This document shows, in pieces, positions 1 to 30,195 of a stretch of DNA of 30,195 bases (within the stretch, counting starts at the first letter, position 1; each line of letters starts with the position of its first letter). A program made the position numbers and the translations under genes. This DNA is from a virus. The stretch is from the IMG/VR virus record IMGVR_UViG_3300045972_000788, positions 1 to 30,195 of that record. The stretch is one strand, 5' to 3'. The notes beneath the pieces were generated by a model. It had not been told where the DNA came from. It did not search any database and saw nothing but the letters and a program-made list of their open reading frames with translations.

Positions 1-294
1 ATGAGCCTGACCCCTAGCGTTGAGACCCTGTTCGACATCAGCTTTTGCATGGGCTATGCCTGGAACGCCCTCTCGGGCGAATGCCGGGTCCGAATCATGG
101 ATGACCTGATCGACGGGTCGCGCAGTCTCGCCGAGATGGCCGCTTGCTGGGCTGAAGAGTTCGACGTGATCTTCGCCAAGAAACTGATCCTCGCCCCCGA
201 CACCGACAGCTACCTCGAAGACGTGGACAAGTTCTTCCACGACAAGTGGAGCGAGTTCATGGCACGTCAGCTTGCCCAAAGGATGACCCAATGA
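1..294 (+). CDS. Hypothetical protein, 97 aa (start may lie upstream of the window)
   Basis: I do not recognise this protein. It is acidic and mostly helical in appearance, with no signal peptide, membrane segment or known motif. The window begins exactly on an ATG in this frame, so the true start could be this ATG or lie further upstream. The stop TGA (292-294) overlaps the ATG of the next gene (291) as ATGA, which indicates translational coupling and supports this reading frame as a real gene in a compact phage operon. It is the first of seven tightly packed + strand genes that include a DNA ligase, so a role in DNA metabolism or host takeover is possible but is only inferred from context. 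Confidence 0.7.
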   Translation: MSLTPSVETLFDISFCMGYAWNALSGECRVRIMDDLIDGSRSLAEMAACWAEEFDVIFAKKLILAPDTDSYLEDVDKFFHDKWSEFMARQLAQRMTQ

Positions 295-506
295 TCCAAG
301 TCGAGGTACGCGCCACGCTGACCGAGGGCGACTGTGTCGTCTGGTGCAGCCCCGCTGATGCGCAGTGCTTCAGCGTGTACCACGGCGAGCCCGGTGGCTT
401 TAAATGGCTCGCCGATTTTAACGAAGCCAGTGAAGCACTCTGGTACGCCCAATTTATCGCTGCACGTGACGGCAGCAAATTCGTCAACCGAATAGGAGAA
501 TTTTGA
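291..506 (+). CDS. Hypothetical protein, 71 aa
   Basis: Unrecognised small protein. The ATG at 291 is preferred over an earlier in-frame ATG at 246 because it overlaps the upstream stop as ATGA and has an AAAGGA ribosome site seven bases upstream. It contains two Cys (in VVWC and AQCF) and several aromatic residues, so it may be a small compact alpha/beta domain. No membrane segment or known motif is visible. Its stop TGA (504-506) shares one base with the next gene's ATG. It lies in the ligase operon; no function can be assigned. Confidence 0.7.
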   Translation: MIQVEVRATLTEGDCVVWCSPADAQCFSVYHGEPGGFKWLADFNEASEALWYAQFIAARDGSKFVNRIGEF

Positions 507-676
507 TGGTTAAGAAAAAGAAGGAATCATTGCTCGATACGTTGATCGGATGCGCACGCGCGAAGTACCAGACCGACGAAGTCCAGATCGAAGACGAGGC
601 GGCACTTAGTTTTGCTGAAGGCGGAGTTTGGGTCCAAGCATGGCTTTTTGTCCCCGCCGCCGAGGTGCCTGCATGA
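506..676 (+). CDS. Hypothetical protein, 56 aa
   Basis: Very small gene identified from its junctions. It starts at an ATG whose A is the last base of the previous stop codon, with a good AGGAGA site at 493-498. It ends in a TGA (674-676) that overlaps the ligase ATG (673). The product begins with a run of Lys (MVKKKKES) and then becomes acidic. It has no recognisable domain. Both ends being coupled to neighbours is the main evidence that it is translated. Function unknown. Confidence 0.65.
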   Translation: MVKKKKESLLDTLIGCARAKYQTDEVQIEDEAALSFAEGGVWVQAWLFVPAAEVPA

Positions 677-1566
677 GCGCCTTCAAGCCAATGCTCGCAG
701 TCGAGTACGACCCAGCCAAACTGCAGTTCCCTGTCTTTGCGTCGCCCAAGCTCGACGGCATCCGTGCTGTGGTCAAGGACGGCAAGCTGCTGTCCCGCAG
801 CCTGAAGCTGATCCCCAACAAGCACGTGCAGTCGATGCTGGCTCGTCCCGAGTTCGATGGGTTCGACGGTGAGCTGATTGCCGGCTCCCCGACGGCGCCC
901 AACGCCATGCAGGAGGCCACGTCGCTCTTCATGAGCCAGGACAAAGTGCAGCCGTTCACGTGGTTCGTGTTCGATCAGCACGACATGCCCGGTACCATTT
1001 ACGACACGCGGCTGTTCAGCCTGGAGAATCAGGTAGAGGACATGTACAACCCGGCGCACGTCAAAGTGCTGCCGCAGACGACGATCGCCGACCTAGCCGC
1101 GCTCGACGAGTACGAAGCGGTGCAGGTCGGGCTCGGCTATGAAGGCGTCATCTTGCGTGCCCCACGCGGTCAGTACAAATACGGCCGCAGCACGGTCAAG
1201 GAAGGTTGGCTCCTGAAGGTGAAACGGTTCACCGACAGCGAGGCAATCGTGCTGGGCTTCGAGGAACAGATGCACAACACCAACGAGAAGCAGGTCAACG
1301 AGTTGGGGCGCAGCAAGCGCTCCACGCACGCGGCTGGTCTTGTCGGCAAGGGCACCCTTGGTGCGCTGGTCGTGCGCGACATCGTCACCGGTGTCGAGTT
1401 CAACGTCGGCACCGGCATGACCGACGGCGTGCGTGACCACATCTGGGCCAACCGCGACAGCCACGAAGGCATGATCGTGAAGTACAAATCGTTTCTCGTC
1501 GGGGTAAAGACAGCCCCAAGGCACCCAGTGTTTATTGGGTTCCGCAGCCCGTTGGACATGTCATGA
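673..1566 (+). CDS. ATP-dependent DNA ligase, minimal viral type (297 aa)
   Basis: This enzyme seals nicks in duplex DNA using ATP through a lysyl-AMP intermediate, probably during phage replication or repair. The nucleotidyltransferase motifs appear in order: motif I SPKLDGIRA with the adenylated Lys26; motif III FDGELI near residue 76; motif IIIa FVFDQ near residue 100; motif IV EGVILRAP near residue 160; and motif V WLLKVKRF near residue 182. A C-terminal OB-fold region follows (GKGTLGALVVRD and after). At 297 residues it is close to the smallest viral ligases, such as that of chlorella virus PBCV-1, and lacks an N-terminal DNA-binding domain. The start at 673 is chosen over 628 because it overlaps the upstream stop as ATGA and has GAGGTG upstream. 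Its stop overlaps the start of the HNH-like gene. Confidence 0.95.
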   Translation: MSAFKPMLAVEYDPAKLQFPVFASPKLDGIRAVVKDGKLLSRSLKLIPNKHVQSMLARPEFDGFDGELIAGSPTAPNAMQEATSLFMSQDKVQPFTWFVFDQHDMPGTIYDTRLFSLENQVEDMYNPAHVKVLPQTTIADLAALDEYEAVQVGLGYEGVILRAPRGQYKYGRSTVKEGWLLKVKRFTDSEAIVLGFEEQMHNTNEKQVNELGRSKRSTHAAGLVGKGTLGALVVRDIVTGVEFNVGTGMTDGVRDHIWANRDSHEGMIVKYKSFLVGVKTAPRHPVFIGFRSPLDMS

Positions 1567-2018
1567 GCCACGGACATGCAAAGCGTGGGCAGCACTCAGA
1601 CACCTACAAGAGCTGGCGGTACATGTGGGGCAGGGTTCGCTATGACTCTGATTATGCCCACGTAGCCGTATGCCAGCGGTGGAAAGACTTCAGCGCATTT
1701 CTCAACGACGTAGGTGAAAAGCCTGTAGGCAAGACACTTGATCGTATCGACCCTATGGGTAACTACGAACCTACCAACTGCCGGTGGGCGACTCCTATCG
1801 AGCAGGCCAATAACACTTTGGCTAACACTCGGTACACGTTCGGAAAGAAGACGCTGACCCTCGCCGACTGGGCAAGAGAGGTCGGCATCAACTACAAAAC
1901 TCTGCATAACAGAATCTCTGCATGTGGTTGGTCGATTTCATCAGCGCTGACCACACCAGTTCGTGCGAGCGCTCGGTACCCGACGCCCGCAAAACTCATT
2001 ATCAAGGATATGTCATGA
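1563..2018 (+). CDS. HNH-homing-endonuclease-like protein with C-terminal helix-turn-helix (151 aa)
   Basis: The first 85 residues follow a pattern widespread in phages and usually annotated as HNH endonuclease: SWRYMWGRVRY, then VCQRWKDFSAFLNDVG, LDRIDPMGNYEPTNCRWAT and EQANN. The RID..GNY.P.NCRWAT core matches the family of AP2/HNH-type mobile endonucleases. Residues about 97-135 (LTLADWAREVGINYKTLHNRI) read as a helix-turn-helix, which such proteins often use for DNA recognition. It is wedged between ligase and the next gene with ATGA overlaps at both ends. Its last codons and stop repeat the last codons and stop of the ligase (DMS then TGA), consistent with insertion of a mobile gene. Whether it still cuts DNA cannot be judged; a full H-N-H triad is not obvious. 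Confidence 0.75.
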   Translation: MSHGHAKRGQHSDTYKSWRYMWGRVRYDSDYAHVAVCQRWKDFSAFLNDVGEKPVGKTLDRIDPMGNYEPTNCRWATPIEQANNTLANTRYTFGKKTLTLADWAREVGINYKTLHNRISACGWSISSALTTPVRASARYPTPAKLIIKDMS

Positions 2019-2305
2019 TCAGCCCAGCCACCAATCTCCCGTTCACGTCCGTTGACACCGACCGCCTGCTCGGGCTGGCCGACAGCTTTCTCGAAGACTG
2101 GGGACAGTCCGAAGCGGACGAGTCCGCCGAGTTCAGAGACCCTGATTATCCCGAGCGCTGCAAAGAGTGGGACGCCATCCGGCCACTGCTCGTTGCGGCA
2201 CCGATCATGCTGTCACTGATCGCTGAACTGATCAGCTGTGCCGACCCGCAGCGCGACTTCAAGGAAATCAAACAGGCACGCGACCTCGTGCGGGATCTGG
2301 GATGA
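2015..2305 (+). CDS. Hypothetical protein, 96 aa
   Basis: Unrecognised acidic, soluble, probably helical protein. The ATG at 2015 is chosen over an earlier in-frame ATG at 1922 because it overlaps the HNH stop as ATGA and has AAGGA six bases upstream, while the longer form would run far into the HNH gene. There are two Cys (near residues 50 and 75) but no metal-binding pattern. Its stop overlaps the next ATG. Before the presumed insertion of the HNH gene it would have been directly coupled to the ligase gene, so a role linked to DNA metabolism is possible but only inferred. Confidence 0.65.
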   Translation: MISPATNLPFTSVDTDRLLGLADSFLEDWGQSEADESAEFRDPDYPERCKEWDAIRPLLVAAPIMLSLIAELISCADPQRDFKEIKQARDLVRDLG

Positions 2306-2514
2306 CCGCCCTCAGTGCAAAGGGGTACTTGGCCTCACCGACCCACAAGTTCAACTACCGTGACCCGGCCCCGCGCGCCACGAAGTTGAGCATCTTGAAC
2401 GCCGGCGATGTCTGCATCATCGGCTTCTGGCAGGACGACCTCGGCCATAAAGCGTGGGCACGACTGCCCAGCCGCGACATGGACGAAGAGCGAGCACTCG
2501 GTCTCGCGGCATAA
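2302..2514 (+). CDS. Hypothetical protein, 70 aa
   Basis: Small unrecognised protein, the last gene of the + strand operon. Its ATG overlaps the upstream TGA (ATGA), and its TAA lies immediately before a hairpin terminator at 2519-2540. The sequence has a central beta-like stretch (GDVCIIGFWQDDL) and charged ends. There is no membrane segment or known motif. Function unknown; its reality rests on coupling and position. Confidence 0.6.
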   Translation: MTALSAKGYLASPTHKFNYRDPAPRATKLSILNAGDVCIIGFWQDDLGHKAWARLPSRDMDEERALGLAA

Positions 2515-2518
2515 CAAA

Positions 2519-2540
2519 AGGCCCACTTTACGGTGGGCCT
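2519..2540. terminator. Bidirectional terminator between convergent operons
   Basis: An eight-base-pair GC-rich stem (AGGCCCAC with GTGGGCCT) encloses a six-base loop. It lies five bases after the stop of the last + strand gene. On the - strand the stem is followed by TTTTG, so it can also end the late transcript whose last gene stops at 2795. On the + strand the downstream run (CTTCAATTT) is weaker. Confidence 0.8.
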
Positions 2541-2794
2541 CTTCAATTTATTGACTGACACAATGGACGGCTATTTAAGCCTGAGCGTATAGCCCCGAAA
2601 TATATTCGGCTTATTCCAAGGTCCCGGACCGCGCCTTCCATTTCGCCTGATCTTTTGAGCCAGCTCCATTTAGGATTTATATTATGTTCATTCTATTTAT
2701 TTTTTCTTAATTGAAAGAATCAAAAAAGAATAGAAGAATAGAAGACTGAGGATATAAGCGGAGTTCGGCCGATTTAATCCTGCCGATCTTCCAC
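2541..2794. other. AT-rich non-coding convergent intergenic region
   Basis: This stretch of 254 bases lies between the end of the + strand operon and the end of the late operon and contains no credible gene. It is markedly AT-rich around 2680-2750, with an imperfect inverted repeat (TTCTATT at 2691-2697 and AATAGAA at 2729-2735, with T-rich and A-rich inner arms) and a tandem AATAGAAGA pair. It may form additional 3' structure for the late transcript. I see no promoter that I would defend. Confidence 0.5.
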
Positions 2795-5700
2795 TTAATC
2801 CGTCGTATTCAACTCCGTCGATACCGCTTCATTCGAGGCCAATTGATTTCCGGCCGCATTGGGATGTGTTATTCCATTCGGTAGCCACCCGCTCCACAGC
2901 GAATTGGCAGGCATCGAGTCGATCGCCGTCGACGCAAAACCGCGACTACCGCCCACCGTGCTGCCAATTTCAGCCAGCTGACCCAGTGTAGGCCCGCCCA
3001 GCGCGCCGATTGCCAGCCCGCCGTGGTGCAGGTCTTTGATCGCGTCTACACCGAACTGCCCGACGCCCAGAAGTCCCGCGCGCTGGGTTGCCGACGCCAG
3101 ATAGTCGTCCAGGCCCCAGTCCTGCTTCCAAGCTGGCTGCGAGCCACCGCCCTGAATCATGCCTTTGGTGAGGTCAGCTGCGAGCATGACCGGGATGTAG
3201 CCAGCCATCGCCACAGCGGGCGCGTAGTTGCCGTGCTTGGCCTCGTTGACCACCCGCTTGAGGATCGTGTCCTGGAACGAGAAAGCGAACTGCTTCATGT
3301 GCGCGATCAGTGAAAAATGCGCGTCGTTCATCCAGATTGCCTTCTGCGACTGGTCAGGCCGGAGCACCGCGCCATCGACCCAGTTGTTGATCGCCTGGCG
3401 CACCTTCAGCGAGGCTGTCTCGGCTGCTTCAGGCTTCATGCCCAGCGCCTCGAAGTCGCTCGCGCGCGCAGCGACACGACCGTCGGCGTTGAGCTTGATG
3501 TCGGACGGCTGCAGGCCCAGCTCGGCCAGATACCGTGGCGAATGCACGCTGAAGTCACCGTCCTTGTGCTTCTTCAGGAAGCCCATCGCCGCCTCCGTAC
3601 CAGCAACGCGCTGGCTGGTGTTCATCTGTTCCATCAGATTCCACTTGAACAGCTGCTCATTGACCGCGCGCGCCTTGTTGCCGACTGCGTTCAAGCCATA
3701 CGACGCACCCATTACATGCTGCAGCACGGCGTTGTCGATCACGCCCATGTCCTCGGCGAAGTGGTAGCCCTCGTCGTACTTCGGGTTTTTCTGGAACCCG
3801 CGTGGGATCTCCATGATGCCGCGCTTGAAGTTGTTGAACACGTCCTTGGCCGAGCCGCCGCGCACAGCCACACCGACCGGGTCGATTAGCGACGAGAAGA
3901 ACCCCATCGGCAGCAGACGGATGTTCTGGTACACCATCATCTGACCGAACAGCTTGCGGGTAGTCGGACTGATCTCGCTACCCAGTTGCCCAGTCACGCC
4001 GGTCAGGTACTTCTCAGCCAACGCCATCTGCTCCGGCGTCGCGCCCTGCTTCACGGCGTCAGCCTTCAGCTGATCGAGCGGCGTCTTGCGGTTCGTCTCG
4101 AAGTCGCGCTTCTGCTCGGTCGTCATCGCGTCGTAGGTCTTGGCCTCGGCGTCCGTCATTTTCTCAAACCGGCGCGACCACTCCGCACGTCGCGTGCCCT
4201 GCTTGATGTAGCTGGTCAGCACGCGCATGGCGTTCTTCTCCGTGAACGCGAGCGCGTCTTCGGCAGTGATAAAGCTCAGGTCACGCTTCTTGACGAACTG
4301 ATCGCCAGGGCGAGCACTCGTGCTGGCCGACTCCAGCTCGGAGCCTTCGTCGCGCATGAGACGGGACATCAGCTCGTTGACGGTGCCTTTGTACTGACCG
4401 CTGTCCACGTACTTCTGCATCATCGCCTTGAACTCAGTCTGGTGGCTGGCGATGTAGGCAGAGTCCCACTGACGCGGCACATAGTCTTTGCCGAAGCCAC
4501 GATTCCCCACGTTGACGCCGGCATCCTGCAGGTACTTGTGCATGCCGTCGAGCGTCGAGCGCATGCCGTCGATTAGCTTCTGCTGGGCGGCGTTCTTGCC
4601 GACCTTGCCGAGCGCGATGGCGGCGAAGGCTTCGTTGGCTTCCTCGAAAGTGAACTTGCCCATCTTGTTCACCATCTCGTTGCTGATGGTACGCATCGCG
4701 GCGCCGGCCGCAGGGAGGTAGCCAGCGTCGGTGCCCTCTTTGGTGCCGTGCAGCCGAACGATGTCGGCCATCTTCTGCAGCGCCGGGATGCCGGTGTCAT
4801 GCAGACGGGCCGATCCGATACCGGCCACTGAGTCCATCAGGTTAATCAGCGGCTCGGCCGACTTGTGCAGGTAGTCGAGGGTCTTGTTGCGGCCCACCTC
4901 CATCATCTTCGTGTAGACCGCGCTGCGGTCTCCGGACTCTTTTGCGTAGTCTCCGGACTTCAGGTAATCCATCACGTGAACCGCACGCTGGTCATTCGAC
5001 CACACGCCCAGCACCTTGCGCACGAGGTCGCCGATGTGGTCCATGATGGTCTTGCCGCGCTCGCCCAGCTTCAGCATGCCGTTGGCGTGGAACTGGAACA
5101 TATAGGCGGTGCGCTCTTCCTGGCTCTCAGCGATCTGCTTCAGTACCTCGGGCTGGTCTTTGAACTGCTCGCGCAGGAAGTTGCGCACGTAGGGCGAGTC
5201 CGCGACTTTGCCCAGCGCCGCGACCACCTCTGGCCGACCGTTCTCGCGCAGATGACTGGCGAACCAGTGCAGCGACTCGTGGTAGCCGACTGAGGTCGGG
5301 TCCATCGCCCACTTGGAGATATTGATCACTGCTTTGTGCAGGTCGGTTTTCTCCTTGAATGATCCGGCTGCGTACAGCATGTCGGCCGCGGCGTTTACTT
5401 CGGCGTGGTCGCCGACGATCTTGGTGACAGCCTCGTAGGCAGCTTTCTGCTTGTCGGCGGTCGAGCCCTTGGTCGGGTCGATCTTCTCTTTGCTCAGGCT
5501 CTCGGCATCCGCATGGGTAGCGAACTTTGCCTCTTCGTTGCCCTTGGTCAGCATTGCGTAGGTGACGGTCGGGTCTTTGTCGATCAAGGCAATGATCCGG
5601 TCGTTGGCAGCGTCGATAACTTTCTGCTTGAACTCGTTCGGCTGCTTGTCCTTGACCAGCACGTCGATCATGGCCTGCAGAGACTTCGGATCGTTGCGCC

Positions 5701-8700
5701 GCTCGATGCCCTTGAGCGTCGCGGCATGCTGCGCACCGCCCTCACCGGCGACGGTGTCGGCCCACTTCTGCTGGCCGTCAGCCTCGGCGAACTTGCCCTT
5801 GTAGAACTTGGTCAGGCTCTCAAGCACACCGCCGACCGCGCGCGGGTCCTTGAACGGGATGATCTTGGCCAACTGCGCCTGATGCTCCGGCGACAGCTGG
5901 TCGAAGTGGTCGAACAGCGCGCGCGCCTCTTTGCCGACCGCGCGGCCGGAGACCGTGACACTCGACTCATAGGTGGAGATGCGGTTGTCGATGGCACCGC
6001 GGCCGATCTTCGTGACGGTGCCGGCGTCGAGCGAGCCTTTGGGGATCACACTGCGGCCCTGCGTGGTCGTCTGCAGATGCGCGCCGTCCAAGCCGACCTT
6101 GCGCTGCAGTTCAACGTCCTTCGTGCCAGAGGCCGCAGTGTGGATGTTCTCGTCGGCGGTCAGGTCCGTTTTGCCCGCGTCGTCTTTGATGCGCTGGGTA
6201 TTGTCAGCCGCTTCACGGCGGTCGATCTCATTGGACAGCCGCTCGCGCTGCTTCTCAAGTTCCTTCCAGTGTCCACGCGCTTCGGTGATGTCGGCAAATT
6301 CTCGGGCGGTCAGCGGCTCGCCGCCGTGCTGGCGCAGCCGAGTCTCAGGGTCGAGGCCATGCTCTTCAAATTTTGCCTGGCGCACTTCTAACTTGTTCAG
6401 GTCCCTCTTGAGCTTGCTGATGTGCTCGGGGTCGGCGTCAGGCTCGCCTTTCGAGGTGTCGCTTTTGAGTTTCTGCAGTTCGCCCCAAGTCACGTCCTTC
6501 CCGCCACGTCGAGCCACGACCGTCTCGGGGGGCACGTCGATCGCTTCAGACAGATGATCGGACACAGCGCCGATACCTTCCTTGAACGCGCGGGCGAGGC
6601 GATGCAGCCCGCCCTGCTCGTCGTAGTCGGTGTGGGGCAGTTTCTTCATCATCTCGCCCGCGACGCGCATCGCATCCAAGATGACCCCCGAACCGGTGTC
6701 GATCCGGCTCTTGGATTCATAGTGCGACGTTTTGCTGCTGTCGATGCGCATTGCGTCGATGTCCTTGAACCCGAACGCCTCGCGGCTCGGCGTGTCGCGC
6801 GCAATAACCATTCCGTGATCGTCTGGGCGACCCTTCGTCATCTCGTTGAGTTGATCGTCGGGAATTCCATGCTCCTTGGCATAGTCCTTCGCCGAGACGA
6901 AGCTGACCTCCCCGTTGGGATGTTCGCTTTGCGCCATGCGGGCGATTCGCTCGTGAGCGGTCTCGCCGTCGCCGTAGCGAGCGCGCGCTACGTCGGAGCG
7001 TTCAACAAAGTCCCCGCCCTTCTTCCCGCCCCCGTAATAAGCGTCCTCAGTCTGCTGCTCATTCTGCTTGCCGAGCGCGAACTCGTCGGCCGGAGCCGAC
7101 TCGACATGCTCGTCCGAACTCTTCGCGGTTTCCGTCCGGTCAGGCGGCGTGGTGCCGACCAGATCGGCCTCGCCTTGGGCGTGCTTGGCGAATGCCTCAT
7201 TTACGGCGTCCGCGTTCGCACCGAAGGTCTCCTTCAGCTTGTCGTTGATCTGCCCTTTCTTCACTGCCTGCTCGGCGGGCGACATATCCTTGAACGCCCG
7301 CTCACCGGTCAGGTCTTTCATCTCCTGTACGAACTGTCTGATCTGGTCGGTGCTGGTGGAGTCGATCAAGTGCTCGGGCAATGCGCTGCGCACCGCTACC
7401 GTCAGTGCGTTGTCGCTCTTCTGTACGTCCGAGATCTGCCCCAGCGCCTTGTAGAACGAGTCGACCTTCACCGGGTCTTTCGAGCCCATCGCGTCGTAGA
7501 TGCGCGTAAGCCGACTGACCGTGTCCTTGCCGAACGCATCGACCGTGGCGCGGATCGCCGAGACTGGCAACGTCCCTTTATCCTGGCCAATGTCCATCAC
7601 GTTGCGCACCAGCGTCGCGGCGTTCTTCTGGTCAGCTGGGTTCATGCTGCGGAACTCAGGCGTGTCCATGTGCTCGTAGATGCCCTTGTCCAAGCCAGAG
7701 GCGTCCTTCGAGTAACGGGTGCCAACCTCGTCCGTCTTCAGCGCGTCGAGCGCGGCGTTGGCCTCGTCGATCGACGACCGCACGCGCTTGTTCGTGAACT
7801 GCTGCGCGTTGATCTTGCTGATCTCCATCTGCCCGTTCGAGGATGTCGGGTCGAGCTGGCCCAGCGCCTCATGGAACTGGCTGGCATCAGGGTCGGCCAG
7901 CAGCTTCTGGATCGTGTTCTGCGCCTTGGTCGTGGCCTGCGCGTTGCCCTGCGTGTCTTTGGCGAGAGCCGTCTCGGGCGTGTCGCCGTGGACGATGCCG
8001 CCAGCGGCCTGGACGTGGTCCTCACCGGTGACAGGGTCAGCCTTCAAACCACTGCCGAGGTCCGACACTTTGTCGCTGAAGGTCTTCGGCGCCGGGGCCG
8101 CAGGAGGGGTCGATCCATCCAACGGCACGCCTGTAGCCCGCTCGGCATCCGTGGAACGTGCCAGCGGAGCCTCGACCGCGCCGCCTGCTTTCTTGCCGCG
8201 CATCGAGCCAGCGATACCGAGTGCAGCGAATGGAGCGCCCATCAGCGCGCCCTCCGCGGCACCGTGCAGCATCTCGCTGGTGTCGTTCGAGGCGTCGCGG
8301 TTCGGGTTCAGGTAGCCAGCCGCCTGTTGCCCGATGCCAGCGTTCGCAGCACCGGCTGCAGCGTTGCCCAGGACGGCTTCAGGGACGTTTTCAGCCACAG
8401 CCCGACCGAATGGCATGGCCACCTTGGCTGCGGCGCCCTCAGCGGCCTTGGCGAACAGCTTGCCGCCCACTACCTGCGGCACCACGCTCATTGCAGCGGC
8501 TTGGGCGGTACCGGCACCCACGCCGGTCAGCGTGCGCTTCAGCACGTCCTGCTGGGCCTGTGCGGGGTCTGCCTGCTGGGCCTGGAACTGGCCACCGATC
8601 GTAGATGGAGCCGTGGCCAAGGTCATGCCGGCGATACCCGCCAACGGCCCTTTGCCGTGCATCAGCGTGGCACCTGCCACGCCCGCTGCCAGCCCCGGCA

Positions 8701-9013
8701 GGGAGCGGCCGATCAGACCCGCGCCATAATCGAACCCGCTGCGCAGGTCATGCACTTTGTCCAGCGTCGGCGTGTCTGCGGTCAGGCGCTCGGCCTCCTG
8801 CTGGGAGGCCACGGACTGCGCGCGCTGATTCGCCGCGAAGTCGTTGGCTCCAGCCAGCTCACCGCCCTGGCCGAGCAGCGCATGGGTCTGGCCGGCGATG
8901 TCGCTGGCTCCGGCGCGCAGGCCACGCGTGAAGGCCGACCCGTTGTCAGGGGCAATCGGCGGGGCGGCGGTTTCGTTGCCAACGATCGCGTCAATCCGGT
9001 TCAGGATTCCCAT
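2795..9013 (-). CDS. Giant virion/ejection protein with HExxH motif and LPD38-like C-terminal domain (2072 aa)
   Basis: Probable internal virion protein that leaves the capsid with the DNA. Residues about 85-300 are Gly/Ala-rich with several hydrophobic stretches, as in ejection proteins that form a trans-envelope conduit. A charged coiled-coil lies near 864-945. A zincin-like HESLH motif is at 1245-1249, with EER.AY about 54 residues later (E1299/E1300 as a possible third ligand). The C-terminal third (about 1650-1990, around NNWVDGAVLRPDQS at 1876 and the following MKQFAFSFQD) resembles the large polyvalent protein-associated domain LPD38 found in giant phage proteins. Its ATG shares a base with the upstream stop (TAATG). 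Known podoviruses such as Bcep22-like phages also carry giant virion proteins. The family call is from pattern memory; enzymatic activity is inferred. Confidence 0.85.
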   Translation of the reverse strand: MGILNRIDAIVGNETAAPPIAPDNGSAFTRGLRAGASDIAGQTHALLGQGGELAGANDFAANQRAQSVASQQEAERLTADTPTLDKVHDLRSGFDYGAGLIGRSLPGLAAGVAGATLMHGKGPLAGIAGMTLATAPSTIGGQFQAQQADPAQAQQDVLKRTLTGVGAGTAQAAAMSVVPQVVGGKLFAKAAEGAAAKVAMPFGRAVAENVPEAVLGNAAAGAANAGIGQQAAGYLNPNRDASNDTSEMLHGAAEGALMGAPFAALGIAGSMRGKKAGGAVEAPLARSTDAERATGVPLDGSTPPAAPAPKTFSDKVSDLGSGLKADPVTGEDHVQAAGGIVHGDTPETALAKDTQGNAQATTKAQNTIQKLLADPDASQFHEALGQLDPTSSNGQMEISKINAQQFTNKRVRSSIDEANAALDALKTDEVGTRYSKDASGLDKGIYEHMDTPEFRSMNPADQKNAATLVRNVMDIGQDKGTLPVSAIRATVDAFGKDTVSRLTRIYDAMGSKDPVKVDSFYKALGQISDVQKSDNALTVAVRSALPEHLIDSTSTDQIRQFVQEMKDLTGERAFKDMSPAEQAVKKGQINDKLKETFGANADAVNEAFAKHAQGEADLVGTTPPDRTETAKSSDEHVESAPADEFALGKQNEQQTEDAYYGGGKKGGDFVERSDVARARYGDGETAHERIARMAQSEHPNGEVSFVSAKDYAKEHGIPDDQLNEMTKGRPDDHGMVIARDTPSREAFGFKDIDAMRIDSSKTSHYESKSRIDTGSGVILDAMRVAGEMMKKLPHTDYDEQGGLHRLARAFKEGIGAVSDHLSEAIDVPPETVVARRGGKDVTWGELQKLKSDTSKGEPDADPEHISKLKRDLNKLEVRQAKFEEHGLDPETRLRQHGGEPLTAREFADITEARGHWKELEKQRERLSNEIDRREAADNTQRIKDDAGKTDLTADENIHTAASGTKDVELQRKVGLDGAHLQTTTQGRSVIPKGSLDAGTVTKIGRGAIDNRISTYESSVTVSGRAVGKEARALFDHFDQLSPEHQAQLAKIIPFKDPRAVGGVLESLTKFYKGKFAEADGQQKWADTVAGEGGAQHAATLKGIERRNDPKSLQAMIDVLVKDKQPNEFKQKVIDAANDRIIALIDKDPTVTYAMLTKGNEEAKFATHADAESLSKEKIDPTKGSTADKQKAAYEAVTKIVGDHAEVNAAADMLYAAGSFKEKTDLHKAVINISKWAMDPTSVGYHESLHWFASHLRENGRPEVVAALGKVADSPYVRNFLREQFKDQPEVLKQIAESQEERTAYMFQFHANGMLKLGERGKTIMDHIGDLVRKVLGVWSNDQRAVHVMDYLKSGDYAKESGDRSAVYTKMMEVGRNKTLDYLHKSAEPLINLMDSVAGIGSARLHDTGIPALQKMADIVRLHGTKEGTDAGYLPAAGAAMRTISNEMVNKMGKFTFEEANEAFAAIALGKVGKNAAQQKLIDGMRSTLDGMHKYLQDAGVNVGNRGFGKDYVPRQWDSAYIASHQTEFKAMMQKYVDSGQYKGTVNELMSRLMRDEGSELESASTSARPGDQFVKKRDLSFITAEDALAFTEKNAMRVLTSYIKQGTRRAEWSRRFEKMTDAEAKTYDAMTTEQKRDFETNRKTPLDQLKADAVKQGATPEQMALAEKYLTGVTGQLGSEISPTTRKLFGQMMVYQNIRLLPMGFFSSLIDPVGVAVRGGSAKDVFNNFKRGIMEIPRGFQKNPKYDEGYHFAEDMGVIDNAVLQHVMGASYGLNAVGNKARAVNEQLFKWNLMEQMNTSQRVAGTEAAMGFLKKHKDGDFSVHSPRYLAELGLQPSDIKLNADGRVAARASDFEALGMKPEAAETASLKVRQAINNWVDGAVLRPDQSQKAIWMNDAHFSLIAHMKQFAFSFQDTILKRVVNEAKHGNYAPAVAMAGYIPVMLAADLTKGMIQGGGSQPAWKQDWGLDDYLASATQRAGLLGVGQFGVDAIKDLHHGGLAIGALGGPTLGQLAEIGSTVGGSRGFASTAIDSMPANSLWSGWLPNGITHPNAAGNQLASNEAVSTELNTTD

Positions 9014-10983
9014 TATTTAGCTCTCAGTCCGGCGTCGTACTGCGTGGATGGAAGCGCACCGATGTCGGGGAACAATGCGTTCGCCGGTTTTGCGTAGCGC
9101 AGGTTGTTGGCCCGGATTGTTCCGCCGTTGCGCAGGGTGAGCGTGTCGCTGCCGAAGAGGTGGCCTTCTGGTTTCTTGGTCGGATCAAGTTCGTACTGGC
9201 TAAGTCCCGAGTCCACCGCCGATGAACCGCCCGGAAAGATCGAGTGCGTCTCGGTCATCCGGTCCTTGATCGCAGCCTGGGAAACCAGCTGCTGCAGGTC
9301 ATCTGGGGCGAGCGCGGCATGACCTTTTTGTTCGAGGGTGTTGGCCAAATGCTGCGCCTCCGCATAGTGAGGGTTGTTTGGCTTGATGGCCCGAGCAGCG
9401 CTGATGCGCGAGCCGATTTCGTCATTGATCGCCTTGGCCGCAGCCCCCACTCGCGCCACGTCAGGAACCGTCTTGTCGCCCTCCTGCTTGGTGAAGATTG
9501 TCCCGAGCCGGTCCTCCACGCTCTTGGCCGCAGTCTCCCGCTCCTTGAAGTTGTTCTGCAGCTGCTCCTGTCCGAACTTCGCGTTGTTCAAGCCGAACTC
9601 ACGGTCAGCGTTCGACTGCACCCGCTGTGCCTGAATCTGCGCCAACTGGTTCGTCGCAGCGTTGTGGGCGATGGCGGTCTGGTTGGCGTTCGCTTGGGTC
9701 TGCTCGGTCGCACGGATGCCGGTGAGCGAAGTGTCGGCCTGAAGCGCCGCTTGCGAGCGCTGGGCGGCGACGGACTCGGTGTGCGCTTTCTGGTCCATCA
9801 GCAGCTTGGCGTCATTACCGCGGCCGCTGGCCATAGCCTGAGAAATCTGCGCGTCGATGACTGACGTGTCCGGCCCTTGCAGCGAGCGTGCGACGGCCGC
9901 ATCGGAGCGCGCGCGATCCTCACGACCGGTCGCTGCTTGGGCGTAGCCAGCTTGGCGCGACTGCTCGATGCCGTCACGCTGGTAGCGCGCGGCCTCTGCG
10001 CGCTGGGCAGCGAGCGGATCGACTGGGCCGGAGGCACGAAGGCCGGTGTCGAACTCGTTGGTGCCACCTTGGTTGCCGATCACCCGCACACCGTTCGGGG
10101 CTGTGGCCTGAAATGCACCACCCGCGCCTTGTCGCGCGAGATTGGCGTTGAATGTCTTGTCGTCGTCGTAGCTGGTGTCACCCGGCTGCAGCTGACCTGG
10201 CAGGAGATTCTTCGGTGCGGCAGGAGCGGCAGGCGCAGCAGCGGCTGCGCCGGGAGCACCTGCGGCCAGAGTTTTTGGGCGCGCGGCGATGATGTCGTTG
10301 GCCTTGTCTGACACGAGCTGGGTAGTCGGGTCAGTGATGCCGAGGTAGTCCGTCCCTTTCTTCAGGATGTCGGGGGCGAAGTAGCCCAAGCCACCGCCGA
10401 CGATACCACCCGCGAGTCCGCCAACAAAGCCACCGGCCGCTGTGCCGACTACAGGCACCGCCGAGCCCAGAGCAGCACCAGCGGCCGCGCCAGCCGAACC
10501 CAATGTGCTCGCTCCGGCGACACTGCCAGCAAAACGACCAGCGTGCTCTCCTGCGAGGGCGACTCGATCGGTGTCGTTGTCAAGTGCTGCTGATTGTTCA
10601 TTTGCTTGATACGCCTGGGCAGCACCGCCCGCCAAAACTCCGAGAGCGCCAGCACCCTTTAGGGCTTTCCCACCGTAGTACGATGCTCGCGCGCGAAGCC
10701 CCACTGGCGCGGACTCGGCGGCAGCAGGAGCGACGCCCTCGTTAATGACGCCAGCAGCATCACGAAAGTAGCCAGGCTTCACGCCGGGGGGCGCGGCCTG
10801 AGCGCTGGCCGTGGGCGCTGCGCCGGCAGTGCCGTCTATCGTGGGGAACGGCGTCGATCCCGGAGCCGCAGCGGGCGTTCCTCCGGGAAGCAGAGCCTTG
10901 GCCCCGTCGTAAAGGCTCTTCGCTTTGTTCATGAATCCACTGCGCAGTCCGTTGGCCACGTTCGGGTCTTGAATGCCGTCCAT
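9013..10983 (-). CDS. Gly/Ala-rich internal virion (ejection) protein, 656 aa
   Basis: Low-complexity virion protein. Residues about 110-206 hold repeated small-residue and Gly-zipper hydrophobic segments, suited to membrane insertion or helix packing. A Pro/Ala-rich linker lies near 240-260. Residues about 330-500 are long amphipathic, Gln/Ala/Arg-rich helices that look coiled-coil. The C-terminal 100 residues look globular. It sits directly upstream of the 2072-residue protein with a TAATG overlap, the usual paired arrangement of podovirus DNA-ejection proteins. The start has AGAGGT with good spacing. It follows an intergenic region that holds a terminator, so it probably begins a separate late transcript with the giant gene. 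Exact family not identified. Confidence 0.75.
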   Translation of the reverse strand: MDGIQDPNVANGLRSGFMNKAKSLYDGAKALLPGGTPAAAPGSTPFPTIDGTAGAAPTASAQAAPPGVKPGYFRDAAGVINEGVAPAAAESAPVGLRARASYYGGKALKGAGALGVLAGGAAQAYQANEQSAALDNDTDRVALAGEHAGRFAGSVAGASTLGSAGAAAGAALGSAVPVVGTAAGGFVGGLAGGIVGGGLGYFAPDILKKGTDYLGITDPTTQLVSDKANDIIAARPKTLAAGAPGAAAAAPAAPAAPKNLLPGQLQPGDTSYDDDKTFNANLARQGAGGAFQATAPNGVRVIGNQGGTNEFDTGLRASGPVDPLAAQRAEAARYQRDGIEQSRQAGYAQAATGREDRARSDAAVARSLQGPDTSVIDAQISQAMASGRGNDAKLLMDQKAHTESVAAQRSQAALQADTSLTGIRATEQTQANANQTAIAHNAATNQLAQIQAQRVQSNADREFGLNNAKFGQEQLQNNFKERETAAKSVEDRLGTIFTKQEGDKTVPDVARVGAAAKAINDEIGSRISAARAIKPNNPHYAEAQHLANTLEQKGHAALAPDDLQQLVSQAAIKDRMTETHSIFPGGSSAVDSGLSQYELDPTKKPEGHLFGSDTLTLRNGGTIRANNLRYAKPANALFPDIGALPSTQYDAGLRAK

Positions 10984-11052
10984 AATTTTACCTCTATCGT
11001 TGGTCTATCTTAGAACGAAGTGTAATTCATTAGACTCGTAGAGTCGAAGACG

Positions 11053-11083
11053 AAATAAAGTGGCATCAAGTGCCACTTTATTT
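11053..11083. terminator. Perfect 13-bp hairpin terminator after the lone membrane-protein gene
   Basis: AAATAAAGTGGCA at 11053-11065 pairs perfectly with 11071-11083 around a five-base loop. It overlaps the stop codon of the - strand membrane-protein gene (stop at 11082-11084). The arms end in A-rich and T-rich sequence, so it can act on both strands, although the U-run on the - strand is inside the stem and short. Confidence 0.75.
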
Positions 11084-11501
11084 ACTTTGCGCCGCTAAAC
11101 CCGGAAAGCATAAACCGGCCGAGATATAGCAACAGCCCTACTGCCCCGACAAACAAGAAAGGAGGGACCAGCAAGAGGGCAATTATTGGCAGGGTCGCGT
11201 CTTTTGCAACATGCTGAATCGCCCAAGCGCCCGTCGCACAAGCGCCTATGGTGTAGGCGACAACCAACACAAACGTCAAAAGCGGGCCTTCGGCCCATAA
11301 CAGTTCCAAGACGATTCCTTTGTATGCCTCCGGGTCAAATGATAAGGGGATCACGAACACGAATGCCATCGGGAACATCACGAACCAATTCACGTCCGCC
11401 CCCGGAGCCTGCCCGTAGACGAACATCGCGCCCAGCGTGCCTACCGCCGTGAGGCAGTAGGCAATTACCGTCAATCTTAGAAACCCTCGGGACCAGTTCA
11501 T
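11082..11501 (-). CDS. Hypothetical four-helix membrane protein (139 aa), moron-like
   Basis: Strongly hydrophobic protein with four likely membrane segments at about residues 8-31, 38-56, 67-95 and 103-133, joined by short loops. The N-terminus (MNWSRGF) is short and basic. It is not a recognised holin and is far from the lysis cassette. It lies between a tail protein and the ejection proteins, separated from its upstream neighbour by 41 bases and followed by its own hairpin terminator. That self-contained arrangement is typical of moron genes such as those for superinfection exclusion or lysogenic conversion. The ribosome site (GAGAAG) is modest. Function is inference only. Confidence 0.65.
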   Translation of the reverse strand: MNWSRGFLRLTVIAYCLTAVGTLGAMFVYGQAPGADVNWFVMFPMAFVFVIPLSFDPEAYKGIVLELLWAEGPLLTFVLVVAYTIGACATGAWAIQHVAKDATLPIIALLLVPPFLFVGAVGLLLYLGRFMLSGFSGAK

Positions 11502-11542
11502 GTCTTCTCGCCAGTTGGTTAAACGGGCATTATGGTACCGCT

Positions 11543-13519
11543 TTACTGGTTCGTAAAGTTGTGGTTGGTCGAGGTTGTGGTTCCGTTGTTCGTGCTCGTG
11601 TTGGTGCTGGTGCGTGGATCGGTCGCCGACAGGTCCGTCGAGTACGACGATGCAAGCGCGGCACTGACGCTGCCCGAGAACGAGTTCGAGATGCTGCCCG
11701 ACAGATTTACCGACGACAAAGCGGACGCCGCCATCTGGGCCGATACCTGCGCCCCGCTCTTGGCCGCTTCAATCAGCAGGCTCATTTTCTGCACCAGCTT
11801 GTCGATGTTTGCCTTGGCCACGTCGATGCGCACCCCAGCCGACGCTTGGAGGTACTGCACCTCGGACCGGTACGCCTCAGCCTCGGCGCCCATCCGCCCC
11901 GTCTGGCCCTGCACCTGTGCTGCGTACAGCTGGGTCTGCTTGCCGAAGATATCAGCCACCGCGCCAACGCGGCTGGCTTCAGCCGAGACTTGCGTGCGGT
12001 AGATTTCGGTGCGGGCCTTGAACAGATCGAGTGGCACGTCGCGGCCCAGCTTGATCTCCATGTTCTTGGCTGCGACCTTGGCGTCGACCAGCGACTTGAA
12101 GCCATCGACCTGGCCACGGTACGCATCGGTCTGGGCCTTGTAGACCTCGACCTTCGATACCTCGGCGCGCACGTTGGTGGCGTAGCCCTCGTACTCAGCG
12201 GCTTTGGCGCGCACCGTCTCGGCGTAGGCACCGACCTGTGCAGCGAACGAGTCGATCTGCAGCTTGTTGATACCGGCCTGTGCGTTCACGGCCTCGACTT
12301 GCGCGCGGAAGATGTCGACCACAGCGCGCGCGGCAGTCACTTGGGTAGCGTAAATCTGCGCGTTCTGCTCGTTCAACGTCCCGATCAGTTTCTGCCCTTC
12401 CAGGTCGGAGCGGTATTTCTCCAGCTTGGTCAGCTCGGCCTGGATCGCAGCCTTCCACTGATCCACCTTGGCCGAGTACGCCTGCACGTCGGCAGCGTAC
12501 CGGGAGATGGCTTGCTGCGCGATGTCGATGCCGACCTGCTGCGCGTACTTCGCGCTGTCGAATGCCCGCTGCGCGATCTGGTTGTTGTAGGTGATCAGCT
12601 CGGCCTCGACCTTGAACGCTTCGCCAAACGCGAACTTGCGGTTCTCGATCTCCATCTCGGCCTGCTTGATCATCACGTCGCGGGACAACGCACTGTTAGC
12701 GTCTTGCGCACCCTGCGCGGCGTCCTGCAGCTCGACCGACAACATGCCCGGTGGCTTGGCGAAGCCACGCTGGGCGAACGAGCGGATCGCCTCAAGTCCT
12801 TTGCGCATTGAGTTCGTGGTCTCACGCGAGCGGCCCCGGTCCCAGATGGCCTGCTCGACGGCTGGGGCCAGCCCAGTCGATGCGCCGGTGATCCAGGCAT
12901 CGAGCTGGGTGCGCAAGTCCGTCAGCAGAGATGATGTGTAGTTCGTGTCGGCGAAGCTGAAGATGTACTGCGCGGCCAGCGGCGAGTTCGGTGCAACGGC
13001 AGTGAACGTCGGCAGCGCCAGCAGTGGCGAGGTCGGCACCGAGATGCCCAGCAGCGTCGGCACAGTTGGCAGCGTCACGGTCGGGGCCGACGGCACGGTC
13101 AGGTTGGGCAGCGTCGGGGCGGTCGGCAGCGTGGCTACCAGAGCGGCTGGCGAGGACGGCAGCGTGACCACCGGCAGAGCGGCCGTGAATGTCGGGACGG
13201 TACCGGCATCAAACGCAGTAATCGCGTCGAAGGTCGGTGCGGTCGGCGCGGTCTGGGCGGCGAACACCAGATCAGTCGGCGCTGATGGTGAGGTCGGGGC
13301 CACGAAGGCTCCGATTGTCTTCGACGTTGCGGCCAGCGCGTCGGTCAGCACCGGCAGGGTCGAGAGCGCCGTGGCCTGAGTCTGGATGCCGGCCAGGAAC
13401 GTGTTGGCGTTTGTTACGGCGGTTGAGGCGTACCCCTGCGCGTTGTCCCACCCGCTCTGGACAAGACTGCCGGCGTTATTTGTCGGGACGGAAAAGGCTA
13501 CTGGTGATGGGCTGGGCAT
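11543..13519 (-). CDS. Tail protein with Pro-rich neck and long helical rod (658 aa)
   Basis: Virion-type protein of three parts. Residues about 75-185 are a Pro/Thr/Val-rich repetitive segment with recurring PTAPT and LPTVPT-like units. Residues about 205-610 form a very long helical region with a recurring pattern of Tyr/Phe, Gln-Val and Ala (for example AAQVGAYAETVRAK) that suggests a coiled-coil rod. The last 45 residues are Ser/Thr/Asn-rich. I recall similar proteins only as unnamed phage tail or structural proteins. Start ATG 13519 is supported by the AAGGAG site six bases upstream. It follows two tail-protein genes and precedes the ejection genes, consistent with a tail tip, needle or internal rod. 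No enzymatic motif is seen. Confidence 0.75.
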   Translation of the reverse strand: MPSPSPVAFSVPTNNAGSLVQSGWDNAQGYASTAVTNANTFLAGIQTQATALSTLPVLTDALAATSKTIGAFVAPTSPSAPTDLVFAAQTAPTAPTFDAITAFDAGTVPTFTAALPVVTLPSSPAALVATLPTAPTLPNLTVPSAPTVTLPTVPTLLGISVPTSPLLALPTFTAVAPNSPLAAQYIFSFADTNYTSSLLTDLRTQLDAWITGASTGLAPAVEQAIWDRGRSRETTNSMRKGLEAIRSFAQRGFAKPPGMLSVELQDAAQGAQDANSALSRDVMIKQAEMEIENRKFAFGEAFKVEAELITYNNQIAQRAFDSAKYAQQVGIDIAQQAISRYAADVQAYSAKVDQWKAAIQAELTKLEKYRSDLEGQKLIGTLNEQNAQIYATQVTAARAVVDIFRAQVEAVNAQAGINKLQIDSFAAQVGAYAETVRAKAAEYEGYATNVRAEVSKVEVYKAQTDAYRGQVDGFKSLVDAKVAAKNMEIKLGRDVPLDLFKARTEIYRTQVSAEASRVGAVADIFGKQTQLYAAQVQGQTGRMGAEAEAYRSEVQYLQASAGVRIDVAKANIDKLVQKMSLLIEAAKSGAQVSAQMAASALSSVNLSGSISNSFSGSVSAALASSYSTDLSATDPRTSTNTSTNNGTTTSTNHNFTNQ

Positions 13520-13534
13520 TTTGTGCTCCTTGGA

Positions 13535-14536
13535 TTATCCGTTGAAGAAGATTGTGCTGGAGATGTTGTCGCGCGGGATTACGGTGAGCGCCATCGCTGT
13601 GCTGTACTGGTACCCGGAAAATGCGCCGATTGGGTAGAGGACGCCGCCATAGGTGTAAGCCGCCTGCCTGTTCACGTTGGCGATTGCGGCCCCGCTCATT
13701 GAAGTCGGTCCTCCGGCAGTTGGGCCGTTAGAGATAGGCGTAGGGAACAGCCCCAGGATAGATTGAAACCCTGAGTTACCGGTCGAGGTCGATCTCAGCT
13801 GCCCCTGAAAGGTACCGCCAGCAGTGGCGGTGTATGCGACGCTCCACTGAATCGTCGTCCCGAGGGTGTAGAAGTAGCTCCCCCCTGGAAAGGCGCAGGC
13901 ATGGTTTGTCGAGTACGCGAGGGTCACGACTGACGCTTGGTAGGCGGCATCGTTGCCGCTCAACAGCGCGCCATAGGAGGCCATCGTCGGTCCCGACTGT
14001 GTCGTCTTTCCGCTGGTACAGCCGACGATGTATCGGCCGTTTGCAGAGATGCCGTGCGCCTCACTGGCATAGCCGCCTGACCCGATTCCGAGCTTTGTCA
14101 GTCCGCCCAGCGAGCTGAACTTGAACGCCAGGCGATTGTCGTATGACCCATTCTGAGTGCAGTACCCGACGACGATGATCTCGGGCGCCTGCACCTTCGT
14201 CAGCTCGACCGACCCGTTGCCAGTGACATGGACCAGATCAGTGAAGGTCTGATCGAGAGCGGCAGCGATGGCGGCAGGGTTATACTCGTTCACGACCTCG
14301 ACCTCTGCCACAGCATCCTCGGGCGCGATAGGGATCACCGGCGAGTGGATCGACACGAAGTCCTGGCCGAAGATACTGGCGAGCTGAATGATAGTGCCGT
14401 CAGGGTACTCAACTGTGCGCATCATCTGCTGCAGCCCGCCGAGCCGCATCATGTTCTTCATGATCTCCAGCTGCGCGTTTCCCGCCCCGATAAAAGTGAA
14501 GGCAGTGTCGCGGTCGCCGGAGAAACTTTTACGCAT
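13535..14536 (-). CDS. Putative tail protein, 333 aa
   Basis: Unrecognised, probably beta-rich protein placed among tail genes. ATG 14536 is preferred over the earlier in-frame ATG at 14572 because it gives an eight-base overlap with the upstream stop and has GGGAG about nine bases upstream. The N-terminal 100 residues include a helical part (AQLEIMKNMMRLGGLQQMM), then IIQLASIFGQDFVSIHSPV. The C-terminal two thirds are rich in Gly, Ser, Thr and Tyr, as in receptor-facing tail parts. One short stretch (HGISANGRYIVG) resembles a beta-propeller blade motif, but I do not see repeats of it. A structural role is inferred from context. Confidence 0.65.
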   Translation of the reverse strand: MRKSFSGDRDTAFTFIGAGNAQLEIMKNMMRLGGLQQMMRTVEYPDGTIIQLASIFGQDFVSIHSPVIPIAPEDAVAEVEVVNEYNPAAIAAALDQTFTDLVHVTGNGSVELTKVQAPEIIVVGYCTQNGSYDNRLAFKFSSLGGLTKLGIGSGGYASEAHGISANGRYIVGCTSGKTTQSGPTMASYGALLSGNDAAYQASVVTLAYSTNHACAFPGGSYFYTLGTTIQWSVAYTATAGGTFQGQLRSTSTGNSGFQSILGLFPTPISNGPTAGGPTSMSGAAIANVNRQAAYTYGGVLYPIGAFSGYQYSTAMALTVIPRDNISSTIFFNG

Positions 14537-16187
14537 ATTCGCGTCGCTCCCGGATCGTCGGAACGACATCAATCACGTCCAGCGAGAAGTCCGCGCCGAG
14601 CGTGTTCTGGATCGAGAACTGCCAGTACCGCCCACTCAGCCCCTTGCTCAGTTTGACGCGGCTTCCATGCAGCGCGTCGCCCAGCAGAGTCGGCAGCACG
14701 GACTGGACAATCGAGCTGCTGTCGATCGCCACGGTAAGGGTCAGGTTGCCAGCCGAGCGGTACCCGACATACGCGCGTTCGATGCTCTTGCTGAAGGCGG
14801 ACTTGAAGTCGGTGATGCCGAACTGAATCCGCGCCGCAACCGGTGTGCCTGCATCGGTGTCGCCGACCAGCTCATAGACGCCGTCGGCCTTGGCCCCGAG
14901 GTACGCCCCGTTGAACGTGGCGAAGCTGTTGAACGCGAAGTTCGTGTAGGTGGACACGGCCTTGTTCTCGCCGCGCATCGTGACCGCGCCGGAGTCAGTG
15001 ACTGCCAGGAAGCGGTTCATCTCCGAGATGAACAGCGCCGCGCCGTTGCCGCTGGCTGCGATCTCGCAGCGCCCGCGCGTCTGGTTGTCGATCTCCATCA
15101 TCGGCTTGCCCACGCAGATCCCATGCACCGACAGCCATACCGGCAGCTGGCGCGCGCCGGTCGCGCCGTCGCCGATCAGCGTGCCCTCGGCATACACCAG
15201 CGTGCTAGGAATCACGCCATAGTTCAGCTTGGGGATGTACTGGAAAGTCTCTGGCCCATCGCCCAGCAGCACACCGGTGTCCTGCGCGGTGCCGATGAAC
15301 AGGCCCGGAGCCAAGCGGTCCTCGAACGGCGCGATCATCGTGACGACGCTGCCGAGGTCGATGTAGTTGCGCGGGTCGAACAGCTCATGGGCGAACGGTT
15401 CCGACATATACAGGATCGATCCTACCGCCACGAACATGCGGCCCTTGTAGTGGCCGACCAGCTGCCCAGCCGGCGCTGGCTGCATGAACTGCGTCAGCAG
15501 GGGCAGGGTCAGCCCGCTCACGTCGGTGGCGAAGATCGTGTAGGAGGTCAGCGCGTTCGGGATCGACATCGCCAAGTACAGCATGTCGCCGTTCGGCGGC
15601 GACAGGTAGATGTTCTTCGTCGTCACAGTCGGGTCTGTCGAGGCCGGGATACCCAGCAGGATCGTGGACCCGGCCGTGACCTGGATTACACCGGCCTGCA
15701 GCGCACCGGACTCTTGGCCGTCTGCGCGCGAGTGCGTCACGACATACTGGTACGTGCCAGGCGGGATCGTGCCACCGGTGAGCGACGCAGCGGGCAGCGC
15801 CGGGACAGGCAGACCCCACGTGCGCACGACGCCATTGTCGTATACGCCGGTGGTCACGCCGTTGGTGAAGTACACCCGGTCGGTCGGGCGGCAGTAGGAC
15901 ATACGCCCAGCGGTGACGGCGCCCAGCGGCGTGCTGGAGAAGTCGGCGTTCAGGCGGTTCAGCTGCGTGCCGGCCACGAAAAGGCCGAGACTGTCCTGCG
16001 CCCAGAGTGAGGACACTGCGGCGGCGACGGCGCGGCGGGTGTATCCGTTTCGACGCGAGGCCGCGCCGGACTTCTCGATGTCGACATTTTCAGCGACGAC
16101 CATGTCCCCCGACGTGAAGCGCTCGGGCGCGACATCGTTGCGGATTCCATTGAACGCACGATAGGACACTTCGTTTTTCGCTGCCAT
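14529..16187 (-). CDS. P22 gp10-like packaged-DNA / tail stabilisation protein (552 aa)
   Basis: Likely tail accessory protein that plugs or extends the portal-adaptor assembly and keeps packaged DNA inside the head. The N-terminus (FNGIRNDVAPERF, then DMVVAENVDIEKSGAASRRNGYTR) is the familiar opening of phage stabilisation or tail-hub proteins, which list the proteins' start of a beta-propeller-like fold. Repeated beta elements follow, and the C-terminus carries DGVYELVGDTDAGTPVAARI and KSIERAYVGYRS, also typical. Length is close to that of P22 gp10 (about 470) and related proteins. It follows the lysis cassette with a 121-base gap, and its stop overlaps the next tail gene. The family assignment is by pattern; no alignment was run. 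Confidence 0.75.
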   Translation of the reverse strand: MAAKNEVSYRAFNGIRNDVAPERFTSGDMVVAENVDIEKSGAASRRNGYTRRAVAAAVSSLWAQDSLGLFVAGTQLNRLNADFSSTPLGAVTAGRMSYCRPTDRVYFTNGVTTGVYDNGVVRTWGLPVPALPAASLTGGTIPPGTYQYVVTHSRADGQESGALQAGVIQVTAGSTILLGIPASTDPTVTTKNIYLSPPNGDMLYLAMSIPNALTSYTIFATDVSGLTLPLLTQFMQPAPAGQLVGHYKGRMFVAVGSILYMSEPFAHELFDPRNYIDLGSVVTMIAPFEDRLAPGLFIGTAQDTGVLLGDGPETFQYIPKLNYGVIPSTLVYAEGTLIGDGATGARQLPVWLSVHGICVGKPMMEIDNQTRGRCEIAASGNGAALFISEMNRFLAVTDSGAVTMRGENKAVSTYTNFAFNSFATFNGAYLGAKADGVYELVGDTDAGTPVAARIQFGITDFKSAFSKSIERAYVGYRSAGNLTLTVAIDSSSIVQSVLPTLLGDALHGSRVKLSKGLSGRYWQFSIQNTLGADFSLDVIDVVPTIRERREYA

Positions 16188-16308
16188 GCTGACTCCGGGG
16201 ATTTAAATTAGGTGGACCGCCGCAACACAAGGAGTTAGCCACGACGGTCTCATAGGGGTTTTGCAGGTTTCATGGTTCCCGCTCGCAGCCCACCCTCTAC
16301 TGGGGCTC

Positions 16309-16818
16309 TTACGATCCTGAGAGCAGCCGCGTCTGCATCGCGCGGCATTGCTCCACTATTTTGTCTGCGTCGGTGACGAGTTCGAGAAGATCACTCGTAA
16401 TCTGCGCTGGAAGCTCGACGGTTCCGGCAACGGCGCCAGCAGGTCGGCCGTCAGCTCCCGCTTTGGTTCCGCCTCCATCTTGATTACAGATGGAGGCGGT
16501 GATGCGCAGCCCGCCATCAAGAGCGATAGCGCGGCGCATGATAACGAGCTGGTCATTGACTTTCGAGAGGGCGAGTTCATGTGCTTGGGTATCCTTCAGG
16601 TTGGCGAGGTCATGCGCTTTGCGCAGCAGTGCATTGTTCTCGGTGTTCTTGGCGATCGCCTCAAGCTCGGCGTCGGTGCGCTGCTTCACTTTGATGACCC
16701 ACACCGCGCGCTCCGTCATGGTGCCGTGGGTGTTGCCCTTCTCATAGATGTAGATGCACCCACCGGCGAGAGCGGCGAGTGCGACTAGCAGAGCGATGAG
16801 CTTGAGCTGGAGCGTCAT
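16309..16818 (-). CDS. Rz: Rz-like inner-membrane spanin (i-spanin), 169 aa
   Basis: Fuses inner and outer membranes at the end of lysis together with an outer-membrane partner. A single N-terminal membrane anchor (residues about 5-24, LKLIALLVALAALAGG) is followed by a periplasmic helical, charged domain containing LEAIAKNTENNALLRKAHDL. ATG 16818 overlaps the endolysin stop (ATGA) and is preferred over an upstream ATG at 16923 that would lie inside the endolysin gene and spoil the membrane anchor. The Rz1 gene is nested in another frame (16356-16580). Endolysin then Rz/Rz1 is the classic lambda order. The length is close to lambda Rz (153). Confidence 0.85.
   Translation of the reverse strand: MTLQLKLIALLVALAALAGGCIYIYEKGNTHGTMTERAVWVIKVKQRTDAELEAIAKNTENNALLRKAHDLANLKDTQAHELALSKVNDQLVIMRRAIALDGGLRITASICNQDGGGTKAGADGRPAGAVAGTVELPAQITSDLLELVTDADKIVEQCRAMQTRLLSGS
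16356..16580 (-). CDS. Rz1: Rz1-like outer-membrane lipoprotein spanin, fully embedded in Rz
   Basis: Short out-of-frame gene wholly inside Rz. Translation gives 74 residues with a basic N-terminus, a hydrophobic core (LSCAALSLLMAG) and a lipobox ending at Cys25, then a Pro-rich mature part (ASPPPSV, LLAPLPEPSS) of about 50 residues. That is exactly the o-spanin design. The start may instead be the ATG at 16556 (Met9), which gives a more standard signal peptide. It pairs with Rz to bridge the periplasm. Complete embedding, rather than overlap at the 3' end, is the lambda-like arrangement. Confidence 0.85.
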   Translation of the reverse strand: MNSPSRKSMTSSLSCAALSLLMAGCASPPPSVIKMEAEPKRELTADLLAPLPEPSSFQRRLRVIFSNSSPTQTK

Positions 16819-17297
16819 GCCAGGCTTCCACCGGCATTCGAGTAGGCGGTCTGCAGCGCGGCGAGCTGGTTCTCGTGCTGACCGTAGCCAGCACCGGGAA
16901 GCGAGGCCCACAGGTTGCTGCACTTGGCGACAGCTGCGGCGAAGTTGCCCGCCTCGATGTCGTCAAGCGCGCGGCGCTCGCGGATCAGCTGCAGCGCCCA
17001 TTTATCCTGGGAGGCTGGGCCGAAGTCCGGGAGCTTCAACTGGTCGCGGTAGTGGTGCCAGTCCTTCAGCATGAACTGGTACCGGCCGCTGGCGTTCGAG
17101 GTCAGGCCGCGGCTGTTGATGACCTTGGACGCACGCCCCTTGTTGAACGGGTGGTCGCTGAAATCGGTGAAGGTCTCGGACTTGCCGTCCACACCGGTCA
17201 CGATGATGTCGTAGCCGGCGTTTTTGGTCGCAGCGCTGGTCGAGGTCCCCTCGGACACACTCAGCATGTCGAGGAAGGCTTTCTGGTTCGGGGTCAT
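16815..17297 (-). CDS. R: Endolysin, lambda R-type lytic transglycosylase (GH104), 160 aa
   Basis: Degrades peptidoglycan glycan strands during lysis. It matches the lambda R / P2-type family along its whole length: QKAFLDMLSVSEGT near the N-terminus with the catalytic Glu16, then GYDIIVTG, FTDFSDHPF, ASGRYQF near residue 70, FGPASQDKWAL near 92, and NLWASLPGAGYGQ near 128. The length equals that of lambda R (158). There is no signal peptide, so it should depend on the holin. Its ATG overlaps the holin stop (ATGA) and its stop overlaps the Rz start, giving a coupled holin-endolysin-spanin cassette. Confidence 0.95.
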   Translation of the reverse strand: MTPNQKAFLDMLSVSEGTSTSAATKNAGYDIIVTGVDGKSETFTDFSDHPFNKGRASKVINSRGLTSNASGRYQFMLKDWHHYRDQLKLPDFGPASQDKWALQLIRERRALDDIEAGNFAAAVAKCSNLWASLPGAGYGQHENQLAALQTAYSNAGGSLA

Positions 17298-17725
17298 GGC
17301 ATTCCTTCTGGTTTGTTGTTTGAGCCAGCGAGGGTGTCAATACGCATCAGGGCCGTGTTCAGGTAGCGCTCCAGCACGCGTGAGCCGCCGTACCCTGCGA
17401 TCGTGATGCACGCCGCTTGGAGGACCGGAGCGAATCCTGCCCACGAGCACACGAAGAACGTCAGCAGGCCGGCGACTACGGACGCAAGAATGTCCTTGAT
17501 GATCTCCAGCGTGACGCTCTTCACCACGGTTGCGGGGTCGGCCATCTTCTGCGCTGTGAAAGCCGCGCCTCCGATAATAGAGAGTAGAGCGGAGATCGCA
17601 ACTGCAGCTGGCGGAATCATTGTCAGGTCTTCAACGAACGTGACTTGCGCGGCCCAAGCTGCGGTGGTCCAGAACATTGTGAGCCAAGCCCAGCATAGCT
17701 TTTTCAGCTGTAAGTTATCACGCAT
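17294..17725 (-). CDS. Holin, LydA / holin superfamily III-like (143 aa)
   Basis: Forms inner-membrane lesions that release the endolysin. Hydrophobic segments lie at about residues 10-26, 36-55, 72-92 and 94-112. The stretch LSIIGGAAFTAQKMADP followed by EIIKDILASVVAGLLTFF and AGYGGSRVLE resembles LydA-like phage holins. ATG 17725 is chosen, rather than an ATG at 17986 with no membrane character in the extension, because an AAGGGA site lies seven bases upstream. It overlaps the end of the preceding membrane-protein gene by 22 bases and the endolysin start by four. The first segment could act as a signal-anchor. The direct endolysin neighbour makes the holin call fairly firm. Confidence 0.85.
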   Translation of the reverse strand: MRDNLQLKKLCWAWLTMFWTTAAWAAQVTFVEDLTMIPPAAVAISALLSIIGGAAFTAQKMADPATVVKSVTLEIIKDILASVVAGLLTFFVCSWAGFAPVLQAACITIAGYGGSRVLERYLNTALMRIDTLAGSNNKPEGMP

Positions 17726-18144
17726 GTCGCATCCCTTGAGCGCTGGTTGGCATCGACGAATGTCACGAGCATGATCGCACAAACGTTCCATAAATAGTAG
17801 ACGAGCAGGGCAATCGAAGTGTAATTCGATAGACCCACGTAGAGCTGTGCGCAATAGCAGAACGCCATTGCCATCAGGATGAAGTGACGCTGTCTGACCG
17901 CCGTGCGCCAACGGAACCGGGCCGGAAGGAAGTCGTTCACGCCTGCGTCCAGGAGCAGCGCCACGCCGATCAGCGCGAGCACCCAAACGAGGATAGCGCC
18001 GTCTGTGCTGGCGGCTGTGAGGCTCGCCAGGGAGCGCGGATCGCTACCGGCAATAAACCAGCTCACGATAGCGTTCCCGCCCATGTAGACCCGGAAAACC
18101 GACCCTGTGTGGTCGCCTACACGTCGTTCGAGCCGTTTTATCAT
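17704..18144 (-). CDS. Membrane protein in lysis cassette (146 aa), possible second holin or antiholin
   Basis: Multi-span membrane protein with likely segments at about residues 48-67, 86-104 and 109-127, and a weaker hydrophobic patch near 20-33. The N-terminus is basic (MIKRLERRVG). The start overlaps the upstream stop as ATGA, and the 3' end overlaps the holin start by 22 bases, so translation of holin may depend on it. Three spans plus this position would suit a class I holin or holin antagonist. I do not recognise a family, so a second holin, an antiholin or another conserved phage membrane protein are all possible. Confidence 0.7.
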   Translation of the reverse strand: MIKRLERRVGDHTGSVFRVYMGGNAIVSWFIAGSDPRSLASLTAASTDGAILVWVLALIGVALLLDAGVNDFLPARFRWRTAVRQRHFILMAMAFCYCAQLYVGLSNYTSIALLVYYLWNVCAIMLVTFVDANQRSRDATCVITYS

Positions 18145-18518
18145 GTCGCCCCCAAATGAATGTGCGGCGTCGGACTGAACGGGTTGATCAGCTTGACCGC
18201 GAACCAGATCGCCATATTCCGGCGCCGGCCTGCTTTACCGTCGACCAGTCGTTGCAGCCGCTGGGAGACCGTCCAGTCCATCGGGAACAGTTCCCAGAAC
18301 AGCACCGTCAGCACCAGTTTGTTCACGAGGAAGTCCCACGTCCAGCCGAAGTAGAAGATCGCGTAGGCACCGGCCAGCTGCATCCGGTTCAGCTGGCCAG
18401 CGTCGTGCAGCACCTTCAGCTTCATGACGACGATGAAGAGGCCGAGCAGGACCACGATCGAGGCCGCGGAGGCGACGACGTAGCCGAGCAGCGCATACAG
18501 GAGCAGGAGCGCGATCAT
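18141..18518 (-). CDS. Conserved-type phage membrane protein upstream of lysis genes (125 aa)
   Basis: Membrane protein with segments at about residues 2-32 and 47-75. The stretch FGWTWDFLVNKLVLTVLFWELFP, followed by a basic region and then LINPFSPTPHIH at the C-terminus, is a pattern I have seen in unnamed phage membrane proteins near tail-fibre and lysis genes. ATG 18518 overlaps the upstream stop (ATGA); an in-frame extension to 18872 is just a shadow of the previous gene. Its stop overlaps the next ATG. Function unknown; the location suggests a part in lysis or envelope modification. Confidence 0.7.
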   Translation of the reverse strand: MIALLLLYALLGYVVASAASIVVLLGLFIVVMKLKVLHDAGQLNRMQLAGAYAIFYFGWTWDFLVNKLVLTVLFWELFPMDWTVSQRLQRLVDGKAGRRRNMAIWFAVKLINPFSPTPHIHLGAT

Positions 18519-18931
18519 GCTGAGGCCGCGTTGAAGGCGCTGCGCACAGCTGGAGGCGCTGCGATGACCATCGCGCGGTACGCCGCAATCACCGCGTTCT
18601 TCAAGCCGTCCGCATCGGTCGCCGCCAGAACGCCGGCGTCTTTGGTGATGTCCAGCAGCGCCTTGCGCGCGGCAATGACGCCATTGACCGTCACTGTGTC
18701 GCCAGCCACCATCGCCGCGAAACCGATGCCGGAAATCCGGTTCAATATGTCCTCGCGGGTCAGCCGCACGGTGTCGAGGTAGGCAGTACGGATCGGGCCG
18801 AACGGCGGCACATCGGCGGGTTCCGGCGTGTTGCCCTCTGCGATCCAGTCTGCGATGGCCGAGACAAGGCACGACTCGTTCTCACGAAACACGACCGTGT
18901 TCGTCGCATCGGTAAATTTCCAGTTGCTCAT
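18515..18931 (-). CDS. Tail-fibre-associated protein, 138 aa (assembly-chaperone-like)
   Basis: Soluble protein directly downstream of the tail fibre gene. The N-terminal motif WKFTDATNTVVFRENES, followed by IADWIAEGNTPEPAD, is typical of small proteins next to phage tail fibres, where they are often annotated as fibre assembly proteins or left unnamed. The second half (residues about 63-138) is helical and Ala-rich. ATG 18931 overlaps the fibre stop (ATGA), and the preferred start discards a 36-codon upstream extension inside the fibre gene. A chaperone role is inferred from position only. Confidence 0.7.
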   Translation of the reverse strand: MSNWKFTDATNTVVFRENESCLVSAIADWIAEGNTPEPADVPPFGPIRTAYLDTVRLTREDILNRISGIGFAAMVAGDTVTVNGVIAARKALLDITKDAGVLAATDADGLKNAVIAAYRAMVIAAPPAVRSAFNAASA

Positions 18932-20343
18932 AGCTCGCACCCTGTCCCAAAGATTGTTGAGGGCGTACCGCTGGTAGCCAGCTGTGTAACATTCCCGGCG
19001 ACCAGTCCAGCCGCTGCAACAGGCTGCACAGTCATACAATCAACTGAGGATGGCAGAATAGTCAGACCCCCCGAGCCTGTAAGCGCACCATTGTTTTGTG
19101 TGACTTGAAAATTAGAAGATGTCACGGACACGCCAGTTGGCGGCACCCGCGTTTTGACCCGCATCGGCAGACCAATCACTACGACCGATGTGCTATACGC
19201 CATGCCAGCGTATGTGCCTGAAACACCGGCAACAGTCCAAGAAGGCAAATACCTTTCGCAGAGGGCTTGTTCAACTTGTATGGGCCGCTGCTCGAAAGGG
19301 GTCGCTGATGAGCCGAGTTCGAGCTGCACTTGGGAGATGGACGCCGTAGCTCCGTTTATAGCGACCACAGAAACTGCTCCCGTAGCCCCGACAAAATTCC
19401 CGACCTGCCAAGAGCCTGCTGCTCCTGAAAAATTGGCCCCCGAACCTAAGTTAAACCGCAGAAGAAGCCCTGCGCCCGTATCGGTCAACCACGTCCCTGA
19501 TGTGTCGCCCGGTATTGTCACGGATATTTTTGTCGGCGTATTTGCGGCCGCGATGTTGTACGTAAAGGGGTACGACCTCGTTCCGGCCGAATTCACCACC
19601 GCCCCGGAATGTGTACCGACCACACTTGATTGAGCCGTAAACGAAATTGTGATTGGTTTAGCTGCGGCGGTCCCAAAGTTAAGATCTTGGACGTTTAGCC
19701 CTTCGATCGCTTGAAAAAATCCAAAGGTGTCCGCCGCTATCACGGCGTAGGCAGAAAGGCTAACGGCATTTAACCAGTTACTAAAACCTAATCCGGCCGC
19801 CGCGGCGATCTGCTGCATCGAATACTTAGACGATTGCGTACAGACCGATGAAAACCGATCGCAGGCGTAAAATGATGCGCTACTGAGAGGGATCACCGCA
19901 GCCCCCTTATTTCTCTGGTCGATCCGCATATCCCCGTTGATGATCCGATTGCGGAAGCCTGCAAGCTGACCACCGTTGAGTGAGTCAACCACAGGCGAAG
20001 TCAGGACCGCGCCTGCCTTCGGCGCGAGCGACGCAAGCGTGCCGGCAGTCATGCGCAGGGAGACCGAGGTACCGACGCCCCACGCTGCAGCAGCGGTGGT
20101 GCCCTCTTGCCCGCGCACCACGGTCAACGTGTCGGAGGAGCGCGCGGTCACGTTGACGATCTCCCAGGAGTTTTCCGCGCCGTTCACGTCCCGGCCGATC
20201 AGGGTCAGGGTGAAAAAGTCGCCACCGGTCGGTGATGGGAACGAAGCGCCCTGCCCTGCCTGCAGGACCAGCGAGGTCGTCAGTGCAGAGGCAATGGCGA
20301 CCGACAGCGTCCCGGTCGCGTTGTTCTTGAAGAGCTGCGTCAT
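18928..20343 (-). CDS. Tail fibre / receptor-binding protein with carbohydrate-binding-like module (471 aa)
   Basis: Residues 1-110 look like a virion-anchoring domain (MTQLFKNNATGTLS at the start, then TLTVVRGQEGTTAAAAW), common at the base of proteobacterial phage fibres. From residue 131 a module begins with RNRIINGDMRIDQRN and closes with ISQVQLELGSSATPFEQRP and ALCERYLPSW; this is a frequent jelly-roll/CBM-like fibre module. The rest is beta-rich. Base composition changes sharply: a 60-base line at 20041 counts about 72% GC, but one at 19081 about 45%. The distal part therefore looks recently acquired. The TAA of the preceding gene directly abuts this ATG, with AAGGA upstream. Confidence 0.85.
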   Translation of the reverse strand: MTQLFKNNATGTLSVAIASALTTSLVLQAGQGASFPSPTGGDFFTLTLIGRDVNGAENSWEIVNVTARSSDTLTVVRGQEGTTAAAAWGVGTSVSLRMTAGTLASLAPKAGAVLTSPVVDSLNGGQLAGFRNRIINGDMRIDQRNKGAAVIPLSSASFYACDRFSSVCTQSSKYSMQQIAAAAGLGFSNWLNAVSLSAYAVIAADTFGFFQAIEGLNVQDLNFGTAAAKPITISFTAQSSVVGTHSGAVVNSAGTRSYPFTYNIAAANTPTKISVTIPGDTSGTWLTDTGAGLLLRFNLGSGANFSGAAGSWQVGNFVGATGAVSVVAINGATASISQVQLELGSSATPFEQRPIQVEQALCERYLPSWTVAGVSGTYAGMAYSTSVVVIGLPMRVKTRVPPTGVSVTSSNFQVTQNNGALTGSGGLTILPSSVDCMTVQPVAAAGLVAGNVTQLATSGTPSTIFGTGCEL

Positions 20344-20625
20344 TTAGAGTTCCTTTACCTTGATCGTCACTTCGTCTTCCAGAATCCGGCCGTCCTCAGT
20401 CGTGACCCGGAAAGTGACCTTGTACGTCGTCCCCGTCACACCGCCGCTGGCGGCGAAGCGCACACGCGGGTCGACGACGAAAATGTTGCTGATGACCAGC
20501 CCCGTCGGTGCCACGGACAGCATCGTCGCGGTCAGCACGTTGTCGCCGACGGTCAAGTCATCCTCGTAGGTGATCGTGTATGTCTCGGTCTCACCCGGCT
20601 GTTTGGTGACTTGTCCTAATCTCAC
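20344..20625 (-). CDS. Small beta-rich fibre-tail adaptor-like protein (93 aa)
   Basis: Small, probably Ig-like beta-sandwich protein: KQPGETETYTITYEDDLTVGDNV near the start, GVTGTTYKVTFRVTTEDGRILEDEVTIKVKEL at the end (the latter span is residues 62-93). Such proteins lie between fibre adaptor and fibre genes in many phages. The start is a GTG at 20625 with AGGAGA at good spacing; its GTGA overlaps the previous stop. A structural adaptor role is inferred from the neighbours. Confidence 0.7.
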   Translation of the reverse strand: MRLGQVTKQPGETETYTITYEDDLTVGDNVLTATMLSVAPTGLVISNIFVVDPRVRFAASGGVTGTTYKVTFRVTTEDGRILEDEVTIKVKEL

Positions 20626-22061
20626 GCTGCTCTCCTGAAAGTTCGTTCGGTGTAGAGGCGGCGCAGTTCGCGGTCCTCGAAGCGGCGGCGCAGGGTTCGT
20701 TCGTCGGGGTCGTACGCTTCGGCGTTGGAGCGCATCTCCGCGCTGATGTCAGCGCTGCCACCGACCGCCGCCGCTACCATCCGCAGCACAGTCGCCGATG
20801 CCTGCACCGACGCGCCACCGCTCACTGCTGCCGGAGCGATGCGGAAGATCTGGCCGATCGACACCACGTTCGCCGAGCCTGCAAATACAACACCGGTGGT
20901 CTGGACGGCACCGCCGTTTGCTGTGAATGTCCCTGATCCGCCAAGGGGCACCGAAGCCATACGTAGAACCGAGGTCGACGCATCGAGCGTGGCCGACCCG
21001 GCGACGGCCGCGCCGTTCGTCTGGTTGAGTACCCCAGTTGCCGCAAGCGTCGCCCCGCCGCCGACAGCTGCGCTGCCTGGCTGTGACGCCAGCACGCCTG
21101 AGTCCAGTACCGACAGACCTGCCGCCGCGCTCACGGCCGCATAGGCTGTGGTCGTGAGCGTCGGGAACGGCAGAATCGTCGCGGTTCCCCGAACGTCGCA
21201 TGCCAGGGCGAAGCCTTGGAGCGCCAGCGCCTGCACCGCCGCGGCACCGGTGATCAACGCTGATGCGTTCACGGTGCGCAAGCCGATGGCCACGACGTTC
21301 GCGGTCCCCGACATCGTCTGGGCGGAAGTGACGACCGAGCTGGTAATGTCGGCAGTCACTGCTGCTGCGGCCGAGACTGTAGCGCCGATTTGGCTGATCG
21401 TCGCGGGGCTTGCCGTGGCCGCACCGGTTGCCAGGATTGTTGCCTGCGCCATCGAGAATGAGATCCCGGTGGCCGGCGTGCTGAGTGAAGCCGTGCCGAG
21501 AAAATCGACAAAGCCGTCGAGGGCGTTGTTGACCTTCGCCTCGGTACGGAAATTCGCCGCACCCGCCACGCTCGCCGCCACATACCGGGTAACGAGCGCG
21601 GTTGCTGTAGCCGTTGCTGTACACACGTCGGTCGAAGCCGACGCTGCCAAAACCTTGGTCGCCGCCGCGACGAACGAAGCACCGCCCGCTGCTGCTGAAT
21701 TTGCGAGCGTGGACGCCGGGATCGGGATAAACGACGCTTTACCGGCGAAGTCAGCCGTTGCCAGGATCGTGCGCAGCACGAACGAGACGATGTTCGCGTT
21801 ACCTGCGACGGCAGCAGCGCCGGCTTGATTGTGTGCCGGAATTGCCTGAAGATTGACGCCGCCAGCCACGCTCGCCGCGACATACGCGGTGAGCAGCTGA
21901 AGCGCGGTTGCTGTGGCCGTACCGGATACCGCAGCGCCCGCGAGGACGATGCGTGTAGCGGCCGGTGAAGCGTTTGCGCCACCAGATACGTTCGCCGACG
22001 CGGGGATAACCGACAGCGAACTGCCGTTTAGCGCATCACCGTTTAGGGCGAACGTATCCAT
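20622..22061 (-). CDS. Ala-rich repeat protein with charged ERT tail, probable fibre shaft/adaptor (479 aa)
   Basis: Almost the whole protein (residues about 15-440) consists of some 20 degenerate repeats of about 18-23 residues. The consensus is roughly A-A-x-V-x-G-x-A-(T/N)-(V/L/F)-x-A followed by a variable hydrophobic part, for example SAAVGGGATLAAT and AAAVAGNANIVSF. The alternating pattern suggests beta-strands, perhaps a beta-solenoid. The last 37 residues are sharply different: acidic/basic, with DPDERTLRRRFEDRELRRLY. ERT repeats of this kind occur at the ends of phage tail-associated proteins. It precedes the adaptor and fibre genes, so it may form a fibre stalk. No catalytic motif seen. 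Confidence 0.75.
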   Translation of the reverse strand: MDTFALNGDALNGSSLSVIPASANVSGGANASPAATRIVLAGAAVSGTATATALQLLTAYVAASVAGGVNLQAIPAHNQAGAAAVAGNANIVSFVLRTILATADFAGKASFIPIPASTLANSAAAGGASFVAAATKVLAASASTDVCTATATATALVTRYVAASVAGAANFRTEAKVNNALDGFVDFLGTASLSTPATGISFSMAQATILATGAATASPATISQIGATVSAAAAVTADITSSVVTSAQTMSGTANVVAIGLRTVNASALITGAAAVQALALQGFALACDVRGTATILPFPTLTTTAYAAVSAAAGLSVLDSGVLASQPGSAAVGGGATLAATGVLNQTNGAAVAGSATLDASTSVLRMASVPLGGSGTFTANGGAVQTTGVVFAGSANVVSIGQIFRIAPAAVSGGASVQASATVLRMVAAAVGGSADISAEMRSNAEAYDPDERTLRRRFEDRELRRLYTERTFRRAA

Positions 22062-22070
22062 TGCGACCTA

Positions 22071-22499
22071 TTAGTCGACGGTGACGGTCAGCGTACCGAT
22101 ACCGAACGACAGCACGTCGCCGATCTGCAGGGTCTTGGCCGAAGTCAGCGGCGCGGCGTACAGCAAGTTGCCGCCCGTCGCTGCGTCGTAGATACCGACG
22201 TGAGTCGCGGTGATCGCAGCCGCCCCGTTGTTGGCCGGGAAGGTGACGACCTTGGCGTTCGAGCTGACGCCGTTGGCAGGAGCTGCCCAGCCGGTGTCGA
22301 TGGTGCCGGCGCCGGCTGCGTTCTGGCGAACGTAGGCTGGCAAGTTGGCGACCTTGAACTCATTGGCCGTGATGTTGGCGTCAGTTGGGTCAGCGGTGAA
22401 CAGAGCGATGTAAATCGCGCTTGCCACCGGAAAGGCCACGCCGCGCAATGTCGACTGGATGATGTTGGTTTCGGTGTAATCCGAGAAGTTATTGGGCAT
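22071..22499 (-). CDS. Phage tail-fibre-like structural protein, gp80-type (142 aa)
   Basis: The sequence follows a common small phage tail protein pattern: FSDYTETNIIQSTLRG at the start, IYIALFTADPTDA near residue 29, NLPAYVRQNA near 52, VTFPANNG near 86, THVGIYDAATGGNLL near 99 and GDVLSFGIGTLTV at the end. These are usually annotated as tail fibre or virion structural proteins. Start ATG 22499 has GGAG at suitable spacing. It lies between the adaptor region and the repeat protein, so it probably belongs to the tail or fibre attachment. The exact location in the virion is not known from sequence. Confidence 0.75.
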   Translation of the reverse strand: MPNNFSDYTETNIIQSTLRGVAFPVASAIYIALFTADPTDANITANEFKVANLPAYVRQNAAGAGTIDTGWAAPANGVSSNAKVVTFPANNGAAAITATHVGIYDAATGGNLLYAAPLTSAKTLQIGDVLSFGIGTLTVTVD

Positions 22500-22515
22500 T
22501 TGGCGCTCCGGTTGA

Positions 22516-22956
22516 TTAGGCTGACTGCGTTACATTCCAGGTGATCCGCATCGAATCCCCTGAACCTTTTTGCTGCGCAGCGAACACGACGCGGTTGAGC
22601 ATCGTGCCGCCGCTCACGGCATTGAAAATTCCTGCTTCGGCAACTGTCCCGGTGGCGGCGCCGGGGCCGAAGTCCGCCACGTACTTGACCGTCGGGCCAG
22701 TCGGCGTGATCGAGGTGAGTGCAACCCGGCCCAGCTCGGCACCGATGATCTGGTCGCCAGCCTGGGCAGCGCCGGTGTAGCTGCCGACCGCCATGTGACT
22801 CATCGCCGCTGGCTGGCCGACCATACGAGCGGCCTGCCAGGCGAGGCCGGTGTCGACCACGATGTTCGGCACGGTCTGGTCGAAGTAGCGGCCGTCCTCG
22901 CACATCAGCTCGATGCGGACAGACCCTTTGCTCTTCACGGTGTCAGAGACCGCCAT
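22516..22956 (-). CDS. Putative virion structural protein (146 aa)
   Basis: Beta-rich protein of the same general kind as the next gene (PVKYVADFGPGAATGTV-like strands, AEAGIFNA, then GGTMLNRVVFA), and possibly a distant relative: both have an AG/VGI-(F/Y) element followed by Gly-rich GGxML/GGNLL. The start ATG 22956 lies 14 bases inside the preceding adaptor gene. The neighbours are a head-tail adaptor and a gp80-like tail protein, so a tail or neck role is likely. I do not recognise a named family. Confidence 0.65.
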   Translation of the reverse strand: MAVSDTVKSKGSVRIELMCEDGRYFDQTVPNIVVDTGLAWQAARMVGQPAAMSHMAVGSYTGAAQAGDQIIGAELGRVALTSITPTGPTVKYVADFGPGAATGTVAEAGIFNAVSGGTMLNRVVFAAQQKGSGDSMRITWNVTQSA

Positions 22957-23596
22957 ACGACACCACTCGGGTCTTGTGTCGCGCGCGGTCCGTTTCGGCT
23001 TTCGCTGCCGCGCAGTAGGCGCGGAATTGGCTTTCTTTCAACTGGGCTCTGCCCTCGTTCTTTGTGTCTGCATCCTGCTTGGCGAAGGCCAGCGAGGCCA
23101 TCCAGAGCATCAGGTGCCGGTGGTGCTGCTCGTCGATTTCGAGCGCCGAGCTGCGCGCTGGGGTGATCGTCGTCAGCGGCAAGCGCTCGACAACCATCGA
23201 CGCCGAGTCGGCCAGCGCCGGCACATAAAGCCAGCGCACGGTGTGTGCTTCCATGCCGATGACAGCCTTGGAGACGAGTCCGACGGTCCCGTCGAGCCTG
23301 ACCTGCGCCCGGTCGAGGTCTTCGATATTCAGTACGTCGATCGGCTTGGCGTCGGAGTTGCGCTGCATCCGGGTGATGCGCAGGATGCGCGGGTCGAGCG
23401 CTGCGAACGGCTCACCGACTTCAATGTCGATGGAGGTGAGGTCCGAGGTCGCGTCGCGGATGCCGCCGACGAGCCGGCAGAACATCTTTTGCGCGTCGTC
23501 CATGTAGCCGACGATCTCGGCGTCCGACCAGAAGTACGGGGCGACTACGTCGTCCACGTCGGCACGGAACAGAGCAAGAAGGTCGGCGCTTTTCAC
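22943..23596 (-). CDS. Head-to-tail adaptor / tail accessory protein (217 aa)
   Basis: Helical N-terminus of a form common in podovirus and siphovirus neck adaptors: MKSADLLALFRADVDD, FWSDAEIVGYMDDAQKMFC, then a beta segment (SIDIEVGEP, LRITRMQRNSD) and a helical end (LMLWMASLAFAKQDADT). It is similar in layout to phage head-tail adaptor proteins such as P22 gp4-like and DUF6682-type proteins. The start is GTG at 23596, directly after the upstream TAA, with AAGG about ten bases upstream. Placement between capsid and tail genes supports a connector role. Confidence 0.75.
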   Translation of the reverse strand: MKSADLLALFRADVDDVVAPYFWSDAEIVGYMDDAQKMFCRLVGGIRDATSDLTSIDIEVGEPFAALDPRILRITRMQRNSDAKPIDVLNIEDLDRAQVRLDGTVGLVSKAVIGMEAHTVRWLYVPALADSASMVVERLPLTTITPARSSALEIDEQHHRHLMLWMASLAFAKQDADTKNEGRAQLKESQFRAYCAAAKAETDRARHKTRVVSYGGL

Positions 23597-23968
23597 TTAC
23601 TCAGCCTTCTCAGCGGTCTTGAATTCCATCCACAACGCGTCACGCTCTTTGTTGTCGATAGCGAAGCCAAGCTGCGCGACCAGAGCCTTGGCGTGGGGCA
23701 CGCCGGTACCGGTGAAATTCTCGCGCTTGCCCGACAGGACCAGCTGCTCGAAGCCAGCCATGATCGCGGCCTTGCGCTCTTCAGGATCAGCAGGTTCTTT
23801 TGTCGGGGCAAGGACCGACTCCGGCAGATCGTCTTCAGGCGACGCGCCGATGCTGAGGGCGGCGTTCCACATCTCTTTCGGGACGTGGACGGCGACACCC
23901 TTCTCGAAACCGATCGAATGGCCGAGGGTGGACTGCAGGACGTGGTTGCGGTTGAGGACGAATTTCAT
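23597..23968 (-). CDS. Hypothetical capsid-region protein (123 aa), paralogue of the preceding gene
   Basis: Small protein starting MKFVLNRNHVLQSTLGHSIGFEKGVAVHVPKE. Its N-terminal half shares a clear pattern with the gene immediately upstream (23999-24307): an aromatic residue, then GVA-x-HVP-x-E and A-x-G-x-x-P. The C-terminal half is acidic and helical and ends in repeated Lys/Glu/Ala. ATG 23968 is strongly supported by AAGGAG nine bases upstream. Such proteins are common between capsid and adaptor genes and are usually unnamed. Function unknown; a head-completion role is possible. Confidence 0.7.
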   Translation of the reverse strand: MKFVLNRNHVLQSTLGHSIGFEKGVAVHVPKEMWNAALSIGASPEDDLPESVLAPTKEPADPEERKAAIMAGFEQLVLSGKRENFTGTGVPHAKALVAQLGFAIDNKERDALWMEFKTAEKAE

Positions 23969-23998
23969 GACGGAGTGCTCCTTGGTGCGGTTGGGTGG

Positions 23999-24307
23999 TC
24001 AGTTGACTGTCGAGCCGGGGACGGCGCTTGGTACAGCATTGGTTTCGCCGCGCAATCCGTCCTGCTCTTCGAGCGCGGTATTGGCTAAAGCGGCTTGTTT
24101 TAGTACCGCTGCGGCCGCAATGGCAGCGGCTTGGGCAGTAGCTTCGTCTCCGCCCAGCTCGGTGCCGTCAGGGGTACAGCCCTTAGCGATGACTTCGGGT
24201 TGAGCTTCGAGAGGAACATGCGTGGCGACGCCAGCGGTGAACGCAAGGACGTGGCCGAAACGGGAGGTGACAGTCTGAGTAATTGGGGAAATGAAGCGGA
24301 AGCCCAT
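23999..24307 (-). CDS. Hypothetical capsid-region protein (102 aa), paralogue of the following gene
   Basis: Begins with MGFRFISPITQTVTS, then FGHVLAFTAGVATHVPLE, which matches the N-terminal half of the next gene (23597-23968). The middle is a run of Ala-rich helix, and the end is polar. ATG 24307 has GGAG in the proper place. It is the first gene after the strong terminator at 24327-24353, so its expression needs either read-through or an unseen promoter. Function unknown. Confidence 0.65.
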   Translation of the reverse strand: MGFRFISPITQTVTSRFGHVLAFTAGVATHVPLEAQPEVIAKGCTPDGTELGGDEATAQAAAIAAAAVLKQAALANTALEEQDGLRGETNAVPSAVPGSTVN

Positions 24308-24326
24308 CTGGAATCTCCGGTAATTG

Positions 24327-24353
24327 AAAAAACCGGGGCCTAAGCCCCGGTTT
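24327..24353 (-). terminator. Strong rho-independent terminator after the capsid genes
   Basis: A ten-base-pair stem (AACCGGGGC-type arms, 24330-24339 with 24344-24353) with a four-base loop is followed on the - strand by a run of T. It lies between the probable decoration-protein gene (stop 24370) and the next gene (start 24307). It would separate the highly expressed capsid genes from the lower-expressed neck genes. Confidence 0.85.
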
Positions 24354-24369
24354 CTTTCAGTTCGCCTGA

Positions 24370-24864
24370 TTAGGCGATCTGCACTTCGTGGGCGCGGCCG
24401 TCGATGGTGTACATGATGCGCAGTCGGACTTTGCCGGCCGTGGCGTTGGCCACGGTGTAGGCCAACGTCATGCGCAGGTTCGAGCCGTCCTGCGAGACCA
24501 GCGGCGTGGCCAGGGAGAACGCGGTACGACCCACGGTCTTCAAGTCCACGGCATTGACCAGACTGGTCAGCGCACCAGCGATACCGAGCGAGACAGTCGC
24601 TGCGGTTGGGCCGACATAGGCGGTCTCGACGATCACTTCGCCGCCAATGATCACTGCGTTTGGTGGTAGTGGCAGGCAGTCGAACGTGACCGTGTTGGCG
24701 ACTGGACCGACCAGACCGGCTTGGGTCGGATCAGTCGACAAGGCTGGCGTCGAACCGAGGGTCTTCGCGCCCAGATCAACCGAGTCAGTGACCCAGTTGT
24801 TGAACAGGAAGGTGAAACCCGATTCCATCGGGTACTGGGCAGTGCGGGAGGCAAGCAGTTTCAT
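24370..24864 (-). CDS. Probable capsid decoration / minor head protein (164 aa)
   Basis: Beta-rich protein directly after the major capsid gene and before a strong terminator, the usual place of head decoration or stabilising proteins. It contains MKLLASRTAQYPMESGF at the start, NAVIIGGEVIVETAYVG near residue 74, and KVRLRIMYTIDGRAHEVQIA at the end (residues about 145-164). ATG 24864 has AAGGGGAA upstream with good spacing. An in-frame extension to 25026 lies inside the capsid gene and is rejected. Decoration is inferred; the protein may instead be a head fibre or tail terminator. Confidence 0.7.
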   Translation of the reverse strand: MKLLASRTAQYPMESGFTFLFNNWVTDSVDLGAKTLGSTPALSTDPTQAGLVGPVANTVTFDCLPLPPNAVIIGGEVIVETAYVGPTAATVSLGIAGALTSLVNAVDLKTVGRTAFSLATPLVSQDGSNLRMTLAYTVANATAGKVRLRIMYTIDGRAHEVQIA

Positions 24865-24875
24865 TTCAGTTCCCC

Positions 24876-25988
24876 TTATTTCGTTGCGCAGTAGACCGAC
24901 AGAACGCCGAAGTCTTCGACGGAGCCGTTCTCGTAGATCGAGCCGAACTTTGGCTTCAGGAAGCCGAGGATTTTTCCGCACGAGATACCTTGTTGGTTCT
25001 CGTAGTCGAAATTCTTCTCTTCCCACTCAGGGGCGCCGATGTCTGCCATGCCGAGCGCTTGAGCGCCGCAGAACAGGATCTGGACGCCGTCCACGGTACC
25101 GACTGCGCCGTACTTCGAGCCCGACAGAGCGCCGATGGTGTTCGGCACGTGGCGGAACTCGTGCAGGTAGATGCCGTCGATCTTGACCGAGCTGCCGGTG
25201 AACAAGGAGCTGTTCTTGTCGGCACTTTGCGAGTGACGCAAGTTCAACAGGTAGGTCGGATCAAGCTTCAGGTTCGCCATCGCCGTCGGGGTCAGGAAAG
25301 CGTGGTAAGTCTCTTCGCCGCCTTCCATCACGCCGCGTACATAGCGGTCTTTCGCAGCGGCTTTCAGCGCCACGAACATTTCCCAGGCGACGGTGTCGGT
25401 CGCGGTAACGGCGTTCGACGCAGCAGCAGGGATCAGCGCCTTGCCGGTGTTGTCCCAGCGGAAGCGACGGCCGTTCGATGGCGCGGTCACATCGGCGTTG
25501 AACTCCAGGAACGGCAGGTCGGAGCCGACGCGGGTCGAGCCGTTTGGCTTCTTGCTGTAGCTGATACCGGCCAGCGTCAGGAACGCCATCTGGTCGATAC
25601 GGTCAGCGAGCCAGTAGGACAGGACGTTTTTCGAGTTGCCGCGGAATTCGACGACAGACTTCTGGTCAGCCATACGGCCTTCGTGGCGGTTCGCATGACG
25701 CAGTTGGTCGATGCGGATCACCTGGTCGAACGTCTGCATCTGCTCTTCGTTGCCTTCGAGCGTGCGGTCGCCAGCGATACCGTCACCGGTCAAGTCGGCC
25801 AGCAGGGTGATCACGGCGCGTGCGCCCTTCTCGGATTTTTTCAGTTCGGTGATGTGCTGAACCAGTGCGCCTGGGCCGGAGCCGAGGAATTTGCCGATGA
25901 AGGACTGGTTGCGGGCGTTTTTCCACAGGTCGCGGGACCAGATGGTTTTTTGTTCGTTGGTCAGGAGACCGAAGTTTGTCAATGACAT
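24876..25988 (-). CDS. Major capsid protein, N4 gp56 / DUF4043-like (370 aa)
   Basis: Likely the main shell protein with the HK97 fold. It follows the pattern of the N4-gp56/DUF4043 capsid family: WSRDLWKNARNQSFIGKFLG near the N-terminus, HITELKKSEKGA near 45, IRIDQLRHANRHEGRMADQ near 91, LADRIDQMAFLTLAGI near 125, RFRWDNTGKAL near 172, and then YLHEFRHVPNT near 276. Its length (370) fits the family. It lies after a terminator and a 100-base leader and is followed by a probable decoration protein and a strong terminator, as expected for a highly expressed gene. The ribosome site (GGGGT) is surprisingly poor for such an abundant protein. Confidence 0.9.
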   Translation of the reverse strand: MSLTNFGLLTNEQKTIWSRDLWKNARNQSFIGKFLGSGPGALVQHITELKKSEKGARAVITLLADLTGDGIAGDRTLEGNEEQMQTFDQVIRIDQLRHANRHEGRMADQKSVVEFRGNSKNVLSYWLADRIDQMAFLTLAGISYSKKPNGSTRVGSDLPFLEFNADVTAPSNGRRFRWDNTGKALIPAAASNAVTATDTVAWEMFVALKAAAKDRYVRGVMEGGEETYHAFLTPTAMANLKLDPTYLLNLRHSQSADKNSSLFTGSSVKIDGIYLHEFRHVPNTIGALSGSKYGAVGTVDGVQILFCGAQALGMADIGAPEWEEKNFDYENQQGISCGKILGFLKPKFGSIYENGSVEDFGVLSVYCATK

Positions 25989-26103
25989 TTGGATACCCCG
26001 TAGTCGTTAGAAAAGAAATTTGCTCTTGCTCTATCGAGTATCGTTCGATCTACGAGGTGTTCTAAGGCGTGTCGTGCCTATGACGTTGAGCGGATTCTAA
26101 GAC
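25989..26103 (-). promoter_or_regulatory. Leader region of the capsid gene, promoter not resolved
   Basis: About 115 bases separate the upstream terminator from the capsid ATG. A terminator followed by a gap before a highly expressed gene implies a promoter here or read-through. I find no convincing sigma-70 -35/-10 pair. The region has a small inverted element (ATCGA and TCGAT around 26043) and the word CGATAGAG, which also occurs before the ejection-protein gene near 10992. The assignment rests on context. Confidence 0.35.
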
Positions 26104-26134
26104 AAAAAAATAGACTGCGCAAGCAGTCTATTTT
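26104..26134 (-). terminator. Rho-independent terminator after the SGNH gene
   Basis: A twelve-base-pair perfect stem (26107-26118 with 26123-26134) with a four-base loop is followed on the - strand by seven consecutive T. It lies 34 bases after the stop of the SGNH gene and upstream of the major capsid gene. Confidence 0.88.
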
Positions 26135-26167
26135 AGAGAGTAGAGATTTTGTACCGGTGTTTGGCTC

Positions 26168-26698
26168 TTATGCCGTCCGAACTGGGACGAGGATAAGCTC
26201 GGGCTGGGAGATCGAGAAGGTCGTCGTCCCCGGCGCTGTCTTTGTGATGGCCGCGCCGATCGAGATCGACAGGCTGTTTCCGCCGCCGTTCGGGATGGTG
26301 AAAGGCGCGGTCTGATACAGCACATCGAAGTTGGTAGTCACGTTCGCCGCCTCTTGGAACGTCGGCGCTAAACCCTGGCTGTTCGGCGACATATGTACAA
26401 ACCCAGACGTGCCCCCCGATACCCGCATAAAAATCCCTGCGCAGTTAGCGAGGCTGGTTGTTTTTACGCGAACCCGGACAACGACCTGCTGGGGCAGCGC
26501 GATTTTTCCTCCGTAACTGAAGTTAATCGGGATCTGGAACCCTACGCCTTGGTTCAGGGTGTACAGGTTGGCCGGGTTATTTGTGTCGATCGCGCACTGC
26601 GCCCAATTCCCCGGCGCGCCGCCACCGGCCAGAAGCGAGGTGTCGAGCGTCGACAGTGCTGCACCAGTTGCCGCGACGATGGAATAAACGGCCGTGGA
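26168..26698 (-). pseudogene. C-terminal part of the SGNH fibre/spike protein, separated by a one-base frameshift
   Basis: This frame continues the SGNH protein (26577-28202) after a shift of one base in a run of five G (26699-26703). Read from 26698 it gives 176 sensible residues that begin STAVYSIVAATGAALSTLD, continue with NPANLYTLNQGVGFQIPINF and end FSISQPELILVPVRTA. By contrast, the upstream frame becomes Arg-rich nonsense after the same point. It has no good start or ribosome site of its own; the first ATG is at 26428. With one G removed the two frames make a single 677-residue protein. It may be a sequencing error, a real mutation or a frameshift-regulated extension. Confidence 0.8.
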
Positions 26699-28202
26699 CC
26701 CCCGCCGCGCCCCAGGATTGCAGACCCGTGGGGATAGTGCCGGTGGCTGGCCCAGTCACAGTGCCTGCCGTGCCAGTCAACATCGCCGTGCCCGCCGTGT
26801 TGTACCCCACAGCAAGGTTGACGCCGGCCGGATACGTGTACGTGTCGTTGCCGTTGCTTGCCAGCCCGTTGTAATTGGCGACGTAGGAGCTTGTGGCGAG
26901 CTTGGATAACGTGCCGTTCCACAATTCATAGCCGAGCGCGCGATTCAACTCGCCTCCGCCATGCACATGCGAGCTGCCGATACTGCCGACCAGCACCGAG
27001 AAACCCGAGCCCGTACCCCCGATTGCAGCTGCGCTACAGGTGAGCGAATCCCCGACGTTATAGAGCCGCCCAACAGAGCCGCCGGACGATGCGCTGACCA
27101 CGACCGAAGTAACCGCACCGCCTGCCACCGTGATGTTCGCGTTCGCCCCAGTGCCAGAACCCCCGGTCATCGGCACGCCGTAATAGGTTCCGTTGGTGTA
27201 GAGCGACCCGGCCGTGATCGCGCCAAAACTCAGGATGCCACCAAGCCCTTGGAACAGAGGCAAGAACGGCCCGCCATTTACGGTATCCGAGGGATCGCTC
27301 ACATAGTTGGCGTAGTCGAACATTCCGAGGCGGTTCGACGCACAGTAGTTACGGACCCACTGATTGTGGATGCCGATCCACTTGTTGTTGAGCTTGTTGA
27401 AGCCGCCGAAATTCGAGTTCTTGGGGCTGATCGTGCAGAGGATCGGCGTTGTGCCAAGCGCCTTTAATTTGCCGATGAGGTTGATGAGGCTGCTCTGGAA
27501 GGAGGCCACGATGCCGGCCGTGTCAACGTCATTCGTCACGCCGGAAATATCGTTGAACCCGATCTGGACAATCGTGATGTCGGGCAGGAACGGCACGTAT
27601 AGCGCGGTCAAATTGTCCAGAATCTGCGAGACCTTGAACCCGCCCTGCGCCCAAACCGCCGTGTAGCGGATCTTCCCCATCGAGTAGGCTGCGGCCCAGT
27701 TCACGAAGTTCGTTGATCCTCCCGCTACCATCGAGGTCACTGGGTTCAAAACAGGCGCTGACAATGTCTGGACGTAGCAGTTGAACCCGGAGCCTGAGTT
27801 ACCGAGAGCGGCGTTGCTCGCGCTAAGGATGCCGCTGATCTGGTAGCCCGCGTTACCCGGCGATACGATTGCGACCGAGGTCACTGCCCCGCCAGCCACC
27901 GTGATGTTTGCCGTCGCGCCGGCGCCTGTGCCTCCCGTCAGCGGTACGTTGCTGTACGTCCCGTTCACGTATCCCGAACCCCCGACGAGGTTGGAGACCG
28001 TTGCCACGCCGCCGTAGGCCCATCCGTCCTGAACGATTGAGTCGCCCAGAATACCGACAGTCAGAGCCGATGCCCCGAACGGAATAACGCCTCCACCACC
28101 CAGCCGCAGCCCAATCTGATTGGCGTAGGGGTCGAGCCCTGGAGTAGCCAGTGGAGCTTGTGGGTCATCCCACGTACCGTCGTTATTCAAGCGTCTTGTC
28201 AT
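26577..28202 (-). CDS. SGNH/GDSL-hydrolase tail spike or fibre protein, N-terminal 501 residues valid (541 aa as read)
   Basis: Probable esterase or deacetylase acting on host surface glycans. Block I is LTVGILGDSIV with nucleophile Ser55, and block III is IVQIGFND with Asn217. A late His (His412 or His414, in SSHVHGGGELNRALGYELWN) fits the catalytic His block, but the usual Asp three residues before it is absent. A 75-residue Gly-rich repeat occurs twice (residues about 70-144 and 328-405), both placed inside the hydrolase fold. After Gly501 the frame becomes implausible; the true continuation is in another frame (26168-26698). The start has GAGG at good spacing. It lies between the scaffold and capsid genes, an unusual place for a receptor-active enzyme. 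Confidence 0.8.
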   Translation of the reverse strand: MTRRLNNDGTWDDPQAPLATPGLDPYANQIGLRLGGGGVIPFGASALTVGILGDSIVQDGWAYGGVATVSNLVGGSGYVNGTYSNVPLTGGTGAGATANITVAGGAVTSVAIVSPGNAGYQISGILSASNAALGNSGSGFNCYVQTLSAPVLNPVTSMVAGGSTNFVNWAAAYSMGKIRYTAVWAQGGFKVSQILDNLTALYVPFLPDITIVQIGFNDISGVTNDVDTAGIVASFQSSLINLIGKLKALGTTPILCTISPKNSNFGGFNKLNNKWIGIHNQWVRNYCASNRLGMFDYANYVSDPSDTVNGGPFLPLFQGLGGILSFGAITAGSLYTNGTYYGVPMTGGSGTGANANITVAGGAVTSVVVSASSGGSVGRLYNVGDSLTCSAAAIGGTGSGFSVLVGSIGSSHVHGGGELNRALGYELWNGTLSKLATSSYVANYNGLASNGNDTYTYPAGVNLAVGYNTAGTAMLTGTAGTVTGPATGTIPTGLQSWGAAGVHGRLFHRRGNWCSTVDARHLASGRWRRAGELGAVRDRHK

Positions 28203-28240
28203 TTCAGTGCCTCATCAGGGTGGGAGTACAGGGTTTGGCT

Positions 28241-29245
28241 TTACAGCGTGTCGCCACGCAGCTTGGCCAGGGATTTCTCGTCGAGCTTGGCGAACTCGTC
28301 CTGCGGCATGGCCATCGCCATTGCGCCAGTCAACACGCCGCCAGCCTCGTCGCTGTTCAGGCCGACTTTGGCGGTCGACGCTGGGGTCTTGTTGGCCGCG
28401 TCGATATTGCGCTTCAGAGTGGCCTCTTTGCGCGCTGCAGCGGCGTCTGCGGCCTTCACGACCGGTGTCACTTCAGTGGCGGTCTTCTCCTTGCCGCTCT
28501 CGGCGCCCAGGATCGTCTTGACTGCTTTCTGCAGCGCAGCGCTCGGGGTCATGCCGCGTGACTCGTAGGCAGCTTTCAGGTCCAGCACCTCGGCCACGGA
28601 CTCTTTGTCGAAGTCAGGCGAGTCCGGGTTCATCACGGTGTATGCGCTCTCGATCCGCTCCACGACCGTGTCGTAGCGCACGCGCTCATAGGCGCGGGTC
28701 TCGGCAGCTTGCGATGCCAGAGCGCTCTTTTGGTCGCCGATGGTGCGCTCCATGCGCCGGATTTCGGTCATCTTGGCCGTGGCCTTGTCGATCTCGCCGT
28801 CGGCCAGCAGCTTCGTGTATTCCGTCTCCAGGGCGACCAGTTTCACCTCGGTGGCGTCAATCGAGATACCGATTTCAGCGACCTGCGCACCTTTCTGGAA
28901 CTGTGCCAGCTGGGCGACCAGAGCTTCGCGCTCAAGGCGACCCTTTTCCAGCATCTCCTTGTGGCGCGCGAGCGGGATACGGGTGTCCTTCTTACCGGCC
29001 GGGTCTTTCGGGTCGGCTACTGCATCAGGGTCAGCTTCAGGGTCAGCATCCGGGTCGGCCTCAGCGGCTTTGTCGTCCTTGGCAGCTTTGTCGCCTTTGA
29101 TCGGATCGACGATCTCGCTGCCGTCATCGGGTGCGCCGTCGGCCAGCACGACATCGCCACGGTCTTCGGCTGCGCCGCCTTCATCGTCGATGGCGAACAT
29201 GAAGAACGGGGCGAGCAGGAATTTGAGCAGTTTTGAGTGTTTCAT
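28241..29245 (-). CDS. Capsid scaffolding/assembly-like protein (334 aa)
   Basis: Acidic, highly charged and helical. Residues about 55-85 are a repetitive Asp/Pro/Ala region (ADPDADPEADPDAVADP). From 90 to 225 it is predicted to be coiled-coil (KEMLEKGRLEREALVAQLAQF, TKLLADGEIDKATAKMTEIRRMERTI). The C-terminus is Lys/Ala-rich. These traits and the position upstream of the major capsid gene are typical of scaffolds. The N-terminal MKHSKLLKFLLAPFFMFA is oddly hydrophobic for a scaffold; the ATG at 29197 (Met17) would remove it, but AAGGG precedes the longer start. It is separated from the capsid gene by the SGNH gene. Confidence 0.75.
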   Translation of the reverse strand: MKHSKLLKFLLAPFFMFAIDDEGGAAEDRGDVVLADGAPDDGSEIVDPIKGDKAAKDDKAAEADPDADPEADPDAVADPKDPAGKKDTRIPLARHKEMLEKGRLEREALVAQLAQFQKGAQVAEIGISIDATEVKLVALETEYTKLLADGEIDKATAKMTEIRRMERTIGDQKSALASQAAETRAYERVRYDTVVERIESAYTVMNPDSPDFDKESVAEVLDLKAAYESRGMTPSAALQKAVKTILGAESGKEKTATEVTPVVKAADAAAARKEATLKRNIDAANKTPASTAKVGLNSDEAGGVLTGAMAMAMPQDEFAKLDEKSLAKLRGDTL

Positions 29246-29248
29246 GAT

Positions 29249-29590
29249 TTACAGACCCTTCATGGTTTCGATGACAGCTTTGAACAGGTAGTCCTTGACG
29301 CGCTGTTCCTGTGGCAGTTCGCTATACGCGCAGAAGCACGGATGAGTCTTGGCCTCGGCGTCTTTCACCGGGCCGTAGCGCCAGCCTTCTGCTGCCTTCT
29401 GCGCCATCCACGACTCGTGGCTCTGCTCCGGCGTGGCGTCGTTGTTCAGGTGAAAGCGGACGCCCTTCACGGCGCTATCCGTCTGCCATGCGGGGGCGTC
29501 GTCCCAGGCCGACTGCGAGTCGTCGCCGATCGCTTTACAGTAGGCACGGTTGACTTCGTGGGCGACTTGGGCAATGTCAATAACGTTCAC
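29249..29590 (-). CDS. RyR-domain protein (113 aa)
   Basis: Matches the short RyR-domain proteins of phages and bacteria: AQVAHEVNRAYCKAIGD at the N-terminus, then WDDAPAWQTDSAVKGVRFHLNND, SHESWMAQKAAEGWRYGPVKD, HPCFCAYSELPQEQRVKDYLF. In eukaryotes the domain is part of ryanodine receptors; in phages its ligand and role are unknown. The start is GTG at 29590 with AAGGAG eight bases upstream, part of the coupled junction with the preceding gene. It lies between a gp49/66-family protein and the scaffold gene. Confidence 0.85.
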   Translation of the reverse strand: MNVIDIAQVAHEVNRAYCKAIGDDSQSAWDDAPAWQTDSAVKGVRFHLNNDATPEQSHESWMAQKAAEGWRYGPVKDAEAKTHPCFCAYSELPQEQRVKDYLFKAVIETMKGL

Positions 29591-29593
29591 GGG

Positions 29594-29965
29594 TCATGCT
29601 CCTTGGTTTAGGGACTGCGCGGCGAACAGCTTCTGCTTCAGCTCATAGCCCATCAGAGGCCAGATCTTGTCGACGGCGTTCTTGCGGGCGATCATGCGGC
29701 CGATTTCAGCATCGAAGTTCTCGGGACTGGCGCAGGCACTCTCGCCGGTGACGGTGAAGCCGTTTTTCAGGACCAGTACGCAAAAAGTGAGAAGGTCCAA
29801 CGGGCCGGGGTATTTGTACCCAACGGCGATGCCGCCGACGATACCGTCGGCAGCGGTGAAGTAGTGTTCACCGGCGATGCTCGCCTCGATGTGGACCGGT
29901 GTGATGCGCGGTGCGGTCAACCCTTTGTCCTGAATCTGCTGCTCAATTTCTTTGTCGGTGGTCAT
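29594..29965 (-). CDS. Phage gp49/66-family protein (123 aa)
   Basis: Fits the Phage_gp49_66 family: ITPVHIEASIAGEHYFTA, LTFCVLVLKNGFTVTGESAC, then SPENFDAEIGRMIARKNAVDKIWPLMGYELKQKL. These proteins are widespread in phages and of unknown function. ATG 29965 is preferred over ATG 29971, since AAGGAG (29973-29978) would be only one base from 29971 but seven from 29965, in line with the other starts that use the same ribosome site. Its end carries the next gene's ribosome site. Confidence 0.85.
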   Translation of the reverse strand: MTTDKEIEQQIQDKGLTAPRITPVHIEASIAGEHYFTAADGIVGGIAVGYKYPGPLDLLTFCVLVLKNGFTVTGESACASPENFDAEIGRMIARKNAVDKIWPLMGYELKQKLFAAQSLNQGA

Positions 29966-29967
29966 GG

Positions 29968-30195
29968 TCATGCTCCTTGGGGTTGAGTTGCGGTTGTGGC
30001 TGGCTTCATCGCTGCCTTGTAAAGCCCGGTGTAGAGCGCTTCCAACGTGGAGTCGTCGAGGCATCCCAGTTCGTCAGGCAACCACTCCCAGCTCTCGCTG
30101 TGCTGGTTGCCAGTGAACCGTGCCAGGCCGACGCGCGTGGCCATGTCGGCCACCGCCATAGTCGGGAAACCGATGCCGACTATGGCGTGTATGAG
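29968..30195 (-). CDS. Hypothetical protein, C-terminal part (runs off the window)
   Basis: The frame is open to the right edge of the window, giving at least 75 residues. An in-frame ATG exists at 30159, but no ribosome site precedes it, so the gene probably begins beyond 30195. The visible part contains ESWEWLPDELGCLDDSTLEALYTGLYK and ends in a polar tail, TATQPQGA, whose codons also form the next gene's Shine-Dalgarno site. I do not recognise it. A perfect 12-bp inverted repeat (30154-30187) lies within the frame. Confidence 0.6.
   Translation of the reverse strand, partial: LIHAIVGIGFPTMAVADMATRVGLARFTGNQHSESWEWLPDELGCLDDSTLEALYTGLYKAAMKPATTATQPQGA
30154..30187. repeat. Perfect 12-bp inverted repeat
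   Basis: CGCCATAGTCGG at 30154-30165 pairs with CCGACTATGGCG at 30176-30187 around a ten-base spacer. On the - strand the hairpin contains the candidate ATG (30157-30159) of the edge gene. No T-run follows on either strand inside the window, so it is not a standard terminator. Confidence 0.7.

Follow-up and report, generated by a model that had tools for sequence, protein, structure and literature searches.

The window, by which we mean the whole stretch of DNA analysed, is a virus record of 30,195 bases. The features of the locus are given below, where the name rope protein anticipates the reading argued for in the text.

20622..22061, minus strand: gene of the putative rope protein, 479 aa plus stop (ORF, third-position GC, synteny)
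22005..22061, minus strand: N-terminal module of this protein, residues 1-19, motif LNGDALNG (motif scan of relatives)
20721..22004, minus strand: repeat body, residues 20-447, about 21 units of 20 residues (self-match, unit profile)
20628..20708, minus strand: putative C-terminal anchor, residues 452-478, PDERTLRRR, FEDRELRRL and YTERTFRRA (lag-9 test, profile)
22071..22499, minus strand: gp80-like fibre I bead protein, upstream neighbour (PF23140, E 3.7e-37; PDB 8jou_a, E 8.2e-41, 10 chains)
20344..20625, minus strand: gp77-like fibre-tail adaptor, downstream and overlapping the rope gene (PF23148, E 2.7e-18; PDB 8jou_D, E 0.0073, 3 chains)
22516..22956, minus strand: second, distant gp80-like protein (PF23140, E 0.0035, 18.1 bits against a cut-off of 27; phrog_5417, E 4.7e-20)
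18928..20343, minus strand: tail fibre protein, encoded next behind the adaptor (phrog_4492 tail fiber, E 1e-45; phrog_6427, E 2.2e-33)
24876-25988, minus strand: Phage_capsid_3 major capsid protein
22943-23596, minus strand: SU10-type adaptor

The open frame originally predicted at 20622-22061 was found on the minus strand, and the same interval read on the plus strand is full of stops. The GC content at the third codon position of the gene was 0.71. Profile searches of Pfam and PHROGs with the rope protein matched no family, known tail-fibre families included, and tblastn against 50,697 phage records gave no match. These blanks in Pfam, PHROGs and tblastn would suit a non-structural product or a spurious Ala-rich ORF, but such an origin is very improbable and is contradicted by the synteny, the conserved end modules, the one-unit indels and the virion annotation of relatives described below. 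A first scan of viral contigs by the rope sequence confirmed no close relative, and relatives were reached instead through gp80 and gp77 probes and annotated phage records.

The window matches to PF23140 and PF23148 were both above the curated cut-off, and Pfam names these two families for proteins of podophage GP4, its fibre I protein and its fibre-tail adaptor, respectively. The second gp80-like protein, encoded directly upstream of gp80, may cap or tip the fibre. The tail fibre protein at 18928..20343 would be a candidate for fibre II or III. Two further observations were made elsewhere in the window. A weak GDSL/SGNH esterase match (PF13472, E 4.1e-07, just below the cut-off) was found at 26577-28202 on the minus strand; its frame breaks near the C-terminus and protein-like sequence continues in another frame, so the gene may have decayed, undergo a programmed shift or be misassembled. 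The product of the gene at 11543-13519 on the minus strand (phrog_10969) shows a marked periodicity of 7/14 residues (z 7.8 at lag 14), which suggests a long coiled coil.

The original prediction described about 20 tandem units of 18-23 residues, diverged but regularly spaced, and proposed self-comparison as a check. In a composition-preserving test, the rope protein displayed self-match peaks at lag 20 (z 7.7), lag 40 (z 7.2) and lag 60 (z 4.9), and the maximum was reached by none of 1000 shuffles. Two control proteins from the same window were analysed, one without a significant peak and the other with a heptad-like 7/14 period. The diverged, evenly spaced tandem repeats were therefore confirmed, with a sharper periodicity than had been described and a similar copy number of about 21 units. 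The length of 18-23 residues was dropped because the period is exactly 20, with only rare slips of 1-4 residues.

A 20-residue unit profile was seeded on one relative (L017) and trained on 51 relatives with the window left out. It called 17 units in the window protein with a score of 112.5, compared to 4.7 ± 4.1 for shuffles, of which 0 of 200 reached that score. The called units span residues 20-447, equal to 21.4 unit lengths. Positions 2-16 of the profile alternate: the even positions hold A/G, A, I/L/V, G/A, A, L/F/V, A and G/P/A, the odd positions hold S/T/D/N, and the alternation leads into a short R/K/Q-rich turn. In gp77-type relatives, consecutive called units were most often spaced 20 apart (269 cases), with 21 next (28 cases). 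Pairwise identity among the window units, computed for 21 positions (4 of them below the profile threshold and placed by hand), averaged 23% in protein (maximum 50%) and 40% in DNA (maximum 58%). The units are old and diverged, and Tandem Repeats Finder listed no array in the rope gene. Separately, a DG[FY]-type motif is conserved in the middle of the chain, as DGFVDF in the window (residues ~182-187) and DGYVNT in L009; it marks one unit as special across relatives (ropes L009, L010 and L013).

The charged ERT tail of the original prediction was borne out and could be resolved into three units of nine residues. Residues D, E, K and R make up 56% of the last 32 residues of the window rope, compared to 5.6% of its body. 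For the period analysis, the C-terminal 32 residues were taken from 51 gp77-type proteins, including that of the window, and deduplicated at 60% identity to 35 tails; L014, which is nearly identical to L013, was left out, as were ORFs open at a contig end. The pooled lag-9 z was 19.4, none of 2000 shuffles reached it, and lag 9 was the best lag in 31 of the 35 tails. The window tail alone was weaker, with a lag-9 z of 3.2 and a maximum reached by 134 of 5000 shuffles.

The nonapeptide profile has the consensus [PF][ED][DEN]R[TE][MFL]xxP. It found three copies in 30 of the 51 tails, two in 12, one in 6, none in 2 and four in 1; in six of the two-copy tails the copies lie exactly 18 residues apart, so that a diverged copy could fit between them. 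When 156 control pieces of rope bodies were scanned, 132 had no copy, 23 had one and 1 had two. A looser C-terminal motif was present in at least one copy in 50 of 51 scored gp77-type loci. At the other end, the motif [LIVFMPY][NG]x3[LIFMYV][NG] was found within the first 40 residues of all 51 gp77-type relatives and in 4.4% of shuffles. Both end motifs were composed after the sequences had been inspected.

The sample comprised 109 loci with gp80, which gave 86 distinct ORFs as the next gene. Since only the best 80 of 540 confirmed loci entered from the viral gp80 scan, the sample leans to window-like gp80s, and the relatives counted lack phylogenetic independence. The period test excluded ORFs that run off a contig end. 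L053 and L061 were left out because the longest-ORF rule chose the wrong frame; their alternative frames carry the N-terminal motif by eye.

A repeat gene with the N-terminal motif lay between gp80 and gp77 in all 51 scored loci having both neighbours, and the window rope has this position together with the motif, the 20-residue units and the nonapeptide tail. Taken as single genes, 41 of the 51 gp77-type genes had a significant period of 20 or 40 as the top lag, compared to 2 of 469 other ORFs from the same loci, one of these encoding a Gly-rich and the other a Cys-rich protein. The remaining 10 gp77-type genes fell short of significance alone, and L007 and L044 showed no lag-20 signal. As a side observation, the ropes of L069 (4890-7196) and L007 (5424-6761) are broken by non-repeat stretches, of ~100-140 residues in L069, which gave no match in Pfam and are possibly adhesin domains borne along the fibre. 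In L005 (7408-7917, Agrobacterium phage Atu_ph08), the deposited annotation omits the rope ORF and has a gene on the opposite strand instead.

At loci without a gp77 match, 19 of 29 complete genes after gp80 retain the 20-residue period, and most of these have different ends, such as an N-terminal FGTLE and a C-terminal WTxxxxGSxTW. Among complete ropes, the exception is L036, whose sequence stops within 90 bases of the rope, so its gp77 may simply be cut off. The other 10 of the 29 complete cases had no evident rope after gp80, and a scan of these ten whole stretches found at most one doubtful ORF of 124 aa (L109), besides the Gly-rich protein. Since the gp77-less loci keep the units but mostly have other ends, the 20-residue units accompany gp80, and the nonapeptides accompany gp77.

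This association bears on whether the protein could do without gp80 and build a separate tail-fibre shaft, trimeric or fibrous, in which the charged tail would serve for attachment or form the tip while receptor binding would take place elsewhere. The repetitive body of low charge, the charged end and the place among tail genes would fit such a shaft, and the non-repeat inserts of relatives such as L069 could be its adhesin domains. However, the period persists in the gene after gp80 even when gp77 is missing, the tail-fibre families give no match, and three gp77 chains in 8JOU beside three nonapeptides are explained more simply by one rope per three gp77. An independent shaft is accordingly judged improbable.

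The number of units differs widely among relatives, from about 5 to 36, and complete ropes range from 170 to 768 aa. Comparing repeat number across related phages, as had been proposed, gave 18 to 36 units per rope for the clade that contains the window, where gp80 identity to the window is 63-68%. The gp80s of L009 and L075 are 93% identical and their ropes measure 395 and 375 aa; the alignment shows a single 20-residue insertion beside a similar unit. The overall length range and this one-unit difference bear out the expectation that length could evolve by repeat number, and fibre length appears to change by gain or loss of repeats.

AlphaFold2 was run on the window rope with 13 relatives and on a relative of 170 aa with 9 others. 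The window model had a mean pLDDT of 45.9 and a pTM of 0.38, with no residue at 90 or above, although repeating strands appeared at residues 250-440 (pLDDT ~53-65). The shorter member had a mean pLDDT of 44.8, a pTM of 0.28 and long strands of ~12-18 residues. Foldseek with the window model returned nothing at E <= 0.001, and its weak matches include beta-rich repeats. A confident beta-solenoid fold, coil by coil, was not obtained for the window rope modelled apart from its partners. The low confidence speaks against a robust independent solenoid, but these models decide little because the repeat alignment is unreliable and the partners, which might stabilise a solenoid, are missing.

The continuous beta-solenoid shaft of the original prediction, in which each 20-residue unit would be one coil of a rigid, self-standing stalk bearing gp80 or an adhesin, was not supported by these results and is considered unlikely. 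A coil would accommodate the exact period of 20 residues and the alternation of small residues, and the modelled strands and the beta-rich repeats among the weak Foldseek matches also speak for it. Against it, confidence was low in both the long and the short member, even though AlphaFold2 is reported to over-predict solenoids for perfect repeats (PMC11795689). No structural match passed the threshold, and the period persists through a complete change of composition in WGH49683 of phage Slicko01, described below.

Since it is flanked by homologues of two GP4 fibre I components, gp80 and gp77, the window protein is best read as a rope that links gp80 copies. We estimate a probability of roughly 0.7 that the product of this gene is the rope in a GP4-type fibre I of a short-tailed phage, with units that hold gp80 copies and a tail that docks on gp77. 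The original prediction of an unusual fibre component is thereby supported as the most likely class, and an architecture that it could not name can probably be placed in a known system.

In the proposed mechanism, each 20-residue unit, consisting of ~15 residues that alternate small or hydrophobic with polar side chains and then a short R/K/Q turn, would pack on gp80 as a strand in extended conformation, and the chain would thereby thread the gp80 copies together. The C-terminal nonapeptides would dock onto neighbouring collar subunits of gp77, in line with the presence of three gp77 chains in 8JOU, and the N-terminal LNxxxLNG module would form the far end of the fibre. The number of units would set the number of gp80 copies per fibre and hence its length and reach. 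The gp80 contact and the stoichiometry are inferred. Because natural ropes of about 5, 11, 21 and 36 units exist, the stoichiometry is directly measurable. If the reading is true, it provides a simple rule, readable from the sequence, for fibre length and bead number in some phages. The combination of gp80, a period-20 ORF with a nonapeptide tail, and gp77 can serve as an annotation signature for genes now called hypothetical.

The closest structural comparison is fibre I of the Ralstonia podophage GP4 (PDB 8JOU), whose gp80 and gp77 have homologues flanking the window rope gene. In fibre I of GP4, an elongated rope protein reportedly links five dimers of gp80. The deposited structure contains 10 gp80 chains, arranged as strings, and 3 gp77 chains belonging to the collar. 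Together with five-fold fibres, these numbers would give three gp77 per fibre, which matches three nonapeptides. On a rule of one unit per subunit, this phage would carry ~21 gp80 per fibre, twice the ten gp80 chains of 8JOU. A gp80 dimer in GP4 is also mentioned, second-hand, in PMC13243795, and a passage of PMC10925440 compares a 15-subunit collar with that of GP4. The phage records searched contained no record of GP4 or another Gervaisevirus.

The gp80 of GP4 is very close to BcepMigl gp56 (202 bits), and the gp80s of BcepIL02 and GP4 are similarly distant from that of BcepMigl. In these Burkholderia Lessievirus genomes, BcepMigl gp57, BcepIL02 gp56 and JC1 gp54 are syntenic with the window rope, but they are shorter (246, 285 and 291 aa, respectively) and their units are more charged. 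The BcepIL02-type rope (L054) resembles that of the window in having an N-terminal LNETPING, 20-residue units and a tail of the ENRALRVP type. Unlike the window, BcepMigl has a pectin lyase-like gene between the rope and the gp77-like gene. BcepIL02 gp56 and BcepMigl gp57 are annotated as virion-associated, and phrog_19041 (virion structural protein) was matched by 1 of 11 members of relative set A1. In the virion mass-spectrometry table of JC1, gp53 and gp55 are present and the syntenic gp54 is absent. When laid out, the BcepIL02-type rope has about 10-11 units, several of them below threshold, a number that would weakly fit one unit per gp80 subunit.

PDB sequences were also searched with five ropes as queries, including two from Lessievirus phages that are near relatives of GP4, and only chance-level matches were found. 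The BcepMigl and BcepIL02 ropes align with an E of 3e-41, with large gaps, and a PDB rope equally close to a query should have been found. The PDB sequence collection lacks chains of unknown residues, and on the simplest interpretation the rope chain has no sequence assigned to it in PDB. A full-text search of the literature for the rope protein or the adaptor returned no paper on the rope protein.

Rhizobial phages of the PBC5, POI1126 and Atu_ph08 type share with the window the order gp80-rope-gp77, the N-terminal motif and the 20-residue period. Their ropes differ in length (170-280 aa, about 5-10 units) and in having Arg-rich turns.

A more distant comparison is offered by the Alishewanella phage LSH1. 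A 2026 report describes a module, gp34-gp36, in which a large gp34 lies beside a gp80-like gp35 dimer and an Ig-like protein; it notes a poorly predicted beta-helix-like region in gp34, for a reason unknown to its authors, and names Slicko01 as carrier of a gp34-related protein (PMC13243795). Slicko01, a 141-kb Alishewanella myophage, was chosen as an independent test with a 20-residue period expected beforehand. Its protein WGH49683 (L116 7570-13101, minus strand; 1843 aa) displayed a 20-residue period at residues ~1000-1780, with z up to 12.9, and nothing comparable in the first 900 residues. The C-terminal part holds about 39 units of 20 residues, with a register visible by eye in rows of 20. 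The unit profile of the window family called 1 unit in it, at chance level, and the repeat showed only in the composition-free period test. WGH49683 is unlike the window rope in that a payload domain or domains precede the repeats and the units are rich in N, D, S and F. Its 121-aa neighbour WGH49681 has a weak PF23140 match (E 0.0036, 18.1 bits against a cut-off of 27), and a gp77 HMM built for this analysis detected no homologue in Slicko01. From these neighbours we infer that WGH49683 is a relative of LSH1 gp34.

The spacing of 20 residues persists where the sequence has changed, suggesting a constraint of geometry, for example the dimensions of a bound partner. A broader proposal, which we hold tentatively and at somewhat less than even odds, is a linear building code with one 20-residue unit per gp80, one nonapeptide per gp77 and length set by unit duplication. 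Such a code would be shared by podophages and a large myophage whose unit sequences are unrelated, and would identify the GP4 rope gene, which is seemingly unassigned in PDB. If true, the reading would provide a gene for the GP4 fibre I rope and account for the region of LSH1 gp34 that the authors of that report do not understand (PMC13243795).

Follow-up and report, generated by a model that had tools for sequence, protein, structure and literature searches.

The window analysed here, a stretch of 30,195 bases from the IMG/VR record IMGVR_UViG_3300045972_000788, carries the structural region of a tailed phage on its minus strand. The major capsid protein encoded at 24876-25988 (minus strand) is 59% identical to the capsid protein of Pseudomonas phage KPP25, and a search of viral contigs returned 224 candidate stretches that encode relatives of it. 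Upstream, a conserved gene occupies the scaffold position (28241-29245, minus strand); it has a homologue in 74 of 84 loci and no Pfam or PHROG match in profile searches. Between these two genes lies a gene for an SGNH-like protein, with an intrinsic terminator on its 3' side (26107-26134, minus strand). No other large gene in the window is interrupted, and it is the frame of the SGNH gene that is the subject of this analysis.

The SGNH domain and its inserted repeats

The first open reading frame of the gene, here called frame 0, starts with the ATG at 28202 and runs to 26577 on the minus strand, encoding 541 residues that comprise the SGNH domain, two inserted repeats and, at the end, about 40 residues that are off-frame. 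The SGNH identity proposed in the initial annotation is supported by a match of this product to the GDSL/SGNH family PF13472 over residues 162-306 that falls just short of the curated cut-off (E 4e-7; 31.1 bits, against 32.9). Three of the family's sequence blocks can be located on the minus strand: block I, the Gly-Asp-Ser nucleophile motif (residues 53-55, 28038-28046); block III, GFND (residues 215-218, 27549-27560), which falls within the Pfam match; and the block V region, SSHVH (residues 410-414, 26961-26975), in which the Asp of the DxxH motif is replaced by Ser and the His is kept. The same replacement of Asp by Ser is found in two homologues, those of loci L028 and L030. Because the block V Asp is missing, we call the gene SGNH-like and regard its catalytic triad as unproven.

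The SGNH domain is interrupted by two repeats of the GSGYxNGTY type, a type that occurs in phage structural proteins, one inserted past block I and the other ahead of block V. The first (residues 73-140, 27783-27986, minus strand) corresponds to phrog_5342 and phrog_6005; the second (about residues 335-401, 27000-27200, minus strand) gave tblastn matches to cyanophage structural proteins over residues 332-401. An AlphaFold2 model built on a four-row alignment had a mean pLDDT of 35.6 and was set aside. Judging from its family, the protein would be an active virion enzyme with a putative deacetylase or esterase role on host polysaccharide, and the label of fibre or spike that it had been given is plausible but unproven. 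Among the phage polysaccharide deacetylases that offer a comparison, GDSL/SGNH enzymes are described for the Acinetobacter phage Aristophanes (PMC8471582) and for the Pectobacterium phage Possum (PMC9569702). The window gene resembles such tail spike and fibre deacetylases in its SGNH motifs and its place among structural genes but differs in that it adjoins the capsid gene, outside the tail module, and in that its activity and virion location are putative.

A change of coding frame at a run of five G

The initial annotation had reported a one-base break of frame within a G5 tract at 26699-26703, and the tract does lie there; around it the minus strand reads GCG GCG GGG GTC CAC. The shifted frame is open for 195 codons (26171-26755, minus strand), and the part of it beyond the tract encodes the remainder of a C-terminal beta-rich domain before a stop at 26170-26168; joining the two frames gives a read-through protein of 677 residues, the length that had been claimed. 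At the G+C content of this DNA, however, long spurious reading frames also occur on the opposite strand of the window, so open frames by themselves are little evidence. For this reason the break was examined by two independent tests, a codon-usage change point and a profile of the C-terminal domain made exclusively from intact homologues.

For the first test, twelve intact genes from the window served to train a codon model for the choice of frame. Before the tract, the log-probability per codon was -3.90 in frame 0 versus -4.64 and -4.65 in the other frames; after it, the shifted frame scored -3.92 versus -4.52 and -4.80. Nearly all of the posterior for the change point fell within 26681-26705 (minus strand), so that the exact base of the switch is resolved to about 25 nt. 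Over the 40 overlapping codons that follow the tract, the shifted frame was ahead by 18.8 nats; in this contig, the lead of a true frame over the frame one base later has a median of 37 nats and a 5th percentile of 15. Only 1.4% of random 25-nt intervals of the window contain a G or C run of at least five (3.3% for a run of any base), and the coincidence of the switch interval with the G5 tract, being this rare by chance, suggests a slippage event.

For the second test, eight intact proteins, all from other phages, supplied a profile of the C-terminal domain, with which all six-frame pieces of the window were searched. The highest-ranking piece was the frame-0 part (E 5e-4, model positions 10-38) and the next was the shifted-frame part (model positions 81-188), whose E of 0.06 is weak taken singly and counts because of its second rank and its collinear order. 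Furthermore, the read-through protein scored 20.3 bits against the same profile, as compared with 15.2 for the truncated form. The collinearity of the homology across the site also rules out a chimeric join of two genes.

Homologues provide the expected form of the protein. The SGNH and C-terminal domains are encoded in a single open frame in L042, L030 and L028, which are related contigs, and in the phages Cygsa01, Lullwater, Belphegor, Jojan60 and Hum25, although all of these are distant, at about 20-30% identity to the window protein. The shared C-terminal domain opens with a motif resembling NPxLTGxAGT and closes near ...TIPxGxT.... Since the intact homologues hold this domain in one frame, the break in the window splits one conserved domain. 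It had been allowed in advance that homologues might naturally end in the upstream frame; instead they continue through the site unbroken, and the upstream stop is thereby ruled out as the natural end of the protein. Viral contigs, phages, species genomes and 40 related records were searched for closer relatives of the gene, the queries being a DNA pattern, an alignment, the read-through protein and each of the two reading frames, upstream and downstream; none was found.

The family most similar in plan is phrog_6102, annotated as 'lipase', whose members include gp49 of Caulobacter phage Lullwater, XAI71123 of Pseudomonas phage Cygsa01 and gp26 of Arthrobacter phage Hum25. As in the window gene, an SGNH part is followed by the C-terminal beta-rich domain, and the family model spans both. 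The window gene matches this model in its SGNH part only (E 3.7e-9, model positions 56-196), and phrog_6102 is absent from the hmmscan list for the gene at default filters. In contrast to the family's plan of both domains in one frame, the break in the window gene divides its C-terminal domain over two frames, and the gene also carries the two GSGYxNGTY-type inserts. Taken together, the codon change point and the collinear profile matches bear out the earlier description of an upstream frame that is sound as far as the tract and of a second frame that is sound from there to the stop at 26168. The break is thus confirmed as present in the contig sequence, with homology on both sides of it.

Origin of the frame break

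The initial annotation offered four explanations for the break: a sequencing or assembly error, a loss-of-function mutation, a phase-variable switch and programmed +1 frameshifting. The first two stand, and the last two are disfavoured by the shortness of the tract, the lack of a stimulator and the off-frame character of the frame-0 tail. It is quite unlikely that +1 (or -2) ribosomal frameshifting is programmed at GGG-GTC to yield a minor long form with the C-terminal domain, even though the P-site Gly tRNA could re-pair perfectly on G5 after a +1 shift, so that the P-site codon is a slippery one, and phage structural proteins with frameshifted C-terminal domains have precedents (PMC5009743). 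The A site offers neither a stop nor a rare codon, GTC being the commonest Val codon of the contig (28 per 1000); GGG-GTC on a G5 also occurs at 6688, where it is read in frame within an intact gene of 2072 residues, and intact genes contain 24 in-frame GGG-G sites. No stimulatory RNA structure was found, folding being no better than that of shuffled sequences (z +0.3 to +1.5). The frame-0 tail, 40 codons past the tract, has off-frame codon usage, and a shift here would cut through a single conserved domain instead of appending a separate one. The homologues, all distant at about 20-30% identity, are read in one frame. The -2 route was ruled out by inspection, as the P-site Gly tRNA would need to pair with CGG. 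Known phage cases (PMC5009743) either add a separate Ig-like domain or shift at CCC with the help of a pseudoknot, or at a stop codon. The latter applies to cps and tsh, the programmed +1 frameshift genes of Listeria phage PSA, which use a stop codon or else CCC and a pseudoknot; like them, the window gene belongs to a structural region and has a C-terminal part that lies one base out of frame, but neither a pseudoknot nor a stop codon was found at its site, and the shift splits a single domain. Accordingly we infer that there is no programming at G5, and it is, if anything, still more doubtful that a few ribosomes slip +1 there to make a long SGNH esterase while most stop some 40 residues past it, so that the virion would contain two forms.

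Phase-variable homopolymer tracts are typically long, about seven or more bases. A switch operated by changes in the length of this tract would be attractive in that the homopolymer lies within a probable surface enzyme, but G5 is much below the usual length of slippage tracts, the window contains 20 G or C runs of at least five, and in the distant set of homologues (about 20-30% identity) none has a tract at the same place. We consider a switch of this kind very improbable, the least credible of the readings.

Very probably, the accessory SGNH gene lost its frame through a single, ordinary gain or loss of one base within G5 or beside it, and the tract is no device. Slippage would have produced the change at or beside G5, either during the sequencing or assembly of the metagenomic contig or during replication, in which case it would have disabled a dispensable gene. 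The 541-residue product would keep the SGNH domain, with most of the C-terminal beta-rich domain turned into about 40 nonsense residues.

The two branches of this explanation were weighed with a base rate obtained by comparing ten core proteins with the related loci, a comparison that covered 535 gene copies and about 448 kb. Four apparent frameshifts were found in core genes of related contigs, or about 0.9 per 100 kb, a rough rate because some of the loci are near-duplicates. They lie at 4271-4280 in L023, 1345-1360 in L072, about 2651-2672 in L064 and about 2733-2756 in L080. As core genes must work, most of the four are probably errors, and the rate translates into about 0.27 expected per 30 kb, so that one artefact in the window would be unremarkable. 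That the contig alone is in error and the phage gene intact has, in our estimate, close to an even chance: apparent frameshifts also hit genes that must work, namely the scaffold-position gene in L023 and L072 and the portal gene in L064, and the context of G5 is GC-rich and GGC-rich. However, only one of the 20 G or C runs of at least five is affected and the other 19 are correct; the contig shows no general proneness to error, since genes that contain runs of G6 or C6 are also unbroken; the core-gene breaks in L023 and L072 are away from long homopolymers; and an error had, by length alone, only about a 7% chance of landing in the SGNH gene.

The other branch, to which we give somewhat less than an even chance, is a real inactivating mutation, by which a cargo gene is decaying or has been switched off in the phage lineage and the 541-residue product would work only partly or not at all. 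Conservation of the genes on either side, together with the absence of a close copy of the SGNH gene from every other relative found, argues that the gene is dispensable; the relatives found hold other cargo, or none, at this place. The break, moreover, is in an accessory rather than a core gene, which favours real mutation over error, and no other gene of the window is broken. Against this, there is no sign of further decay, the coding signal and homology being sharp on both sides, so that the event would have to be very recent, and no broken large cargo gene was found in the other slots, few of which are comparable. The base rate on one side and, on the other, the location of the break in the only large gene that is dispensable, which takes up about 7% of the window, roughly cancel, leaving error and mutation about equally likely.

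A cargo slot of varying content next to the capsid gene

The SGNH gene would thus be an accessory gene of a KPP25-like phage, a predicted SGNH (GDSL-type) hydrolase carried in a variable cargo slot. The slot, the interval between the scaffold-position and capsid genes (25989-28240 in the window), is also present in the loci L005-L084, and its length in related loci ranges from 136 to 4525 nt. Its cargo varies too and includes, besides other genes, a 722-residue spike-like protein together with an SGNH gene in L042, an 899-residue protein in L028-L030, a tail-fibre-like protein in L027, a lysozyme in L073 and an HNH endonuclease in L078. An intrinsic terminator stands just ahead of the capsid gene, mostly 140-190 nt upstream, in 43 of the 67 distinct loci, and in the window the terminator at the 3' end of the SGNH gene forms the 3' border of the slot. 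KPP25-like phages have a hypervariable cargo slot between the scaffold-position gene and the capsid gene, and in many of them a terminator closes it.

Two genes of the RyR-domain and N4 gp49 types lie in the window at 29249-29590 and 29594-30064, upstream of the scaffold-position gene; the same genes lie inside the slot in L037, L041, L043 and L063. Their position outside the slot here and inside it in relatives indicates that the cassettes move.

The frameshift itself is of little importance beyond a warning for gene calling, as a gene caller would split the SGNH gene in two and lose its C-terminal domain. The cargo slot is the more general and more useful result: spikes and lysozymes are found there along with SGNH enzymes and HNH genes, and it can be mined for genes of host interaction.
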